Positions 1 through 64,000 of a stretch of 64,000 bases of DNA are shown piece by piece (position 1 is the first letter of the stretch; each line of letters begins with the position of its first letter). Position numbers and translations under genes: made by a program. This stretch comes from Aromatoleum aromaticum EbN1 (GTDB lineage: Bacteria > Pseudomonadota > Gammaproteobacteria > Burkholderiales > Rhodocyclaceae). The stretch spans positions 2,108,001 to 2,172,000 of the forward strand of contig NC_006513.1 of assembly GCF_000025965.1 (NCBI RefSeq), given 5' to 3'. The notes below the pieces were generated by a model that did no database searches, was not told where the DNA came from, and was given only the letters and a program-made list of their open reading frames with translations.

Positions 1-327
1 GATCGCCTCGTTGATGATGACGCGGTACGGCGTGTCGAGGTTGTGCTTGAGTTCGTGCGTCGCGAGCAGCAGGATTGCGCGTTCGACCGGGGACAGTTCA
101 TGCACGGCGCGATGGATGAACGGCGCGAACTCTGCCTGCAGGTCGTCGACGTTGTTCAGCGTGCCGCGCAGCAGGCTGATGAAGAGCTCGCGGTCGGCCT
201 TGTCGAAGCCTGAGACCTGGCTGACATGCTCCTCGATGAGCAGCATCGAGTTGGCCGAAAGCAGCCATTGGTAAATCCCCTGCAGCGCGAACTCGCGCGC
301 CCGGCGGCGGGCAGCCTTGCTGCTCAT
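1..327 (-). CDS. nusB: Transcription antitermination factor NusB (partial, C-terminus outside window)
   Basis: The first 109 codons are visible; the gene runs off the left edge. The protein begins [20 protein letters not shown] and continues with a helical NusB fold including the [17 protein letters not shown] segment and the conserved YRVIINEAI stretch at the edge. NusB binds boxA RNA with NusE (S10) in the rRNA antitermination complex. Its ATG overlaps the TGA of ribH (ATGA), so the two are translationally coupled, the common ribH-nusB arrangement in proteobacteria. Confidence 0.95.
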
Positions 328-794
328 TGGAGCTGCTTCAACAGCTTGGCCATCTCGATCGCGGTGCGGGCGCAGTCGGCGCCTTTTTCCTGCATCCGCG
401 CGAGGGCCTGGTCGTCGTCTTCGGTCGTCAGCACGCCGTTGGCGATCGGCATGCCGGTGTCGAGTCCGACACGGTTGATGCCGCTGCCCGTTTCGTTCGA
501 CACCAGCTCGAAGTGGTAAGTCTCGCCGCGGATCACCGCGCCGAGCGCGATCAGCGCATCGAAGCGGCCGCTGCGCGCCATCGTCTGCAGCGCCAGCGGG
601 ATTTCCAGTGCCCCCGGAACGGTGGCGATGCGCATCAGTTCCGGCGACACGTTCAGGCGCAGCAGCTCGGCGGTGCAGGCCGACAGCAGGCCTTCACAGA
701 CGTCCTGGTTGAAGCGGCTCATGACGATGCCGACGCGCAAGCCGCGGCCGTCGAGGTCGGTTTCGAATTCGGGAATGTTGTCGTAACGGGCCAT
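324..794 (-). CDS. ribH: 6,7-dimethyl-8-ribityllumazine synthase
   Basis: 156 residues, the normal size for RibH. It condenses 5-amino-6-ribitylamino-uracil with 3,4-dihydroxy-2-butanone 4-phosphate, the penultimate riboflavin step, in an icosahedral or pentameric assembly. Family marks are the early [12 protein letters not shown] segment, [11 protein letters not shown] (substrate pocket), [19 protein letters not shown] (with the catalytic His) and [11 protein letters not shown]. It lies downstream of ribE and ribBX on the same strand and overlaps nusB by four bases. Confidence 0.96.
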
Positions 795-877
795 GTTCGA
801 TTCTTCAAAGACAAAAAGGCCGGCAGCACGGCCGCGATGCGCGACGGCTCCGGCGCGAAAGGTTCAGGGTAACACCC

Positions 878-2053
878 TCAGGGGCGCTCGACGAAGCCGG
901 TGATCTCGAGACCGAAGCCCGCCATGCTCGGGATCTTGCGCGGGCTCGCGAGGAGGCGCATCTTGCCGACCTTCAGGTCGCGCAGGATCTGCGCGCCGAC
1001 GCCGAAGAGGCGCGCGTCCCACTTCGCCGCGAGCGAGGTGTCGCCACGCAGGCCGGCGAGCAGTTCGCTGCCCGATTGCGGCCGATAGAGCAGCACGATG
1101 ACGCCCTGTTCGGCTTCGGCCAGGCGCGCCATCGCCTGGTTGACGGGGAAAGTGTGGCGGCCGCTCTCGGGATCGATGAAGTCGACGACCGAGATCGGCT
1201 CGTGCACGCGCACCAGGGTTTCGCGCTCGGGGCGGATTTCGCCGTGCGAGAGCGCGAAATGCACTTCGCCGCTCGTCTTGTCCTCGAACGCGGCGAGCCG
1301 GAAGCGGCCGTACGGCGTCTCGACGTCCTTCTCGGCGACGCGCTCGACGAGGTGCTCGTTCGCCGAACGGTACTCGATGAGGTCGCGGATCGCGCCGATC
1401 TTCAGGCCGTGCTCCTTCGCGAACTCGACCAGATCCGGCAGCCGCGCCATCGTGCCGTCGTCCTTGAGGATCTCGCAGATCACCGACGCCGGCTCGAGCC
1501 CGGCCAGCGCTGCGAGATCGCACCCCGCTTCGGTGTGGCCGGCGCGGATCAGCACGCCGCCTTTCTGCGCCATCAGCGGGAAGATGTGGCCGGGCTGCAC
1601 GATGTCGGCCGGCTTCGCGTGCCGCGCGACGGCCGCCTGCACCGTGCGCGAGCGGTCGTGGGCGGAAATGCCGGTCGTGACGCCTTCAGCCGCCTCGATC
1701 GAGGTCGTGAAAGCGGTGCCGTGCGGCGAGCGGTTGTCGCGCACCATCAGGTGCAGGTCGAGCTGGCGGCAGCGCGCTTCGGTCAGCGTCAGGCAGATCA
1801 GCCCGCGGCCGAATTTCGCCATGAAGTTGATCGCTTCCGGCGTCACGTGTTCTGCGGCGAGCACGAGGTCGCCTTCGTTCTCGCGGTCTTCCTCGTCGAC
1901 GAGCACGACCATGCGGCCGGCGCGGATGTCCTCGACGATCTCGGTGATCGGGGCGAGTGCGCTCGTGCCGGCGCCGGGCCGTCCCAAGCCGGCGCGTTCC
2001 CCCTCGGGGGGCAGCGAGCCCGATTGCGGGCGAGCGTGGGGGTTGTCGATCAT
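878..2053 (-). CDS. ribB: 3,4-dihydroxy-2-butanone 4-phosphate synthase with degenerate GTP cyclohydrolase II domain (RibBX type)
   Basis: 391 residues from the ATG that overlaps the ribE stop (ATGA). The N-terminal half is DHBP synthase, with [12 protein letters not shown] (metal and substrate acids), [11 protein letters not shown] and [10 protein letters not shown]. The C-terminal half aligns with RibA, but where GTP cyclohydrolase II has three zinc cysteines it reads [18 protein letters not shown] with no Cys, so cyclohydrolase activity is unlikely; such RibBX proteins are known in proteobacteria. A separate RibA is therefore expected elsewhere. Residues about 7-27 (Gly/Pro-rich) are encoded by a dispersed repeat inserted in the reading frame. 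An in-frame ATG 21 bases upstream is less likely because it lies inside ribE. Confidence 0.9.
1973..2020. repeat. Dispersed GC-rich repeat inside the 5' end of ribBX
   Basis: The motif GCCGGGCCGTCCCAAG, then a short variable middle, then CCCCCTCGGGGGGC is shared with the tandem copies near 52.5 kb. The CCCCCTCGGGGGG part is a near-palindrome. Here the element is translated as part of the RibBX N-terminus (minus strand) without breaking the frame. Confidence 0.7.
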
Positions 2054-2655
2054 TGTGCGGATTCCTCGCGCCACGCGAGCATGCGTTCGACGTAACGGGC
2101 GATGAGGTCGATCTCGAGATTGACGCGGCTGCCGGCGGCGAGCTGCTTGAGATTCGTCACGGCGACGGTGTGCGGGATCAGGTTGATCGAGAATTCGCGG
2201 GCTTCGACGCGGTTCACCGTGAGGCTCACGCCGTTGACCGTGATCGACCCTTTCTTCGCGATGTAGCCGGCGAGCGCCGCGGGGGCACGGATCACGAGGT
2301 CGTGGCTTTCGCCGACCGGCGTAAAGCTCACGACTTCACCGACGCCGTCGACGTGGCCGGTGACGAGGTGCCCGCCCAGCCGGTCCGCGAGGCACAGCGC
2401 CTTCTCGAGATTGACTTCGTTGCCGACCGTGTCGAGGCCGGTGGTGCAGTTCAGCGTTTCACGCGATACGTCGAACTGCACGCGGCTGCCGTCGAGCGCG
2501 ACGACGGTCAGGCAGACGCCGCTGTTCGCGATGCTGTCGCCGATCTGCACGTCGGCGAGGTCCAGTCCGTCGGCATCCACGATAAGGCGCACGCCGTCCT
2601 GGAGAGCTTCGATACGTTCGATTCGGCCGCAGGCGGCCACGATTCCGGAAAACAT
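2050..2655 (-). CDS. ribE: Riboflavin synthase, alpha chain
   Basis: 201 residues starting [16 protein letters not shown], the canonical opening of this family. Two homologous lumazine-binding halves are visible: [24 protein letters not shown] in the first and [23 protein letters not shown] in the second, joined by [13 protein letters not shown]. It dismutates two dimethylribityllumazine molecules to riboflavin. First gene of the block, reading into ribBX, ribH and nusB. No FMN riboswitch is recognisable in the roughly 100 bases upstream. Confidence 0.96.
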
Positions 2656-2757
2656 GATGGAGGGACGGGCAAGTGGGGAAGCAGCGATTGTAGGCGAAAG
2701 TGGGCGAAAAACGGTGGATTGCCAATCGCTTTCCGCCGCGGCCTCTTCGCGCCGGGT

Positions 2758-4572
2758 TCAGCGCAGCGCGCGGTCGAGCAATTCGCCGAACGGCTCCGCG
2801 GCCATGAATCCGACGACTCGCAGGCCGTCGCGCTCCTTGCCGTCGCGATCGAAGAAGATCGTTCCCGGCGGACCGAACAGCGTGAAACGCTTCAGCAGCG
2901 CCTTGTCGTCGTCGCTGTTCGCGGTGACGTCGGCCTTCAGCAGCAGCATGCGCTCCATGCGCGCCTGCACCGCGCCGTCGCTGAACGTGAAGCGCTCCAT
3001 CTCCTTGCACGACACGCACCAGTCGGCGTAGAAATCGAGCATCACCGGCCGATCGGCCGACGCGAGGCGCGCGTCGAGCTCGGCGACGGACGCGACTTTC
3101 TCGAAACGCGGCGCTGTCGCCACCGACGCCGACGCTTCGGCCCGCAGCACCGCGAGCGGCTGCAGCGGGTCGCGCGAACCCGCCAGCGCACCGACGAACA
3201 TCGCCGCCCCGGCGATCAGCATGACGACGCCGGTGCCTTTCCAGAAGCGCGCCCAGCCTTTCGCGTGCGCCGGCAGCGGATCGATCGCGTGCAGGAAAAT
3301 GCCCGAGAACAGCAGCAGCGCCGCCCACGCGAGCATCGTCACGAGGGCCGGGACGACCGGCGTCAGCAGCCACACCGCGACGCCGAGCAGCATCACGCCG
3401 AACGCTTTCCTGACGCCTTCCATCCACGGTCCGACTTTCGGCAGCACCGAGCGCGCGGCGACACCGACTGCGATCAGCGGCGCGCCCATGCCGAGCGCCA
3501 TGACGAACAGCGCGACTCCGCCGAGCGTCGCGTTGCCGGTCTGCGCGATGTAGAGCAGCGCCCCGGCGAGCGGTGCGGCGACGCACGGCCCGACGATCAG
3601 CGCCGACAGCACGCCCATGACCGCGACGCCGCCCAGACTGCCGCCTTTCTGGTGATTCGCGGTCGAGCTCAGGCGGCTCTGCAGCGCGCTCGGCAGTTGC
3701 AGCTCGTAGAAGCCGAACATCGACAGCGCCAGCAGCACGAACACCAGCGCGAAGGCGCCGAGCACCCACGCGTTCTGCAGCGCGGCCGACAGCAGCGTGC
3801 CGGAGATGCCCGCTGCGACCCCGGCCACGGCATAGGCCGCCGCCATGCCGAGGACGTACACGAGCGACAGCGCGAAAGCGCGTCCGCGCGAGATGTGGTG
3901 GCCATGGCCGACGATGACGCCCGAGATGATCGGGATCATCGGAAAAGTGCAGGGCGTGAAAGCGAGCAGCAGGCCGAAGCCGAAGAAGCTCAACAGGATC
4001 AGCGGTACGCTCGCGTCGCGCAGCAGGCCGGCAATGCGCCCGCTTTCGTCGCCGCTCGGCGCCGTGCCCGTGCCCGCGCCTGCGGTGCTGCCGGGCGACA
4101 GGAAGCGGTCGATGAAGCTGCCGCCGGCCGCGACCGGCGTCGCTGTCAGGTCGATGTCGGTGCTCTGCTGCGTCGGCGGGTAGCAGATGCCGCCGTCCCA
4201 GCAGCCCTGGCTCGTCGCGGTCAGGCGGAACGCGGTGACGCCTTCGGCTGCGATGACCGGCAGCAGGATCCGGATCTCGTCGCGGTACGTTTCGACGTCG
4301 CCGAAGAATTCGTCGTGCCTGATCTTGCCCGGGGCGCGTTCCGGAATGCCGAGCTGCACGGTCGGCGGGTCGGCGGTGAACTTGAACTTGTCGCCGTAAA
4401 GGTAGTAGTCGTCGGCGATGTCGAACGTGATCTCGACGGTGGCCGGGTCGAGCGCGCGAGCGGCGAAGCGGAAGGCTTTTTCGGGTTCGATCGGGCTGCC
4501 TTGCGCGAATGTCGGCGGGAGCAGGGCAAGCAGGCTGGCCAGGGCGGCCAGCAGTAACAGGAGGCGGCGCAT
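2758..4572 (-). CDS. dsbD: Thiol:disulfide interchange protein DsbD
   Basis: 604 residues from the ATG opening a clear signal peptide (MRRLLLLLAALASLLALLPP); an ATG 72 bases upstream would bury this signal. The periplasmic alpha domain holds C124 and C130 (QGCWDGGICYPP). The eight-helix membrane domain has the two redox cysteines in TPCTFPMIPI and VGPCVAAPLAG. A C-terminal periplasmic thioredoxin domain has DFYADWCVSCKEM. All six redox cysteines are present, so it should carry electrons from cytoplasmic thioredoxin to DsbC and cytochrome c maturation factors. cutA lies 100 bases upstream on the same strand, as in many proteobacteria. Confidence 0.95.
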   Translation of the reverse strand: MRRLLLLLAALASLLALLPPTFAQGSPIEPEKAFRFAARALDPATVEITFDIADDYYLYGDKFKFTADPPTVQLGIPERAPGKIRHDEFFGDVETYRDEIRILLPVIAAEGVTAFRLTATSQGCWDGGICYPPTQQSTDIDLTATPVAAGGSFIDRFLSPGSTAGAGTGTAPSGDESGRIAGLLRDASVPLILLSFFGFGLLLAFTPCTFPMIPIISGVIVGHGHHISRGRAFALSLVYVLGMAAAYAVAGVAAGISGTLLSAALQNAWVLGAFALVFVLLALSMFGFYELQLPSALQSRLSSTANHQKGGSLGGVAVMGVLSALIVGPCVAAPLAGALLYIAQTGNATLGGVALFVMALGMGAPLIAVGVAARSVLPKVGPWMEGVRKAFGVMLLGVAVWLLTPVVPALVTMLAWAALLLFSGIFLHAIDPLPAHAKGWARFWKGTGVVMLIAGAAMFVGALAGSRDPLQPLAVLRAEASASVATAPRFEKVASVAELDARLASADRPVMLDFYADWCVSCKEMERFTFSDGAVQARMERMLLLKADVTANSDDDKALLKRFTLFGPPGTIFFDRDGKERDGLRVVGFMAAEPFGELLDRALR

Positions 4573-4671
4573 CGGTTCGGAAAAAGTGTCGGAATTAGTC
4601 GGATTCTGGGGCGTGGCCGGCAACGGAGCCTGAACCGGGATCAAGCCGTCCGAAGATGACGCACTGCGCGG

Positions 4672-5019
4672 TCACGGGGTCGGTCTGTGCCCGGTGGATG
4701 CCAGAGCCGTCTCTGCGGCCACCCAGTCGAGATAAGCAGGCAGACCCCGCACAACAGGGACCGCGATGATCTCCGGAAGTTCGTATGGGTGCGCGGCGCG
4801 GACCGCGGCTTCGAGCGCCGCGTAGCGGTCGGCGCTCGTCTTGATGAGCAACGGTACTTCGGCCGCTTCTTCGACCGCGTCGTGCCAGCGATAAACGGAG
4901 CGGCAGGGCGCGAGCATGTTCACGCACGCGGCGAGCCGGTTTTCAACGAGATGCGACGCGAGCGCACGGGCACTCGCCTCGTCGGGAAGATTCGTCAGGA
5001 CGACAAGCACTTCGTTCAT
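4672..5019 (-). CDS. cutA: Divalent-cation tolerance protein CutA
   Basis: 115 residues, the usual CutA length. Family features are the N-terminal VLVVLTNLPDEASARALASHLVENRLAACVN, the CRSVYRWHDAVEEAAEVPLLIKT strand block and HPYELPEIIAVPV. CutA is a very stable trimer linked to copper and divalent-metal tolerance in enterobacteria; the mechanism is not settled. It sits directly upstream of dsbD. Confidence 0.93.
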   Translation of the reverse strand: MNEVLVVLTNLPDEASARALASHLVENRLAACVNMLAPCRSVYRWHDAVEEAAEVPLLIKTSADRYAALEAAVRAAHPYELPEIIAVPVVRGLPAYLDWVAAETALASTGHRPTP

Positions 5020-5036
5020 TCGCGAGCTCACCCGAT

Positions 5037-5483
5037 TCAACTTTCGATTCCCGGCTTGACGAGCGTCACAGGGATCGCGGAGCGCTTCAGCACCTCGTGT
5101 GCCACCGAGCCGAGCACTTTCTGCAAGAGCCCGGTGCGGCCGTGGGAGCCCATGACGACCTTGTCGAAGCCGCGTTCCTTCGCGTAGCGGATGATCGTGT
5201 CCGCGACAGGGCCGACCGCGACGTGGTGGGTGTAGGGAACGTGCGCTTCGTCGAGGAGGTGGCGCGCGGGGGTGAGCGCCGCAAGCCCTTCGTCGCGATG
5301 GTAATCCTCGAGTTCCTCCGGACTGACGAACAGCCGCGCATGGCCCGAGTCGATCGGAATCTGCACGTTGAGGAGGTGGATGTCCAGCTGCGCGTCGCTG
5401 CGATAGAGCGCCAGCACGTGAGCCACGGCGCGGTTCGCGTTGTCCGATCCATCCACGGGTACGAGCACTTTCATCATCGCCAT
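5037..5483 (-). CDS. Universal stress protein, UspA family
   Basis: 148 residues. The start is the first of a cluster of three in-frame ATGs, preceded by AAAGGAG at good spacing. The UspA fold shows VLVPVDGSDNANRAVAHV at the N-terminus and the ATP-binding signature GSHGRTGLLQKVLGSVAHEVLKRSAIPVTLV at the C-terminus, so it is likely an ATP-binding Usp. It follows a TerC-family gene by 11 bases, suggesting co-transcription. Confidence 0.93.
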   Translation of the reverse strand: MAMMKVLVPVDGSDNANRAVAHVLALYRSDAQLDIHLLNVQIPIDSGHARLFVSPEELEDYHRDEGLAALTPARHLLDEAHVPYTHHVAVGPVADTIIRYAKERGFDKVVMGSHGRTGLLQKVLGSVAHEVLKRSAIPVTLVKPGIES

Positions 5484-5494
5484 CGCAATCTCCT

Positions 5495-6238
5495 TTACTT
5501 GTCGCCCGGGCGCCCGGCGCGCGGGTCGTCGACCGCCAGTTCGACCAGCGGCGGCGGCGCCGCGCCACGCCTGGCGAGCCAGCTGCCGAGCACGACGACG
5601 AACGCCGCGCCGATCACCGACGTCGCATAGTGCAGCCACGACGGCATCTCTTCGACCCACGGCCTGACCGTCACGTCTCCGACCAGCATGCCACCGGCGA
5701 TCCAGCCGAGCAGCGCCGCGCCGAGCGTGATGACGGCGGGGAAGCGGTCCATCAGCTTCAGCACGAACTTGCTGCCCCAGACGATGATCGGGATGCTGAT
5801 GACGATACCGAACACCACCAGCTCGAGATCGCCTTTCGCCGCGCCGGCCACCGCGATGACGTTGTCGATGCTCATGACGGCATCGGCGATGACGATGGTG
5901 CGGATTGCCCCGAGCAGGTGCGGCGCGCCCTCGACGCCCGCGTGGCTGTCGCCTTCCTCGGGCTGCATCAGCTTGACGCCGATCCACAGCAGCAGCAGCG
6001 CGCCGACGATCTTCAGGAACGGCAGTTCGAGCAACTGCAGCGCGAAGAAGATCAGCACGATGCGCAGCCCGATTGCGCCGACGACTCCCCACGCGATGCC
6101 CTGATTGCGCTGGTGCTCGGGCAGCTTGCGGCACGCCAGCGCGATGACCACCGCGTTGTCGCCGCCGAGCAGGATGTCGATCGCGATGATCTGCAGCACC
6201 GACACCCAGAATGCGCCGTCGGTCATGAATTCGAACAC
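5495..6238 (-). CDS. TerC/YjbE-family integral membrane protein
   Basis: 247 residues with about seven hydrophobic segments. The family motif appears twice: IDILLGGDNAVVIALA near the N-terminus and ADAVMSIDNVIAVAGAA in the middle, both with the acidic residues thought to coordinate a metal. TerC/YjbE members are linked to tellurite resistance or Mn2+ export. A yybP-ykoY Mn riboswitch often precedes such genes, but none is recognisable in the 228 bases upstream. Confidence 0.92.
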   Translation of the reverse strand: MFEFMTDGAFWVSVLQIIAIDILLGGDNAVVIALACRKLPEHQRNQGIAWGVVGAIGLRIVLIFFALQLLELPFLKIVGALLLLWIGVKLMQPEEGDSHAGVEGAPHLLGAIRTIVIADAVMSIDNVIAVAGAAKGDLELVVFGIVISIPIIVWGSKFVLKLMDRFPAVITLGAALLGWIAGGMLVGDVTVRPWVEEMPSWLHYATSVIGAAFVVVLGSWLARRGAAPPPLVELAVDDPRAGRPGDK

Positions 6239-6466
6239 GTGTGAACTCCTTGCTGATTGGGCCGGCCGGCGCCGGGCGTCGTTCCGTGGCCGCTATGTTC
6301 CGCAGGGTTCACGCGCTTGGCAAGCCATATATGCCGCAGGCAGGCCGCCGCTGTGCGCGGCGCAGGAAAACGCGTGGAACTTCGGCCCTGCCGGCCGTTC
6401 AGATCGTGCGGCGCTGCCGCCCCTTGCGCGGGCGGCTGGAGCCGGTCGATAAGCTGCGCCAGGTCG
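6239..6466. other. Intergenic region upstream of the terC-like gene
   Basis: A 228-base gap between the ABC permease and the terC-like gene. GC-rich, with no convincing promoter, coding sequence or known riboswitch. It must contain the terC-like gene's promoter unless transcription reads through from the ABC transporter genes. Confidence 0.5.
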
Positions 6467-7258
6467 CTACTTGAGAAGCCGCCGTCGCGTCAGCGCGAGC
6501 GCCAGCCAGAAAGCTGCGGTGCCGTAGCCGGCAATGACGCCCAGATGCAGGGCGACGTTCTCGGGCAGCCGTCCGAGCAGCAGCGGGCGGGCGAGTTCGA
6601 TCGCGTGCGTCAGCGGCAGCAGGGTCGCGGCGGTCCGCAGCGCGGGGGGGAGCTGTTCGATCGGGAAGAACACGCCCGACACCAGCGTCATCGGCGTGAT
6701 GAACAGCGTGAAGTAATACATGAAGAAGTCGTAGCTCGGCGCGAGCGCCGTCATCACCAGGCCGAGCGCGGCGAACGCGAGGCCGACGAGGAAGATCAGC
6801 GGCAGCAGCCACAGCACGTAGCGGGTGTCGACGAGCCCGAAAGCCGAGATCACGAGCAGGATTGCGGCGCCCGACAGCAGCGCTTTCGACGCCGCCCACA
6901 CCAGCTCGGCGAACACGACATCGTCGAGGTCGATCGGCGCGTTCATGATCGCTTCCCAGGTCTTCTGCACGTGCATGCGCGAAAAGCCGGAATACAGCAC
7001 TTCGAACGACGCCGCATTCATCGTCGAATAGCACACCATGCCGGCCGCGAGAAAACTGATGTAGCGCACGCCGCCGACTTCCGGCACCAGCATGCCGATG
7101 CCGAAGCCGAGGCCGAACAGGTAGATCACCGGGTCGGCGAGGTTGCCGAGCACCGATGGCAGCGCGAGCTTGCGCCAGACGAGGAAGTTGCGCCGCCAAA
7201 CCGGGATGAAGCGGCGCGAGAGTTGCGGCGCGCGCCAGGAACTCGCTGAGGTCGGCAT
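6467..7258 (-). CDS. ABC-2 type transporter permease, NodJ-like
   Basis: 263 residues with about six membrane helices, starting 13 bases after the ATPase stop. The C-terminal signature region reads FFMYYFTLFITPMTLVSGVFFPIEQLPP, with LPLTHAIELARPLLLGRLP after it, typical of the NodJ/DrrB family. With the ATPase it forms an exporter; NodIJ exports lipochitin oligosaccharides in rhizobia, but free-living betaproteobacteria carry ancestral homologues of unknown substrate. Nothing nearby suggests nodulation. Confidence 0.9.
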   Translation of the reverse strand: MPTSASSWRAPQLSRRFIPVWRRNFLVWRKLALPSVLGNLADPVIYLFGLGFGIGMLVPEVGGVRYISFLAAGMVCYSTMNAASFEVLYSGFSRMHVQKTWEAIMNAPIDLDDVVFAELVWAASKALLSGAAILLVISAFGLVDTRYVLWLLPLIFLVGLAFAALGLVMTALAPSYDFFMYYFTLFITPMTLVSGVFFPIEQLPPALRTAATLLPLTHAIELARPLLLGRLPENVALHLGVIAGYGTAAFWLALALTRRRLLK

Positions 7259-7271
7259 CGATTCGCTCCGG

Positions 7272-8285
7272 TCAGTCCCTGAGCTCGCGCCCGGTGAGCT
7301 TGAGGAACACGTCTTCGAGGTTCGCCGGGCGGTGCAGGTAACGCAGGCCGGTCTGCGCGGACAGGTGTGCGAGCAGCGGCGCCGCGTCCTCGACGTAGCA
7401 GAAAGCGGTCTCGCCGCTGACTTCGAAGCGCCGCGCGAACGCCGCCGCATGCTGCGCGGCCCACGCTTCGGCGCCGTCTGCGCCACCGCCGCCGTTCCAG
7501 TCGCCGTAGACTTCGACGACCTGCGGCTCGATCTGCGCGGCGATGACGTCGCGCGGGCTACCTTCGGTCAGCATGCGGCCGGCGTCGAGAATCGCGAGGC
7601 GGTCGGCGAGTCGCTCGGCTTCGTCCATGAAATGAGTCGTCAGCAGGATCGTCGTGCCGGCACGGCTCAAGTGCTTGAGGCGTTCCCAGATCAGGTGGCG
7701 CGCCTGCGGGTCGAGGCCGGTGGTCGGCTCGTCGAGGATCAGCAGCTCGGGGCGGTTTACGAGCGCGCGGGCGAGCGTCAGGCGCCGCTTCATGCCGCCC
7801 GACAGCGCCTGGATGCGCGCGTCGCGCTTGCCCTGCAGGCCTGCGAATGCGAGCAGCTCCGGGATGCGTGCGCGGATCGCCGCTTCGTCGAGGCCGAAGT
7901 AGCGGCCGTAGACGATCAGGTTCTCGGCGCACGTGAAATCGGGATCGAGGCTGTCCTGCTGCGGCACGATGCCGACGCGCATGCGTGCTTCACGTGCGCG
8001 CGCCGGTACCGGCAGGCCGGCGAGGCGGATCTCGCCGGCAGACGGCGCAGTGAGCCCGAGCGCGCAGCGCAGCGTCGTCGTCTTGCCGGCGCCGTTCGGG
8101 CCGAGCAGCGTGAAGCACTCGCCGCGTCGCAGCTCGAGGTCGATGCCGGCAACGACTTCGGTGTCGCCGTAGCGCTTGCGCAGACCGCGGATCGACAACG
8201 GAGAGGCCGGCGACCGGCTCGAGAGCGTCAGGGGACGATCCGCCTGCACCGGCCCTCCGGAAAAGTCCGTCTTCGCAAGAGGCAC
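7272..8285 (-). CDS. ABC transporter ATP-binding protein, NodI-like
   Basis: 337 residues. Walker A is [17 protein letters not shown], the Q-loop region is [19 protein letters not shown], the ABC signature is [15 protein letters not shown], and Walker B is [14 protein letters not shown] followed by [11 protein letters not shown]. The C-terminal extension, ending [30 protein letters not shown], is typical of NodI/DrrA ATPases. Partner of the permease immediately downstream. The first roughly 25 residues are low complexity, so the true start may be slightly downstream. Confidence 0.92.
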
Positions 8286-8292
8286 TGCATCA

Positions 8293-8904
8293 TCATCCTA
8301 CCGGCGGCTTGGTGTCGATGAAGCTCGGGCGCGCGAACAGGCGTGCGGCCAGTGCCGCGAGCGCGGGGTGCGCGGCGCGCCAGTCGTAGTCCGGATGGCG
8401 CAGGTCGAGGTAGGCCAGCGCCGCGCCGGTCGCGATGTCGCCGATGCTCAGGCCGTCGCCGTGCAGCCAGTGACGACCGGTCGCGCGCCGCTCGAGCTCG
8501 TCCAGCGCCCGGCCGATCTTGCCCGTCTGGTGCGCGATCTCGTCGTCGCTGCGCTTCGCCTCGGGGCGGCGCGATTCGAGCACCATCGCGACAGCCGCAT
8601 CGGTGATGCCGTCGGCGAGCGCCTCGATCTGCCGCACCCGCACCGCCTCGATCGGTTCGCGTGGCAGCAGGTGGGGGGAAACGTTGAGGGTTTCGAGGTA
8701 GCCGGCGATGACCGGCGAATCGAAGAACACTTCGCCGCCGTTGGTGAGCAGCGCCGGCACCTTGCCGAGCGGGTTGACGGAAGGGATGCGTGTGTTCACT
8801 TCCCACGGCGAATCGACGACGAGCTCGAACGGCAGCCCTTTCTCGGCGAGGATGATGCGGATCTTGCGCGCGTACGGGCTGGTGAGCGAGGCGAAAAGCT
8901 TCAT
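8293..8904 (-). CDS. Glutathione S-transferase family protein
   Basis: 203 residues with the GST N-terminal thioredoxin-like fold ([28 protein letters not shown], then [28 protein letters not shown], the cis-Pro and glutathione-contact region) and an all-helical C-terminal half. The catalytic residue is probably Ser8 or nearby. Substrate unknown. Only a few bases separate it from the NodI-like ATPase downstream. Confidence 0.92.
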
Positions 8905-8940
8905 TGCGGCGATCTCCTTGAGGGCGGGTGCGCGGACTGT

Positions 8941-9588
8941 TCAGCGCGGCGCCCAGGCGCGCGCGATGATGTCGCGGATCAGATGCAGCTTGCCGTGGAA
9001 GAAATGGTCGGCGCCCGGGACGACGACGATCGGGAGTTCCTGGGGGCGCGCCCAGTCGAGCACGTTCGCCAGCGCGACGTTCTCGTCCTCGGCGCCGTGG
9101 ATCACCAGCGCATCCTTCGGTACCGCTTCGGTCGTGTAGCTGCGCGCACCGCGTACTTCGCCGGTCGCAGTGCCGACGAGCACGATGCGCTCGGCCGGCG
9201 TCATGCTGTCGGCGAGCCGCTTCGCGACCCGCGTCTGGACGAACGCGCCGAACGAGAATCCGCCCAGCGCGATCGGCAGGCTGCCCCAGCGCGATTGCGC
9301 CCATGCGATCACCGACAGCATGTCCTCGGTCTCGGCGCCGCCGTGGTCGTGCGCGCCTTCGCTCTTGCCGACGCCGCGGAAGTTCGGCCGTATGGCGGCG
9401 TAGCCGAGCTCGCGCAGGCTGCGGGCGAGCGTGTGGGCGATCTTGTTCGTGTTCGCCCCGCCGAACAGCGGGTGCGGATGGCACACCAGCGCGATGCCGC
9501 GGACTGTTCCGGGGACGTCGATCAGCGCTTCGATCGCGCCGTCCGGGCCGCGCAGCAGCACGCTTTCGCTCGCCTGCGGGCGGCTCAT
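8941..9588 (-). CDS. Alpha/beta hydrolase of the YsgA/COG2945 type
   Basis: 215 residues. The core shows VCHPHPLFGGANTNKIAHTLARSL (oxyanion region), a nucleophile elbow GGFSFGAF with Ser as nucleophile, an acidic residue in VIHGAEDENV, and the catalytic His in PGADHFFHGKL. This pattern defines small cytoplasmic COG2945-type hydrolases of unknown substrate. Its ATG overlaps the ferredoxin stop (ATGA), so the two are coupled. Confidence 0.9.
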   Translation of the reverse strand: MSRPQASESVLLRGPDGAIEALIDVPGTVRGIALVCHPHPLFGGANTNKIAHTLARSLRELGYAAIRPNFRGVGKSEGAHDHGGAETEDMLSVIAWAQSRWGSLPIALGGFSFGAFVQTRVAKRLADSMTPAERIVLVGTATGEVRGARSYTTEAVPKDALVIHGAEDENVALANVLDWARPQELPIVVVPGADHFFHGKLHLIRDIIARAWAPR

Positions 9589-9905
9589 GCGGCGTCCGGC
9601 AGGCGCAGGCGGGTCACGATGCGGCCATGGACGAGATGCTCGTCGATGATCTCGTCGATGTCTTCCTTGTCGATGTACGTGTACCAGACGTTGTCGGGGT
9701 ACACGACGAGCACCGGGCCTTCGTCGCAGCGGTCAAGACAGCCGGCCTTGTTGATGCGGATCTTGCCGCGGCCCTTGAGGCCGAGTGCCGCGATGCGGTC
9801 CTTCGCGTACGTCTGCATCCCGGTGGCGTTGTGGTTGTTGCAGCAGGTGTCGCCGGGTTCGCGCTGGTTGCAGCAGAAGAAAACGTGGTGCTTGAAGTAG
9901 CTCAT
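9585..9905 (-). CDS. Thioredoxin-like [2Fe-2S] ferredoxin
   Basis: 106 residues beginning MSYFKHHVFFCCNQREPGDTCC, then INKAGCLDRCDEGPVLVVYPDNVWYTYID. The cysteine arrangement (an N-terminal Cys cluster and a later C-x3-C) is that of the Shethna-type thioredoxin-fold ferredoxins of Azotobacter and Aquifex. An electron-transfer role is likely; the partner is unknown. Coupled to the downstream hydrolase. Confidence 0.92.
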   Translation of the reverse strand: MSYFKHHVFFCCNQREPGDTCCNNHNATGMQTYAKDRIAALGLKGRGKIRINKAGCLDRCDEGPVLVVYPDNVWYTYIDKEDIDEIIDEHLVHGRIVTRLRLPDAA

Positions 9906-9997
9906 CGACGGTCTCCGGTCGGGGAAGATGGCCGGCGTCGCAACGCCGGATCGGCTTCGGGCCGATTATAGCTGCGCGACAATCATCCCCGCGCGGT

Positions 9998-11077
9998 TCA
10001 GCGGCCGGCCAGGTGTTCGCCGCGCCACAGCCCGATCGCGGACAGGTAGGACAGCGCGAGAAACGGCCACAGGTTCGCCGTGAGCCGGGTCAGGCCGTGG
10101 AAGTTGAGGAAATTTCCCTGCTGCAGCGACGCCAGCCCGAGCATGAAATACGGGTTGTCGGGGAGCAGGTTCGTCAGCGTCGTCGCCGCCAGCATCGTCA
10201 CGCCCGCGAGCGCGTGCTGGTGCAGGCGCGGCAGCATCAGCGCCGCCGCCAGCAGCGGCACGCCATACAGCAGCCCGCGTGTGGTGCCGGGCGTGAGCCA
10301 CACCAGCGCCGCGTCGGGAGCGAAGAACGACGCGGTCGCGACGGTCTTCGCGGCAAGCCCGAGCAGCAACAGCAGCGCAACCGGCAAGGGACTGGCCGCC
10401 TGCATCATGCAGCGGAAGAAAAGGCCGACGGCGACGAGGCTCACGGCGACGACGACCGATTCGAGCAGGATGAAGCGTTCGGGATCGAAATGCAGGGGTG
10501 TCGGCAGGCCGAGCAGCTGGCGCAGGTCGCCACTGCCGAAAAGCAGGCTGTCGGGCATCAGCTGCGCGAGCAGCCACAGGCCCAGCAGCATCAGGCCGAG
10601 GTCGCCCGAGTGGCCGGGAATGATGCGTTCGGAGCGCCAGCGGTGCAGCCAGCCGCGCTCGTCGAACAGTGCATGGCCCCAGCGCACTCCGGCGAGCGCG
10701 CCGATCAGGCCGCCGAGCACGTTGAATCCCAGGTCGATGTTCGACGACACGCGGGTTGGGAGGAAATTCTGCGTGACTTCCATCGAGAAGCTCAGCACGC
10801 CGGCGATCAGCGTCGCGACCACGACTGCGCCCGCGCGCCCGAGGCGCTCGGGGAGCGCCGGTGCGAGTACGAAGCCGAACGGCACGAAGCCGAGCAGGTT
10901 GAGCGCGAGATCCGCGTAGCGGAAATATTTCGGCCACGGCGCGAACAGGAAGTCCAGCGGCGGCAGGCCCGTCGGCTTCCACCCGGCGAGCGGGTGCAGG
11001 CAGGCGTAGAGGATCAGCAGTCCGTACGCGAAGGCGAGGTGGCGCGGCAGGGTGGGGTCGGCGCGCGCGGCGGGCAT
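9998..11077 (-). CDS. VanZ-family membrane protein
   Basis: About 359 residues from the ATG giving MPAARADPTLPRHLAFAYGLLILY; an upstream ATG adds 28 non-conserved residues. About ten predicted membrane segments. The VanZ signature is visible as LALNLLGFVPFGFVLA, followed by SFSMEVTQNFLPTRVSSNIDLGFNVLGGLIGA. The domain is named for the teicoplanin-resistance protein VanZ, but the biochemical role of long VanZ-like proteins is unknown. The family call is firm, the function is not. Confidence 0.85.
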   Translation of the reverse strand: MPAARADPTLPRHLAFAYGLLILYACLHPLAGWKPTGLPPLDFLFAPWPKYFRYADLALNLLGFVPFGFVLAPALPERLGRAGAVVVATLIAGVLSFSMEVTQNFLPTRVSSNIDLGFNVLGGLIGALAGVRWGHALFDERGWLHRWRSERIIPGHSGDLGLMLLGLWLLAQLMPDSLLFGSGDLRQLLGLPTPLHFDPERFILLESVVVAVSLVAVGLFFRCMMQAASPLPVALLLLLGLAAKTVATASFFAPDAALVWLTPGTTRGLLYGVPLLAAALMLPRLHQHALAGVTMLAATTLTNLLPDNPYFMLGLASLQQGNFLNFHGLTRLTANLWPFLALSYLSAIGLWRGEHLAGR

Positions 11078-11157
11078 CGGCAAGTCCGGGCGAAGAATCT
11101 GGGAAGTCGATTCTAGCCCGGACACCGGCGCGGGGACGTCGCCCCCGCTGCAGCGGA

Positions 11158-11664
11158 TCAAACGGGGGTCGTCAGGCGGCTTTCCGCGCGGCGGCGGGTG
11201 AGCGGATTGAGCCGCCGCAGCACGCTCGCGGGCGCATATTCCTTCTGCAGCGCGTCCCAGTCCACCGCGTCGAGCGTGTTCTTCACCAGCAGGCCGAGGT
11301 CGGTGTCGCCTTCGGTCAGCAGCCGGCGGCCGAAGAACAGGGTATCGGCATCTTCCTCGCGCAGCGCGAGCGCAAGGTAGTCGCGCACGTTCGCGGTCAG
11401 CGTGAGATCGGGCGTGCCGCGACCGGACAGCGGGCGAAAGCCGCGCGCGTCGAGCGTGAAGTCGAGCGTCAGCCCGGCGTCGCGGACTTTGATGCGCAGG
11501 TGGCGGCCGCTCAGCGGCTCGAGGTTCTCGCGCGGCAGGATGCGCCCGAGCGCGAGGTTCAGCGCGGTGGTCAGTGCGAACGTCGGCGGGCGCTGCGGCA
11601 GGCGCGCGGCAAGGCGCGCGAGCGGCGCGGGCAGCGTGAAGGCCGGGATGCGAAGCGTGGTCAT
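11158..11664 (-). CDS. ubiT: SCP2-domain accessory factor for O2-independent ubiquinone biosynthesis, UbiT
   Basis: 168 residues from MTTLRIPAFTLPAP, with GGAG upstream at about 9 bases. An SCP2-like lipid-binding domain is seen, including LEPLSGRHLRIKVRDAGLTLDFTLDARGF and DLTLTANVRDYLALALREEDADTLFFGRRLLTEGDTDLGL. In E. coli UbiT (YhbT) binds quinone intermediates and is needed with UbiU and UbiV for anaerobic ubiquinone synthesis. It lies immediately downstream of ubiU-ubiV, which strengthens the call. Confidence 0.9.
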   Translation of the reverse strand: MTTLRIPAFTLPAPLARLAARLPQRPPTFALTTALNLALGRILPRENLEPLSGRHLRIKVRDAGLTLDFTLDARGFRPLSGRGTPDLTLTANVRDYLALALREEDADTLFFGRRLLTEGDTDLGLLVKNTLDAVDWDALQKEYAPASVLRRLNPLTRRRAESRLTTPV

Positions 11665-11689
11665 CGGGATGGACTCCAGGAAGGCGGAT

Positions 11690-12586
11690 TCAGGATGGAA
11701 CGTATTGTTCCACACCCGGACGGCCGTACCAGAAACCATTGCACGGCGCCTCGACCATCCATTCGGCGCTGCGACGGAAAGCTTCCTGCGGGGCGAGCCG
11801 CCCGTCGGCCGATTCGCGGAACAGCTCCAGCACCCGGATCGTATGCTCGCCCTGCGGACTCACCCGCACGACCTGCGCCGACTGCCGCACCGACGCCAGG
11901 TCGGCGAGCAGGTTGTGCACGCGCGCCGATTGCGTCTGCACGCCGTTGAGCGTCAGGAAAGGTTCGCCTTCGCGCGTGCGCAGCACCAGGCCGTCGCTCA
12001 TGCCGAGGCAGCGGAATTCACAGGTGTCCTTCTGCAGGTTGAAGTGGCGTGCAGTGAAGCAGCGCGCCGAATGCGCGAGCGGCAGCCGGCCCCACGCAAG
12101 CACTTCGGTCTCGATTTCCGGCGCGCCCGACGCGAGCAGCTCGGCGAGCACCGCGCCGGACATCTCGGGCGGTGCGACCCAGCGCGTCGCGCCCGATTCG
12201 GCCATCATCGACAGCGTCGCCGGGTTGAAGATGTTCAGCGCCGGCCCGGCGATCCAGTCGCGTCGGCCGGCGCCGGTCAGCAGGTGCACGGCCGACATGT
12301 CGTTCGCCTCGACGCGGAAATCGGTCTGGGCGACGATGCGGCGCAACGCCTTGAGATCGGATTCGGATTCGATCAGCGACTGCGACGACAGCACGACTTC
12401 CTTGCCGGCCGCGCGCAGCATCGCGGCGACTTCGAACCAGTCGTCGAGGCGCAGCTCGTGGCGGCGCGAGCACACGGTCTCGCCGACATGGACGATGTCG
12501 GCCGGGCTGTCGGCGACCTGCGCATAGAAGTCGAGCGTCGCCTGGCGCGGCCAGTAATAAAGGAGGGGGCCGAGAGCGAGTTTCAT
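11690..12586 (-). CDS. ubiV: O2-independent ubiquinone hydroxylase subunit UbiV (U32 family)
   Basis: 298 residues from [15 protein letters not shown], the start matching the family. With this start the Fe-S cysteines fall at C39 and then a C-x12-C-x3-C group ([20 protein letters not shown]), the spacing of the four [4Fe-4S] ligands described for E. coli UbiV. Two further in-frame ATGs lie upstream in a duplicated ATGAACGCG, one overlapping the ubiU stop (ATGA, base 12604), so translation may begin up to 6 codons earlier. Acts as a heterodimer with UbiU, hydroxylating the quinone ring without oxygen. Confidence 0.93.
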
Positions 12587-12600
12587 CGCGTTCATCGCGT

Positions 12601-13614
12601 TCATTTCCATGGCCGGTAATACGCGCCGAGCGTATGGCTGCGGCCTTCGGAGACTTTGTCGAGCTCGGCGATCCAGGCCGGCTGGACGCGGAAGCTGTCG
12701 GCGTCGCGCATCACGCGGTCGATCGCTTCGCGCCACACGCGCGTGACCTGCGCGACGTAGGCGGGGCTCCTCTGGCGGCCTTCGATCTTGATCGCGCGCA
12801 CGCCGGCGCGGGCGAGGTCGGGGAGCAGCTCGAGCGTGTTGAGGCTGGTCGGTTCCTCGATCGCGTAGTAGGTCTCGCCATTGACGTCGAAGCGGCCTTT
12901 GCACAGCGTCGGGTAGCCGGCCCGTTCGCCGTCGCCGAAGCGGTCGATGAGGATGCCGTTGAGCCGTGTTTCCATCCCGTTCGGAGTCTGTTCCCAGCGC
13001 ACGTGCTTGCCCGGCGAGCACGCTCCGTTGCAGTTCGGCGATTCGCCGGTCGCGTACGCGGACAGCGCGCAACGCCCTTCGACCATCACGCACAGGCCGC
13101 CGAAGCCGAACACTTCGATCTCGACGCCGGTGTTCGCGATCACCTGCTCGACCTGCGGCAGCGACAGCACCCGCGGCAGCACCGCGCGCTGGATGCCGAA
13201 GCGTTCGGCGTAGAAGTTGATTGCCTCGTAGCTCGTCGCCGAGCCTTGCACCGACAGGTGCAGGCGCAGCTGCGGGTGGGTTTTCTGCGCATACGCCATC
13301 AGGCCCGGGTCGGCGAGGATCACCGCGTCGATGCCGAGGTCGGCGGCGCGGTCGATCGTCGCGGTCCAGGTCGCCCAGTTGCTCGCCTGCGGATAGGTGT
13401 TGAGCGCGAGCAGCACCTTGCGGCGGCGGTCATGCGCGTAGCGCACCCCTTCGCGCATCGCCTTGGCATCGAAATTGAGCCCCGTGAAGTTGCGCGCGTT
13501 GGTCGCGTCCTTGAAGCCGAGATAGACGCAATCGGCGCCGTGGTCGACGGCCGTTTTCAGCGCCGGCAGGCTTCCTGCCGGGCAGACGAGTTCTATTCTG
13601 GAATTGGAGGTCAT
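12601..13614 (-). CDS. ubiU: O2-independent ubiquinone hydroxylase subunit UbiU (U32 peptidase family)
   Basis: 337 residues starting [20 protein letters not shown]. The U32 signature is present as [20 protein letters not shown]. Cysteines C175, C182, C199 and C238 have exactly the spacing (7, 17, 39) of the four [4Fe-4S] ligands of E. coli UbiU. Works with UbiV and UbiT in anaerobic ubiquinone biosynthesis, using prephenate as oxygen donor in the E. coli system. An FNR-like palindrome lies about 60 bases upstream, fitting anaerobic induction. Confidence 0.94.
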
Positions 13615-13670
13615 GGAGGGGGCTGGGGAAAAAAGCTTCGCAACCATAGTGCGACTCGCTGCGCACCGCG

Positions 13671-13684
13671 TTGACCGCGGTCAA
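13671..13684 (-). promoter_or_regulatory. FNR/DNR-like palindrome upstream of ubiU
   Basis: TTGACCGCGGTCAA is a perfect 14-bp palindrome fitting TTGAT-N4-ATCAA at 8 of 10 positions (TTGAC-N4-GTCAA). It is centred about 63 bases before the ubiU start. In E. coli ubiUV is activated by FNR, so this is a plausible anaerobic activator site; a self-complementary GC-rich core could also be coincidental. Confidence 0.55.
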
Positions 13685-13743
13685 GGGCGCGGCCGGCGGC
13701 TGCGGGCAGGCGCCGTCGCCGTCGCCGTCGCGGCGATCGCAAC

Positions 13744-14565
13744 CTACTTTGTCGCATTCGGGAAGAACAGCTGCTCGCCGTCGATCTTGTACGCGGCGAT
13801 CGCCTGCTGGCCGGCGGGGGAGACGATCCAGTCGATGAACTGCTGGCCGAGTTCGCGCTTGACGTGCGGGTGCTTTGCCGGATTCACCAGCATCACGCCG
13901 TACTGGTTGAAGAGGCGCTGGTCGCCTTCGACGACGATCGCCAGATCCTGGCGGTTCTTGAACGCCAGCCACGTGCCCCGGTCGGCGAGGATGTACGCGC
14001 CGAGCGATGCCGCCATGTTGAGCGCCGGCCCCATGCCCGAGCCCGAGTCGCGGTACCACGGCCCTTTCGCCTGCTCGAGGGCGATGCCGGCGAGCTTCCA
14101 CAGCCGCAGTTCGGCAGCGTGGGTGCCGCTCTTGTCGCCGCGCGACACGAACGGCGCCTGCGCGGCCTCGATCTTCTTCAGCGCTTCGACGATGTCGCGC
14201 CCGCCGGTGACTTGCGCCGGATCGCTTTTCGGCCCGACGAGGACGAAGTCGTTGTACATCACCTCGTGACGCTCGACGCCGTGGCCTTCGGCGACGAATT
14301 TCTCCTCGGCGACGCGGTCATGCACGAACACCACGTCCGCATCGCCGCGCCGCCCCGTATCGAGCGCCTGCCCCGTGCCGAGCGCGACGACGCGCACCTC
14401 GATGCCCGACTGCTGCTCGAACGCCGGCAGGATGTGGCCGAACAGGCCCGACTGTTCGGTCGAGGTCGTCGACGAGACGATGATGAACTTGTCGCCGGCG
14501 TGCGCGGCGGCGAGGCCGAACATGCAGACGAAAGCGGCCAGCAGGACGCGAAGCACAGTTGCCAT
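13744..14565 (-). CDS. tupA: Tungstate/molybdate ABC transporter substrate-binding protein, TupA-like
   Basis: 273 residues with a cleavable signal peptide (MATVLRVLLAAFVCMFGLAAAHAG). The mature protein starts FIIVSSTTSTEQSGLFGHILPAFEQQSGI, the TupA hallmark, followed by RGDADVVFVHDR and SRGDKSGTHAAELRLWK, both anion-binding loops. TupA binds tungstate with very high affinity for TupBC. No tupB or tupC is adjacent: downstream is ubiU and upstream a divergent regulator. Tungstate fits anaerobic aromatic degraders that use tungsten aldehyde oxidoreductases; molybdate binding cannot be excluded. Confidence 0.88.
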   Translation of the reverse strand: MATVLRVLLAAFVCMFGLAAAHAGDKFIIVSSTTSTEQSGLFGHILPAFEQQSGIEVRVVALGTGQALDTGRRGDADVVFVHDRVAEEKFVAEGHGVERHEVMYNDFVLVGPKSDPAQVTGGRDIVEALKKIEAAQAPFVSRGDKSGTHAAELRLWKLAGIALEQAKGPWYRDSGSGMGPALNMAASLGAYILADRGTWLAFKNRQDLAIVVEGDQRLFNQYGVMLVNPAKHPHVKRELGQQFIDWIVSPAGQQAIAAYKIDGEQLFFPNATK

Positions 14566-14919
14566 GAAAAATCTCCGTGTGAAAAGAAACGTCGGTCAAA
14601 GTCCGGAATCGCGCGCAAAACAGCGCGCTTTTGCAAAGCGTTGTATCAAAGCTGCAGCGAGCAGGCCAGCGTCGTGCGAAGGCGCGCAGCGTCTCTTAGG
14701 CAAATCCATGCATAAGTCCATCGGCATCGCCGGCGCGACTTCGCGCTGCATTTCGACGGTTTGGCAGCGGTTTCCCGTTTCGATCCGGTGACGGCCCCGC
14801 GGCTCGGGCAAAAATGACTGTTGCTTCTTGCTACGAGGGAAAGTGTTCTCCCGCTGAGCATCAACTTTCCGCCTGTGCCGCGGGAAAGTCGCGGCAGCGT
14901 TTTCGGGTAAGCTTTTCCG
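14566..14919. promoter_or_regulatory. Divergent control region between tupA and the ModE-like regulator
   Basis: 354 bases without a gene, holding both divergent promoters. Near the regulator start are three boxes: GGAAAGT at 14838-14844, its inverse ACTTTCC at 14864-14870, and GGAAAGT at 14883-14889; the last two form an inverted repeat with a 12-base loop. ACTTTCCGCC recurs at 16035, just after the regulator gene. The tupA side has a long GC-rich leader that could fold, so a Moco/Tuco-type riboswitch should be tested, but I cannot confirm one by eye. Confidence 0.5.
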
Positions 14920-16020
14920 ATGAGCGTGAAACTCGAATACCGTTTCGTTGCCGGCGTGGCCGAGGCACCGGGAGCCCCACTGCAGCTCCACAATCCGCTG
15001 CTGGCGATGCTCGACGCGATCCGTGCGCAGGGTTCGATCGGCAAGGCCGCCACGCAACTCGGGCTGTCGTACCGCCATCTGTGGGGCGAGTTGAAGAAGC
15101 ACGAGGCGGTTTTCGGCCAGACGCTGCTCGCCAGCGGCCAGGGGCGGGCGGCGCGGCTGTCGGCGTTCGGCGAACGCCTGCTGTGGGCGGAAAAGCGCAT
15201 TCTCGCGCGCCTGTTGCCGCAGGCGGAGAGCCTCGCCGGGCAGCTCGACCGCGAACTGTTGCTGGCCGTCGATCCGGGGCTGGCGCTGCTGTCGGCCTGC
15301 GCGAGCCACGACCTGCTGTTCGGCGTGCTGCGGGACTCCTTGCTGCGCGACGCGCGCGTGCTGCTCGATGCCGAATATGTCGGTAGCACCCGCGCGCTCG
15401 AACGCCTCAATGCCGGAGCCTGCACCGTAGCGGGCATCCACCTGCCGCTCGATGACGATCGGCTGTGTCGGCGCGGCTCGCGGATCCACCTCGCGCTCGG
15501 ACGCGAGCTGCGGCTCGGCGCGCACAAGCTGATCCGTTTCGCGCGCCGCGAGCAGGGGCTGATCGTTGCCCCCGGCAACCCGCTCGGTCTGGCCTCGCTG
15601 AACGATCTCGCCAGATCCGGCGTGGTGTTCGTCAATCGCCTGCACGGTTGCGGCACGCGGCTGATGTTCGATGAGCTGCTCGCGCGCGCGAACGTCTCCC
15701 CTGCGGCAGTCGCCGGCTATGACACCGCGGAGCCCACCCATCTGTCGGTCGCGGCGAACGTCGCCGCCGGCAGCGCGAGCTGCGGCTTCGGGCTGCGCGC
15801 CGCGGCCGCGCGCTTCGGCCTCGATTTCGTCCCGCTCGTGCACGAACAGTATTTCCTCGTTTGCCTCAAGGGCGCGCTGGACCTGCCAGCGATGCAGGCA
15901 GTCATCGGCGTGCTGCGCAGCGCGGATTTCCGGCGGCTGGCCCGCGCGGTGCCGGGCTACGATGCCGAAGCCGCAGGCGAGATCGTGTCGCTGCGGCGCA
16001 CGCTGCCGTGGTACAAGTAG
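14920..16020 (+). CDS. Molybdate/tungstate-type regulator: ModE-like HTH plus periplasmic-binding-protein-like domain
   Basis: 366 residues. The N-terminal 80 or so residues are a LysR/ModE winged helix (NPLLAMLDAIRAQGSIGKAATQLGLSYRHLWGELKKHE). The rest resembles the COG1910 ligand-binding domain, as in GLIVAPGNPLGLASLNDLARSGVVFVNRLHGCGTRLMFDELL and THLSVAANVAAGSASCGFGLRAAAA. It is divergently transcribed from tupA, so it probably senses molybdate or tungstate and controls tupA, with the GGAAAGT boxes as candidate operators. Ligand and targets are inferred from position. Confidence 0.82.
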   Translation: MSVKLEYRFVAGVAEAPGAPLQLHNPLLAMLDAIRAQGSIGKAATQLGLSYRHLWGELKKHEAVFGQTLLASGQGRAARLSAFGERLLWAEKRILARLLPQAESLAGQLDRELLLAVDPGLALLSACASHDLLFGVLRDSLLRDARVLLDAEYVGSTRALERLNAGACTVAGIHLPLDDDRLCRRGSRIHLALGRELRLGAHKLIRFARREQGLIVAPGNPLGLASLNDLARSGVVFVNRLHGCGTRLMFDELLARANVSPAAVAGYDTAEPTHLSVAANVAAGSASCGFGLRAAAARFGLDFVPLVHEQYFLVCLKGALDLPAMQAVIGVLRSADFRRLARAVPGYDAEAAGEIVSLRRTLPWYK

Positions 16021-16130
16021 GGGGAAGGCGCGGCACTTTCCGCCACGAAGTCCCGGCACACGCGGCCGGCCCCGATCGACAGATACCATTCCGGTTTGTC
16101 TCCGGCGCATGACAGTCTCGGCGCCAGTCC

Positions 16131-17126
16131 TCACGCAAGTGCGGGGCAGGCCTCGCCGACTGACACGGGACGCTCGTCGCGCACGACGAGTTCCACCCCG
16201 TTGCGTCGCGCGGTGATGTCGGCGACGATCGCGAGCGCGATCTCCGGCGGCGTGCGGCAGCCCAGCGGCAGGCCGACCGGACCATGCAGCCTATCGACGT
16301 CGCGATCGGTGAGATCAAAGAGCTTCAGCCGCTCGCGCCGCCGCTCGCTGTTCGCCCGCGAGCCGATCGCGCCGACGTAGAACGCGTCGGTCTTCAGCGC
16401 GTCGATCAGCGCGAGGTCATCGAGCTTCGGATCGTGCGTGGCGCCGATGACCACGGTGCGGCGGTCGGGGCGCAACGCGATCACTGCGTCGTCGGGCATC
16501 TCGGTCGTCAGCGTCGCTCCTGGCACGGTCCAGCTGTCACGGTACTCCTCGCGCGGCTCGCTGATCGTCACCTGGTAATCGAGCGCGAGCGCAAATTCGG
16601 CGAGAAAGCGCGACAGCTGGCCGGCGCCGACGATCAGCATGCGCCAGCGCGGACCGAACGCGGACACGAGTGTGTGCCCGTCGAACACCACTGCGGCATC
16701 CGGGACGTCGGCGAGCAGGTCGACTTCGCCCGTCGCGAGATCGAGCCGTCGCGCGACCATCTCGCCGCGTTCGATGCCGGCGAGCGTTTCGGCGAGCTGG
16801 TGATCGGGGCCGAGCGGCTCGAGCACCAGCTCCAGCTTGCCGCCGCACGGCAGGCCAAAGCGGCGCGTCTGCTCGGCGCTGATGCCGTAGGTGACATGCT
16901 CGGGTCGCGTCGGGCGCTCGGTGCGCAGCCGGTCGAGGAGGTCGTCCTCGATGCATCCTCCAGATACCGAGCCGACCAGCCGGCCATCGCCGGCGATCGC
17001 GAGCAGTGCGCCTTCCGGGCGCGGCGACGAACCCCACGTCCGGACGACGGTCGCGAGCGTCACCGGCACGCCCGCTGCAGTCCATGCGACCGCCTGGCGC
17101 AGCACTTCGAGATTCACGCTGTCCAT
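16131..17126 (-). CDS. XdhC-family molybdenum-cofactor insertion/maturation protein
   Basis: 331 residues from MDSVNLEVLRQAVAW; the upstream ATG lies inside hcrB. Two domains: an N-terminal XdhC/CoxI domain (TWGSSPRPEGALLAIAGDGRLVGSVSGGCIEDDLL) and a C-terminal Rossmann domain (RMLIVGAGQLSRFLAEFALALDYQVTISEPRE, then YVGAIGSRANSERRRERLK). XdhC proteins bind Moco, aid its sulfuration and insert it into xanthine-oxidase-family enzymes. It follows hcrB by two bases, so it is the likely dedicated chaperone of the HcrCAB enzyme. Confidence 0.9.
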   Translation of the reverse strand: MDSVNLEVLRQAVAWTAAGVPVTLATVVRTWGSSPRPEGALLAIAGDGRLVGSVSGGCIEDDLLDRLRTERPTRPEHVTYGISAEQTRRFGLPCGGKLELVLEPLGPDHQLAETLAGIERGEMVARRLDLATGEVDLLADVPDAAVVFDGHTLVSAFGPRWRMLIVGAGQLSRFLAEFALALDYQVTISEPREEYRDSWTVPGATLTTEMPDDAVIALRPDRRTVVIGATHDPKLDDLALIDALKTDAFYVGAIGSRANSERRRERLKLFDLTDRDVDRLHGPVGLPLGCRTPPEIALAIVADITARRNGVELVVRDERPVSVGEACPALA

Positions 17127-17128
17127 CG

Positions 17129-18121
17129 TCAGTCCTCCCGGTGCGCCTCGTCCCACAGCCTGCCGACGAGGCGCTTCGCGAGCACCGGAGTTGCGCGGCG
17201 GCGGTACGGGACGCTGACGGTCGTCGTTTCCATCGGCTGGATCGTGCGCTTGATCTGGCGCGCGATGACCGCGAACGCCGCGGCGTCGAGCGGTTGTCCG
17301 GCGAGCCAGTCGAGGCCGCCGACGAATTCGGGCCGCGACGACACGCCGGTGCAGGCGAGGCGCAGCTCGCCGATCGTGTCGCCGTCGCGGACGAGCGCGA
17401 CCGCAACGCCGGCGAGCGGGAAGTCGATCGCGCCGCGCACGCGCAGCTTCTCGTAGCCGCTGACGCGGCCGGCGACGAGCGGTACGGTGACGGCGAACAG
17501 CAGCTCGTCGGCTCCCAGCGCGAGCCAGCGCATGCCATCGTCAACATAGAATTCGGCGAGCGGCAGCCGGCGGATTCCCTGCGGGCCGAGGAGCTCGATT
17601 TCGGCGTCGAGCGCGAGCAGCGCTGGCGCGACATCGCCGCTGAAAGCTGCGTAGCAGCGGCTCGACTTCGGCGCGACGCGGCAGGTGTCGCCAGCGAGCT
17701 TCATGCAGTAGTCGTTGCCCTGGCGCCAGCTCTCGCTCTGGTTGAAGTACTGGCAGCGCGTTTCGAGGCACAGGTTGCCGCCGAGCGTCGCAGAGGCGCG
17801 GTGAGTCGGCCCGGCGACTGCGGCCGCGGCCTGCGCGAGCGCCGGCAACTGTGTGCGCACGGTCGCGTCGGCCGCGAGCGTCGCGAGCGTGACGCCGGCG
17901 CCCAGGCGCAGCATGTCGCCCTGCTGCTGCAATTCGCGCATCTCGCCGACTCCGGTCAGATCGATGACGACTTCGGCGTCGACGAGGCCGCGCCGCAGGT
18001 TCGGCACGAGGTCGGTGCCGCCGGCGATGAAACGGCTGGCGGGATGTTCGCCGCGCAGGCGAACCGCGTCGGCGGCGCTCGCCGGACGCAACACACTGAA
18101 TTCGGACAGGGCGGCCATCAT
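17129..18121 (-). CDS. hcrB: 4-hydroxybenzoyl-CoA reductase, beta (FAD, [4Fe-4S]) subunit
   Basis: 330 residues, a CO-dehydrogenase flavoprotein-type FAD subunit ([15 protein letters not shown] and [16 protein letters not shown]). It contains the insertion diagnostic of 4-hydroxybenzoyl-CoA reductase, with C123, C139, C147 and C156 at the spacing of the extra [4Fe-4S] ligands in Thauera HcrB; ordinary xanthine dehydrogenase FAD subunits lack this loop. It takes part in reductive removal of the 4-hydroxyl group to give benzoyl-CoA under anoxia. Its start overlaps the hcrA stop (ATGA); a second ATG follows at once. Confidence 0.9.
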
Positions 18122-20502
18122 GCGGCTCCTTTTGCAGCGGCCGCCACGTGGGCGCCGGGGCGGGGTTTGCGGTTGAGCGCGTCGAACACGCGGTCCGGGG
18201 TGAAGGGTGTCGCACGGATGCGGGTGCCGGTGGCGTCCTCGATCGCGGCGGCGATCGCGGACATCACGCCGGCGAGCGGTCCTTCGCTCGCTTCCTTCGC
18301 GCCGAACGGGCCGTTCGGGTCCAGGCTCTCGACGATATGCACTGCGATGTCGGGCGACTCGATGATCGTCGGCACACGGTAGTCGAGCAGGCTGACCGCC
18401 TTGTGGCGGCCGTTCTCATAGACGGTTTCCTCCGAGATCGCCTGCCCCATGCCCATCCAGATCGCGCCCTGGACCTGGCCTTCGACCGACATCGGGTTGA
18501 TCGCGAAGCCGCAGTCGATCGCCGACCAGACTTTTTCGACGGTGACTTTGCCGAGCTCGGTGTCGACGCTGACTTCGACCGCCTGCGCGGCGTACGAGAA
18601 GCCCATCGTCGAGCCGACCGCGCCGCCGCGCTGCTTGCCACCCTGGAACTCGGGCGGGCACGTGAACGTGCCCTTGACGGTCAGCATGCCGACGTCGACG
18701 AGGGCTTCCTCGACGATGTCGTGGAACGGGATCTGGCGCGACGCATCGCCGACGACCGCGGCGGCCTCGCCGAGCCAGTCGACGTCGGCTTCGGCAACCT
18801 GCAGCCGCTTCGCCGCAGCGGCGACGAGCACTGCCTTGAGGTTGCGCGCCGCATCCGCCGCGGCGTTGCCGACCATGAAAGTGACGCGCGACGAATACGA
18901 GCCGTTGTCCTTCGGCGTCAGCGCGGAGTCGGTCGCGATGAGGCGCAGGCGGCGGTACTCGACGCCGAGGATCTCGGCGACGACCTGGGTGATGATCGTC
19001 GACGAGCCCTGGCCGATGTCGGAGGCTCCGGTCAGGATCGTGATGCCGGCGTCGAAATCGACGCGCAGCGCGATCGTCGCGTGCGGCTGGCCGGTGAAAT
19101 GCACCGGCTTCGCCGAGCCGCTGACGAAGTGCGAGCACGCGATGCCGATGCCGCGCCTGATCGGGCCGTCGCTGTTGGCCTCGAGCCGCGCTGCGCGCTC
19201 GCGCCAGCCGCTCGCCTGCTCGACCCAGTCGAGGCACTCGGGCAACCCGTAGCTCATCACTTTCAGCCCGTTGATCGTCTCGGTCGGCGCCTTCAGCAGG
19301 TTGCGGCGGCGCACTGCGAAAGCGTCGAGGCCGAGCTCGGCGGCCATCATGTCGAGCAGCGACTCGAACGCGAAGCGGATGTTGACCGTGCCGTGCCCGC
19401 GCATCGCGCCGCACGGCGGCGTGTTCGTATACACGCGGTAACCGTCGTACTTGACCGCGGGCAGGTCGTAGAGGCCGTTCAATAACGCCCCCGCGTAGAG
19501 GATCGTCACCAGTCCGTAGCCGCCATACGCGCCGCCGCGCTGCACGACTTCGGCCTCGCACGCGGTCATGCGACCGTCGCGCGTGAGGCCCAGCTTCATG
19601 CGCACGTATGTCTGCGGCCGGCCACGGTGCGTGAGAAACGCTTCCTCGCGCGTCTGCAGCAGGCGCACGGTGCCGCGCGCCGCGCGGGCGAGCAGCCCGG
19701 CGATGATCTCGAAGTTCAGCGTCTCGACGCGGTGACCGAAGCCGCCGCCGACGAACGGCTTGATGACGCGGATATAGGCCGCGTCGAGCTTCATGCAGCG
19801 CGCGAGCGATTCGTGTACGTAATACGGCACCTGCGTCACCGACCACAGCGTCAGGTGCCCGCGCTCGTTGTCCCACGCTGCGAGCGATGCGTTCGGCTCC
19901 ATCATCGCGTGATGGACTTCGGCGCATTCGAAGGTTTCCTCGCAAATGAGGTCGGCGGCTGCGAAACCGGCCGCAGCGTCGCCGAACTCGTTGTGCACCT
20001 CGCGCTCGATGTTGCCTTTCTTGTTGTCGTGCAGCAGCACTACGTCAGCCTTGCGCGCGTCGGCCGCGTCGAAATACGCCGGCAGTTCGCGCACTTTCAG
20101 CCGGATCAGCGCGAGCGCGGCGTCGGTGGTCGCCTCGTCGACCGCGGCAACGGCCGCGACCGGCTCGCCGACGTAGCGGATACGGCCGCGCGCGAGCGGG
20201 AATTCGTTCTGCGCAATCGGGATCACGCCGTAGGGCGTGTCGCAGTCGTTGCCGGTGACGATGCCGCGCACGCCGGGCAGCTTCAGCGCTTCGCTGATGT
20301 CGACTTCGAGCAGTTCGGCGTGCGCGTACGGGCTGCGCAGGAGCTTGCCGACCAGCGCACCCTGGGCCGGCAGGTCGGCGGTGTAGCGCGCCGTGCCGGT
20401 GACTTTCTCGACGCCGTCGATGAGCGGCAGGCGCGCGCCGACGCCGCGCGGCGCAGCGTTGGCTGCGCCGAGCTTGCGCAGTTCGCGATCGGGCGCGTTC
20501 AT
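18118..20502 (-). CDS. hcrA: 4-hydroxybenzoyl-CoA reductase, alpha (molybdopterin) subunit
   Basis: 794 residues from the ATG overlapping the hcrC stop. A xanthine-oxidase-family molybdenum subunit, with [20 protein letters not shown] near the N-terminus, [21 protein letters not shown], the substrate/Moco loop [11 protein letters not shown], and the C-terminal active-site glutamate in [16 protein letters not shown]. The sequence resembles HcrA of Thauera aromatica over its length as far as I can recall that protein. About 25 extra residues precede the conserved start. Forms the heterotrimer with HcrB and HcrC in the cytoplasm; a closely related paralogue with another aryl-CoA substrate is possible. 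Confidence 0.88.
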
Positions 20503-20975
20503 GCCGATACCTCGCTGCCGCAGGCGGCCGCTTCGACCGATTCGATGATCTTCACGTAGCCGGTGCAGCGGCACAGGTTGCCGGCGAGCGCGGCGCGGAT
20601 CTCGTCGCGCGACGGCTGCGGGTTGCGGCGCAGCAGCGCTTCGGCCGCCATGATCATGCCCGGCGTGCAGAAACCGCACTGGCTGCCGAGATGCTCGTGG
20701 AACGCGCGCTGCAGGCGCGACAGGTTGCCTTCGTGGCTGAGGCCCTCGATCGTCTCGATCGAGTGCCCGGCCACAGAATGCGCGAGCGTGCAGCACGCCA
20801 GCCGCGGCTGGCCGTCGACGAGCACGGTGCACGCGCCGCATTCGCCGCCGTCGCAGCCCTGCTTCGTGCCGGTCAGGCCGAGCGTGTCGCGCAGGTAATC
20901 GATCAGCAACGCATTCCCGGCCACTGCGTCCTCGCGCGGCCGGCCATTCACCGAAAGTGTCAGCAGGGTCTTCAT
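20499..20975 (-). CDS. hcrC: 4-hydroxybenzoyl-CoA reductase, gamma (2x[2Fe-2S]) subunit
   Basis: 158 residues from [16 protein letters not shown], preceded by AAGGAGGCGAC. The N-terminal plant-type ferredoxin motif is [18 protein letters not shown] with its fourth Cys in LACCTLAHS. The C-terminal cluster is [12 protein letters not shown] and [10 protein letters not shown]. These are the two [2Fe-2S] centres of xanthine-oxidase-family small subunits. First gene of hcrC-hcrA-hcrB-xdhC, with a 16-bp palindrome about 60 bases upstream. Confidence 0.92.
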
Positions 20976-21342
20976 GTCGCCTCCTTGGGCGAACCGCCGC
21001 GAACGCAGGTGCGATCCTCGCCGGTCCGGCATCAATGTTTGATATCAAACAATTTAACGTGAAGCGATGCTAGCACCGGTGGAGGCAACGGAAAATATGA
21101 AGCGCAAAGCAGCGGTCGGTCGCGAGGCTGCCCATGAAAACCCATGATTTTCAAGGTATCCAAGCCGATGGTGCGAATGCTCGGTCTGCTCCGGCTGCAA
21201 TAAACGGCCGCGGTTTGTGCGCTCGCCCGAAAGGCACGCAGCAGCTGGCGCAACTTTTTTGTCGGCGTCCCGTCGCAGCGCCGGGACGGACGTGCAGTCG
21301 GGGTACGGGCGTGATTTGACCTCGCCGGAGCCGGAGGGAACA
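20976..21342. other. Intergenic control region between hcrC and the asparaginase gene
   Basis: 367 bases between divergent genes. Besides the palindrome at 21036-21051 it has a short inverted repeat (TGAAAA/TTTTCA around 21135-21160) and a GC-rich hairpin near 21268-21292. No gene or RNA family is recognised. Confidence 0.5.
21036..21051. promoter_or_regulatory. Perfect 16-bp palindrome TGTTTGATATCAAACA (candidate MarR/GntR-type operator)
   Basis: A perfect dyad about 60 bases upstream of hcrC, in the place expected of a promoter-overlapping operator. TTTGATATCAAA cores are typical of MarR-family sites. A related copy, TGTTTGAGGTCAAACA, lies at 60431-60446. No MarR regulator is encoded in the window. 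Confidence 0.65.
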
Positions 21343-22428
21343 ATGGCCGGCATCGAAACCCGGAGAGCCTGTGCGATGAATTCCGGCAACACGGCTGGCG
21401 CAGCGGAAGGAGGATCGCGCGCCGCGACGGGCGAAGGGCAGCCGGCGCTGCCGCGCATCGCGCTGCTCGGCACCGGCGGCACGATCGCGGCGGTGGCGAG
21501 CGATGCGACGCAGCTCCACGACTACACCGTCGGCGCGACCACCGACGAACTGCTCGCCGCGGTGCCGCAACTGCGGGCGCTCGCCGAGGTGGGCGGCGAA
21601 CAGCTCGCCAATGTCGACAGCCGCGACATCGACAATGCGCTGCTGCTGAAGATCGCCCGCCGCGTCGACGCGCTGCTCGGCCAGCCCGATGTCGACGGCA
21701 TCGTCATCACGCACGGCACCGACACCCTCGAGGAGACGGCGTATTTCCTCAACCTCGTGCTCAAGAGCGCGAAGCCGGTCGTGCTCGCCGGCGCGATGCG
21801 TCCGGCGAGCGCGCTGAGCGCCGACGGGCCGCTGAACCTGTACAACGCTTTTCTCGTCGCCACCTGCGCGGCGGCGCACGGCAAAGGCGTGCTGGTGATG
21901 ATGAACGACCGCATCGGTGCCGCGCGTTTCGTCACCAAGGCGGCGACGACCGTGCCCGACGCGTTTCGCGCGTTCGAGCAGGGCAACCTCGGCGAAGTCG
22001 CCGTGGGCAGCGTGCATTTCTTCACCGCGCCGTTATGCCGGCACACCGTCGACAGCGAGTTCTCGCTCGCTGCGATCGGCGAGCTGCCGCACGTCGACAT
22101 CCTCTACGATCACCAGGGCGCGGGACTGCACCAGTATCGCGCCGCGATTTCCGCCGGCGCGCGCGGCATCGTCATCGCCGGCTGCGGCAACGGCAGCCTG
22201 TCGCCGGCGGCACGCGCCGGCGCCGAAGAGGCGGCACGCCACGGCGTCGCGGTCGTGCGCTCGAGCCGGGTCGGACAGGGCGTGGTCACGACGTCGGCCG
22301 ACGACGCGCTGCTCGGCACTGTCGCGGCGAACTCGTTGAATCCGCACAAGGCGCGCATCCTGCTGATGCTCGCGCTCGGGCGTTCGCACGACGCCGGCGA
22401 GCTGCAGCGCTGTTTCGACCAGTACTGA
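21343..22428 (+). CDS. L-asparaginase (type I/II family)
   Basis: 361 residues from MAGIETRRACAMNSG, with GGAGGG about 7 bases upstream; a second ATG 33 bases on is possible. The first catalytic motif is IALLGTGGTIAAVAS (nucleophilic Thr) and the second is GIVITHGTDTLEETAYFL (Thr-Asp pair with the downstream Lys in VVLAGAMRP). It hydrolyses asparagine to aspartate and ammonia. There is no convincing signal peptide, so a cytoplasmic location is likely although the sequence otherwise resembles the AnsB group. Confidence 0.92.
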   Translation: MAGIETRRACAMNSGNTAGAAEGGSRAATGEGQPALPRIALLGTGGTIAAVASDATQLHDYTVGATTDELLAAVPQLRALAEVGGEQLANVDSRDIDNALLLKIARRVDALLGQPDVDGIVITHGTDTLEETAYFLNLVLKSAKPVVLAGAMRPASALSADGPLNLYNAFLVATCAAAHGKGVLVMMNDRIGAARFVTKAATTVPDAFRAFEQGNLGEVAVGSVHFFTAPLCRHTVDSEFSLAAIGELPHVDILYDHQGAGLHQYRAAISAGARGIVIAGCGNGSLSPAARAGAEEAARHGVAVVRSSRVGQGVVTTSADDALLGTVAANSLNPHKARILLMLALGRSHDAGELQRCFDQY

Positions 22429-22452
22429 ACCGGGCGGCGCGTGCGGCGGCGC

Positions 22453-23919
22453 TCAGCGCCCCGCATGCGGCTGGTGCTGAGTCTGCAGGTGCGCGGCGAC
22501 GTGGCCGTGGACGGGCTTGACCAGCGTCTGCGGCAGCAGCGAACCGGCGATCATGCCGGCGATGCCTGCGATCATGCCGGCGAAATGCGGCGGGAGCGTT
22601 GCATCGGGAGCGGCGATCTCGAGCAGCACCCACACGACGAGGCCGGCCAGAATCGACCCCAGCGCCCCTTGCGTGCTGGCGCGCTTCCAGTACAGGCCGA
22701 ACGCGAGCGGCACGAAAGCGGTCGCGAGCGTGACCTTGTACGCGTTTTCGACCATGCCGTGGATCGTCTCCTCGGTGTGCGTCGCGTACCACGTGATCAG
22801 CAGCGCGAACACGACGACGACGATCCGCGTGAGGAGCAGGAACTGGCGATCGACCAGGTGGGGCAACGTGCCGCGCAGGATGTTCTCGGAAAAAGTCACC
22901 GAAGGCGCGAGCAGCGTGCCCGAAGCGGTGCTCATGATCGCCGACAGCAGTGCGCCGAAGAACATCACCTGAGCGAACAGCGGCGTGTGCGCGAGGATCA
23001 GCTGCGGCAGGACGTGCTGGCTGTCGCTTTGCTGGTAGCGGGCGACCAGTTCGGGGTCGATCAGCGCCGCCGAGTACGCGATGAACAGCGGCACGAATGC
23101 GAAGAGAAAGTAGCCGGAGCCGCCGAGCAGCGTGCCGCGCACGGCGATCTTCTCGTCGCGTGCCGAGTTCAGCCGCTGGAACACGTCCTGCTGCGGGATC
23201 GAGCCGAAACCCATCGTCAGGATGCCGGCGAGGAAGGCGATGATGTCGGCCGGATCGAGCGCGGGCAGGAAGTTCAGCTTGCCGGCGGCGCTCGCGTGCC
23301 CGATAACGGTGCCGACGCCGCCCGCCATGTCGCCGACCAGCCAGGCGATGTAGAACAGCCCGGCGATGATGACGATCATCTGCATGAAGTCGGTCAGCGC
23401 CACCGACCACATGCCGCCGAACAGCGTATACACCAGCACCACCGCGGCGCCGATCATCATCCCGGCTTCGTTCGAGATCGCGCCGTCGGAAAGGATATTG
23501 AACACCAGGCCGAGCGCGGTGATCTGCGCTGCGACCCAGCCGAGGTAGGAGACGACGATCGCGATCGAACACAGCACTTCGACGGTGCGCCCGTAGCGCA
23601 AGCGGTAGTAGTCGCCGAGCGTCAGCAGGTTCATGCGGTACAGCGGGCGCGCGAAGAACAGGCCGACGAGGATCAGGCACAGCGACGCGCCGAACGGATC
23701 GGACCACAGGCCGCGCAGGCCTTCGTCGATGAACGTCGCGGAAATGCCGAGCACGGTTTCCGAGCCGAACCATGTCGCGAACACCGTCGCGGTGACGATG
23801 TACAGCGGCAGGTGGCGCCCGGCGGCGACGTAGTCGGCAGTGTTCCTGACGCGCGTCGCCGCGTACAGCCCGACGCCGATCGAAACCAGCAGGTAAGCGA
23901 TGACGAAGCCGATCAGCAT
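22453..23919 (-). CDS. Sodium:solute symporter (SSS family)
   Basis: 488 residues from MLIGFVIAYLLVSIGVGLYA with about 13 membrane helices. Family marks are DYVAAGRHLPLYIVTATVFATWFGSET near the N-terminus, GDYYRLRYGRTVEVL, and the Na+-site helix ALLSAIMSTASGTLLAPSVTFSENIL. Substrate unknown; position between asparaginase and an arginase-OAT gene might suggest an amino acid or carboxylate, but this is weak. The upstream ATG adds 16 non-conserved residues. Confidence 0.9.
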   Translation of the reverse strand: MLIGFVIAYLLVSIGVGLYAATRVRNTADYVAAGRHLPLYIVTATVFATWFGSETVLGISATFIDEGLRGLWSDPFGASLCLILVGLFFARPLYRMNLLTLGDYYRLRYGRTVEVLCSIAIVVSYLGWVAAQITALGLVFNILSDGAISNEAGMMIGAAVVLVYTLFGGMWSVALTDFMQMIVIIAGLFYIAWLVGDMAGGVGTVIGHASAAGKLNFLPALDPADIIAFLAGILTMGFGSIPQQDVFQRLNSARDEKIAVRGTLLGGSGYFLFAFVPLFIAYSAALIDPELVARYQQSDSQHVLPQLILAHTPLFAQVMFFGALLSAIMSTASGTLLAPSVTFSENILRGTLPHLVDRQFLLLTRIVVVVFALLITWYATHTEETIHGMVENAYKVTLATAFVPLAFGLYWKRASTQGALGSILAGLVVWVLLEIAAPDATLPPHFAGMIAGIAGMIAGSLLPQTLVKPVHGHVAAHLQTQHQPHAGR

Positions 23920-24111
23920 GGGCGGATTCTTCCGGGGACGTGGATTGAGCGGGCCGAAGTTTAGCAACGAATTTCGTCGCAGGGCCGCTCGAATCGATCC
24001 GGATTCGCGCCCGCTCGCGCCGACGGACGGGCCGACGACTGTGCCGGCGATTAGGCCGACGATTGGGCCGGACTTCGTCGTCCCGTCCCGGCGTCCGGAA
24101 GTGCGCTGTGA

Positions 24112-26268
24112 TCAGCCGTGCAACGGCCCGTGCTCGCGCCGGCGGCTCGCAGTCGCGAGCGTGTCGAGGATCACGTCGATCCCGCCGTCGAGCACGGCGT
24201 CGTCGATCACCAGCGGCGGCGCAAAGCGCAGCACGGTGTGGTGCGTGTCCTTCGTCGCGATGCCGCGCGCGAGCAGCAGTTCGGCGCCGGTCGCGGCGTC
24301 GAGGATGCGCGGGTCGAGCTCGATGCCGACCAGCAGGCCGCGCCCGCGCACCGCCTTCACGCACGGCGGCGCACCGTCGGCGAGCCGGCGCATCAGGTGT
24401 TCGCCGAGACGCGCGGCGTTTTCCCACGGCCGCGTTTCCTCGAGCAGATCGAGGACTTCGAGCGCGACAGCCGCGCCGAGCGGATTGCCGCCGAACGTCG
24501 AGCCGTGGTCGCCGGGGTGGAGCACGTCCATCACTGCGGCGTCGGCGAGGAACGCTGACACCGGCAGCAGGCCGCCGCCCAGCGCCTTGCCGAGGATCAC
24601 CCCGTCCGGATGCACGCCTTCGTGTTCACACGCGAGCAGCCGGCCGGTGCGTCCGAGCCCGGTCTGCACTTCGTCGACGACCAGCAGCACATTGTTGCGG
24701 CGGCAGATTTCGGCGCAGCGCGCCAGATAGCCGTCGGGTGGCACGATGATGCCGCCTTCTCCCTGGACCGCCTCGACGAGGAAAGCTGCGGTGTCCGGCG
24801 TGATCGCCGCTTCGAGCGCGTCGGCGTCGGCGTACGGGACGAGCGTGAAGCCGGGCGGGAACGGGCCGAAGCCGTCGCGGTACTGCGCTTCCGACGACAT
24901 GCCGACGATCGCGATCGAACGGCCGTGGAAGTTGCCTTCGCAAGCGATGATCCCGGCGCGGTCCGGCGCGACGCCCTTGACCTTGTACGCCCACTTGCGC
25001 ACTGTCTTGAGCGCGGTTTCGACGGCTTCGAGGCCGGTGTTGACCGGCAGTGCCCGCTCGTAGCCGAACATCGTGCACAGCCGCTCGAGCAGCAGCGGCA
25101 GGCGGTCGGTCGAATACGCACGCGACGTCAGCGCGAGGCGCTGCGCCTGGTCGTTGAGCGCGCGCAGCAGGCGCGGGTGGCCGTGACCGAAGCTCACCGC
25201 GGAATACGCACTCATCATGTCGAGGTAGCGCCGCCCCTCGACATCCCACAGCCAGACGCCCTGACCACGGTGGAACACCACCGGCAGCGGCGCGTAGTTG
25301 TGCGCGCCGAAATGCTGTTCCTTTGCGCGCAGCAGCGCCGTGCCCGGGCCGAGCGCGGCGCCGGCGAATTCGGCAATCCAGGCGGCCCCTGCGCCGAGCG
25401 GATCGAGTCCGGGCACGTATTCGACGATCTCGAGCGCCGCGAAGTCGGGGCACGCGCGCAGCGCGAGCAGCGCGTCGGAAAGCTCGTCGGCCGCGAGGCC
25501 GCCGCTTTCGAGGCAGGTCACCGCCGGAAAGCTCGTCGGATCGAGCGCGTCGAGATCGAGCGTGACGCCGAACGCAGCCGTATTGCGCCGCACGACGCCG
25601 AGCGCGTCGGAGAACACTGCCGACAGCCCCCGCTCGCGGATCGTCGCCATGTCGAAGATCGTCACGCCGAGCCGCTGCAGGCGCTCGAATTCTTCCGGCT
25701 CCCATGAGCGCGCGCCGATGATGCAGACGTTGTGCGGGTCGAGGCGCGGGCCGGGAATGGCAGTCAGCAGCGAGTCGCCTTCGCCGAGCACTGCCGCGAG
25801 CGGCATGCCGTGGATGTTGCCGGAATGGGTGCTGGCGCCAGTGTGGCTGTCGAGGTGGGCGTCGATCCAGATCAGCCCGAGCGTGCCGCGCGTCGCGACG
25901 CGGCTGGCGATCGCCGGCCAGGTGCCGATCGCGATTGCATGGTCGCCTCCGAGGATCAGCGGGAAACGCGCCGGGTTGAGCGCGGCGAGCTGGTGGGCGA
26001 CGCTTCGCGCGAGACCGGCGACGCTCTTCAGCCGTTCCTCCATCGACGCTCCCGGCGCCACCGAGTCGTGCGGCAGCAGCGTCTGCTCCCATGTCGCGGT
26101 GATGCCGAGGCCGCGCAGCCGCCCGACGAGGCCGGACGCCTGCAGCGCCGCCGGGCCGGCGTCGGGGCCGCTTGCGGGCGCGCCGAGCGCCGAGGCGACA
26201 CCGAGGATGCTGACAGCGCCATGCGTCGCGGAGTCGTTCGAGATATGAAGCGGGGCTGAATGTGTCAT
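24112..26268 (-). CDS. Bifunctional arginase-ornithine aminotransferase fusion
   Basis: 718 residues; ATG preceded by GGGAGGA. Residues about 18-315 are an arginase with all six Mn ligands: H110 (GGDHAIAIG), D136/H138/D140 (WIDAHLDSHT) and D238/D240 (VTLDLDALDP), plus the arginase-type loop HSGNIHGMPLA. Residues about 320-718 are a class III aminotransferase of ornithine-delta type: NFHGRS, DEVQTGLGRTG, PLP lysine K561 in ILGKALGGGLLPV, and HGSTFGGNPLGAAVALE. Predicted reactions are arginine to ornithine plus urea, then ornithine to glutamate semialdehyde. A single reading frame with no stop or frameshift at the junction. It is convergent with nothing nearby and probably monocistronic. Confidence 0.9.
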   Translation of the reverse strand: MTHSAPLHISNDSATHGAVSILGVASALGAPASGPDAGPAALQASGLVGRLRGLGITATWEQTLLPHDSVAPGASMEERLKSVAGLARSVAHQLAALNPARFPLILGGDHAIAIGTWPAIASRVATRGTLGLIWIDAHLDSHTGASTHSGNIHGMPLAAVLGEGDSLLTAIPGPRLDPHNVCIIGARSWEPEEFERLQRLGVTIFDMATIRERGLSAVFSDALGVVRRNTAAFGVTLDLDALDPTSFPAVTCLESGGLAADELSDALLALRACPDFAALEIVEYVPGLDPLGAGAAWIAEFAGAALGPGTALLRAKEQHFGAHNYAPLPVVFHRGQGVWLWDVEGRRYLDMMSAYSAVSFGHGHPRLLRALNDQAQRLALTSRAYSTDRLPLLLERLCTMFGYERALPVNTGLEAVETALKTVRKWAYKVKGVAPDRAGIIACEGNFHGRSIAIVGMSSEAQYRDGFGPFPPGFTLVPYADADALEAAITPDTAAFLVEAVQGEGGIIVPPDGYLARCAEICRRNNVLLVVDEVQTGLGRTGRLLACEHEGVHPDGVILGKALGGGLLPVSAFLADAAVMDVLHPGDHGSTFGGNPLGAAVALEVLDLLEETRPWENAARLGEHLMRRLADGAPPCVKAVRGRGLLVGIELDPRILDAATGAELLLARGIATKDTHHTVLRFAPPLVIDDAVLDGGIDVILDTLATASRRREHGPLHG

Positions 26269-26402
26269 GACATCCTCCCATACCGCAGCTGCGGACGAAC
26301 AAGTCGAAATGCCTGACGGTTCGACGTGGGCGGCAGGGATTCGTTCAGCCGCTGCAGTGCGTGGCGCGGCGTCGACCGCGCCGCGGCTCGCGGCCGGGCT
26401 GC

Positions 26403-27932
26403 TCAGGCGAAGCCGCGGTACAGCTCGATCGTGACGATTGCCGTGAGCAGCAGCGCGACGACGGCGAGCAGGCGTCCCTGGAAGCGCTGCGCCGCGGTGA
26501 GGCGCTCGAGCTGCTCGCGCTGGACGGCGTGGTGCAGCGTCGGCTCGACCAGGGCCTGGTGCATCAGGCGCGGCAGCTGCGGCAGCGTGCCGGCCCACGC
26601 CGGTGCCTCGTTGCGCACGCCGTGCAGCAGCGCGCGCCAGCCCATGCGCTCATCCATCCAGCGCTCGAGGAACGGCTTCGCGGTCTTCCACAGATCGAGG
26701 TCCGGATCGAGCTGGCGGCCAAGGCCTTCGATGTTCAGCAGCGTCTTCTGCAGCAGCACGAGCTGCGGCTGCACTTCCATCTCGAAACGGCGCGCGGTCT
26801 GGAACAGGCGCAGCAAGGTCTTGCCGAACGAGATGTCCTTCAGCGGGCGGTCGAAGATCGGCTCGCAGACCGCGCGGATCGCCCCTTCGAACTCGTCGAC
26901 GCGGGTGTGCGCAGGCACCCAGCCGGCTTCGATGTGCGCGCGCGCGACGCGGTTGTAGTCGCGCTTGAAGAAAGCGAGGAAGTTCTGCGCGAGGTAGTTC
27001 TTGTCGACTTCGGTCAGCGTGCCGACGATGCCGAAGTCGAGCGCGATATAGCGTCCGTCGGCATGCACGAAGATGTTGCCCGGATGCATGTCGGCGTGGA
27101 AGAAGCCGTCGCGGAACACTTGCGTGAAGAAGATCTCGACGCCGGCGCGCGACAGCCGCGACAGGTCCGTGCCCTGCGCGCGCAGCGTCGCGAGCTGCGA
27201 GATCGGCACGCCGTGCATGCGCTCCATGACCATCACCGACTTGCCGCACCAGTCCCAATAGACTTCGGGCACGACGAGGAGCAGGGAGTCCTTGAAATTG
27301 CGCCGCAGCTGCGAACAGTTGGCCGCTTCGCGCATCAGGTCGAGCTCGTCGTGCAGGTATTTGCTGAACTCGGCGACCACTTCGCGCGGCTTGAGCCGCC
27401 GGCCTTCGACCCACAGCCGGTCGAGCAGCATCGCCGCGGTCTCGAGCAGCGCGAGGTCGTGCTCGATGACGCGCTCGATGCCGGGGCGCAGGATCTTGAC
27501 CGCGACTTCGGTGCCGTCGGGCAACCGGGCGAAATGCACTTGCGCGACCGAAGCGGAGGCGACCGGGGTGCGGGCGAAATCGACGAAGACGTCGTCGACC
27601 GGCCGCCCGTAGAAGTCCTCGAGGACTTTCAGTGCCTGCTCGGTCGGGAACGGCGGCACGCGGTCCTGCAGCAGCGCGAGCTCGTCGGCGAGGTCGGTCG
27701 GCAAGAGGTCGCGGCGTGTCGACAGCATCTGGCCGAACTTGACGAAAATCGGGCCGAGCGACTCGAGCGCCTGGCGCAGTCGCACGCCGCGCGGCGCCGA
27801 CGGGCGGCGCCAGAAAAACACGACGTGCCACAGCCGCAGCAGCCGGCCGCTCGGATCGGCGTCGAGCACCATCTGGTCGAGGCCGAAACGCAGGCCCACG
27901 GTGACGATCTTGGCGAGGCGGAACAGGCGCAC
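26403..27932 (-). CDS. ubiB: Ubiquinone biosynthesis regulatory protein kinase UbiB (ABC1 family)
   Basis: 509 residues. The ABC1/UbiB signature is [27 protein letters not shown] (KxGQ motif), followed by [27 protein letters not shown] (Ala-rich nucleotide loop and Lys), [11 protein letters not shown] and [11 protein letters not shown] (metal-binding Asp). Two C-terminal hydrophobic helices ([17 protein letters not shown]) anchor it to the membrane. UbiB is an atypical ATPase/kinase needed for ubiquinone biosynthesis. The usual partners ubiE and ubiJ are not adjacent. Confidence 0.94.
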
Positions 27933-28053
27933 GGGAGGGGGTGAAAGAGGGAAACCGCGGACTTTAGCCCGAAAGGCGGGGCGGCGAAAGGCACAATCGG
28001 GCGCAACCGCGCGCGAACTGCGAAGCGCGGCGGGTCCGGTGGGGCCGATCCGT

Positions 28054-28059
28054 TATAAT
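28054..28059 (+). promoter_or_regulatory. Perfect -10 box (TATAAT) upstream of argS
   Basis: TATAAT 29 bases before the argS start codon. The -35 region at correct spacing is GC-rich and poor, so only the -10 is supported. Confidence 0.5.
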
Positions 28060-28087
28060 TCAGCCCTTTTACGATTTCCCGAGTGCC

Positions 28088-29851
28088 ATGAGCGCCGATT
28101 CGAAAGTACAACTCACCGCCTTGCTGCGCGCCGCGCTCAAGAGCATCGCGCCGGAACTGGCCGATACGCCGATCCACCTCGAACGACCGAAACAGGCCGG
28201 CCATGGCGATTTCGCGACGAACCTCGCGCTGCAGCTCGCGAAACCGCTGCGCCGCCGCCCGCGCGAGCTCGCGGAGTTGCTGCTCGCCGAGCTGCCGCGC
28301 TCGACGCTGGTCGCGGCGACCGAAGTCGCCGGCGCCGGCTTCATCAACTTCACGCTCGCCGCCGGCGCAAAGACCGCAGCGGTCGGCACGGTGCTCGAGC
28401 GCGGCGCCGAGTTCGGCCGTGGCGCGCGCAACGGCACCAGCGTGCAGCTCGAATTCGTCTCGGCGAACCCGACCGGCCCGCTGCACGTCGGCCACGGCCG
28501 CGGAGCGGCCTACGGCGCGTCGCTCGCCGCAGTGCTCGATTTCGCCGGCTCGGACGTGACTCGCGAGTACTACATCAACGACGCGGGTCGCCAGATGGAC
28601 ATCCTCGCGCTGTCGACGTGGCTGCGCTATCTCGCGCTGTATGGCCTCGACATCCCGTTCCCGCCGAACGCCTACCAGGGCGACTACGTCGTCGACATGG
28701 CGCGCGCGATGCGCGAGGGGCACCAGGACCGCTTCGCCGGCTTCACAATCGAACAGGTGCTCGAGGGCGCCCCGGGGCTGCCGGTTGCCGAGCGCAAGGA
28801 CGACGAAGCGAAAACGCAGCGCGAGGACCACCTCGACATGCTGATCGCGAACGCCAAGCGGCTGCTGGGCGAGGACTACCATTTCGTGCACGGCTTCGCG
28901 CTCAACGAGCAGCTCGGGGACGGGCGCGACGACCTCGAAGAGTTCGGCGTGCATTTCGACAAGTGGTTCTCGGAGAAGAGCCTGTTCGACACCGGGCTCG
29001 TGGATCGCGCGGTCGCGGAGCTCGAGAAGCGTGGCCACGTGTATCTGCAGGACGGCGCGAAGTGGTTCCGCTCGACCGCGTTCGGCGACGAGAAGGACCG
29101 CGTCGTGCAGCGCGAGAACGGGCTGTACACGTATTTCGCGTCGGACATCGCGTACCACCTGAACAAGTACGAGCGGGGCTACGACCGGATCATCGACATC
29201 TGGGGCGCCGACCACCACGGCTACATTCCGCGCGTCAAGGGAGCGATCGCCGCGCTCGGCCTGCCGCCGGAAAAACTCGAAGTCGCGCTGGTGCAGTTCG
29301 CGGTGCTGTATCGCAACGGCCAGAAAGCGTCGATGTCGACGCGCTCGGGCGAATTCGTCACGCTGCGGGAGCTGCGCCGCGAAGTCGGCAACGACGCGTG
29401 CCGCTTCTTCTACGTGCTGAGGAAGAGCGACCAGCACCTCGATTTTGACCTCGACCTGGCGAAAAGCCAGAGCAACGAGAACCCGGTGTATTACGTGCAG
29501 TACGCGCATGCGCGGGTGTGCTCGGTGCTCGAGCAGTGGGGCGGCGAGGCGGCTGAACTGCGTGCCGCGCAGCTCGATCTCCTCGGGAACGAGCGCGAGC
29601 TCGCGCTGTGCGCGCGCCTCGGCGGCTTCCCCGAGCTGATCCAGAACGCCGCGGCGGACCATGCGCCGCACCAGATCGCGTTCTACCTGAAGGACCTCGC
29701 CGCGGAGTTCCACAGCTGGTACAACGCCGAGCGCATGCTCGTCGACGATCCCGCGCTGCGCCTGGCGCGGCTCGCGCTGGCGACGGCGGTGCGGCAGGTG
29801 CTGGCGACTGCACTGGCGCTGCTCGGCGTGTCCGCCCCGCAGTCGATGTAA
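28088..29851 (+). CDS. argS: Arginyl-tRNA synthetase
   Basis: 587 residues, class I synthetase of normal length. It has the N-terminal Arg-tRNA-synthetase additional domain (RPKQAGHGDFATNLALQLAK), the HIGH-type motif NPTGPLHVGHGRGAAYG, the catalytic-domain stretch YYINDAGRQMDILALS, the KMSKS-equivalent QKASMSTRSGEFVTLREL, and the C-terminal DALR anticodon-binding domain (PVYYVQYAHARVCSVLEQW). A TATAAT box lies just upstream. The SPOR protein follows after 23 bases. Confidence 0.97.
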   Translation: MSADSKVQLTALLRAALKSIAPELADTPIHLERPKQAGHGDFATNLALQLAKPLRRRPRELAELLLAELPRSTLVAATEVAGAGFINFTLAAGAKTAAVGTVLERGAEFGRGARNGTSVQLEFVSANPTGPLHVGHGRGAAYGASLAAVLDFAGSDVTREYYINDAGRQMDILALSTWLRYLALYGLDIPFPPNAYQGDYVVDMARAMREGHQDRFAGFTIEQVLEGAPGLPVAERKDDEAKTQREDHLDMLIANAKRLLGEDYHFVHGFALNEQLGDGRDDLEEFGVHFDKWFSEKSLFDTGLVDRAVAELEKRGHVYLQDGAKWFRSTAFGDEKDRVVQRENGLYTYFASDIAYHLNKYERGYDRIIDIWGADHHGYIPRVKGAIAALGLPPEKLEVALVQFAVLYRNGQKASMSTRSGEFVTLRELRREVGNDACRFFYVLRKSDQHLDFDLDLAKSQSNENPVYYVQYAHARVCSVLEQWGGEAAELRAAQLDLLGNERELALCARLGGFPELIQNAAADHAPHQIAFYLKDLAAEFHSWYNAERMLVDDPALRLARLALATAVRQVLATALALLGVSAPQSM

Positions 29852-29874
29852 CGCCCCAACGTCCGGAGAACCCC

Positions 29875-30447
29875 GTGAGCCGCGCCCCCAAGTCCCGACC
29901 GACAACCCGCCGCCCGCCCGCGAAAAGCGGCGGCGGGGTGATCGTCGGCATCTTCATCGGCCTGATCCTCGGCGCCTTGTTCGCAGCCGGTGCCGCCTGG
30001 TGGTTTACCCGCTCGTCGCCTTTCCAGACGCCGCAAGGCAGCGTGCCGAGCCGTGTGCCGTCGGCGCCGGACCAGCCGCCGGTGTCGTTGCCGGGCAAGC
30101 CCGGCGACCGCCCTGTCGTCAAGCCCGACTTCGAGTTCTACAAGATCCTGCCGCAGGGCAACGGCGCGCCTGCCGAAGTCCCGCCCGCCCCGCCCGTACC
30201 CCCCGTCGCCGAACGACTGTATCTGCAGATCGGCGCTTTCGAGAATCCCGCCGAAGCCGACAACCTCAAGGCGAGGCTCGCGCTCGCCGGCATCGAGGCG
30301 AGCGCGCAGCGCGCGCAGCTGGCTGATGGGCGCACGATGCACCGCGTGCGGATCGGCCCGTTCGCCAAGCCGGAAGACATGAATCCGGTGCGCACGCGGC
30401 TCGCCGATGCCGGCTTCACCGGGACCGTCGTGAAAGCCAGCCCCTGA
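29875..30447 (+). CDS. SPOR-domain membrane protein (FtsN-like)
   Basis: 190 residues from a GTG start with GGAG upstream. Topology is FtsN-like: a short basic cytoplasmic tail, one membrane helix (GGVIVGIFIGLILGALFAAGAAWWF), a Pro-rich linker and a C-terminal SPOR domain (ERLYLQIGAFENPAEADNLKARLALAGIEASAQ to VRIGPFAKPEDMNPVRTRLADAGF). SPOR domains bind denuded peptidoglycan at the division septum. The argS-SPOR-dsbA order is common in betaproteobacteria. Confidence 0.9.
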   Translation: MSRAPKSRPTTRRPPAKSGGGVIVGIFIGLILGALFAAGAAWWFTRSSPFQTPQGSVPSRVPSAPDQPPVSLPGKPGDRPVVKPDFEFYKILPQGNGAPAEVPPAPPVPPVAERLYLQIGAFENPAEADNLKARLALAGIEASAQRAQLADGRTMHRVRIGPFAKPEDMNPVRTRLADAGFTGTVVKASP

Positions 30448-30538
30448 TTCGCGGCTTCATGCCGCCGGCACGGGCGTTCGCGGGAACGTCCGCCCGCCGC
30501 CGCCGTCCGAAACCCTGTCATCAACCCGGGAGCAATGC

Positions 30539-31183
30539 ATGAATCGTCGTCTCGCCCTCAAGCAACTCGCCGCGCTCGGCGCGCTGTCCACGCTGGGCGC
30601 CTCCGCCTCCGTCTTCGCCCAGCGGGAGGCTTTCCAGACGCTGGGTACGAAGGTGCCCACCGAAGTCGCAGGCAAGATCGAAGTGATCGAGTTCTTTTCG
30701 TACGGCTGTCCGCACTGCCACGACTTCGAACCGCTGCTCAACGGCTGGGCGAAGAAGCTGCAGGGCGACGTGAATTTCATCAAGGTGCCGATCACGTTCA
30801 ATCGTCCCGAATGGACGGCGCTGGCGCGGCTCTATTACACACTCGAAGCGATGGGCCAGGCCGAAGAGAAAGGGGCGGCGGTGTTCGCCGCGATCCATGA
30901 CGAGAGGAAGCCGTTGCACCGGGAGGACGTGCTGATGCAGTGGGTCGCCGGCTCGGGACTCGACAGCAAGCAATTCAGCGACACCTACAAGTCGTTCGGC
31001 GTGCAGTCGAAAGTGCAGCGCTCGAACCAGATCGCGGCGGCCTACAAGGTCAGCGGCGTGCCGATGATGGCTGTCGACGGCCGCTACACCGTGTCCGCGA
31101 GTTCGGCGGGCGGATTCGAGCAGATGCTCAAGGAAGTCGACCAGCTGATCGCGCGCTCGCGCAGCGAGCAGAAAAAAAGCTGA
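30539..31183 (+). CDS. dsbA: Thiol:disulfide interchange protein DsbA
   Basis: 214 residues with a signal peptide (MNRRLALKQLAALGALSTLG, with a cut near SVFAQ). The twin Arg start is Tat-like but lacks a full motif. The active site is FFSYGCPHCHDFEPLL (CPHC) and the cis-Pro loop is VSGVPMMAVDGRY. It introduces disulfides into periplasmic proteins and would act opposite to the DsbD encoded at 2758-4572. Confidence 0.95.
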   Translation: MNRRLALKQLAALGALSTLGASASVFAQREAFQTLGTKVPTEVAGKIEVIEFFSYGCPHCHDFEPLLNGWAKKLQGDVNFIKVPITFNRPEWTALARLYYTLEAMGQAEEKGAAVFAAIHDERKPLHREDVLMQWVAGSGLDSKQFSDTYKSFGVQSKVQRSNQIAAAYKVSGVPMMAVDGRYTVSASSAGGFEQMLKEVDQLIARSRSEQKKS

Positions 31184-31352
31184 CTTTCGTCACGACCCGC
31201 AACCCCCCGGCCGACCCGCGCGGCCGGATAACCCTACGGGGTAAAAGCTTCTTTCGCCGCGCGTCCGATCCGGGTATCGTTTTCGACGGAAGCGGGTCGG
31301 CGCCCGTATGACGCCGCATTGCACAGCCCGTCTTCGACAAACGGAGGCAGCG

Positions 31353-34300
31353 ATGCAGTCACTTCAGGCGGAGGTCGACGCCGCGCAATTCGACGCGGTT
31401 CTGGAACAGATCGCGAACAAGTTGCCGGCCGACCAGGCGGCGCTCATCGAGCCGTTCGCGCGGCGATGGCTCGGCCAGGTGGCCCCGGAGGATCTCGCCG
31501 ACCGTTCGGTCGACGACCTGTACGGTGCCGTGGTCAGCCACTGGCAGTTCGTGCGCAAGCATCGCGGCGGCACGCGCTTGCGCGTATACAACCCGAAGCT
31601 CGAAGAGCACGGCTGGGAATCCACGCATACCGTCGTCGAAATCGTCAATGACGACATGCCGTTCCTCGTCGACTCGATCACGATGGAAGTCAACCGGCAG
31701 GGGCTCACGCTGCACCTGATCATCCATCCGGTGATGCGTATCCTGCGCGACGAAGCGGGCCAGTACCTCGGGATTGCGGAAGACGGCGACACGCACGGGC
31801 ATTACGAGTCGATCATCCACGTCGAGGTCGACCGGCGCACCGAAGCGGACGACGTGGACGCGCTGCGCAGCGGGCTCGAGCGCGTGCTCGCCGATGTGCG
31901 GGCGGCAGTCACCGACTGGCCGGCGATGCAGCAGCGCGTGGTCGAGATCATCCAGGGCATCGAGCAGGACCCGCCGCCGGTCCCGCCGGACGAGATCGCG
32001 GAGACGGTGGCTTTCCTGAAGTGGCTGCTGGACGAGAACATCGTGCTGCTCGGCTGCCGCGACTACGAGCTGGTCGCCGCCAACGGCGACAGCGAACTGC
32101 ACATCCGGCCCGGCTCGGGGCTGGGCTTGCTGCGAGAGCGTCCGGGAGAGAACGTGTCGCGTTCGTTCGCCGCGCTGCCGATGAACCTCAAGGCGACGCT
32201 GCCGAATCTGCCCGTGCTGCTGACCGTGACCAAGTCGAACACGCGCTCCACCGTGCATCGGCCGGGGTTCATCGACCGGTTCAGCGTCAAGGTGTTCGAC
32301 GAGAACGGCCGCGCGCGCGCCGAGCGCCGCGTGATCGGGCTGCTGGCGTCGACCGCGTACAGCACCAGCCCGAGGCTGATTCCGTTCCTGCGCCGCAAGG
32401 TCGCCGCGGTCGTCGAGCAGGCGGGTTTGCTGCCGAAAAGCCATGCCGCGAAGGCGTTGCTGACGATCCTCGAGCGCTACCCGCGCGACGAGCTGTTCCA
32501 GATCTCGACGGAGGATCTGTACCACCAGGCGATGGGCATCCTGCGGCTCGGCGAGCGCCAGCGCACGCGCCTTTTCGTCCGCACCGACCCGTTCGCGCGT
32601 TTCGTCTCGTGCCTGATCTACGTGCCGCGAGAGCACTACAACACCGACCAGCGGCTGCGCATGCAGGCGGTGCTGATGGAAGCCTTCAACGGCAGCAGCG
32701 CCGAGTTCGACGTGCAGTTTTCCGAATCGGCGCTGGCGCGCGTTCTGATCATCGTGCGCACGCGCGACTCGACGATTCCGCCGTTCGATGTGCACGAACT
32801 CGAGCAGCGGCTGGTGCGGGCGACGCGGCGCTGGGAGGACGAGTTGCAGCGCGCGATCCTCGAGCACTGCGGCGAGGAGCGAGGCATGGCGCTGCTGCGC
32901 CGCTACGCCGACGGTTTTCCGGCCGGCTACCGCGAGGAATACGCGCCGCGCGTCGCGGTGTTCGACATCGAGCAGATGGAAGCGCTTGCCGATGACCGCG
33001 ACCTGGCCATGAGCCTCTACATCCCGCTCGAAGCCCCGCCTGGGCGGCTGAACTTCAAGATCTACCGTGTCGGCGCGCCGGTGCCGCTGTCGCAGAGCCT
33101 GCCGATGCTCGAACGCATGGGCGTGCGCGTCATCGACGAGAAACCCTCGGAGATCGAGCGCCAGGACGGGCGCTGCGTGTGGATCCACGACTTCGGGCTG
33201 TCGTACGCGGGCGCCGAGGAGCTCAACCTGGACCGGTTGCGGGCACTGTTCCACGACGCTTTCCTGCACGCCTGGCGCGGCGAGATCGAGAGCGACGACT
33301 TCAACCGCCTGACGCTGCTCGCCGGGCTCACGTGGCGCGAGATCGTCGTGCTCCGCGCCTACGCCAAGCACATGCGCCAGGCCGCCTTCACGTTCAGCCA
33401 GGCGTACATGGAGCAGACGCTCGCGGCCCACCCGAAGCTCGCGCGGCAACTGATCGACCTGTTCGCGCTGCGCTTCGACCCGGCGCGCGGCGGCGAGCGC
33501 GAGGCGCAGGCGGCGGCGCTCGTCGCAAGCATCGAGGAGGCGCTGAACAACGTCGCCAACCTCGACGAGGACCGTATCCTGCGGCAGTTCCTCGCGATGG
33601 TGCTGGCGACGCTGCGCACGAACTACTACCAGCGCGCCGCCGACGGCGGGCCGAAGCCGTACCTGTCGCTGAAGCTCGATCCGCGGCGCATCCCGAACCT
33701 GCCGCAGCCGCTGCCGATGTTCGAGATTTCGGTCTATTCGCCGCGCTTCGAAGGCGTGCATCTGCGCGGCGGGCGCGTCGCACGCGGTGGCCTGCGCTGG
33801 TCCGACCGCATGGAGGACTTCCGCACCGAAGTGCTCGGCCTGGTGAAGGCGCAGATCGTCAAGAACGCAGTCATCGTGCCGGTCGGCTCGAAAGGCGGCT
33901 TCGTCGTCAAGAACCCGCCCGTCGGCGACCGTGAGGCGCTGCTGGCTGAAGGTGTCGAGTGCTACCGCACGTACCTGCGCGGCCTGCTCGACGTGACCGA
34001 CAATCTCGTGCAGGGCCGGGTCGTGCCTCCCGTGGATGTGCTGCGCCACGACGAGGACGACCCTTACCTTGTCGTCGCCGCCGACAAGGGAACGGCGACG
34101 TTCTCCGATCACGCGAACGCAGTGGCGGCCGAATACGGCTTCTGGCTCGGCGATGCGTTCGCCTCCGGCGGCTCGGCGGGCTACGACCACAAGAAAATGG
34201 GCATCACTGCGCGCGGCGCGTGGGAGTCGGTCAAGCGCCACTTCCGCGAACTCGGGCTGAACACGCAGGAACAATCGTTCACCGTCGTCGGCATCGGCGA

Positions 34301-36170
34301 CATGTCCGGCGACGTATTCGGCAACGGCATGCTGCGTTCGCCCAGGATCCTGCTCGTCGCCGCGTTCGACCACCGCCATATCTTCATCGACCCGACTCCG
34401 GACGCCGAAACCTCGTTTGCCGAACGCGAGCGCCTGTTCGCGCTGCCGCGCTCGTCGTGGGACGACTACGACAGGGCGTTGATCTCGGCAGGCGGCGGCG
34501 TGTGGTCGCGCCATGCGAAATCGATTCCCCTGTCGCCGCAGGTGCGCGAGGCGCTCGACATCGAAGCCGAGATACTGTCGCCCGCCGAGCTGATCCGCGC
34601 GATCCTCACCGCGCCGGTCGCTCTGCTCTACAACGGTGGCATCGGGACGTATGTCAAGGCGACCAGCGAGACTGACGCTGCGGTCGGCGACCGGGCGAAC
34701 GACGCGGTGCGTGTCAATGGGGCGGCGCTGCGCTGCCGCGTCGTCGGCGAAGGCGGCAACCTCGGCGTCACGCAGCTCGGGCGCATCGAATACGCGCTGC
34801 GCGGCGGCAAGATCAACACCGATGCGATCGATAACTCCGGCGGCGTCGACTGCTCGGATCACGAGGTGAACATCAAGATCCTGCTCGACAGCGTCGTCGC
34901 CGAAGGCGACCTGACCGACAAGCAGCGCAACGCCCTGCTCGTCGAGATGACCGACGAAGTCGCCAGCCTCGTGCTGCGCGACAACTACGGCCAGACGCAG
35001 GTGCTGTCGGTGACGCGCTCGCGGGGCGGGGCGCTGCTCGGCGAACAGGCCGAATTCATCCGCCGGCTCGGCCATGCGGGGCGCCTGAACCGCAAGCTCG
35101 AGTTCCTGCCGATGGACGAGGAGATTGCCGAGCGGGCGCTCAAGCAGATCGGCCTCGTCGCGCCCGAACTCGCGGTGTTGCTCGCGTACAGCAAGATCGA
35201 GCTGTTCGATGAAGTCATCGCCTCCGACGTGCCGGAGGACCCGTACATCTCGGCCGCGCTGAAGAACTATTTCCCGAAGCCGCTGCGCGATCGCTACGCG
35301 GCGCAGATCGAGCGCCACCCGCTGCGGCGCGAGATCATCGCGACGCATGTCGTAAACAGCATGATCAACCGCGTCGGACCGACTTTCGTCAGCCGGCTGC
35401 ACGGCGAACTCGGCGCGACGCCGGCGGAAGTCGTGCGGGCGTACATGGCGAGCCGCGAAGTGTATGGCCTTGTGCCGACGTGGCGCGACATCGAGTCGCT
35501 CGACAACGTCGTCGCCGACGCGGTGCAGACCGAGATGATCCTCGAGTCGGTGCGGCTGATCGAGCGCGGCGCGGTGTGGTTCCTGCGCCGCCGCAACTGG
35601 ATTGCCGACCTGCGGGCGACGCTCGACTACTTCTCGGCGGGGGCCGCGGAATTGTCGGCCGGGCTGCGCGACTTCATCCAGCCGGCGTATCGCGAAGTCC
35701 TCGACGCCGTTGCCGCAGACTTCATCGAGAAAGGTGTTCCGGCGCCGCTCGCGCATCGCATCGCGTCGCTCGACGAGCTGTATTCGGCGCTCGATCTCGT
35801 CGAAGTCGCGGCGGAAACCGGGCGGCCGGAAGCGACCGTGGCGCGCGTGTATTACGCCCTCGGCGACCAGCTCGACCTGTACTGGCTCGGGCTGCAGATC
35901 TCCGCGTTGCCGGCCGAATCGCGCTGGCAGGGGCTCGCGCGCAGCGCGCTGCGCAACGAGCTGTCGAACCAGGCGCGCATCCTCGCGGCCGAAGCGCTCA
36001 GGCATTGTCCGGGCGTCGAACAGCCCGAAGTGGTGATCGCTGCATGGGAATCCCGCAACCGCAGCAACGTCGAGCGTTACCGGCATCTCCTCGCGGACGT
36101 GAAGACCGCCGCGCAGACCGACATGTCGATGCTGTCGGTGCTGTTGCGCGAGCTGCGCAACATGAGCTGA
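31353..36170 (+). CDS. Large NAD-specific glutamate dehydrogenase (about 180 kDa, GDH2/GdhB type)
   Basis: 1605 residues from the ATG preceded by GGAGG; an upstream ATG 45 bases earlier lacks a ribosome site. The family has long N-terminal ACT-like modules (DMPFLVDSITMEVNRQGLTLHLIIHPVMR), then the catalytic core with GGLRWSDRMEDFRTEVLGLVKAQIVKNAVIVPVGSKGGFV (catalytic Lys) and a Rossmann region ending NIKILLDSVVAEGDLTDKQRN. It interconverts glutamate and 2-oxoglutarate with NAD and is usually catabolic, fitting the asparaginase and arginase-OAT genes upstream. A very long antisense open frame is a codon-bias artefact. Confidence 0.96.
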   Translation: MQSLQAEVDAAQFDAVLEQIANKLPADQAALIEPFARRWLGQVAPEDLADRSVDDLYGAVVSHWQFVRKHRGGTRLRVYNPKLEEHGWESTHTVVEIVNDDMPFLVDSITMEVNRQGLTLHLIIHPVMRILRDEAGQYLGIAEDGDTHGHYESIIHVEVDRRTEADDVDALRSGLERVLADVRAAVTDWPAMQQRVVEIIQGIEQDPPPVPPDEIAETVAFLKWLLDENIVLLGCRDYELVAANGDSELHIRPGSGLGLLRERPGENVSRSFAALPMNLKATLPNLPVLLTVTKSNTRSTVHRPGFIDRFSVKVFDENGRARAERRVIGLLASTAYSTSPRLIPFLRRKVAAVVEQAGLLPKSHAAKALLTILERYPRDELFQISTEDLYHQAMGILRLGERQRTRLFVRTDPFARFVSCLIYVPREHYNTDQRLRMQAVLMEAFNGSSAEFDVQFSESALARVLIIVRTRDSTIPPFDVHELEQRLVRATRRWEDELQRAILEHCGEERGMALLRRYADGFPAGYREEYAPRVAVFDIEQMEALADDRDLAMSLYIPLEAPPGRLNFKIYRVGAPVPLSQSLPMLERMGVRVIDEKPSEIERQDGRCVWIHDFGLSYAGAEELNLDRLRALFHDAFLHAWRGEIESDDFNRLTLLAGLTWREIVVLRAYAKHMRQAAFTFSQAYMEQTLAAHPKLARQLIDLFALRFDPARGGEREAQAAALVASIEEALNNVANLDEDRILRQFLAMVLATLRTNYYQRAADGGPKPYLSLKLDPRRIPNLPQPLPMFEISVYSPRFEGVHLRGGRVARGGLRWSDRMEDFRTEVLGLVKAQIVKNAVIVPVGSKGGFVVKNPPVGDREALLAEGVECYRTYLRGLLDVTDNLVQGRVVPPVDVLRHDEDDPYLVVAADKGTATFSDHANAVAAEYGFWLGDAFASGGSAGYDHKKMGITARGAWESVKRHFRELGLNTQEQSFTVVGIGDMSGDVFGNGMLRSPRILLVAAFDHRHIFIDPTPDAETSFAERERLFALPRSSWDDYDRALISAGGGVWSRHAKSIPLSPQVREALDIEAEILSPAELIRAILTAPVALLYNGGIGTYVKATSETDAAVGDRANDAVRVNGAALRCRVVGEGGNLGVTQLGRIEYALRGGKINTDAIDNSGGVDCSDHEVNIKILLDSVVAEGDLTDKQRNALLVEMTDEVASLVLRDNYGQTQVLSVTRSRGGALLGEQAEFIRRLGHAGRLNRKLEFLPMDEEIAERALKQIGLVAPELAVLLAYSKIELFDEVIASDVPEDPYISAALKNYFPKPLRDRYAAQIERHPLRREIIATHVVNSMINRVGPTFVSRLHGELGATPAEVVRAYMASREVYGLVPTWRDIESLDNVVADAVQTEMILESVRLIERGAVWFLRRRNWIADLRATLDYFSAGAAELSAGLRDFIQPAYREVLDAVAADFIEKGVPAPLAHRIASLDELYSALDLVEVAAETGRPEATVARVYYALGDQLDLYWLGLQISALPAESRWQGLARSALRNELSNQARILAAEALRHCPGVEQPEVVIAAWESRNRSNVERYRHLLADVKTAAQTDMSMLSVLLRELRNMS

Positions 36171-36195
36171 AGAGCGCCGGGCATGCGTCGCGAGT

Positions 36196-38118
36196 CTACA
36201 GCTCGACCTGCGTGCCGAGCTCGACGACGCGGTTCGGCGGGATGTGGAAGTAGTCGGCCGCACTGCCGGCGTTGCGGAACATGACGATGAAGAGCTTTTC
36301 GCGCCAGCGCGGCATGCCGGAACCAACGCGTGACACGAGGGTCTCGCGCCCGAGGAAGAACGACGTTTCCATCATGGCGAATTTCAGGCCGAAATCCGCG
36401 CACCGCACGAGCGCCGCCGGCAGGTCGGGGTCGTCCTTGAAGCCGTAGTTCACGCGCACGCGGTAGAAGCCGTAGTCGAGCTCCTCGACGGCCACGCGCT
36501 CGCTGTCGGGAACATGTGGCACGTCGGCGGTCTCGACGGTCAGCAGCACGACGCGATGATGCAGCACCTTGTTGTGCACGAGGTTGTGCAGCAGCGCGCG
36601 CGGCACGCCCTCGAGCCACGTCGTCAGGAACACCGCAGTGCCGTCGACGCGTGGCGAAGGGCTGTTGAACATCGACCGGATGAAAGTGTCGAGCGGTATC
36701 GTGTCGGTGCGGAGGCGGCGGTTGAGCAGTTCGCGGCCGCGCTTCCAGGTCGTCAGTAGCGTGAAGATCAGCGCCCCGACCAGCAGCGGGAACCAGCCGC
36801 CGGCGAGGATTTTCACGGTGGTCGCGGAGAAGAATGCGACGTCGACGGCGAGGAACACGCCGAGGAAGAGTCCCGCCTGCAGCCTGCCCCAGCCCCACAG
36901 CGCGCGGACGACGACGAACGCGAGCAGGGTGTCGATCATCATCGTCAGTGTGACCGCGATGCCATACGCCGACGCGAGCGCGCTCGACGAGCGGAAGCCG
37001 ACGACCAGCGCGACCACCGCCCCGAGCAGCATCCAGTTGATGCTCGGCACGTAGATCTGGCCCATCTCGCGTTCCGACGTGAAGATCGTGCGCATGCGTG
37101 GCGCGTAACCGAGCTGCATCGCCTGGCGGGTCAGCGAGTAGGCGCCGGAGATCACCGCCTGGCTGGCGATGATCGTTGCCAGCGTCGCCATCGCGACCAT
37201 CGGGTACACCAGCGCGTCAGGCACCAGCAGGTAGAACGGATTGCGCACGTTGTCGGGGTGATCGAGGATCAGCGCGCCCTGGCCGAGGTAGTTCAGGTAC
37301 AGCGACGGAAACACGACGAGGAACCACGCGAACTTGATCGGACGGCGGCCGAAGTGGCCCATGTCCGCATACAGCGCCTCGCCGCCGGTGATCGCGAGCA
37401 CGACCGCGCCGAGCGACAGCCAGCCAACCAGCGGCATGTCGGCAAAGAAGCGCAGCGCCCAGCGCGGGTCGAGCGCGCCGATGATCTCGGGATGCAGCGT
37501 GATACCCGCAATGCCGAGCACTGCGAGCAGGACGAACCACACCAGCATCACCGGCCCGAAGATCCTGCCGACACTGCCGGTGCCGTGGCGCTGAATGACG
37601 AACAGGCCGCACAGCACGGCCAGCGCGATCGGCAGCACGTACGGGCGGAACGCCGGCGTCGCGACCTCGAGGCCTTCGACTGCCGACAGCACCGAGATCG
37701 CCGGCGTGATCATGCCGTCGCCGTAGAACAGCGCGGCACCGAACACCCCCAGCGCCGACAGCACCCAGGCCTTGCGGCCGGGCGGCACCGCGCGCAGCAC
37801 GAGCGAGGTCAGCGCCATGATGCCGCCTTCGCCGCGGTTGTCGGCGCGGGTGATGAACAACACGTATTTCGCCGACACCACGAGCACCAGCGCCCAGAAC
37901 ACCAGCGACAGGATGCCGTAGACGTTCTGGGGCGTCACCGGCACCGCATGCGGGCCGTTGAAGACTTCTTTCAGCGTGTAGAGAGGGCTTGTGCCGATGT
38001 CGCCATAGACGACGCCGACCGCGGCGACCGCGAGCCCGGCAATGCCGCGTCGCGGAGCGGGGGCGTGCGCCGCGGCAGCTGCTGCGGGTGAAGTATTCAC
38101 ACCCTCGAGTGCCTGCAT
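36196..38118 (-). CDS. kup: Potassium uptake protein Kup
   Basis: 640 residues, the normal Kup length. About 12 membrane helices follow the signature AAVGVVYGDIGTSPLYTLKEVF, with ITRADNRGEGGIMALTSL, the GDGMITPAISVLSAVEGLEV stretch and a roughly 180-residue cytoplasmic tail. A proton-coupled K+ importer of the HAK/KUP/KT family. Convergent with the glutamate dehydrogenase gene, with only 25 bases between the stops. Confidence 0.96.
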   Translation of the reverse strand: MQALEGVNTSPAAAAAAHAPAPRRGIAGLAVAAVGVVYGDIGTSPLYTLKEVFNGPHAVPVTPQNVYGILSLVFWALVLVVSAKYVLFITRADNRGEGGIMALTSLVLRAVPPGRKAWVLSALGVFGAALFYGDGMITPAISVLSAVEGLEVATPAFRPYVLPIALAVLCGLFVIQRHGTGSVGRIFGPVMLVWFVLLAVLGIAGITLHPEIIGALDPRWALRFFADMPLVGWLSLGAVVLAITGGEALYADMGHFGRRPIKFAWFLVVFPSLYLNYLGQGALILDHPDNVRNPFYLLVPDALVYPMVAMATLATIIASQAVISGAYSLTRQAMQLGYAPRMRTIFTSEREMGQIYVPSINWMLLGAVVALVVGFRSSSALASAYGIAVTLTMMIDTLLAFVVVRALWGWGRLQAGLFLGVFLAVDVAFFSATTVKILAGGWFPLLVGALIFTLLTTWKRGRELLNRRLRTDTIPLDTFIRSMFNSPSPRVDGTAVFLTTWLEGVPRALLHNLVHNKVLHHRVVLLTVETADVPHVPDSERVAVEELDYGFYRVRVNYGFKDDPDLPAALVRCADFGLKFAMMETSFFLGRETLVSRVGSGMPRWREKLFIVMFRNAGSAADYFHIPPNRVVELGTQVEL

Positions 38119-38216
38119 GAATACTCCCGGGGGACTTGGCGCGAGGCGCGTAGATTAGCGCAGTGCACCATCGCCGACGAGCAGATTTTCACGCTCCGGA
38201 GAAGAATCTTCGGCCG

Positions 38217-39350
38217 TCAGGGGCTCATCGGCGGCACCGCTGCGAGGTCGTGCGCGTTGCCGGGCTCGACGCCCAGGGCCTCCGCGACGCCGGGATGCAT
38301 GACACGACCGGCGCAGATGTTCAGCCCCCGCGCCAGATGCGGATCGTCGCGCAGGGCCTGGCGCCAGCCCTTGTCGGCAAGCGCCAGCACACAGGGCAGC
38401 GTCGCGGCGTTCAGCGCGAGCGTCGAGGTGCGGGCGACCGCACCGGGCATGTTCGCGACGCAGTAATGCACGATCTCGTCGACGATGAAAATCGGATCGG
38501 CATGAGTCGTCGGGCGTGAAGTCTCGAAACAGCCGCCCTGGTCGATCGCGACGTCGACGACCACGGCGCCGGGACGCATCCTGCGCACCATGTCGCGCGT
38601 GACGAGCTTCGGCGCAGCACCACCCGGCACCAGCACCGCTCCGATTACCAGATCGGCGTCGAGCACGGCAGCTTCGATCGCGTCGGTGCTCGCGTGCAGC
38701 GTGTGCAGCTGCGGGCCGAAGCGATCGCCGAGACGACGCAGGACTGCCACCGACCGATCGACGATGGTCACCGCGGCGCCGATGCCGAGCGCGATCAGTG
38801 CGGCGTTGCTGCCGACGACTCCGCCGCCGAGGATCACCACCCGTGCCGGTTCGACGCCCGGCACGCCGCCGAGCAGCAGTCCGCGGCCGCCGGCTTCTTT
38901 TTCCAGGCAATGGGCGCCGGCCTGCACGCTCATCCGCCCGGCGACTTCCGACATCGGCGCGAGCAGCGGCAACCCGCCGTCGACGTCGCTGACCGTCTCG
39001 TATGCAATTGCGGTGACGCCGCTCGCGAGCAGGTCGCTCGCCTGTTGCGGATCCGGCGCGAGGTGGAGATAGGCGAACAGCACCTGGCCGGCGCCAAGGC
39101 GCACGCGCTCGGCGGGCTGGGGTTCCTTGACCTTGACGATCAGTTCAGCGGCCGCATACAGCGCCGCGGCGTCGTCCTCGATGCGTGCCCCGGCGCGCCG
39201 GTAGTCGTCGTCGCCCGCGCCGATGCCGCGCCCTGCGTCGCGCTCGACGATCACCTCGTGGCCGTGCGCGACGACCTCGCGGACGCTCGCCGGCGTGAGC
39301 CCGACGCGATATTCATGGACCTTGATTTCTCTCGGTACGCCGATGAGCAT
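38217..39350 (-). CDS. ald: Alanine dehydrogenase
   Basis: 377 residues starting MLIGVPREIKVHEYRVGLTPASV, the family start with the catalytic and pyruvate-binding region. KVKEPQPAE and the NAD-binding VVILGGGVVGSNAALIALGIGAAVTIVD are present, followed by ASTDAIEAAVLDADLVIGAVLVPG and DVAIDQGGCFETSRPTTH. It interconverts alanine and pyruvate plus ammonia with NAD. The next gene is divergent. Confidence 0.95.
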   Translation of the reverse strand: MLIGVPREIKVHEYRVGLTPASVREVVAHGHEVIVERDAGRGIGAGDDDYRRAGARIEDDAAALYAAAELIVKVKEPQPAERVRLGAGQVLFAYLHLAPDPQQASDLLASGVTAIAYETVSDVDGGLPLLAPMSEVAGRMSVQAGAHCLEKEAGGRGLLLGGVPGVEPARVVILGGGVVGSNAALIALGIGAAVTIVDRSVAVLRRLGDRFGPQLHTLHASTDAIEAAVLDADLVIGAVLVPGGAAPKLVTRDMVRRMRPGAVVVDVAIDQGGCFETSRPTTHADPIFIVDEIVHYCVANMPGAVARTSTLALNAATLPCVLALADKGWRQALRDDPHLARGLNICAGRVMHPGVAEALGVEPGNAHDLAAVPPMSP

Positions 39351-39461
39351 GCTGAAAACCTCCCGCGAAGGTGGCCGGACGCCGGCCGGCGCGACCCCGG
39401 GCAGCGGCCCGATTGCCGCATCGCCTACAATCGCAATCTTCCCCAACGACTGCAAATCGAA

Positions 39462-40292
39462 ATGCAAGTATCCACGATCCCGCCCGAATCCGCCGTACTG
39501 GAAGACGCCGTCGGCGTGGTGCACCGCCGTGCCGAAGGGCCGGTGCGCATCGTGTCGCTGGTGCCGTCGCTGACCGAACTGGTGTGCGAGCTCGGTCTCG
39601 CCGACCAGCTCGTCGGGCGCACCGGCTTCTGCATTCATCCGCGCGATATCGTCAGGAAGGTGGCGAAAGTCGGCGGCACGAAGGATGTCAAAATGGATGT
39701 CGTGCGTGCCCTCGAACCGACTCACCTGATCGTGAATATCGACGAGAACCGGCGCGAGACGGTCGACCTGCTCGCGGCGTTCATCCCGAATGTCATCGTC
39801 ACCCACCCGTGCGCGCCCGAGGACAATTTCGGGCTGTACCGGCTCTTCGGCGGGATCTTCAATCGCGACGCCGAAGCAGCCCGGCTGGCCGCGGATCTTG
39901 CCGCCGCGCTCGATGCCGCATGTGCCGTAGCCGCGTCGCTGCCGCCGGAGCGGGTCCTGTACCTGATCTGGCGCGAGCCGTGGATGAGCGTGTCGCGCGA
40001 CACCTATATCTCGGCGACGCTGCGCGCGGTCGGCTGGGAAACCCTGCCGCGTCACGCATCGAGTCGCTATCCGGAAATCGATTGGCAGGCGTCGGCGATC
40101 GCGCAGGCGCAACGGGTGCTGCTGTCGTCCGAACCCTACCGTTTCCGCGCGTTGCATCTGGACGAGGTCGAGCGGCTGTCCGGCCGGCCCGTTGTGCTGA
40201 TCGACGGCGAAATGACGTCCTGGTACGGTAGCCGCGCCGCGGCGGGGCTGCGCTATCTCGTGCGGCTGCGGGAGCGGCTCGCGGTGGCGTAA
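39462..40292 (+). CDS. BtuF/TroA-type substrate-binding-domain protein without signal peptide
   Basis: 276 residues. The fold of helical-backbone metal/cobalamin-binding proteins is recognisable: VRIVSLVPSLTELVCELGLADQLVGRTGFCIHP, RDIVRKVAKVGGTKDVKMDVVRALEPTHLIVNIDENRRE and WREPWMSVSRDTYISATLRAVGWE. The N-terminus (MQVSTIPPESAVLEDAVGVV) has no signal peptide or lipobox, and no ABC permease or ATPase lies nearby, so this may be a cytoplasmic member rather than a transport component. Ligand unknown. It is divergent from ald. Confidence 0.78.
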   Translation: MQVSTIPPESAVLEDAVGVVHRRAEGPVRIVSLVPSLTELVCELGLADQLVGRTGFCIHPRDIVRKVAKVGGTKDVKMDVVRALEPTHLIVNIDENRRETVDLLAAFIPNVIVTHPCAPEDNFGLYRLFGGIFNRDAEAARLAADLAAALDAACAVAASLPPERVLYLIWREPWMSVSRDTYISATLRAVGWETLPRHASSRYPEIDWQASAIAQAQRVLLSSEPYRFRALHLDEVERLSGRPVVLIDGEMTSWYGSRAAAGLRYLVRLRERLAVA

Positions 40293-40327
40293 GGAAAGCT
40301 CGTCGACCGCTTCCGCTGGCAGCCGAT

Positions 40328-40804
40328 TCAGCGCGAAGCGAACGCCTGCGCGAAGTTTTCCGGCGTCAGGACCGCGAACAGCGATCGCAGCAGGCGGTGG
40401 CGGTTGAGCTTCAGCAATGCCTTGTCACGGCTGATGAGATGGCTCGCTTCGCCGTCGCGCGCGATCTCGAGAAACTTCTGGTCGTCGCGGTCGCGGCACA
40501 GCGGCAGTGCGGGCAGCGCCTGCGCCGGTGCGTCGACCAGAGCGGGGCCGTCACGGTCGGGGAGTAGCGTGACGCGTGCCGCGTAGCCAGTGAGGATCGC
40601 CGCCTGACGTTCGGCAGCGACGCCGAACTGGCGGTACGCGAGGACGTGGCGCAATTCGTCGAGCGCGTCGGCGCGCGTGACGAGGGTGAATTGGCGGACC
40701 TCGATCGCATCCCGCAAGCGCGCCAGCGCCGGGTCTTCGAAGAGCCACAGCGCCATGACGGTGTTCGTGTCGAGGACGACGCGCGGGAAGGGAAGGTTGG
40801 GCAT
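40328..40804 (-). CDS. PIN-domain protein (putative toxin-like, TIGR00305 type)
   Basis: 158 residues. PIN nuclease acids are visible: the first Asp in RVVLDTNTVMALWLF, Glu in ADALDELRHVLAY, and Asp in LCRDRDDQKFLEIARDGEASHLISRDKALLKL. Proteins of this subgroup are annotated as possible toxins, but no antitoxin gene is adjacent (the neighbours are phaC and the TroA-like gene), so a solitary RNase is as likely. Confidence 0.85.
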   Translation of the reverse strand: MPNLPFPRVVLDTNTVMALWLFEDPALARLRDAIEVRQFTLVTRADALDELRHVLAYRQFGVAAERQAAILTGYAARVTLLPDRDGPALVDAPAQALPALPLCRDRDDQKFLEIARDGEASHLISRDKALLKLNRHRLLRSLFAVLTPENFAQAFASR

Positions 40805-40834
40805 CGGGTCTTCAGAGGGTGGTGGTCAACGGCA

Positions 40835-40858
40835 GCGAGGGGGCCGCAGCCCCCTCGC
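40835..40858. repeat. Strong hairpin downstream of phaC
   Basis: A perfect 10-bp stem GCGAGGGGGC/GCCCCCTCGC with a CGCA tetraloop, 23 bases after the phaC stop and just upstream of the PIN gene. There is no U-tract on either strand, so it is not a canonical intrinsic terminator; it may protect the phaC mRNA 3' end. Confidence 0.6.
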
Positions 40859-40880
40859 GATGTGCGACCGACGGCTCGCG

Positions 40881-42704
40881 TCAGGCCGCCTGCGTCGCGT
40901 CGAGGCGGACCTTGACGAAGGAGCCGGGAGCGTCCTCGATCGGCTTGAGCTTGCCTTTCGCCGGGTCGCGCGCGTCGACCTGCTCGGGATCCTGCGGCAC
41001 CACCCATCCCTGCCAGTCGGTCCACCACGAACCTTCCTGATGCTGCGCGCCTTCGAACCACGCGTCGGCGTCCTTCGGCAGCTTTGCCGACGGATTCAGC
41101 CAGTAGCCGTACTTGTTCGACGCCGGCGGGTTGACGATGCCGGCGATGTGGCCGGAGCCGCCGAGCACGAAGCGCACCGGTCCGCCGAGCGCCTGCGCGC
41201 CCAAGTACGTGCTCTTCCATGGCGCGATGTGGTCTTCGAGCGTCGAGATGAAGTAGCACGGGATCTTGATCTTCGACAGATCGAGCGGCACGCCGTCGAC
41301 GACGATGCCGCCCGGTTCGACGAGCCGGTTTTCCATGTACATCGTGCGCAGGTAATAGCTGTGCATCTTCGCCGGCATGCGTGTCGAGTCGGAGTTCCAG
41401 TACAGCAGGTCGAACGGGAACGGGTCCTTGCCCATGAGGTAGTTGTTCACGACGAAGGACCAGATCAGGTCGTTCGCCCGCATCATGTTGAACGTGCCGG
41501 CCATCTCGGAGCCTTCGAGGTAGCCGCGCTCGAACATCTTCTTCTCGAGGCTCGACACCTGGCCCTCGTCGATGAACACGCCCAGCTCGCCCGGCTCCGA
41601 GAAGTCGATCATCGTCGTGAAGAACGTCGCCGTTGCGATCCGCTTGTCCTTCTTCGCGGCGAGGTACGCGAGCGTCGTCGCCAGCAGCGTGCCGCCGAGG
41701 CAGTAGCCGCAGACGTTCATTTCCTTCTCGCCGGTCTGCTTCTCGATCGCGTCGAGCGCCGCGACGATGCCTTCGTGCACGTAGGACTCGAAGGTCTTCT
41801 CGGCCAGGCGTTCGTCGGGGTTCACCCACGACACGACGAACACCGTGTGGCCCTGGTCGACGCACCACTTGATGTATGAGTTCTTCTCGCGCAGGTCGAG
41901 GATGTAGAACTTGTTGATCCACGGCGGCACGATCAGCAGCGGGCGCTTGAGCACCTTGTCGGTGCGCGGCGTGTACTGGATCAGCTGCATCATGTCGGTC
42001 TGGAACACGACCTTGCCCGGCGTCGTCGCCACGTTGCGGCCGAGTTCGAACGCAGTGGTGTCGGTCATCTTGACGCGCAGCTGGCCACCGCCGTCTTCCA
42101 TGTCGCGCAGCAGGTTGTTCAGGCCCTTGATGAGGTTCTGGCCGTTGTTCTTGACCGTCTCGCGGAACACTTCGGGATTCGTCAGCGCGAAATTCGACGG
42201 CGACAGTGCGTCGATGTACTGGCGCGTGAAGAAGTTCACCTTCTTCTGCGAGTGCTCGTCGAGCCCTTCGACGCAGCACACCGTGTCATGCACGTGGCGC
42301 GCGGTGATCAGGTAGGACTGCTTGATGAAGTCGAACAGGAAATGCTCTTCCCACTGCTCGTCCTTGAAGCGCTTGTCGGTCTTCTCGGGCTGGGCGATCG
42401 GGGCGCCGTGCATGCCCATGACGCGCAGCATCGAATGCTGCCACAGCGAGAAGTAGTCCCACACCAGGTTCATCTGCGACTGGGCGAGCTTGTAGGGATT
42501 GGCCAGCAGCTTGGCCATCATGTCCATGAACGCCTGCGCGATGCCCAGCTCGTCACTCGGCGTGGAGACGCCTTTCTTGAGCTGACGCTGGACATGTTCG
42601 CTGATCAGGTGCGAAGCACGCTGGGCGACTTCCGCGTAGGTCTTGGCGACCTCCTTCGGGTCCGGCAGCTCGGCAAATACATTCTCGGGGGTGGGTGCAG
42701 CCAT
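40881..42704 (-). CDS. phaC: Class I poly(3-hydroxyalkanoate) synthase PhaC
   Basis: 607 residues, normal for class I PhaC. The catalytic Cys lies in the lipase-like box GYCLGG (C335), with the Asp in TLEDHIAPW and the His in GGSGHIAGIVNPP completing the triad. Other marks are LLIVPPWINKFYILDLREKNSYIKW and VFVVSWVNPDERLAEKTFESY. It polymerises 3-hydroxyacyl-CoA into carbon-storage granules. phaA and phaB are not adjacent, though a thiolase lies at 45947. Confidence 0.95.
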   Translation of the reverse strand: MAAPTPENVFAELPDPKEVAKTYAEVAQRASHLISEHVQRQLKKGVSTPSDELGIAQAFMDMMAKLLANPYKLAQSQMNLVWDYFSLWQHSMLRVMGMHGAPIAQPEKTDKRFKDEQWEEHFLFDFIKQSYLITARHVHDTVCCVEGLDEHSQKKVNFFTRQYIDALSPSNFALTNPEVFRETVKNNGQNLIKGLNNLLRDMEDGGGQLRVKMTDTTAFELGRNVATTPGKVVFQTDMMQLIQYTPRTDKVLKRPLLIVPPWINKFYILDLREKNSYIKWCVDQGHTVFVVSWVNPDERLAEKTFESYVHEGIVAALDAIEKQTGEKEMNVCGYCLGGTLLATTLAYLAAKKDKRIATATFFTTMIDFSEPGELGVFIDEGQVSSLEKKMFERGYLEGSEMAGTFNMMRANDLIWSFVVNNYLMGKDPFPFDLLYWNSDSTRMPAKMHSYYLRTMYMENRLVEPGGIVVDGVPLDLSKIKIPCYFISTLEDHIAPWKSTYLGAQALGGPVRFVLGGSGHIAGIVNPPASNKYGYWLNPSAKLPKDADAWFEGAQHQEGSWWTDWQGWVVPQDPEQVDARDPAKGKLKPIEDAPGSFVKVRLDATQAA

Positions 42705-42725
42705 CTCTCTAGTGCTCCTGTTTTT

Positions 42726-43754
42726 TCATGCAATGCGTTCGAATCGGATCGTGCCGTCGTCGCTGGTCAGTTTGCGAGCCTCGTTTCTTTTGACAAGGTA
42801 GTTGAGGTGAGCGATCGCTTCTCCCATCGCGAACATGACCTGGTGCGTATCCAGCTCGCGGGGAAACAGTGTCGAGAGGACGTCCGCGGCGCTGGCAGGC
42901 ATTCCGATTGCGCCCAGCAGTTCGTCGCAGCGTTCACGGTGGTGCGTCTCGAGCTGTGCGATTCTTGTCCTGATGCCGCGGAATGGTTGACCGTGCGATG
43001 GTAGCACGAGCGTATCGTCGGGCAAGTCCTTGAAGCGATTCAGCGAATCGAGGAACCAGCCGAGCGGATCGTCATTCGGCGTCGCCGCATAGACGCTGAC
43101 GTTCGTCGAAATGCGCGGTAGCAGCATGTCACCCGAAATGAGTACTCCGAGCTGCGCGCAGTACAGGCTCGCATGCTCGGGTGCATGACCATATCCTACG
43201 ATGACGCGCCACTCGTGGCCCCCGATCGTCACGACGTCGCCGTCGAAGAGGCGGTGGTAGGCTTCGGGGAGCGTGGGCACGCCGCGGCGATAACCGTTGC
43301 CGCGATCGACGAGTGCTGCCTGGCGCGCGTCATCGAGGCCATGGCGGCGGAACTGCTCGACCATGTGGGGCACTCCCATGCCCGGGGTTTGGTGCCAGAT
43401 CGCGTGTCCGGCAAGGAATTCGCCTTGTGTCATCGCGACCGGCGCGCCGCTCTTCGCGGCCAGCCAGCTCGCCAGGCCCAGGTGGTCCGGGTGGTGGTGG
43501 GTGACGACGACGCTGCCGACTGCGCGCCCGTCGTTCGCCAGGATCGTGTTCCAGTACTCGCGCACTTCGTCCAGGCCGAAGCCGGTGTCGATCGCGGCGA
43601 GCGTTTCGCCGTCGTCGAGCAGCCACAGGTTGATGTGGTCGAGGGCGAACGGTAGCGGCATCCGCACCCAGTTCACCCCCTTCGCCACGGGGAGCGTCTG
43701 TCCGTCCGTAGGGGGCTCGCTGAACGGATACTGCAGTTCCGTAAGACGATTCAT
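42726..43754 (-). CDS. MBL-fold metallo-hydrolase
   Basis: 342 residues from MNRLTELQYPFSEPPTDGQ. Metal-binding motif VVTHHHPDHLGLASWLA (HxHxDH), a later His in VGYGHAPEHASLYCAQLGVLISGDML (with the bridging Asp), and a final His in VLPSHGQPF. The long C-terminal helical segment resembles the LACTB2/RNase Z-like hydrolase group. It is divergent from the LiuR-like regulator, and MBL hydrolases of this type recur in branched-chain amino acid regulons, so a thioesterase-like role is possible but unproven. Confidence 0.87.
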   Translation of the reverse strand: MNRLTELQYPFSEPPTDGQTLPVAKGVNWVRMPLPFALDHINLWLLDDGETLAAIDTGFGLDEVREYWNTILANDGRAVGSVVVTHHHPDHLGLASWLAAKSGAPVAMTQGEFLAGHAIWHQTPGMGVPHMVEQFRRHGLDDARQAALVDRGNGYRRGVPTLPEAYHRLFDGDVVTIGGHEWRVIVGYGHAPEHASLYCAQLGVLISGDMLLPRISTNVSVYAATPNDDPLGWFLDSLNRFKDLPDDTLVLPSHGQPFRGIRTRIAQLETHHRERCDELLGAIGMPASAADVLSTLFPRELDTHQVMFAMGEAIAHLNYLVKRNEARKLTSDDGTIRFERIA

Positions 43755-43890
43755 CGGTTTCTCCGTTGGAGGGGGCAAGCAATCGCCGATTGCTCAAACC
43801 CCTCAATTCTGATTAACTTTTTCGCTCTCTCAGAGCGGCTGCTTGCGCTGGACGCAATCGACCAGGCCGTTTTACTTCGGGCAACGATCA

Positions 43891-44328
43891 ATGGCAAGCG
43901 AACAAACCTACACCATTACCGAACTCGCGCGCGACTTCGACGTGACACCTCGGGCCATCCGCTTCTACGAGGACCAGGGGTTGCTGAAGCCTTCCCGCGC
44001 CGGGCGCACGCGCATCTATTCCAAGTCCGACCGTACCCGCCTCAAGCTCACGCTGCGCGGCAAGCGCCTCGGCCTGTCGCTCGCCGAAATCAAGGAATTG
44101 CTCGAGATGCACGGCGGGGTGCGCAATCCCGCCGCACAGCTGGTGCGGTTCCTCGTCGTGCTCGCCGATCGCCGCGAAGCGCTCGAACAGCAGCGCGAGG
44201 ACATCGAGGCGGTGCTCGGCGAGATCGCGATGCTCGAAAAACAGTGCTCCGACCTGCTCGGCCACGATTCCCGCGGGGCCGCTGCCGCACGTGCCGAAAT
44301 CGTGCGCCGGATGCGCAGCGAAGCTTGA
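43891..44328 (+). CDS. MerR-family regulator, LiuR-like
   Basis: 145 residues from ATG giving MASEQTYTITELARDFDV. MerR HTH: TITELARDFDVTPRAIRFYEDQGLLKPSRAGRTRIYSKSDRTRLKLTLRGKRLGLSLAEIKELLEMHGG, then a long coiled coil (residues about 85-120) and no metal-binding cysteine pair. This matches LiuR/IVD-type regulators of leucine and acyl-CoA catabolism. A dyad matching the LiuR-type motif lies 17 bases past its stop, and CoA-ester genes lie downstream. Confidence 0.87.
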   Translation: MASEQTYTITELARDFDVTPRAIRFYEDQGLLKPSRAGRTRIYSKSDRTRLKLTLRGKRLGLSLAEIKELLEMHGGVRNPAAQLVRFLVVLADRREALEQQREDIEAVLGEIAMLEKQCSDLLGHDSRGAAAARAEIVRRMRSEA

Positions 44329-44641
44329 TTTTTTTTGCGATTAGTTTACGTTGACGTAAACGTAATAACAACTGGAAATTGAACGACCCGACGGTGAGGG
44401 GCGACGAGATACGATCTGTCGATTTTCCAGCCGAATGGCTCGTCGCGTGAGGCGAAATCGTCAAGCATGACCGCACGCTGCCGATAGTGCGGGGAACGGA
44501 AGTGTTTGCAGAGGCAATCGATGTAGTGCGAGGCGATGCAGCAGACCGTCATGGCGATGCATGGCAGGAAGGAAGGGATCGAGTTGTTTCGGCCGCCGCG
44601 GCGTGGCCGCGGTGTTGCAGGCAAAACTGAAGGAATTCTCT
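44329..44641. other. Intergenic region downstream of the LiuR-like gene
   Basis: 313 bases, with a TTTTTTTT run just after the regulator's stop and the dyad at 44345-44362. The rest is less GC-rich than its surroundings. A short minus-strand open frame here does not resemble a known family and is not called. Confidence 0.5.
44345..44362. promoter_or_regulatory. LiuR-type operator GTTTACGT-TG-ACGTAAAC
   Basis: Perfect 8-bp inverted repeats separated by two bases, consistent with the TTTACG-type dyads described for LiuR regulators in proteobacteria. It lies 17 bases after the regulator stop and about 280 bases before the GNAT-carbonic anhydrase gene, so it probably controls a downstream transcript. 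Confidence 0.7.
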
Positions 44642-45781
44642 GTGCCAGTCGAACTTCGCGTATTGGGTGCCGATGACCGGGTCTGCCTCGACCACGTCCG
44701 CCAGTTCTTCCGCAACTATGCCGGATCGATCGGCGTGGACTTGTGTTTCCAGGGTTTCGGCGACGAGATGGCGTCTTTGCCTGGAGCGTACGGGGCGCCG
44801 CAGGGCAGGCTTTTTTATGCCGAAATCGATCGCCAGCCCGCGGGTTGTGTCGGAATCCGCCCGTTCTCCGATGGCATCTGCGAGATGAAGCGACTGTACG
44901 TCGAGCCGGCGCTGCGCGGGCTGGGCGTCGGTCGCGAACTGGTCCTCGCGGCGATCCGGGCGGCGAAGGAAATCGGTTACCGCCGCATCCTGCTCGACAC
45001 CCTGCCGACGATGCGTATCGCCGTGAAGCTGTATCGCGAACTCGGATTTACCGAGGCGCCGGCCTACTACCCGACGCCGATCGAAGGGACGCTTTTCCTC
45101 GCGCTGGATCTGGACAACTGGTCCGAGGAGGAGGTCGCAAACGAAAACCTGTTCCACCTCTTCGATTACAACCGCGCCTGGGCGCGCCAGATGCAGCAGA
45201 TCGACCCGGGTTTCTTCGAGAAGCTGTCGAAGCTGCAGTCGCCCGAATACCTGTGGATCGGCTGCTCGGATTCCCGCGTGCCGGCGAACCAGATCATCGG
45301 CCTGCTGCCGGGTGAAGTCTTCGTGCATCGCAACGTCGCGAACGTCGTCGTGCATACCGACCTCAACTGTTTGTCGGTGATCCAGTTCGCCGTCGACGTG
45401 CTGAAAGTCAGGCACATCATGGTCGTCGGCCACTACGGCTGCGGCGGTGTGAAGGCGGCGCTCGGGCGCGAGCGCATCGGCATCGTCGACCTGTGGCTGC
45501 GCCACGTGCAGGACGTGCACGTCAAGCACCGCCAGGCGGTCGATGGACTGCCGCCGGAACTCGCGCACGACCGGCTGTGCGAACTCAACGTGCTCGAACA
45601 GGTCGTCAATGTGGCCCAGACGGTGGTCGTGCAGGACGCATGGAAACGCGGCCAGCCGCTGGCGGTGCATGCGTGGATCTACGGACTGAAGAACGGCCTG
45701 GTGCGCGATCTGGGCCTCAACGTGACGCGCCCTGAAGATCTGGTGCCGCGCTATGTCGCGGCGCTCGAAACACTGGCCTGA
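44642..45781 (+). CDS. GNAT acetyltransferase-beta-carbonic anhydrase fusion
   Basis: 379 residues from a GTG preceded by AAGGAA at 7 bases; an ATG 81 bases upstream would add 27 non-conserved residues. Residues about 1-155 form a GNAT domain, with acetyl-CoA loop RGLGVGREL (92-100) and the VKLYRELGF turn. Residues about 165-379 are a beta-carbonic anhydrase with zinc ligands C208, H264 and C267 and the Asp-Arg dyad of CSDSR (D210); GHYGCGGVKAAL is canonical. Both active sites look intact, so it could hydrate CO2 and acetylate an unknown substrate. Confidence 0.9.
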   Translation: MPVELRVLGADDRVCLDHVRQFFRNYAGSIGVDLCFQGFGDEMASLPGAYGAPQGRLFYAEIDRQPAGCVGIRPFSDGICEMKRLYVEPALRGLGVGRELVLAAIRAAKEIGYRRILLDTLPTMRIAVKLYRELGFTEAPAYYPTPIEGTLFLALDLDNWSEEEVANENLFHLFDYNRAWARQMQQIDPGFFEKLSKLQSPEYLWIGCSDSRVPANQIIGLLPGEVFVHRNVANVVVHTDLNCLSVIQFAVDVLKVRHIMVVGHYGCGGVKAALGRERIGIVDLWLRHVQDVHVKHRQAVDGLPPELAHDRLCELNVLEQVVNVAQTVVVQDAWKRGQPLAVHAWIYGLKNGLVRDLGLNVTRPEDLVPRYVAALETLA

Positions 45782-45946
45782 GAGCCGGATTGATGGAAAA
45801 CGCATACGGCGGAGGAACGGCAAAGCGGTGTTGTCTCCCGTCGGGGGCGCATCCGTCGCGTGATGGAAAGCGCTTCGCTTCTGGCTGAGCCGAAGCTTCG
45901 TTTTCCGCCTGGCGTTGTACAAATCTAGATTCCGAGGAGAGAAAGC

Positions 45947-47137
45947 ATGAATGATCCCGTTGTTATCGTTTCCGCCGCCCGCACGCCGCTGGGCGGCTTC
46001 CAGGGCGATTTGTCCGCGCTGAGCGGCCCGCAACTTGGCGCGGTCGCGATCCGGGCGGCCGTCGAGCGCGCCGGCGTCAACGCCGAAGCGGTGCAGGAAG
46101 TGCTGATGGGCTGCGTGTTGCCGGCGGGCGTCGGGCAGGCCCCGGCGCGCCAGGCCGCGCTCGGCGCCGGTCTGCCGCTATCGGCCGGCTGCACGACGGT
46201 CAGCAAGGTATGCGGCTCCGGCATGAAGTCGGTGATGCTCGCGCACGACCTGCTGGTCGCCGGCACGAACGACGTGATGGTCGCCGGCGGCATGGAGTCG
46301 ATGTCGAACGCCCCGTACTTGCTGCCGAAGGCGCGCGGCGGCTACCGGCTCGGCCACGGCCAAGTGCTCGACCACATGTTCCTCGATGGCCTCGAGGACA
46401 GCTACTCGAAAGAGAACAAGGGTCGCCTGATGGGCACTTTTGCCGAGGATTGCGCCGCGCATTTCGACTTCACGCGCGCCGCACAGGACGAGTTCGCGGT
46501 CGCCTCGACGACCCGCGCGCAAAAGGCGATCCAGGACGGTTCGTTCGCGTGGGAAGTCGCACCCGTGACGGTTACCGGCCGCAAGGGCGACGTTGTCGTC
46601 GACAAGGACGAGCAGCCGCCGAAAGCGCAGATCGACAAGATTGCCGGCCTGAAGCCGGCGTTCAGGAAGGACGGCAGCGTGACTGCGGCGAACTCGAGCT
46701 CGATCTCCGATGGCGCGGCCGCGCTCGTGCTGATGCGCCGCTCCACCGCCGACAGGCTCGGCCTCAAGCCGCTCGCGACGATCGTCGGTCACGCGACGCA
46801 CGCGCAGGATCCGGCGTGGTTCACGACCGCCCCGGTCGGCGCGATGCAGAAAGTGCTGGCGAAGGCCGGTTGGTCGAAGGATGACGTCGACCTGTGGGAA
46901 ATCAACGAAGCCTTCGCAGTCGTCACGATGGCGGCGATGAAGGAGCTCGAGCTGCCGCACGACAAGGTCAACGTGCATGGTGGCGCCTGCGCATTGGGCC
47001 ATCCGATCGGCGCTTCGGGCGCACGCATCATCGTCACGCTGCTCGGCGCGCTGAAGCAGTATGACAAGAAGCGCGGCGTCGCGAGCCTGTGCATCGGCGG
47101 CGGCGAGGCGACGGCGGTTGCGGTGGAGCTCGCGTAA
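45947..47137 (+). CDS. Acetyl-CoA acetyltransferase (thiolase)
   Basis: 396 residues. The acyl-accepting Cys is in TVSKVCGSGMKSVMLA; the second active site is WEINEAFAVVTMAA, and the third is HGGACALGHPIGASGARIIVTLL with CIGGGEATAVAVE (catalytic His and Cys). The N-terminus VVIVSAARTPLGGFQGDLS is typical. It could make acetoacetyl-CoA for PHA synthesis or cleave the end products of leucine/fatty acid degradation. The stop abuts the next start directly (TAAATG). Confidence 0.94.
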   Translation: MNDPVVIVSAARTPLGGFQGDLSALSGPQLGAVAIRAAVERAGVNAEAVQEVLMGCVLPAGVGQAPARQAALGAGLPLSAGCTTVSKVCGSGMKSVMLAHDLLVAGTNDVMVAGGMESMSNAPYLLPKARGGYRLGHGQVLDHMFLDGLEDSYSKENKGRLMGTFAEDCAAHFDFTRAAQDEFAVASTTRAQKAIQDGSFAWEVAPVTVTGRKGDVVVDKDEQPPKAQIDKIAGLKPAFRKDGSVTAANSSSISDGAAALVLMRRSTADRLGLKPLATIVGHATHAQDPAWFTTAPVGAMQKVLAKAGWSKDDVDLWEINEAFAVVTMAAMKELELPHDKVNVHGGACALGHPIGASGARIIVTLLGALKQYDKKRGVASLCIGGGEATAVAVELA

Positions 47138-48271
47138 ATGATCCTCACGCAAGAACAGGAAATGATCCGCGACTCCCTGCGCGCGTTCGCGCAGGAGCGC
47201 CTGGCCCCGTTCGCGGCCGAATGGGACCGCAATCACACTTTCCCACGCGAGGCGCTCAAGGAACTGGCCGAACTCGGGGCGCTCGGCATGGTCGTCCCGG
47301 AGCAGTGGGGCGGCGCGGGGATGGACTATGTCAGCCTCGTGCTCGCGCTCGAAGAGATTGCGGCCGGCGACGGCGCGACGTCCACCATCGTCAGCGTCCA
47401 GAACTCGCTCGCGTGCGGCATCCCGAATCGTTACGGCTCGGACGCGCAGAAGGAACAGTGGCTGAAGCCGCTCGCGAGCGGCCGGATGCTCGGCTGCTTC
47501 TGCCTCACCGAGCCGCACGTCGGCTCGGACGCCTCGGCGCTGAAGACCACGGCCGTCCGTGACGGTGATTCGTGGGTCATCAACGGTGTGAAGCAGTTCA
47601 TCACGACCGGCCGCGAAGCCGATGTCGCGATCGTGTTTGCGGTCACCGACAAGACGGCCGGCAAGAAAGGCATTTCGTGCTTCCTCGTGCCGACGAACAC
47701 GCCAGGCTACATCGTCGCGCGCATCGAAGAGAAGATGGGCCAGAAGGCCTCGGATACCGCGCAGATCCTGTTCGAGGACTGTCGCGTGCCGGCCGACGCG
47801 CTGCTAGGCGCGGAAGGCGAAGGCTACAGGATCGCGCTGTCGAACCTCGAAGCGGGGCGCATCGGCATCGCCGCGCAGTGCCTCGGCATGGCTCGCGCGG
47901 CGCTCGAAGCGGCAGTCAAGTATGCGCACGAGCGCGAGACTTTCGGCAAGCCGATTTTCGAGCACCAGGCGGTGAATTTCCGGCTGGCCGACATGGCGAC
48001 GCAACTGGAAGCCGCGCGGCAGCTCGTGTGGCACGCCGCGAGCCTCAAGGATGCAGGCCGCCCGTGCCTCAAGGAAGCGTCGATGGCGAAGCTGTTCGCG
48101 TCGGAGATGGCCGAAAAGGTGTGCTCGGATGCGATCCAGGTCCACGGAGGCTATGGTTACGTGACCGACTTCCCGGTCGAGCGCATCTATCGTGACGTGC
48201 GCGTGTGCCAGATCTACGAAGGCGCAAGCGACATCCAGCGGCTGGTGATCGGACGGGCGCTCGCGGCCTGA
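47138..48271 (+). CDS. Acyl-CoA dehydrogenase (short/branched-chain type)
   Basis: 377 residues. FAD and substrate motifs: [42 protein letters not shown], and the C-terminal [40 protein letters not shown], where the catalytic Glu is in the YEG of the last segment. Resembles short-chain acyl-CoA and isovaleryl/2-methylbutyryl dehydrogenases; the exact chain length is not decided by sequence. It starts at the base after the thiolase stop. Confidence 0.92.
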
Positions 48272-48275
48272 TTTT

Positions 48276-48317
48276 GTTGCCGAGCCCGCGGGAGCCGGGC
48301 CGGGAGGCCCGGGCAAC
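48276..48317 (+). repeat. GC-rich stem-loop between acyl-CoA dehydrogenase and enoyl-CoA hydratase genes
   Basis: GTTGCC at 48276-48281 pairs with GGCAAC at 48312-48317, and the interior is nearly all G/C and itself self-complementary. It ends 13 bases before the hydratase start and near its AGGAG. It may adjust relative expression within the operon. No U-tract. Confidence 0.5.
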
Positions 48318-48330
48318 AGGAGACAGCAGG

Positions 48331-49122
48331 ATGTACGAAACCCTCGAAATCCGCACCGAAGGCGGCGTCGCGACGATCTGGATGAACCGCCCCGACGTGC
48401 ATAACGCGTTCAACGCGCAGCTGATCGCGGACCTCACCGCCAGCTGCCGCGAACTCGACGCGGACGACACGGTGCGCGTCGTCGTGCTCGCCGGACGCGG
48501 GAAGAGTTTTTCCGCGGGCGCGGACCTGAACTGGATGAAGGCGGCCGCTGCAGCCAGCGTCGAGGACAACCTCGACGACGCACGCCGGCTCGCCGACATG
48601 CTGCACACGATTTCCGCGATGGGAAAGCCGACGATCGCGCGCGTGCAGGGCGCGGCACTCGGCGGAGGCATGGGGCTCGCGAGCGCGTGCGACATCTGCG
48701 TCGCTGCGGAGCAGGCAGTGTTCGCGACCTCCGAAGTCAAGTTCGGCATCATCCCGGCGGCGATCAGCCCTTACGTGATCCGGGCGATCGGCGAGCGCCA
48801 GGCGTATCGCTATTTCCAGACTGCCGAGCGGATCACCGCCGCGCGCGCCGGGGAAATCGGCCTGGCGCACGAAGTCGTCGCTGCCGAAGCGCTCGACGCG
48901 AAAATCGCCGAGATCGTCACGGCGCTGCTGCAGGGCGGGCCGAAGGCGCAGGCCGCGGCAAAGGATCTGATCCGCAATGTCGCGAACCGGCCGCTCGGCG
49001 AGGCCGTCGTCGAGGACACCGCCCGCCGCATTTCCAGCCTGCGTGCGACGCCGGAAGCGAAGGAAGGTCTCGATGCTTTCCTGGCAAAGCGGCCCGCGGC
49101 GTGGGTGTCGCAGCAGGGCTGA
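48331..49122 (+). CDS. Enoyl-CoA hydratase/isomerase, methylglutaconyl-CoA hydratase (LiuC)-like
   Basis: 263 residues with AGGAG upstream. Crotonase fold: TIWMNRPDVHNAFNAQLIADL, the oxyanion hole in KSFSAGADLNWMKAAA and QGAALGGGMGLASACDICVA, and the SEVKFGIIPAAISPYVIRAIG segment. The ADLNWMK variant is typical of LiuC in leucine breakdown. The usual methylcrotonyl-CoA carboxylase genes (liuB/liuD) are not adjacent, so the leucine assignment rests on sequence type and the LiuR-like regulator upstream. Confidence 0.85.
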   Translation: MYETLEIRTEGGVATIWMNRPDVHNAFNAQLIADLTASCRELDADDTVRVVVLAGRGKSFSAGADLNWMKAAAAASVEDNLDDARRLADMLHTISAMGKPTIARVQGAALGGGMGLASACDICVAAEQAVFATSEVKFGIIPAAISPYVIRAIGERQAYRYFQTAERITAARAGEIGLAHEVVAAEALDAKIAEIVTALLQGGPKAQAAAKDLIRNVANRPLGEAVVEDTARRISSLRATPEAKEGLDAFLAKRPAAWVSQQG

Positions 49123-49242
49123 CCCAGTCGGTTTCGTCGGGGGCCGTTCCGCCTCCGGGAGCGCGTGACGCCATGCCGCACAGCGGTGCACGAATCGAAA
49201 CGCGACGACCAACGATCACAACGATTCAACGGACCCGAGCAC

Positions 49243-49449
49243 ATGAGCCCGACTTCCCCCTGCATCAATCTGTGCCGCATTGACGCCGGCACCGGCTACT
49301 GCGAAGGCTGCTTCCGCACGCTCGACGAGATCGCTCGCTGGAGCCGCCATGCCGACGTGGAGAAACACCGCATTCTCGAGGCCGTGGATCGGCGCCGTGC
49401 GCAGGTCCCAGGGGCGGCGAGCGCGGCTCGTGCGGAGCAGGCACGATGA
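49243..49449 (+). CDS. Small DUF1289-family protein (first of a pair)
   Basis: 68 residues. The family pattern is C-x3-C-x8-C-x2-C followed by [21 protein letters not shown], seen as [21 protein letters not shown]. The four cysteines suggest a small metal or Fe-S site. DUF1289 proteins are widespread in proteobacteria and uncharacterised. The stop overlaps the next ATG (ATGA). Confidence 0.87.
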
Positions 49450-49628
49450 GCGATGAACTGTGCGTCGGCGTGTGCATGATCGACTGGGATAGCGGAGTGT
49501 GCCTCGGTTGCGGCCGCACGCCCGAGGAGATCGACGGCGTGCCTGTGGCACCCGCGCCCGCGCAGACACCGGCGAAAGTGCCACTGCCGGCGAACGTCGC
49601 GGCACAGGTCGGCGAAGGCTCGCAATGA
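49446..49628 (+). CDS. Second small DUF1289-like protein
   Basis: 60 residues, [31 protein letters not shown], with the same C-x3-C-x8-C-x2-C core as its upstream neighbour but a Pro/Ala-rich tail instead of the helix. It overlaps both neighbours by four bases (ATGA on each side), so the three proteins are probably made together. Function unknown. Confidence 0.82.
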
Positions 49629-50545
49629 GCGCGGCGGCAAAGCTTCCGGCGACGGTCGCCGTGCTTGAGCGCGGCTGGCTGTCGTCGAACAACGTCGTGC
49701 TGTTCGACGACGGCGAGGCGACGCTGATCGACAGCGGCTACGTCAGCCACGCCGCCCAGACGGTCGCGCTGCTGCACCGTACGCTCGACGGCCGCTGCCT
49801 CGGACGGCTGATCAACACACACTCGCATTCCGACCATATCGGCGGCAACGCGGCAGTGCAGCGGGCGTTCGGCTGTGCGATCACGGTGCCTGCCGGGATG
49901 GCGGGCGCAGTGGCCGAGTGGGACGAGGCAGCGCTGCTGCTGAGCACTGCCGAGCAGGCCGGCGAACGTTTCCACGCGGACGGGGTGCTGGCCGCAGGCG
50001 AAACCGTCGGGATGGGCGGTCTGACGTGGCAGATCCTCGAAGCGCCGGGGCACGATATGGACGCGCTGGTGTTCCACAACGCGGACCGGCGCATCCTGAT
50101 TTCCGGCGACGCGCTGTGGCGCGACGGCTTCGGCATCCTGTTTGCGGACGTGCTCGGCACCGGCGACGGCATCGGCGCGGCGCGGCGCACGCTCGAGGCG
50201 ATCGCGCGCCTGCCGGTCGATGTCGTCATTCCGGGGCACGGCGCGCCATTCGTCGAGTTCGACGACGCGCTGGCGCGGGCGTTTGCGCGGCTGAAGGCGT
50301 TCGAGGACGACGGCGCACGCATGGCGCGCAATGCGATCCGCGCCTGCATGACGTTCTCGCTGCTCGACCTGCGCTCGATCGCGCTCGACGAATTGCCGGA
50401 ACATCTCGCGCGTGTGCCGCTCTACCGCGAAGCCAACGCGCGTTTCCTCGGCCAGTCGCCGGCGGCGCTGGCCGACTGGCTGGTCGCGGAACTGTCGCGT
50501 GCCGGCGTTGCGCGCTGCGAAGGAGGGCGGTTGGTCGCGGCCTGA
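49625..50545 (+). CDS. MBL-fold metallo-hydrolase (second)
   Basis: 306 residues. Metal motif INTHSHSDHIGGNAAVQRAFG (HxHxDH), a His in EAPGHDMDALVFHNADRRILISGDALW with the bridging Asp, and a final His in VIPGHGAPFVEF. Its start overlaps the stop of the second DUF1289-like gene, suggesting functional linkage. Substrate not recognisable; beta-lactamase-like, glyoxalase II-like or quorum-type activities cannot be separated. Confidence 0.87.
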   Translation: MSAAAKLPATVAVLERGWLSSNNVVLFDDGEATLIDSGYVSHAAQTVALLHRTLDGRCLGRLINTHSHSDHIGGNAAVQRAFGCAITVPAGMAGAVAEWDEAALLLSTAEQAGERFHADGVLAAGETVGMGGLTWQILEAPGHDMDALVFHNADRRILISGDALWRDGFGILFADVLGTGDGIGAARRTLEAIARLPVDVVIPGHGAPFVEFDDALARAFARLKAFEDDGARMARNAIRACMTFSLLDLRSIALDELPEHLARVPLYREANARFLGQSPAALADWLVAELSRAGVARCEGGRLVAA

Positions 50546-50632
50546 ATGCCGTTCGCATCGACACGGATTTTCGCCGCTGGCCTGTGCCTACGACTTTCGC
50601 CATAATCCCCGCGATAGGGGGAGTGTCCTGTC

Positions 50633-51511
50633 ATGCAGATCGTCCTGATTAGCGGGTTGTCGGGTTCCGGCAAGAGCATTGCGCTGAAAGTGCTGGAAGA
50701 CGTCGGTTATTACGCAGTCGACAACCTGCCGGCGACGCTGCTGCCCGAACTCGTCGCCGAGCTGAGCGATACCGGGCACGAGCGTGTCGCGATCGCCGTC
50801 GACGTGCGCTCCGGTGCGAGCCTTTTGGCGCTGCCGCAGCAGGTCGAGCACCTGCACGCTCTCGCGTCGGATCTGCGCTTGATCTTTCTGGATGCGCGCG
50901 ACGACACACTGATCGCGCGTTTTTCGGAAACACGCCGCCGCCATCCGCTCGCGAGCGAAGACGTCTCGCTCGCCGAAGCGATCCAGAGCGAACGCGACGC
51001 CCTCGCGAGCATCGCTGAACTCGGCCACCGCATCGACACCAGTGAACTGCACGCGAACACCCTGCGCGCATGGATCAAGGATTTCCTCGCGATCGAGGCG
51101 ACTGAAGGGCTGACGCTGATGTTCCAGTCGTTCGGCTTCAAATACGGCATTCCGCTCGACGCGGACCTCGTCTTCGACGTGCGCTGCCTGCCGAACCCGC
51201 ATTACGACCTGCGCCTGCGGCCGTTTACCGGCAAGGACCAGCCGGTCATCGAGTTTCTCGACAGCTTCCCCGAAGTCGGGCGCATGTGCGAGGACATCCG
51301 CCGCTTCGTCGCGACCTGGTTGCCGAGTTACGCGCGCGACAATCGCAGCTATCTTACGGTCGCGATCGGCTGCACCGGCGGACAGCACCGCTCGGTGTAT
51401 ATCGCCGAATGGCTCGGCCGGCACTTCAGCGACACGCTGCGCGTGCTCGTGCGTCACCGTTCCGCCGCGCGCCGTATCGTCGACCACGGTGCCGACATGG
51501 CAGACAAGTGA
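50633..51511 (+). CDS. rapZ: RNase adapter/nucleotide-binding protein RapZ (YvcJ)
   Basis: 292 residues. P-loop [37 protein letters not shown] and C-terminal [21 protein letters not shown] are diagnostic. In E. coli RapZ controls GlmZ and so glucosamine-6-phosphate synthesis. The gene is often near rpoN/PTS genes; that context is absent here. Confidence 0.95.
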
Positions 51512-51897
51512 GTCCGCGCCTCGCCGACTGGCTGGCTCTGCTGCGGCCGGGCGATTTCGCGACCCTGGTGGGTGCGCTCGCGGTATGCGTCGTGTCGGCG
51601 CTGCTGTTGTGGCGCGGCGGTGCTCCTGACAAGGCAATCGTGCGCGCCGGCGGCGCAGTGTTCGCCGAACTGAGCCTTGCGCAGCCGCAACGGGTCGACG
51701 TCCCCGGGCCGCTCGGGACCACGCGCATCGAAGTCGAGCCGGGCCGGGCCCGCGTCCTCTCCGATCCCGGGCCGCGCCAGTATTGCGTTCGCCAGGGCTG
51801 GCTGAGTCGCGCCGGAGCGGTCGCGATCTGCGCGCCGAACGAGGTCAGCCTGAGCCTTTCCGGGGGCGCAGCCGACTATGACTCCCTCAACTATTGA
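51508..51897 (+). CDS. NusG domain II-containing membrane-anchored protein
   Basis: 129 residues from a GTG that overlaps the rapZ stop (GTGA). An N-terminal hydrophobic helix ([19 protein letters not shown]) precedes a beta-rich extracytoplasmic domain ([55 protein letters not shown]). This is the NusG-II family, usually paired with a Gx transporter as here. Function unknown. Confidence 0.85.
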
Positions 51898-52420
51898 GAT
51901 TCACCCGAGCGCCGACGACCGGCGGGTCGCACGGCTGGCGACTGCGGCGATCGTGCTGACGGTCGCCGAAGCCGCGATTCCGCTGCCGCTGCCGGGAGTC
52001 AAGCCCGGGCTCGGGAACATCGTGATCCTGATCGTGCTGCTGCGCTGGGGCTGGCGCGATGCCGTATGGGTCGGGCTGCTGCGCGTGTTCGCGAGCAGCC
52101 TGCTGCTCGGGCAGCTGTTCGCGCCGGGATTCTTCCTCAGCCTCGCCGGCTCGCTGACGAGCCTCGCGACGCTGGGCGTGGCGAAGCACCTGCCGCGGCG
52201 CTGGTTCGGCCCGGTGAGCCTCAGCGTGTTCGCTGCGTTCGCGCACATCGGCGGGCAGCTCGCACTCGCGCGCGCGTGGCTCGTGCCGCACGACGGCGTG
52301 TTCTATCTCGTGCCGGTGTTCGCCGCGGCGGCGACGCTGTTCGGCCTGATCAACGGGCTGGTCGCAGCGCGGCTGCTGCGGGACCGCATTGCCGTACCGG
52401 CGGGCGCAGGCAAACGGTAG
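51878..52420 (+). CDS. Gx transporter family protein (COG4769, HepS I-like)
   Basis: 180 residues, about five membrane segments. Family marks are [29 protein letters not shown] and [26 protein letters not shown]. Such proteins resemble ECF substrate-binding subunits and are annotated as component I of heptaprenyl diphosphate synthase in Firmicutes, but their true substrate is unsettled. Overlaps the NusG-II gene by 20 bases. Confidence 0.86.
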
Positions 52421-52644
52421 CGGACAGGGGCTGGCAGCAATTTTGCTCGTTCGGGAAAACACCGGGCCGTGCCAGGTTTTCTTGTCCCGCTCAGAGGGCG
52501 AAACAGCCAAGCTGTTTCCTGGGGGCGCTCAAGAAAACGCCGGGCCGTCCCAAGTTTTCTTGTCCCCCTCGGGGGGCGGAAACGGCAAAGCTGTTTCCTG
52601 GGGGCTCTCAATTCCCGGGCGACTTTCCATCGAAAGGAGGCATC
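52421..52644. other. Repeat-bearing intergenic region upstream of the acuI-like gene
   Basis: 224 bases largely occupied by the tandem repeat. The AAAGGAGG ribosome site of the reductase gene is at its 3' end. No other gene is seen. Confidence 0.6.
52453..52610. repeat. Tandem duplication of a 78-bp dispersed repeat
   Basis: Two imperfect copies with a period of 78 bases (about 52453-52530 and 52531-52610), each with AAAAC-CCGGGCCGT, TTTTCTTGTCCC and AAGCTGTTTCCTGGGGG. CCCCCTCGGGGGG in the second copy is self-complementary. It shares a core with the element inside ribBX at 1973-2020. Similar GC-rich intergenic repeats are frequent in betaproteobacteria. Confidence 0.8.
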
Positions 52645-53628
52645 ATGTTCAAGGCGGTACTGATCGAGAAGGACGACGCCGGCTATCGGGCGACGCTGAC
52701 CGACGTCGATGACGCGGGCCTGCCCGACGGCGACGTGACGGTGCGCGTCGCGTATTCGACGCTGAACTACAAGGACGCGCTCGCGATCACCGGCAAGGGG
52801 CCGGTCGTGCGCAAGTTCCCGATGGTCCCCGGCATCGACCTCGCCGGCACCGTCGAGCACAGCTCGCACCCGGAGTGCCGGGCTGGCGACCTCGTCGTGC
52901 TCAACGGCTGGGGCGTCGGCGAAGGACACTGGGGCGGGCTCGCGGAGAAGGCGCGCCTTGCCGGCGACTGGCTGGTGCCGCTGCCGGCAGCGTTCTCGCC
53001 GAAGCAGGCGATGGCGATCGGCACTGCCGGCTACACCGCGATGCTGTGCGTGATGGCGCTCGAACGCCACGGCGTGACGCCGGACCAGGGCGAAGTGCTG
53101 GTCACCGGCGCGAGCGGTGGCGTCGGCAGCGTCGCGGTGTCGCTGCTTGCGAAGCTCGGCTACCGCGTCGTCGCCTCGACCGGCCGACCGAACGAAGCCG
53201 AGTACCTGAAGGCGCTCGGCGCCGCCGAGATCATCGACCGGGTGCAGTTTTCGATGCCGGGCAAGCCTCTGGCGAAGGAACGCTGGACCGGCGCCATCGA
53301 CACGGCGGGCAGTCACACCCTCGCGAATGTCTGCGCGAGCATGAAGTACCGCGGCGTCGTTGCCGCGTGCGGCCTCGCGCAGGGCATGGACTTCCCGGCG
53401 ACGGTCGCGCCGTTCATCCTGCGCGGCGTCACCCTCGCCGGCGTCGACAGCGTCTACTGCCCGCGCCCCGAACGCCTGGAAGCGTGGCAGCGGCTCGCTC
53501 GCGATCTCGATCCGGCTCATCTCGACCTGATCTCGCACGAAGTCAGCCTCGCCGACGTGATCCGGCTCTCGGGCGAGTTGCTCGCCGGCCAGGTGCGCGG
53601 GCGGTTGATCGTCGACGTCAACCGTTGA
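52645..53628 (+). CDS. MDR-superfamily oxidoreductase, AcuI/YhdH (acrylyl-CoA reductase)-like
   Basis: 327 residues, ATG preceded by AAAGGAGG. Family pattern: [48 protein letters not shown], the NADPH-binding [23 protein letters not shown], and [20 protein letters not shown]. AcuI reduces acryloyl-CoA to propionyl-CoA with NADPH. Length and motifs agree; substrate not proven. Confidence 0.9.
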
Positions 53629-53646
53629 GCACTTCTCCTGCGGGCG

Positions 53647-54204
53647 TCAGCCGGGGTCCGGCGCGACGAGGATGCGCCCGGCGCGGCGCCGCCCGGCGAA
53701 TGCGCCCGCCGTGCCCTGGCCGCCGTGCGCGTGGCAGATCGCGCATGCGAGTGCGTCGGCGGCGTCCGGGCTCGGGCAGCCATCGAGCGCGAGCAGCCGC
53801 TGCACCATGTGCTGGACCTGCTCCTTGGCCGCTTTGCCGTAGCCGACGACCGCCTGCTTGACCTGCAGTGCGGTGTATTCATGCACCGGCAGGTCGCACG
53901 ACACGGCGCCGCAGATCACCGCGCCGCGCGCCTGGCCGAGCAGCAGCGTCGATTGCGGATTGACGTTGACGAACACTTTCTCGACCGCGACCTGGTCGGG
54001 CGTGTAGGCCGCGACGACTTCGCGCACGCCGTCGAGCAGCGTCTTCAGCCGTCCGGGCAGTTCGCCGTCGCGCGTGCGGATGCAGCCGCTCGCGACGTAG
54101 CGCAGCTGGTTGCCGAGTTTGTCGATGACGCCGAAGCCGGTGATGCGCAGCCCCGGATCGAGTCCGAGAATGCGGGTGGCAACGACCGTGGAAGCGCTTT
54201 TCAT
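53647..54204 (-). CDS. ruvC: Holliday junction resolvase RuvC
   Basis: 185 residues from [18 protein letters not shown]; another ATG lies nine bases upstream. Catalytic acids are the Asp in [16 protein letters not shown], the Glu in [15 protein letters not shown], and the Asps in [16 protein letters not shown]. It cleaves Holliday junctions with RuvAB. ruvA and ruvB are not in the window. Confidence 0.94.
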
Positions 54205-54350
54205 GCCGCGCATTCTACGGGGCGTCGAGGACCGGCGGTGGAATCGAGGCACTGGCACGCGTCGTTCGTCCTGCATTCAGCGCCGTACACGCGCAGGGTC
54301 AAGAACTCGCCGGCCAGGCGGTGGTCATGCATGATGAGGGACGAGCGACG

Positions 54351-54527
54351 ATGATTCCGCAAGTGGATCGGGTATATGTGGTCGAGCTGTGCAGCGGCGA
54401 GTTGCGGCGCTGGCGTTTTCTCGGGCTGGACCGCCGTGAATCGGCGTGGTGGCGCGACGAGGAAACCGGGCGCACGTTCTCCGAAGCGAGCCTGATGTAC
54501 GTCTGGGAGATCGTCGCGGAGGCATGA
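54351..54527 (+). CDS. Small uncharacterised protein
   Basis: 58 residues, MIPQVDRVYVVELCSGELRR with the end EETGRTFSEASLMYVWEIVAEA. Codon use is in line with neighbours. No family recognised. It lies alone between ruvC and the end of the sigma-54 regulator. An ATG 30 bases upstream is possible. Confidence 0.55.
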   Translation: MIPQVDRVYVVELCSGELRRWRFLGLDRRESAWWRDEETGRTFSEASLMYVWEIVAEA

Positions 54528-54629
54528 ACGACTCGGAAGCGTGGCAGGCGCTTTGTCGTATTCGCACGGCCTGCCGCTCGTCGCTTGGCGTCCTTCAATT
54601 CGCCCGCAGGCGTTGCCGGTGGTGGCCGC

Positions 54630-55973
54630 TCAGCTCCGGTTGAGCCGCTTCCACAAGGTCGTGCGCGACATGCCGAGCCGGCGCGCGGCTTCCGCCCGGT
54701 TGCCGCCGCACTGCTGGAGCATGCGCTGGATCTGCGCCTGCTCCTCGTCCGGCGTCACCTGCGTCGCGTAGTAGCGCGTCAGCGGCAGGGGCAGCAGTGC
54801 TTCGCGCGTCGACTCGACGGGCGTGACGACTTCGGGCAGCAGGTGCTGCGGCAGGATCGTCGCGCCGTCGGAATTGACGACGGCATATTCGAGCGCGTTG
54901 AACAGCTGCCGCACGTTGCCCGGCCAGCTGAAGGACTCCATCGCCACGATCGCCTCCGGCGACAGCCGCAGGTCGGGCCGGCGGTAGCGTTCGCCGAGTT
55001 CGCCGAGCAGGCGGCTCGCGAGCAGCGCGATGTCCTCGCGGCGCTCGCGCAGCGCCGGCACGTGCAGCGGCAGCACGTGCAGGCGGTAATACAGATCCTC
55101 GCGGAACTCGCCGCGGCCGACCATCCCGGCGAGGTCGCGATGGGTCGCAGCGACGACGCGCACATCGACCTTGCGCGGATGGTTCTCGCCGACGCGCACG
55201 ATTTCGCGCTCCTGCAGCACGCGCAGCAACCGGGTCTGTGTTGCCGGAGAAATCTCGCCGATCTCGTCGAGCAGCAGAGTGCCGCCGTTGGCCGCTTCGA
55301 AGCGGCCCAGGCGGGCGCCGGTCGCCCCGGAAAACGAGCCTTTGGCATGGCCGAAGAGTTCCGATTCCTCGAGGTTTTCCGGCAGCGAAGCGCAATGCAC
55401 GGCGACGTAGGGGCCTTTTGCGCGCGTCGAATTGTCGTGCAGTGCGCGTGCAACCAGTTCCTTGCCGACGCCGCTTTCGCCGGTGATCAGCACGTTGGCT
55501 TCACTTGCCGCGACGCGCAGCACTTTCTGGTAGAGGTCCTGCATCGCGCGGCTGCGCCCGGTCAGTCCGCCGAGCTGCCAGCGGTCGCGCACCTCGGCTT
55601 CGAGTTCGAGTTCGCGCGAGCGGTCGCGCAGCACGATCGCGCAGTACAGCCCGGAATCGTTCGGCGGTAGCAGCATCGCCCACATGCGCAGCGGAATGTC
55701 GACGCCCGTGGGCGAGCGCACAACGATGTCCTGGACCTTGTCCTCGCCCTTCGTCGGGGTGAGGGAACATTCTCCGCGTGCCACGCAGGCGCGGGCACAC
55801 TCGGTGCCTTCGAACAGCGTCGGGCACAGTTCGTCGACGAGGCGCCGGTTGTCATGTCCGATCATCCGCGCGGCTGCGCTGTTCATCTCGAGGACGCGGC
55901 GCGCCCGATCGAGAAACAGCACGCCTTCTTCGAGGCTGTCGAGAAATACTCGCAGGGTTGCCAGACTCGGCAT
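54630..55973 (-). CDS. Sigma-54-dependent transcriptional activator with Cys-rich PAS domain
   Basis: 447 residues. Residues 1-125 are a PAS domain ([27 protein letters not shown]) carrying four cysteines (C50, C59, C63, C69), a possible redox, metal or Fe-S sensor. Residues 135-370 are an AAA+ sigma-54 domain: Walker A GESGVGKE (165-172), Walker B LLLDEIGE, and the RNAP loop reads GSFSGA (212-217) instead of GAFTGA. A C-terminal Fis-type HTH is [17 protein letters not shown]. No receiver domain. It is divergent from the heme-copper operon, whose upstream region has a -24/-12 promoter, so it is the probable activator. Confidence 0.9.
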
Positions 55974-55988
55974 CTGAATCCTCCTTTT

Positions 55989-56021
55989 GTTCAGACTGAA
56001 CGTCCAGAGCGAACGTTCAGT
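55989..56021. promoter_or_regulatory. Overlapping inverted repeats (candidate activator binding site)
   Basis: GTTCAG-A-CTGAAC at 55989-56001 is followed in part by ACTGAACGT (55995-56003)-N9-ACGTTCAGT (56013-56021), perfect 9-bp arms. The half-site GTTCAG thus occurs three times. The site lies about 80-100 bases upstream of the -24/-12 promoter and just before the regulator gene, the right place for an upstream activating sequence and autoregulation. Confidence 0.7.
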
Positions 56022-56063
56022 TTCTCCTCCCCTACATTCCAGCAGCTAAGCGCTGCGTGAAAA

Positions 56064-56077
56064 ATGATTGTGATCAA
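56064..56077 (+). promoter_or_regulatory. FNR/DNR box upstream of the heme-copper operon
   Basis: ATGATTGTGATCAA matches TTGAT-N4-ATCAA at 9 of 10 positions. It lies between the candidate activator site and the -24/-12 promoter. It implies control by oxygen or nitrogen oxides, alone or with the sigma-54 activator. Confidence 0.72.
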
Positions 56078-56091
56078 CGATTTGCCAGATG

Positions 56092-56107
56092 TGGCACAGT
56101 GTTGGCT
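56092..56107 (+). promoter_or_regulatory. Sigma-54 (-24/-12) promoter of the heme-copper operon
   Basis: TGGCAC-N5-TGGCT fits the TGGCAC-N5-TTGCW consensus with one mismatch and correct GG-GC spacing (GG at 56093-56094, GC at 56105-56106). The expected start is near 56118, 32 bases before subunit II. A divergent sigma-54 activator gene supports it. Confidence 0.75.
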
Positions 56108-56149
56108 AGGAGAATTACAAGGGGGACGGCTTGTCCCGAAGACGATCGC

Positions 56150-56698
56150 ATGACAGGAGAATCCACCGTGCAACCAATCGCTTGGCAAATATCGCTCGTG
56201 CTGATGGCACTCGTTGCGTTCGGCTTTGCCTTTGTCGCCATCAATTCCGGGCGGCGCCAGGAAGACTATTCGCCGCTGCAAAAAAGCGCCTATCGCCTGC
56301 GCTCGCGCCTTTTCTGGGGCTTGGTGCTGGTGTTCGGCCCGGCGATGATCTACACGCTGTTCGAACTGCCGTACGACGCGGCGCGGGCTAACACCGGGGC
56401 AGGCCCGGTGCAGGTCGTCGACGCGACAGGCTACCAGTGGCGCTGGGAACTCAGCCAGGACCAGTTCGCTGTCGGCCAGCCGGTCGAGTTCCGCGTCACC
56501 AGCGCCGATGTCAATCACGGCTTCGGCATTTACGACGCGAACCTGCATCTGGTCGCGCAGACGCAGGCAATGCCCGGCTACACCAACACGCTGCGTCACA
56601 CCTTCAGCGAGGAAGGGACGTACAAGATCCTGTGCATGGAGTACTGCGGCCTCGCGCACCACAACATGTTGACCGAAATCCGGGTCGGCGCTCAGTAA
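56150..56698 (+). CDS. Cytochrome c oxidase/NO reductase-like subunit II with CuA site
   Basis: 182 residues. Two N-terminal membrane helices (residues about 11-33 and 54-71) precede a cupredoxin domain with a complete CuA site: H123 (DVNHGFGIY), C162, E164, C166, H170 and M173 in CMEYCGLAHHNM. It accepts electrons from a c-type cytochrome or similar. It is shorter than typical aa3 subunit II. The start has AGGAG-like upstream sequence within the sigma-54 leader. The next gene starts 14 bases later. Confidence 0.9.
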   Translation: MTGESTVQPIAWQISLVLMALVAFGFAFVAINSGRRQEDYSPLQKSAYRLRSRLFWGLVLVFGPAMIYTLFELPYDAARANTGAGPVQVVDATGYQWRWELSQDQFAVGQPVEFRVTSADVNHGFGIYDANLHLVAQTQAMPGYTNTLRHTFSEEGTYKILCMEYCGLAHHNMLTEIRVGAQ

Positions 56699-56712
56699 CG
56701 GAGGAGACGAAC

Positions 56713-58200
56713 GTGGCGACCTACACTTACGAACATATTCCCGACCAGGGAGCGAAGGCCGGCGTGCTGGCCTACCTCGCGACATCGGCCGTCGTGCTGC
56801 TGCTGATGATGGTCTTCGGCCTGCTGATGCGGCTCGAGCAGGCGCAGTGGATCTCGATCGGCGCGATCCGCTTCTACGAACTGATGACCTTGCATGGCGC
56901 CGGCATGGTCGGCATCGCCGCCATCGCCGGCGCGTCGATCATGTGGCACTTCCTGCGCCAGTACGTCGACCTGTCGTCACGCATCTTCGTCGCGAACCTC
57001 GTTTTGTTCCTCGTCGGCGTCGTGATGATCCTCGGCAGCGTGCTGCTCGGGCATTTCCACGGCGCGTGGACGTTCCTCTATCCGCTGCCCGGCAAGTCGA
57101 TGGGCTTGTGGAGCCCCGGCGCGGCGGCGCTCTTCATGGGTGGGATGCTCGTCATCGGCGTCGGCTTCCTGCTGCTGCATCTCGACATCGCGCGTGCGCT
57201 CGTTGGGCGCTACGGCAACTTCTCGCGCGCGCTCGGCTGGCCGCAGCTCTTCGGCCACGATGACGGCAACGCCCCGCCGCCGACCGTGGTTGCGAGCGCG
57301 ATGGTCACCGTCGTCAATGTCGTCGGCCTGGTCGTCGGGGCGAGCATCCTGGCGATGATGCTGGTGAACCTCTACGTGCCCGAGTTCGACATCGATCCGC
57401 TGCTGGCGAAAGGCATGATCTACTTCTTCGGCCACATCTTCATCAACGCCACGATCTACATGGCGGTGATCGGCGTCTACGAGATCCTGCCGCGCTACAC
57501 GCAACGGCCGTGGAAGTCGAACAAGGTGTTCCTCGCATCGTGGACCGCCTCGACGCTGATGGTGATGTTCATCTTCCCGCACCATCTGCTGATGGACTTC
57601 GCGTTCCCGAAGTGGATGCTGATCATGGGGCACATCATCGGCTACCTGAACACCGTGCCGATCCTCGTCGTCACCGGCTACGGCGCGCTGATGATCGTGT
57701 ATCGCTCGGGTATCCGCTGGGACATGGCGTCGAAGCTGCTGTTCCTGTCGCTGTTCGGCTGGGCGGCAGGCGCGATGCCGGCCTTCATCGACGGCACGAT
57801 CACGGTCAATTACGTGATGCACAACACGCTGTGGGTGCCCGGGCACTTCCACACCTACCTGCTGCTCGGCATGGTGACGATGGTGTTCGGCTTCATGTAC
57901 TACCTCGGCAAACCGAGCCACGAGCACGACGATCACCTGGTTGACCGTATCGCGTTCTGGCTCTTCACGTCGTCGGTGCTCGGCTTCACGATGAGCTTCC
58001 TGTATTCCGGCAAGGAAAGCGTCGCGCGCCGCTACGCTGCCCACCTGCCCGAATGGGTGCCGTACGACCGCATCGCGTCGGTGTTCGCAGTGCTCGTGAT
58101 CGCCTCGTCGCTGGTGTTCATCGGGCGCTTCTTCGCCCGCATCGGGCTCGCGCGCCACGACTACCAGCGCGCTCCGGTCGCGCGCAGCGTCACCGCATGA
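56713..58200 (+). CDS. Heme-copper oxidoreductase subunit I, NO-reductase-like (Tyr replaced by Asn)
   Basis: 495 residues from GTG with GGAGG upstream; about 12-14 membrane helices. All metal ligands are present: H61 (low-spin heme), H241 and H290/H291 (CuB or FeB), H378 and H380 (hemes; WVPGHFHTYLL). In oxidases the helix VI ligand is followed four residues later by the cross-linked Tyr (GHPxxY); here it reads GHIFIN, with Asn245. Loss of this Tyr is typical of NO reductase-type members, several of which carry a CuA subunit II. Exact subfamily (for example sNOR or nNOR-type) cannot be fixed by eye. Confidence 0.82.
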   Translation: MATYTYEHIPDQGAKAGVLAYLATSAVVLLLMMVFGLLMRLEQAQWISIGAIRFYELMTLHGAGMVGIAAIAGASIMWHFLRQYVDLSSRIFVANLVLFLVGVVMILGSVLLGHFHGAWTFLYPLPGKSMGLWSPGAAALFMGGMLVIGVGFLLLHLDIARALVGRYGNFSRALGWPQLFGHDDGNAPPPTVVASAMVTVVNVVGLVVGASILAMMLVNLYVPEFDIDPLLAKGMIYFFGHIFINATIYMAVIGVYEILPRYTQRPWKSNKVFLASWTASTLMVMFIFPHHLLMDFAFPKWMLIMGHIIGYLNTVPILVVTGYGALMIVYRSGIRWDMASKLLFLSLFGWAAGAMPAFIDGTITVNYVMHNTLWVPGHFHTYLLLGMVTMVFGFMYYLGKPSHEHDDHLVDRIAFWLFTSSVLGFTMSFLYSGKESVARRYAAHLPEWVPYDRIASVFAVLVIASSLVFIGRFFARIGLARHDYQRAPVARSVTA

Positions 58201-58210
58201 GTCCGGGTCG

Positions 58211-58825
58211 ATGAGTGCGGCCGCGCGCAGCGTGGTCCTGACGGTGCTGGTGGCCGTTCTCGGCACCGGCGCCTTCTGGGGGGGGACTGACGGTTTCAGC
58301 GCCTTTACCGCTGAAACCGCCCGCCGGGCCGACATCCTGCGCGCGCCGCGCCCGCTGCCTGCGGCCGTCCTCGAAGACCAGGACGGCCGTGTCTTCCGGC
58401 TCGACGATTACCGCGGGCGCTTGCTCGCGGTCGAGTTCATCTACACGCGCTGCACGACCATCTGCCGCAGCCTCGGCACGGCGTTCAAACAGATCCGCGA
58501 CCGTGTGCCGCCCGACGCCCTCGGGCGTGAGGTCGCGCTGCTGAGCATCAGCTTCGACCCCGAGCGCGACGATCCGGCGAGCCTCAAAGCCTACGGCAGC
58601 GGTCATGGCGCCGACGGCGAGCACTGGCGCATCGCGCGAGTGCGTGACGCAGCGCAGCTGCAGGCGCTGCTGAAGGCCTTCGGCGTCGTCGTGATCGCGG
58701 ACCGCTTCGGCGGGTTCGAGCACAACGCCGCGATCCACCTCGTCGCCCGCGACGGGCGGCTCGTCGAAATCAGCGATCTCGAGGCGCCGCTCCAGTTTGC
58801 CCAGAAGCTCGCGGAGGCGCTGTGA
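58211..58825 (+). CDS. SCO1/SenC-family copper chaperone
   Basis: 204 residues. An N-terminal membrane anchor (VVLTVLVAVLGTGAFWG) precedes a thioredoxin fold with the copper motif VEFIYTRCTTICRSLG (CxxxC) and the distal His in FEHNAAIHLV. It probably metallates the CuA site of the adjacent subunit II. Ten bases after subunit I. Confidence 0.92.
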   Translation: MSAAARSVVLTVLVAVLGTGAFWGGTDGFSAFTAETARRADILRAPRPLPAAVLEDQDGRVFRLDDYRGRLLAVEFIYTRCTTICRSLGTAFKQIRDRVPPDALGREVALLSISFDPERDDPASLKAYGSGHGADGEHWRIARVRDAAQLQALLKAFGVVVIADRFGGFEHNAAIHLVARDGRLVEISDLEAPLQFAQKLAEAL

Positions 58826-59472
58826 TCGCCGCGCTCGCCCGTCCGCAAGTCGGGCTCCGCGTGCTCGGCGCGCTGTACCTGCTGCTCGCGGCGCCGCCGC
58901 TGCGCACTTCGCTCGAAGCGACGATGAGCGGCCACATGCTGGTGCAGATCCCGCTCCTCGCCGCGATCGGCTTCGTCGCCTGTCGCCTGCTGCCGGTAGC
59001 GCGGCAGGAGCGCCTGCTCGACGCGGGCGGCGGTGCGGTGCCGTATGTCATCGTGGCGGTCTTCGCGTCGACGTGGTGGATGCTGCCACGGGCGCTCGAT
59101 GATGCGCTCGCGAGCCCGCTCGTCGAGGCGGCGAAGTTCGTCAGCCTGCCCGTGCTCGTCGGGCTGCCGCTCGCGCTGGCGTGGCGACGGCTCGGGCCGA
59201 TCGGCCGCGGCTTCGTCTGGACCAACTTCATCAGCATGCTCGCGGTGCTCGGCTGGCTGTACATCGCCGCGCCGGTGCGCGTGTGCAACAGCTACCTCGT
59301 CGACCAGCAGGAAAGCGCCGGCTGGCTGATGGTGAAGCTCGCGCTGCTGCTGTTCGCCGGCTGGCTCGGCAGCCTGTTCGTCGGCGGCGGCGGAAGTCCT
59401 GCCCTGTCCGCCACGCAGCCGGCTGCGCCGCGCTCGGCGCAGAGTGGCGACGGCGGTGCGAAGCGCAACTGA
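58822..59472 (+). CDS. Polytopic membrane protein of the heme-copper operon (CtaG-like)
   Basis: 216 residues; the GTG overlaps the SCO stop (GTGA). About five to six membrane helices. A segment MSGHMLVQIPLL and a later STWWMLPRALDDAL recall the caa3 assembly factor CtaG (SGHMLQQL-type motif), with conserved His and Trp residues that could bind copper. It is likely an assembly factor. The Ser/Gly/Ala-rich tail (after LFVGGGG) is not conserved. Confidence 0.65.
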   Translation: MIAALARPQVGLRVLGALYLLLAAPPLRTSLEATMSGHMLVQIPLLAAIGFVACRLLPVARQERLLDAGGGAVPYVIVAVFASTWWMLPRALDDALASPLVEAAKFVSLPVLVGLPLALAWRRLGPIGRGFVWTNFISMLAVLGWLYIAAPVRVCNSYLVDQQESAGWLMVKLALLLFAGWLGSLFVGGGGSPALSATQPAAPRSAQSGDGGAKRN

Positions 59473-59479
59473 ATCGTGT

Positions 59480-60364
59480 TCAGACCTTGCGCGCGAGCCA
59501 CACGCCCGACACGGCGATCACCATTCCGGCGAGCGCGAACCCGGTGAGCGTCTCGCCGAACAGCAGCCAGGCCATCAGCGCGGTCGTCGGCGGCGTGAGG
59601 TAGAACAGGCTCGCGACGTTGACTGCGCTGCCGCTGCGGATCAGCAGGTTCAGCAGGCTGATCGCGCCGAGCGACAGCACCAGCACCAGCCACAGCATCG
59701 CAAACACGAACTCGCCGCTCCAGTCGATCTGCATCGTCTCGGTGCGGCTCGCGAAGTATGCCGTGATGAGCAGGCACGGCACGAACTGGATGACCGAGCC
59801 GGTGCGCAGGTCGAAGGACGGGCAGAAGCGCTTCTGGTACAGCGTCCCGGCGGTGATGCCGGCCAGCGCCGCGAGCGCCGGGGCGAGCATCCAGCCGAGC
59901 TGCGCACTCGACCCGTTGCCGAACGCGACCTTGTTGCTGACGACCAGCGTGACGCCGATGAAGCCGAGCGCGAGCCCGGCCCATTGCCGGGTGCTGACGC
60001 GTTCGCCGAGCAGCCAGCCGGCGCCGAGTGCGGTGAGCAGCGGCTGCATGCCGACGACGAGCGCGGCGACGCCGGTCGGCAGGCCGCGGTGCAGCGTCAT
60101 GAAGACGCCGCCGAGATAGGTCGCATGCACGAGCAGGCCGGCGACGCCGATATGCGCCGCCTGGCGCCAGTCCTTCGGCCAGCGCGCGCGGGTGGCGAGC
60201 GCCAGCACGGCCATCAGCGCGATCACCAGCACATAACGGGTGGAAAGGAAGGTCAGCGGTTCGGCATAGGGCAGGCCGAATTTCGCACCGATGAAGCCCG
60301 TGCTCCACAAGAGCACGAACAGCAGCGGTGCGGCGGCGGTGAGGGAAGGCGGCAGGGTCGGCAT
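59480..60364 (-). CDS. EamA/DMT-family transporter
   Basis: 294 residues with ten hydrophobic segments in two EamA repeats (LLFVLLWSTGFIGAKFGLPYAEPLTFLSTRY and the second half ending SLFYLTPPTTALMAWLLFGETLTGFALAGM). A metabolite exporter of unknown substrate. Convergent with the heme-copper operon. A palindrome related to the hcr operator lies 67-82 bases upstream of its start. Confidence 0.92.
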   Translation of the reverse strand: MPTLPPSLTAAAPLLFVLLWSTGFIGAKFGLPYAEPLTFLSTRYVLVIALMAVLALATRARWPKDWRQAAHIGVAGLLVHATYLGGVFMTLHRGLPTGVAALVVGMQPLLTALGAGWLLGERVSTRQWAGLALGFIGVTLVVSNKVAFGNGSSAQLGWMLAPALAALAGITAGTLYQKRFCPSFDLRTGSVIQFVPCLLITAYFASRTETMQIDWSGEFVFAMLWLVLVLSLGAISLLNLLIRSGSAVNVASLFYLTPPTTALMAWLLFGETLTGFALAGMVIAVSGVWLARKV

Positions 60365-60430
60365 CGGTCAGCGGGCGGCTCGCGCGAGATGGAAAAGGGC
60401 GGAACCACGCAATCTTACCGTTCATCAATT

Positions 60431-60446
60431 TGTTTGAGGTCAAACA
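60431..60446. promoter_or_regulatory. Second copy of the TGTTTGA-type palindrome
   Basis: TGTTTGAGGTCAAACA differs from the hcr-upstream palindrome (TGTTTGATATCAAACA) at two central positions. It sits upstream of the DMT gene and next to the yebC terminator. A shared regulator is plausible. Confidence 0.55.
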
Positions 60447-60452
60447 TTGACG

Positions 60453-60477
60453 AAAAAAACCGCCCGGCGGGCGGTTT
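60453..60477 (-). terminator. Rho-independent terminator of yebC
   Basis: On the minus strand a 9-bp stem (AAACCGCCC/GGGCGGTTT, loop 3) is followed by a run of T, directly after yebC. A canonical intrinsic terminator. Confidence 0.85.
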
Positions 60478-60496
60478 GTCGCGAGCGGTGCGGCGC

Positions 60497-61222
60497 TTAT
60501 TCGTCCATCACGGCCGACGTATATACTTCCTGGACGTCGTCGAGCGATTCGAGCGCATCGAGCAGCTTCTGCATCCGCTCGGCATCGCCGCCGGAGAGTT
60601 CGGTCTCGTTCTGCGGCTTCATCGTGACTTCGCCGAACTCGGCCCTGAAGCTGGCCTTCTCGAGCGCATCCTTGACGTTCGAGTACTCGTACGGCGCCGT
60701 GATCACTTCGATCGAGCCGTCGTCGTTGGTGACGACGTCCTCGGCGCCGGCCTCGAGCGCCGCTTCCATCAACGCGTCCTCGCTCGTGCCCGGTGCGAAC
60801 ATCAACTGGCCGCAGTGCTTGAACTGGAACGCGACGCAGCCGTCGGTGCCCATGTTGCCGCCGTTTTTCGAGAACGCGTGCCGCACGTCGGCGACGGTGC
60901 GCGTCTTGTTGTCGGTGAGGCAATCGACCATTACCGCCGCCCCGCCGATGCCGTAGCCCTCGTAACGGGCTTCCTCGTAGCTGACGCCGTCGAGCTCACC
61001 GGTGCCGCGCTTGATCGCGCGGTCGATGTTCTCGCTCGGCATGTTCTCGGCTTTCGCCTTGTCCACGGCCAGGCGCAGGCGCGGGTTGAAGTTCGGATCG
61101 CCACCCCCCATGCGTGCGGCGACGGTGATCTCCTTGATCAGCTTGGTGAATACCTTGCCCCGCTTGGCGTCCTGACGACCCTTGCGGTGCTGGATGTTGG
61201 CCCACTTGGAATGACCCGCCAT
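60497..61222 (-). CDS. YebC/PmpR-family DNA-binding regulatory protein
   Basis: 241 residues with [36 protein letters not shown] at the N-terminus, the [37 protein letters not shown] central block, and the acidic C-terminus. Canonical YebC family (transcriptional regulator or translation factor for proline-rich stretches). In many proteobacteria yebC precedes ruvC; here they are about 6 kb apart. Confidence 0.95.
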
Positions 61223-61536
61223 AAAATCCCCGATACTGCCGATTGCGATTGAAAATGGCGGCCATTATACAGGCGTACGGCGGTCGTGCCCTCGCAGCGC
61301 TTGTCCGCGAGGTCTGGTAGATTGTCGCCGTTCTGCCAGCGCCATCGATCCTGACCTCCGCACCGATTTTCCTGCGCATGCTGTGTGAATTTCGGCGGAA
61401 GCTACAGGAACGTGCAGGAGGGTTCTTCCCGCTGGCGCCCCCGTGACGACCGGCACCCTTGCTCATGGATGCCGTATCCGCCCCTTGATCTGCGGATCTC
61501 GCGGGGACTCCAAAAACCGACGCCGAGGAAATTGAA
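61223..61536. other. Intergenic region between yebC and the SLOG-like gene
   Basis: 314 bases containing the yebC promoter area (perfect -10 TATAAT on the minus strand at 61264-61269; no clear -35) and the leader of the plus-strand gene at 61537. No other gene or RNA is recognised. Confidence 0.5.
61264..61269 (-). promoter_or_regulatory. -10 box (TATAAT) upstream of yebC
   Basis: A perfect TATAAT on the minus strand, about 42 bases before the yebC start. The -35 is not recognisable. Confidence 0.45.
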
Positions 61537-62154
61537 GTGACGGCCAGTTCTCCCCTTGCGTTGCCTTTCGTGCCGCGCCGGGTTTTTCTGTTCAGCGGCC
61601 ACCGCATCGACACGCCCGAGCGGCGTACGCCACGTTTCCCGGCGGGCCAGGAAGCCGTCGCGGCACGATGCATCGCGGAGGCGCTCGATGCGTGGGAAGC
61701 GGGCGCGGGCGATCTGGCGCTGGCGCAGGGCGCGAGCGGCGGGGATATCCTGTTTCTCGAAGCGTGCCGCGCTCGCGGCCTGCACCTGCAGATACTGCTG
61801 CCGCTCGACGAGCCGCAGTTCGTCGAACGCAAGATCCTGCCGTCGGTCGACGGCGAGCGCTGGCGGGAGCGCTATCAGGCCTTGAAGGCCGGCCTCGCTT
61901 CGCCGCCGCTGGTCATGCCGGCGCGGCCGCTCACGCTGGCGCACTTCGCGGTCCCCGAAGGTGCCGGCCCCTGCGAGCGCTGCAACCTGTGGTCGCTCGA
62001 CCTCGCCCTCCGTTGGGGAGCGGACAGGCTGCGTTTCCTGTGCTTGTGGAATGGCGGCGGGGCGGACGGGGATGGGGGCACTGCACACCTGTACCGTGAA
62101 GCGAAGCGTCGCAGCGCCCCAGTGACGTGGCTCGATACGCGTTCATTGTGGTGA
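61537..62154 (+). CDS. SLOG-like (Rossmann nucleotide-sensor type) hypothetical protein
   Basis: 205 residues from GTG with GAGGAA upstream. The N-terminal half shows RVFLFSGHRIDTPERRTPRFPA and then LALAQGASGGDILFLEACRARGLHLQILLPLDEPQFVERKI, a pattern like the SLOG/DprA-type Rossmann domains that precede cyclases or TIR-like effectors in other proteins (GA(S)GGD-FLEAC, then LPxDxxxF). No effector domain is fused and no defence partner is adjacent. The function is not recognised. Confidence 0.65.
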   Translation: MTASSPLALPFVPRRVFLFSGHRIDTPERRTPRFPAGQEAVAARCIAEALDAWEAGAGDLALAQGASGGDILFLEACRARGLHLQILLPLDEPQFVERKILPSVDGERWRERYQALKAGLASPPLVMPARPLTLAHFAVPEGAGPCERCNLWSLDLALRWGADRLRFLCLWNGGGADGDGGTAHLYREAKRRSAPVTWLDTRSLW

Positions 62155-62241
62155 ACCCGGTCCGTATCGGCCACGCACCTCCGCCCCGCAGCTGAACGGC
62201 CGGCCGCGTCGGAAGATGCCGCCGGCCGAAAGCGGGAAAAG

Positions 62242-62532
62242 CTATTTCGACTTCGCGACCTGTTTTTTCGCGCTGCCCACGGTGATCTGCTCGCGCAGCT
62301 GGGCGACCGATTTATCCCCGATTCCGGGTACTTTCGTCAGATCGTCGACGCTCGCGAAGGCTCCGTTCGCCTTGCGGTATTCGATGATCGCCTTGGCTTT
62401 TGCCGGTCCGATTCCCTTGACCGTCTCGAGAGTGGCAGCATCGGCGCTATTGACGTCGACGGGCGCCTCGGCGAGCGCCACCAGCGGCGACAGGGCGAGG
62501 GCGAAGAGCAGCGAACGAAGCAGTTTGTTCAC
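62242..62532 (-). CDS. ComEA-family helix-hairpin-helix DNA-binding protein
   Basis: 96 residues from GTG with GGAGG at 7 bases. Signal peptide MNKLLRSLLFALALSPLVALA, then VDVNSADAATLETVKGIGPAKAKAIIEYRKANGAFASVDDLTKVPGIGDKSVAQLR (paired HhH motifs) and a basic tail. Periplasmic DNA binding, as in natural-transformation uptake, is the likely role. Preceded by a good sigma-70 promoter. Confidence 0.9.
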   Translation of the reverse strand: MNKLLRSLLFALALSPLVALAEAPVDVNSADAATLETVKGIGPAKAKAIIEYRKANGAFASVDDLTKVPGIGDKSVAQLREQITVGSAKKQVAKSK

Positions 62533-62572
62533 GTGAGTACCTCCAGGCGGGTTCATGCCATATGGCAAATGC

Positions 62573-62601
62573 AATTTACGAGCCGCTGCGGACGATGTCA
62601 A
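62573..62601 (-). promoter_or_regulatory. Sigma-70 promoter of the comEA-like gene
   Basis: On the minus strand TTGACA (62601-62596), a 17-base spacer and TAAATT (62578-62573). A perfect -35 and good -10 at optimal spacing, 41 bases before the start codon. Confidence 0.7.
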
Positions 62602-62760
62602 TGACATTTTATCCGGAGCGCCCTGCCGATTCGTGGGCAGCAGCGGCTGTGCGGCACGCTGCAGCGCGTCCTGATGCCGGCCAGCCGCTCGCGAGGCAGG
62701 GCGGGGCATTTAATCCGGCGAAGCGCGTGGTTGCCGACAGTGAACAGGGAGGCTTCGATT

Positions 62761-63501
62761 ATGCTTGCGGTCATGGAACCGAATCCCGCCGATCCCGCGC
62801 TGCACCTCCCGGGGCCTCTCGCGTCATATGGTGATGCGATACCAGCCTATCTTCGCCATGCATACTCCTGGGCTTATCTCGACCCGCGCACGCTGCGCTG
62901 GCTCGATCGGCCCGCCGTCGTCTCGGCGATTCTGTGGGGGAATGCGAATCGGCTGATGCGCGACGCAGTCGCCGAGTTCGTGCCCGGGCAGCGGGTGCTG
63001 CAGGCGGCTTGCGTGTATGGCGGATTTTCAGCGCTGCTCGCGCAACGCCTCGGTGCACACGGTGCGCTCGATGTCGTCGATGTCGCCGCGTTGCAGGTCG
63101 CGAACGCACGCCGCAAGCTGGCGGGTTTCCGGCAGGCGAAGATATGGCAGGCGGATCTTTCCGTGTCCGGCTGCGTCGCTGCCGACGCGTACGACGGAGT
63201 GTGCTGTTTCTTCCTGTTGCACGAGGTGCCGGAGGCGGAGCGCTGCCGAATCGTCGACAACCTGCTCGCGGCCGTGCGGCCCGGCGGCAGGATCGTGTTC
63301 GTCGATTACCACCGGCCGCGCGGCTGGCACCCGCTGCGCCCGGTGATGTCGATGGTATTCCGCAGCTTCGAGCCTTATGCGCAGTCGCTTTTCGCCGCCG
63401 CGATCGAGTCGCGGTCGGCGCGTTCGGCCGGCTTCGAATGGACAAAGACCACCTGCTTCGGTGGTCTTTATCAAAAGCTGGTCGGCACGCGGCGAGGCTG
63501 A
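62761..63501 (+). CDS. rquA: Rhodoquinone biosynthesis methyltransferase-like protein RquA
   Basis: 246 residues, ATG with GGGAGG upstream. A Rossmann methyltransferase-type fold in which the usual E-x-G-x-G SAM motif is replaced by VLQAACVYGGFSALL. RquA hallmarks follow: WAYLDPRTLRWLDRPAVVSAILWGN at the N-terminus, YDGVCCFFLLHEVPEAERCRIVDNLLAAVRPGGRIVFVDYHRPRGWHPLRPVMSMVF and the C-terminal FGGLYQKLV. RquA converts ubiquinone to rhodoquinone, the low-potential quinone for fumarate reduction. No SAM-methyltransferase partner genes are adjacent. Confidence 0.82.
   Translation: MLAVMEPNPADPALHLPGPLASYGDAIPAYLRHAYSWAYLDPRTLRWLDRPAVVSAILWGNANRLMRDAVAEFVPGQRVLQAACVYGGFSALLAQRLGAHGALDVVDVAALQVANARRKLAGFRQAKIWQADLSVSGCVAADAYDGVCCFFLLHEVPEAERCRIVDNLLAAVRPGGRIVFVDYHRPRGWHPLRPVMSMVFRSFEPYAQSLFAAAIESRSARSAGFEWTKTTCFGGLYQKLVGTRRG
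63444..63469 (+). repeat. Perfect 10-bp hairpin inside the 3' end of rquA
   Basis: AAAGACCACC and GGTGGTCTTT with loop TGCTTC are encoded in the last 20 codons, reading TKTTCFGGLYQ. It is a stable stem within the coding sequence, 32 bases before the stop. A 3'-terminal role in transcript stability is possible; no U-tract. Confidence 0.7.
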
Positions 63502-63526
63502 AAACCCCTGTACCGCGAGCGGGGTG

Positions 63527-64000
63527 TCAACGGTTGCGATCGTCCGTCTTGGCGTTGAACAGTGCCGGACGCGATTGCGGGCGACGGTTGCCGTCGGGGC
63601 GCGGCGCCGCGCGGGCGCTGTCACTGCTGCGTGGCGCGCCGTTCGGCCCGGCGTTGCGCAGCGCCCGGTTGCCGTCCGCGTCGGGGTGTCCGCGCTTGGC
63701 TTCGACCTCGCTGCGCGGGGCGCGATTGCCGAAATTGTCGGCGTCGCGTGACCGGACGGGGGCACGGGAAGGAGACGGAGGGGTCGCCTGCCTGCCGGCC
63801 GGGCGATCGGTCCGCGCCTGGCGCGGCGCGTTCGCGTTGTTGTGTCGCGACGGCTGGCGCGGTTGCCGCGGGGGACGCGCGTCGCTCTCGTTCGGGTCGA
63901 CCGGCGCGATCGCGAAAGCCGGCAGCGCTTCGCGGTCGATCGTGCGCTTGATCAGCCGCTCGATCGCCGTCAGGTGCTGGCGCTCTTCGGAGTCGACGAA
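63527..64000 (-). CDS. DEAD-box RNA helicase, RhlE type (C-terminal fragment)
   Basis: The last 157 residues are seen; the gene extends beyond the window. The visible start FVDSEERQHLTAIERLIKRTIDRE is the end of the helicase C-terminal domain typical of RhlE, followed by a long basic, Arg/Pro/Asn-rich disordered tail (about 130 residues) ending RPALFNAKTDDRNR. Such tails bind RNA. Confidence 0.87.
   Translation of the reverse strand, partial: FVDSEERQHLTAIERLIKRTIDREALPAFAIAPVDPNESDARPPRQPRQPSRHNNANAPRQARTDRPAGRQATPPSPSRAPVRSRDADNFGNRAPRSEVEAKRGHPDADGNRALRNAGPNGAPRSSDSARAAPRPDGNRRPQSRPALFNAKTDDRNR

What the first reader, a model, noticed from the sequence alone, without database searches (positions are those of the whole stretch)
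54630..59472. Sigma-54-controlled heme-copper operon with NO-reductase-like active site
Subunit I keeps all heme and CuB-site histidines but has Asn245 where oxidases have the cross-linked Tyr (helix VI reads GHIFIN). It is paired with an intact CuA subunit II, a SCO chaperone and a CtaG-like protein. The promoter region combines an FNR box and a -24/-12 promoter next to a divergent sigma-54 activator. This arrangement is unusual for an oxygen reductase and suggests a CuA-type NO reductase or a detoxification enzyme.
Basis: partly seen in the sequence, partly recalled or inferred. Interest (0 to 1): 0.8.

Follow-up and report, generated by a model that had tools for sequence, protein, structure and literature searches.

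The report
Sigma-54-controlled sNOR nitric oxide reductase operon
The genes encode a member of a known but little-tested family of nitric oxide reductases (sNOR), here next to a dedicated sensor-activator protein and a matching DNA control region that I did not find described, which suggests the enzyme handles toxic nitric oxide rather than oxygen.

Summary
The operon is real and belongs to a known family. Subunit I has the diagnostic sNOR asparagine (N245) where oxidases have the cross-linked Tyr. It groups with sNORs in a tree, is 80% identical to a Nitrosospira multiformis protein, and has the published norSY-senC-orf1 order. The host matches Aromatoleum aromaticum EbN1, which also has a cNOR. 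NO reduction is predicted, not shown.

The control region is the less ordinary part. A PAS/AAA+/Fis activator with four invariant PAS cysteines lies by 26 of 80 related operons. All 26, and the window, have a -24/-12 promoter. Of these 27 regions 25 have GTTCA-N2/3-TGAAC, against 0 of 53 without the activator. Nineteen other loci have an Rrf2 (NsrR-like) gene within 4 kb, none of the 26 does; 9 of the 19 have an NsrR-like operator. This favours an NO role over the published high-affinity-oxidase reading.

Searches of one open-licence library found no paper linking sNOR to sigma-54.

The parts
54630..55973 (-). Divergent regulator: N-terminal PAS with four invariant cysteines (C50, C59, C63, C69), sigma-54 AAA+ domain, Fis-type HTH; bacterial enhancer-binding protein
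   Evidence: Pfam/NCBIfam; the four cysteines invariant in 27 of 27 aligned, window included; not NorR: 0 of 18 own-genome matches over the NorR cut-off
55989..56020 (.). Predicted upstream activator site of the regulator: GTTCAGACTGAAC...GAACGTTCAG; starts 103 bp upstream of the -24 element
   Evidence: GTTCA-N2/3-TGAAC in 25 of 27 promoter regions with the regulator (window included; 22 with N3), 0 of 53 upstream regions without; coordinates
56064..56077 (+). FNR/DNR-like partial palindrome ATGAT-N4-ATCAA (9 of 10)
   Evidence: 9 of 10 in 10 of 27 regions: nine Aromatoleum sequences, window included, plus L068
56072..56084 (+). IHF-like site GATCAACGATTTG (8 of 9 to WATCARNNNNTTR) at a fixed distance from the -24 element
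   Evidence: at least 8 of 9, 18-20 bp upstream of the -24 element, in 23 of 27 regions; shuffle control; consensus recalled
56092..56107 (+). -24/-12 (sigma-54) promoter TGGCACAGTGTTGGCT, 10 of 11
   Evidence: 9 or more of 11 in 24 of 24 divergent-regulator loci (0.87 expected from shuffles), also in the 2 loci with the regulator downstream; consensus recalled
56168..56698 (+). norS-type subunit II with intact CuA site (alternative start 56150)
   Evidence: PF00116, TIGR02866 below its cut-off; CuA residues conserved
56713..58200 (+). norY-type subunit I (sNOR): heme and CuB histidines kept, N245 in place of cross-linked Tyr
   Evidence: PF00115; alignments; tree; AlphaFold model pLDDT 81, pTM 0.85, heme-copper fold
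58211..58825 (+). SCO/SenC copper chaperone
   Evidence: PF02630 1.1e-15; found just downstream of subunit I in 75 of 80 relatives
58822..59472 (+). orf1: membrane protein of unknown fold and role, conserved with sNOR
   Evidence: found in 78 of 80 relatives; no Pfam match itself, 7 of 23 members hit DUF1404, best E 4e-6; helical model pLDDT 90, no PDB match at E <= 0.001

Best explanation
The operon is an sNOR (norSY-senC-orf1). Inferred mechanism: a periplasmic electron donor reduces CuA in subunit II; electrons pass through heme b to a high-spin heme/CuB site that lacks the cross-linked Tyr and reduces 2 NO to N2O; SenC (and perhaps orf1) helps copper assembly. Transcription is by sigma-54 RNA polymerase from the -24/-12 promoter. 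It is switched on by the divergent PAS activator bound to GTTCA-N3-TGAAC sites roughly 75-105 bp upstream of the -24 element, with a bend by IHF likely, when the PAS domain (four cysteines, plausibly an iron-sulfur cluster) senses NO or loss of oxygen. Shown here: family membership by sequence, the residues, the promoter elements, and their linkage to the regulator. Inferred: NO as substrate, the signal, the Fe-S cluster, binding of the regulator to these sites, and IHF.
For: Tree and 80% identity to the N. multiformis protein. N245 conserved in 80 of 81. Asn listed as the sNOR residue (Table A4). Gene order as in norSY-senC-orf1. Promoter and upstream sites linked to the regulator. The regulator's PAS region was found in 2 of 369 class genomes, both with subunit I on the same contig. 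Within 4 kb an Rrf2 gene lies by 0 of 26 operons with the regulator and 19 of 54 without (Fisher p 0.0002, relatedness not corrected). NsrR-like operator at 14 or more of 18 in 9 of 19 Rrf2 loci, 1 of 27 regulator regions, 1 of 34 others. Formate/nitrite-transporter-like gene within 4 kb in 34 of 80 loci (two of them confirmed with Pfam).
Against: No NO turnover or expression was tested. In N. europaea the sNOR genes rise 2.7- to 10.8-fold under O2 limitation and were read as a possible high-affinity oxidase (PMC6967387). The genome already has a cNOR (L037). EbN1 multi-omics passages I saw name only NorBC for NO reduction. 35 of 80 loci have neither regulator nor Rrf2 neighbour within 4 kb, the Nitrosospira ones among them, and 12 of the 14 class genomes with subunit I lack the PAS regulator, so sNOR does not depend on it. 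One regulator locus, L052, has an Rrf2 gene 6.6 kb away. Rrf2 identity is NsrR-like only: all six scanned score below the NsrR cut-off. Nothing shows that the PAS cysteines hold a cluster or sense NO.
Confidence: 0.75

Rival explanations
1. It is a high-affinity oxygen reductase: the CuA-type enzyme reduces O2 without the usual Tyr and is induced by hypoxia.
For: PMC6967387 proposes this for N. europaea sNOR from O2-limited induction and the HCO-like centre. Y249, eight residues after H241, is invariant (81 of 81) and might supply a redox-active tyrosine.
Against: Cross-linked Tyr absent in all sNOR-clade sequences aligned; separate from A-type and ba3 groups; Rrf2 (NsrR-like) neighbours and operators in a part of the relatives. 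Y249, two helical turns away, is probably too far for a cross-link (inference, no coordinates measured).
Confidence: 0.15
2. An FNR/DNR-type protein, not the divergent activator, is the main switch through the 56064-56077 palindrome, or acts jointly with it.
For: 9 of 10 match in all nine Aromatoleum sequences examined (window included) and L068. A published precedent places tandem NorR sites, a DNR site and a sigma-54 promoter before P. stutzeri hmp (PMC1274295). EbN1 has Fnr/Crp-family regulators of denitrification (PMC9765128).
Against: Only 10 of 27 regions have it, while the overlapping IHF-like site is in 23 of 27 at a fixed distance; in these ten the site starts ATGAT or CTGAT, not TTGAT.
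Confidence: 0.2
3. The four PAS cysteines are structural or a thiol switch, and the regulator senses something other than NO/O2 (for example a redox state or metal).
For: No cluster or ligand evidence; PAS domains bind many ligands (general statement also in PMC6615313, passages).
Against: In the class sample the PAS region occurs only with sNOR (2 of 2) and it does not overlap with Rrf2 neighbours within 4 kb.
Confidence: 0.35

Closest known systems
sNOR / norSY-senC-orf1 of ammonia oxidisers (Nitrosospira, Nitrosomonas, Nitrosococcus)
   Same: Subunit I 80% identical to an N. multiformis protein; Asn at the Tyr site; same four genes in the same order
   Different: The Nitrosospira, Nitrosovibrio and Nitrosomonas loci in my set have no PAS regulator of this kind; N. 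oceani lists NsrR at Noc2967 near Noc2969-2971
bNOR (CuANOR) of Bacillus/Schinkia azotoformans
   Same: CuA-type NO reductase, also Asn at the Tyr site (Table A4; L174 motif GHTAVN; L174 named bNOR here by motif only)
   Different: Groups inside the ba3 branch, not with sNOR; the S. azotoformans genome carries both kinds
NorR regulon (sigma-54 activator of norVW/norAB/hmp)
   Different: Regulator scores 334 bits against a NorR cut-off of 476, over the AAA+/HTH part only; a PAS with four Cys in place of the NorR sensor (GAF, recalled); sites are GTTCA-N3-TGAAC, not GT-N7-AC
NsrR-controlled NO-stress genes
   Same: NsrR-like Rrf2 genes and operators lie by other sNOR operons
   Different: No Rrf2 gene found within 4 kb of any of the 26 operons with the regulator; the window's own flanks were not searched with the Rrf2 query

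Membership tests
sNOR | Asn in place of the cross-linked Tyr of subunit I (Table A4 of PMC8756737) | tested here: met
   N245; N in 80 of 81, X in one
sNOR | Subunit I clusters with proteins of taxa published as sNOR bearers | tested here: met
   Clade of 22-24 rows with N. multiformis (Nmul genes named; my strain is Nl7, not the published one) and R. pomeroyi (Silicibacter in Table A4), SH-aLRT 99-100 (quick tree, 50 rows)
sNOR | Cupredoxin (CuA) subunit II, SenC and orf1 in one operon | tested here: met
   co-transcription itself not tested
sNOR | Reduces NO to N2O | not testable with these tools
   No assay; function is disputed in print
Oxygen reductase (A or B type) | His-Tyr pair on helix VI | tested here: not met
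   GHIFIN against GHPIVY
bNOR/eNOR | Branching with these groups in the tree | tested here: not met
   bNOR and eNOR group with ba3 at SH-aLRT 99, window elsewhere; two rows each, named by motif
NorR (regulator) | Score over the NCBIfam NorR cut-off | tested here: not met
   334 bits, cut-off 476; 0 of 18 own-genome matches over the cut-off
Sigma-54 activators | AAA+ sigma-54 interaction domain, Fis-type HTH, cognate -24/-12 promoter | tested here: met
   PF00158 1.2e-68, PF02954 8.8e-13; promoter
CtaG (last gene) | Match to a CtaG family or to the annotated 'cytochrome c oxidase assembly protein' of T. roseum | tested here: inconclusive
   No CtaG family among the 12 listed for 23 members; hhalign probability 0.3% to a single sequence; no PDB fold match, and the PDB may hold no such fold

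The most novel reading that the evidence does not exclude
A so far undescribed NO- or O2-sensing sigma-54 activator family, with a PAS domain that binds an iron-sulfur cluster through C50/C59/C63/C69, is dedicated to sNOR operons and stands in for NsrR there, so that sNOR is a true NO-responsive NO reductase under two alternative NO sensors.
Probability: 0.3. Interest if true: 0.65.

Novelty: new variant of a known kind. Interest (0 to 1): 0.5.

Why it matters
Whether sNOR is an NO reductase or a high-affinity oxidase is disputed in print and matters for N2O budgets of nitrifiers and denitrifiers. The regulatory linkage found here (NsrR-like in some lineages, a dedicated sigma-54 activator in others) is evidence for NO that does not rest on the enzyme's own sequence. 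Aromatoleum aromaticum, for which gene deletion is published (PMC10715001, start of abstract in the listing), allows a direct test. The enzyme itself is a known family.

Tried and rejected
FNR box as the conserved element: weakened, because the overlapping IHF-like site is more widely conserved. NorR identity of the regulator: rejected. CtaG identity of the last gene: not supported by Pfam, hhalign or Foldseek. A wider regulon in the own genome: GTTCANNNTGAACG with up to 1 mismatch has 155 matches (79 forward, 76 reverse, palindromes counted on both strands) against 53 for the reversed-pattern control; 4 are exact; I checked the 20 that came with loci, and only the window's own has a further half-site and a 10-of-11 sigma-54 site about 100 bp away. 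135 were not checked, and the excess over the control is unexplained. Small genes between promoter and subunit II in some relatives (a cytochrome c in L052, a DUF4148 protein in L046, small probably exported proteins in L049, L051 and L064-L069) were noted, not solved; of these last I scanned two from L066 and one from L051, without a Pfam match at E <= 1.

The subunit I model was used only for the fold; I had no coordinates, so the active-site geometry was not measured.
Full report
What is there. The window holds a divergent pair of transcription units: a regulator on the minus strand (54630-55973) and, on the plus strand, subunit II, subunit I, a SCO/SenC protein and a small membrane protein. 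The genome has 4,727,255 bases in 3 contigs, the first of 4,296,230 bases. These sizes match Aromatoleum aromaticum EbN1 as I recall them, and the nearest named relatives are Aromatoleum species at 92-98% identity. It has seven COX1-family proteins. By motif they are three A-type oxidases, a cbb3, a diverged C-type-like protein, a cNOR, and this one.

Active site. In the HMMER alignment to the ba3-type chain 4gp8_A, GHPIVY lines up with GHIFIN, so Asn245 takes the place of the cross-linked Tyr. In the window plus the 80 best relatives of a genome scan (80 kept of 407 confirmed), N245 is N in 80 of 81 and X in one. H241, H290, H291, H378 and H380 are invariant in 81 of 81, H61 in 80 of 81 with one gap; Y249 is also invariant. 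The CuA ligands of subunit II are kept. The AlphaFold model of subunit I (pLDDT 81, pTM 0.85) matches heme-copper oxidase folds.

Family. A quick maximum-likelihood tree of 50 proteins puts subunit I beside the Nitrosospira multiformis protein (80% identity), in a clade with sequences from N. halophila, Schinkia azotoformans, Thioalkalivibrio and Ruegeria pomeroyi (SH-aLRT 99-100). bNOR-, eNOR- and ba3-like proteins, named by motif, form another group (99), A-type oxidases a third (100). The tree does not settle how the three relate. Table A4 of PMC8756737 (passage seen) lists N for sNOR (Betaproteobacteria, Silicibacter, Deinococcus, Geobacillus), N also for CuANOR, Q for eNOR, D for gNOR, Y for oxygen reductases, and zero predicted proton channels for sNOR. 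PMC4940428 (passages) gives the operon name norSY-senC-orf1 and names Nmul genes. In my 80 loci subunit II precedes subunit I in 79, SCO follows in 75, orf1 in 78, and all four are present in 73; at least two of the gaps (L078, L092) lie at contig ends. So the enzyme is an sNOR and the gene order is ordinary for it. Within the sampled genomes it is patchy: 13 of 17 of the same genus and 0 of 44 others of the family and order, 14 of 369 in the class, 6 of 398 in the phylum sample; each count includes the own genome.

Function dispute. PMC6967387 (passages) argues from O2-limited induction that sNOR may be a high-affinity oxidase, and says that more work is needed; it also cites indirect NO-reductase evidence from Nitrococcus mobilis. 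PMC3772326 (passages) treats sNOR as an NO reductase and lists NsrR (Noc2967) near the operon (Noc2969-2971). PMC11388526 (passages) calls sNOR a proposed NOR and eNOR a biochemically characterised one. The primary PNAS paper was not held; I know it only from recall.

Regulator. Orthologues of the window's regulator (phmmer over 400 bits) lie by sNOR in 26 of 80 loci: 24 divergent and 2 downstream. Five loci have under about 1.6 kb of sequence upstream of subunit II, so a divergent regulator could be missed there. The 26 span Aromatoleum, Sulfuritalea, Noviherbaspirillum, a Ramlibacter MAG, Thiobacillus, other Burkholderiales and Rhodocyclales MAGs, and Thiohalobacter. C50, C59, C63 and C69 of the PAS region are invariant in 27 of 27. 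A search with the PAS region alone (E <= 1e-10) hits only 2 of 369 class genomes, both with sNOR subunit I on the same contig; 12 further class genomes have subunit I without it. In the own genome it has no other match better than E 0.035. NorR is excluded by score.

Promoter. In a fixed 220 bases upstream of subunit II, a -24/-12 site of 9 or more of 11 was found in 12 of 24 rows with a divergent regulator, window included (0.46 expected from mononucleotide shuffles), and in 3 of 56 others (0.59 expected). Two of those three are the loci with the regulator downstream (L062, L082); the 56 also include L070, whose divergent regulator that filter missed. Other relatives have genes between promoter and subunit II, and over the whole interval between regulator and subunit II 24 of 24 divergent loci have such a site (0.87 expected; intervals of about 230-1200 bases). 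GTTCA-N2/3-TGAAC is in 25 of 27 regions with the regulator, against 0 of 53 upstream regions without; it starts 100-111 bp upstream of the -24 element in 21 of the 25 and 75-92 bp in four (103 in the window). That distance suits an enhancer site. A 13-base IHF-like match lies 18-20 bp upstream of the -24 element in 23 of 27; the FNR-like palindrome is in 10 of 27. Mean best scores are 8.0 against 6.5 shuffled for IHF and 7.7 against 6.1 for FNR, so both exceed chance and they overlap. An FNR/DNR input in Aromatoleum is not excluded; PMC1274295 (passages) describes such a mixed NorR/DNR/sigma-54 region for P. stutzeri hmp.

The NsrR contrast. With the R. pomeroyi Rrf2 protein as query, a Rrf2 gene lies within 4 kb of sNOR in 19 of 54 loci without the regulator and in 0 of 26 with it (Fisher p 0.0002, not corrected for relatedness; L079 and L080 look like near-copies; L052, with the regulator, has one 6.6 kb away). 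Six Rrf2 proteins were scanned, five of the 19 and that of R. pomeroyi: among equivalog models NsrR scored best in five and RirA in one (L116), all below the equivalog cut-offs. With a recalled NsrR consensus, 9 of the 19 loci have a site of 14 or more of 18 in the 220 bases upstream of subunit II, against 1 of 27 regulator regions and 1 of 34 others; mean best score 13.3 against 10.7 shuffled, 10.1 against 9.8 and 10.9 against 10.3. R. pomeroyi shows the divergent Rrf2 gene, a formate/nitrite transporter directly after orf1, and a truncated haemoglobin about 5 kb upstream. A formate/nitrite-transporter-like gene lies within 4 kb in 10 of 26 and 24 of 54 loci. I read this as two alternative NO-linked control modes for one enzyme. 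35 of 80 loci have neither.

What stays open. NO turnover, the signal, the cofactor of the PAS domain, binding of the regulator and of IHF, and the role of orf1 are inference or unknown. Claims of absence in print rest on one open-licence library: sNOR with sigma54 found 0 papers; sNOR with sigma-54 found 1, PMC7285500, whose passages do not link the two; sNOR with NsrR found 4. The EbN1 multi-omics paper (abstract and passages) names NorBC, CcoNOP and CoxABC, has no hit for 'heme-copper' or 'SenC' in its main text, and offers sigma-54 control of denitrification genes only as a possibility.

Noticed in passing
L052:9068-9418; L046:8671-9021; L049, L051, L064-L069 between the -24/-12 site and subunit II: Some related operons carry extra genes in front of subunit II: a cytochrome c (L052), a DUF4148 protein (L046), and small, probably exported proteins with a DPLxxSFxRML-like or GYDR motif; the three of these scanned matched no Pfam family. 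The cytochrome c could be the electron donor.
   Followed up: partly
L036 (own genome C1:1716501-1717739): A diverged C-type-like COX1 protein (helix motif WWFGHNVLG) on a long branch in the host genome; a protein with the same motif occurs in Noviherbaspirillum (L183).
   Followed up: no
L121 (own genome C1:3546337-3546350): An exact GTTCA-N3-TGAACG site with a 9-of-11 sigma-54-like site about 158 bp downstream; possibly a second target of the regulator, or chance.
   Followed up: no
L170:5965-7449 (Thermomicrobium roseum plasmid): A deep relative of sNOR with Asn at the Tyr site, a formate/nitrite transporter gene next to it and an annotated oxidase-assembly gene where sNOR operons have SenC and orf1.
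   Followed up: partly
L185 (Terasakiella sp.) and L159 (Nitrospinaceae): eNOR-like subunits with Gln at the Tyr site (GHSSQQ) in genomes that also hold sNOR.
   Followed up: no
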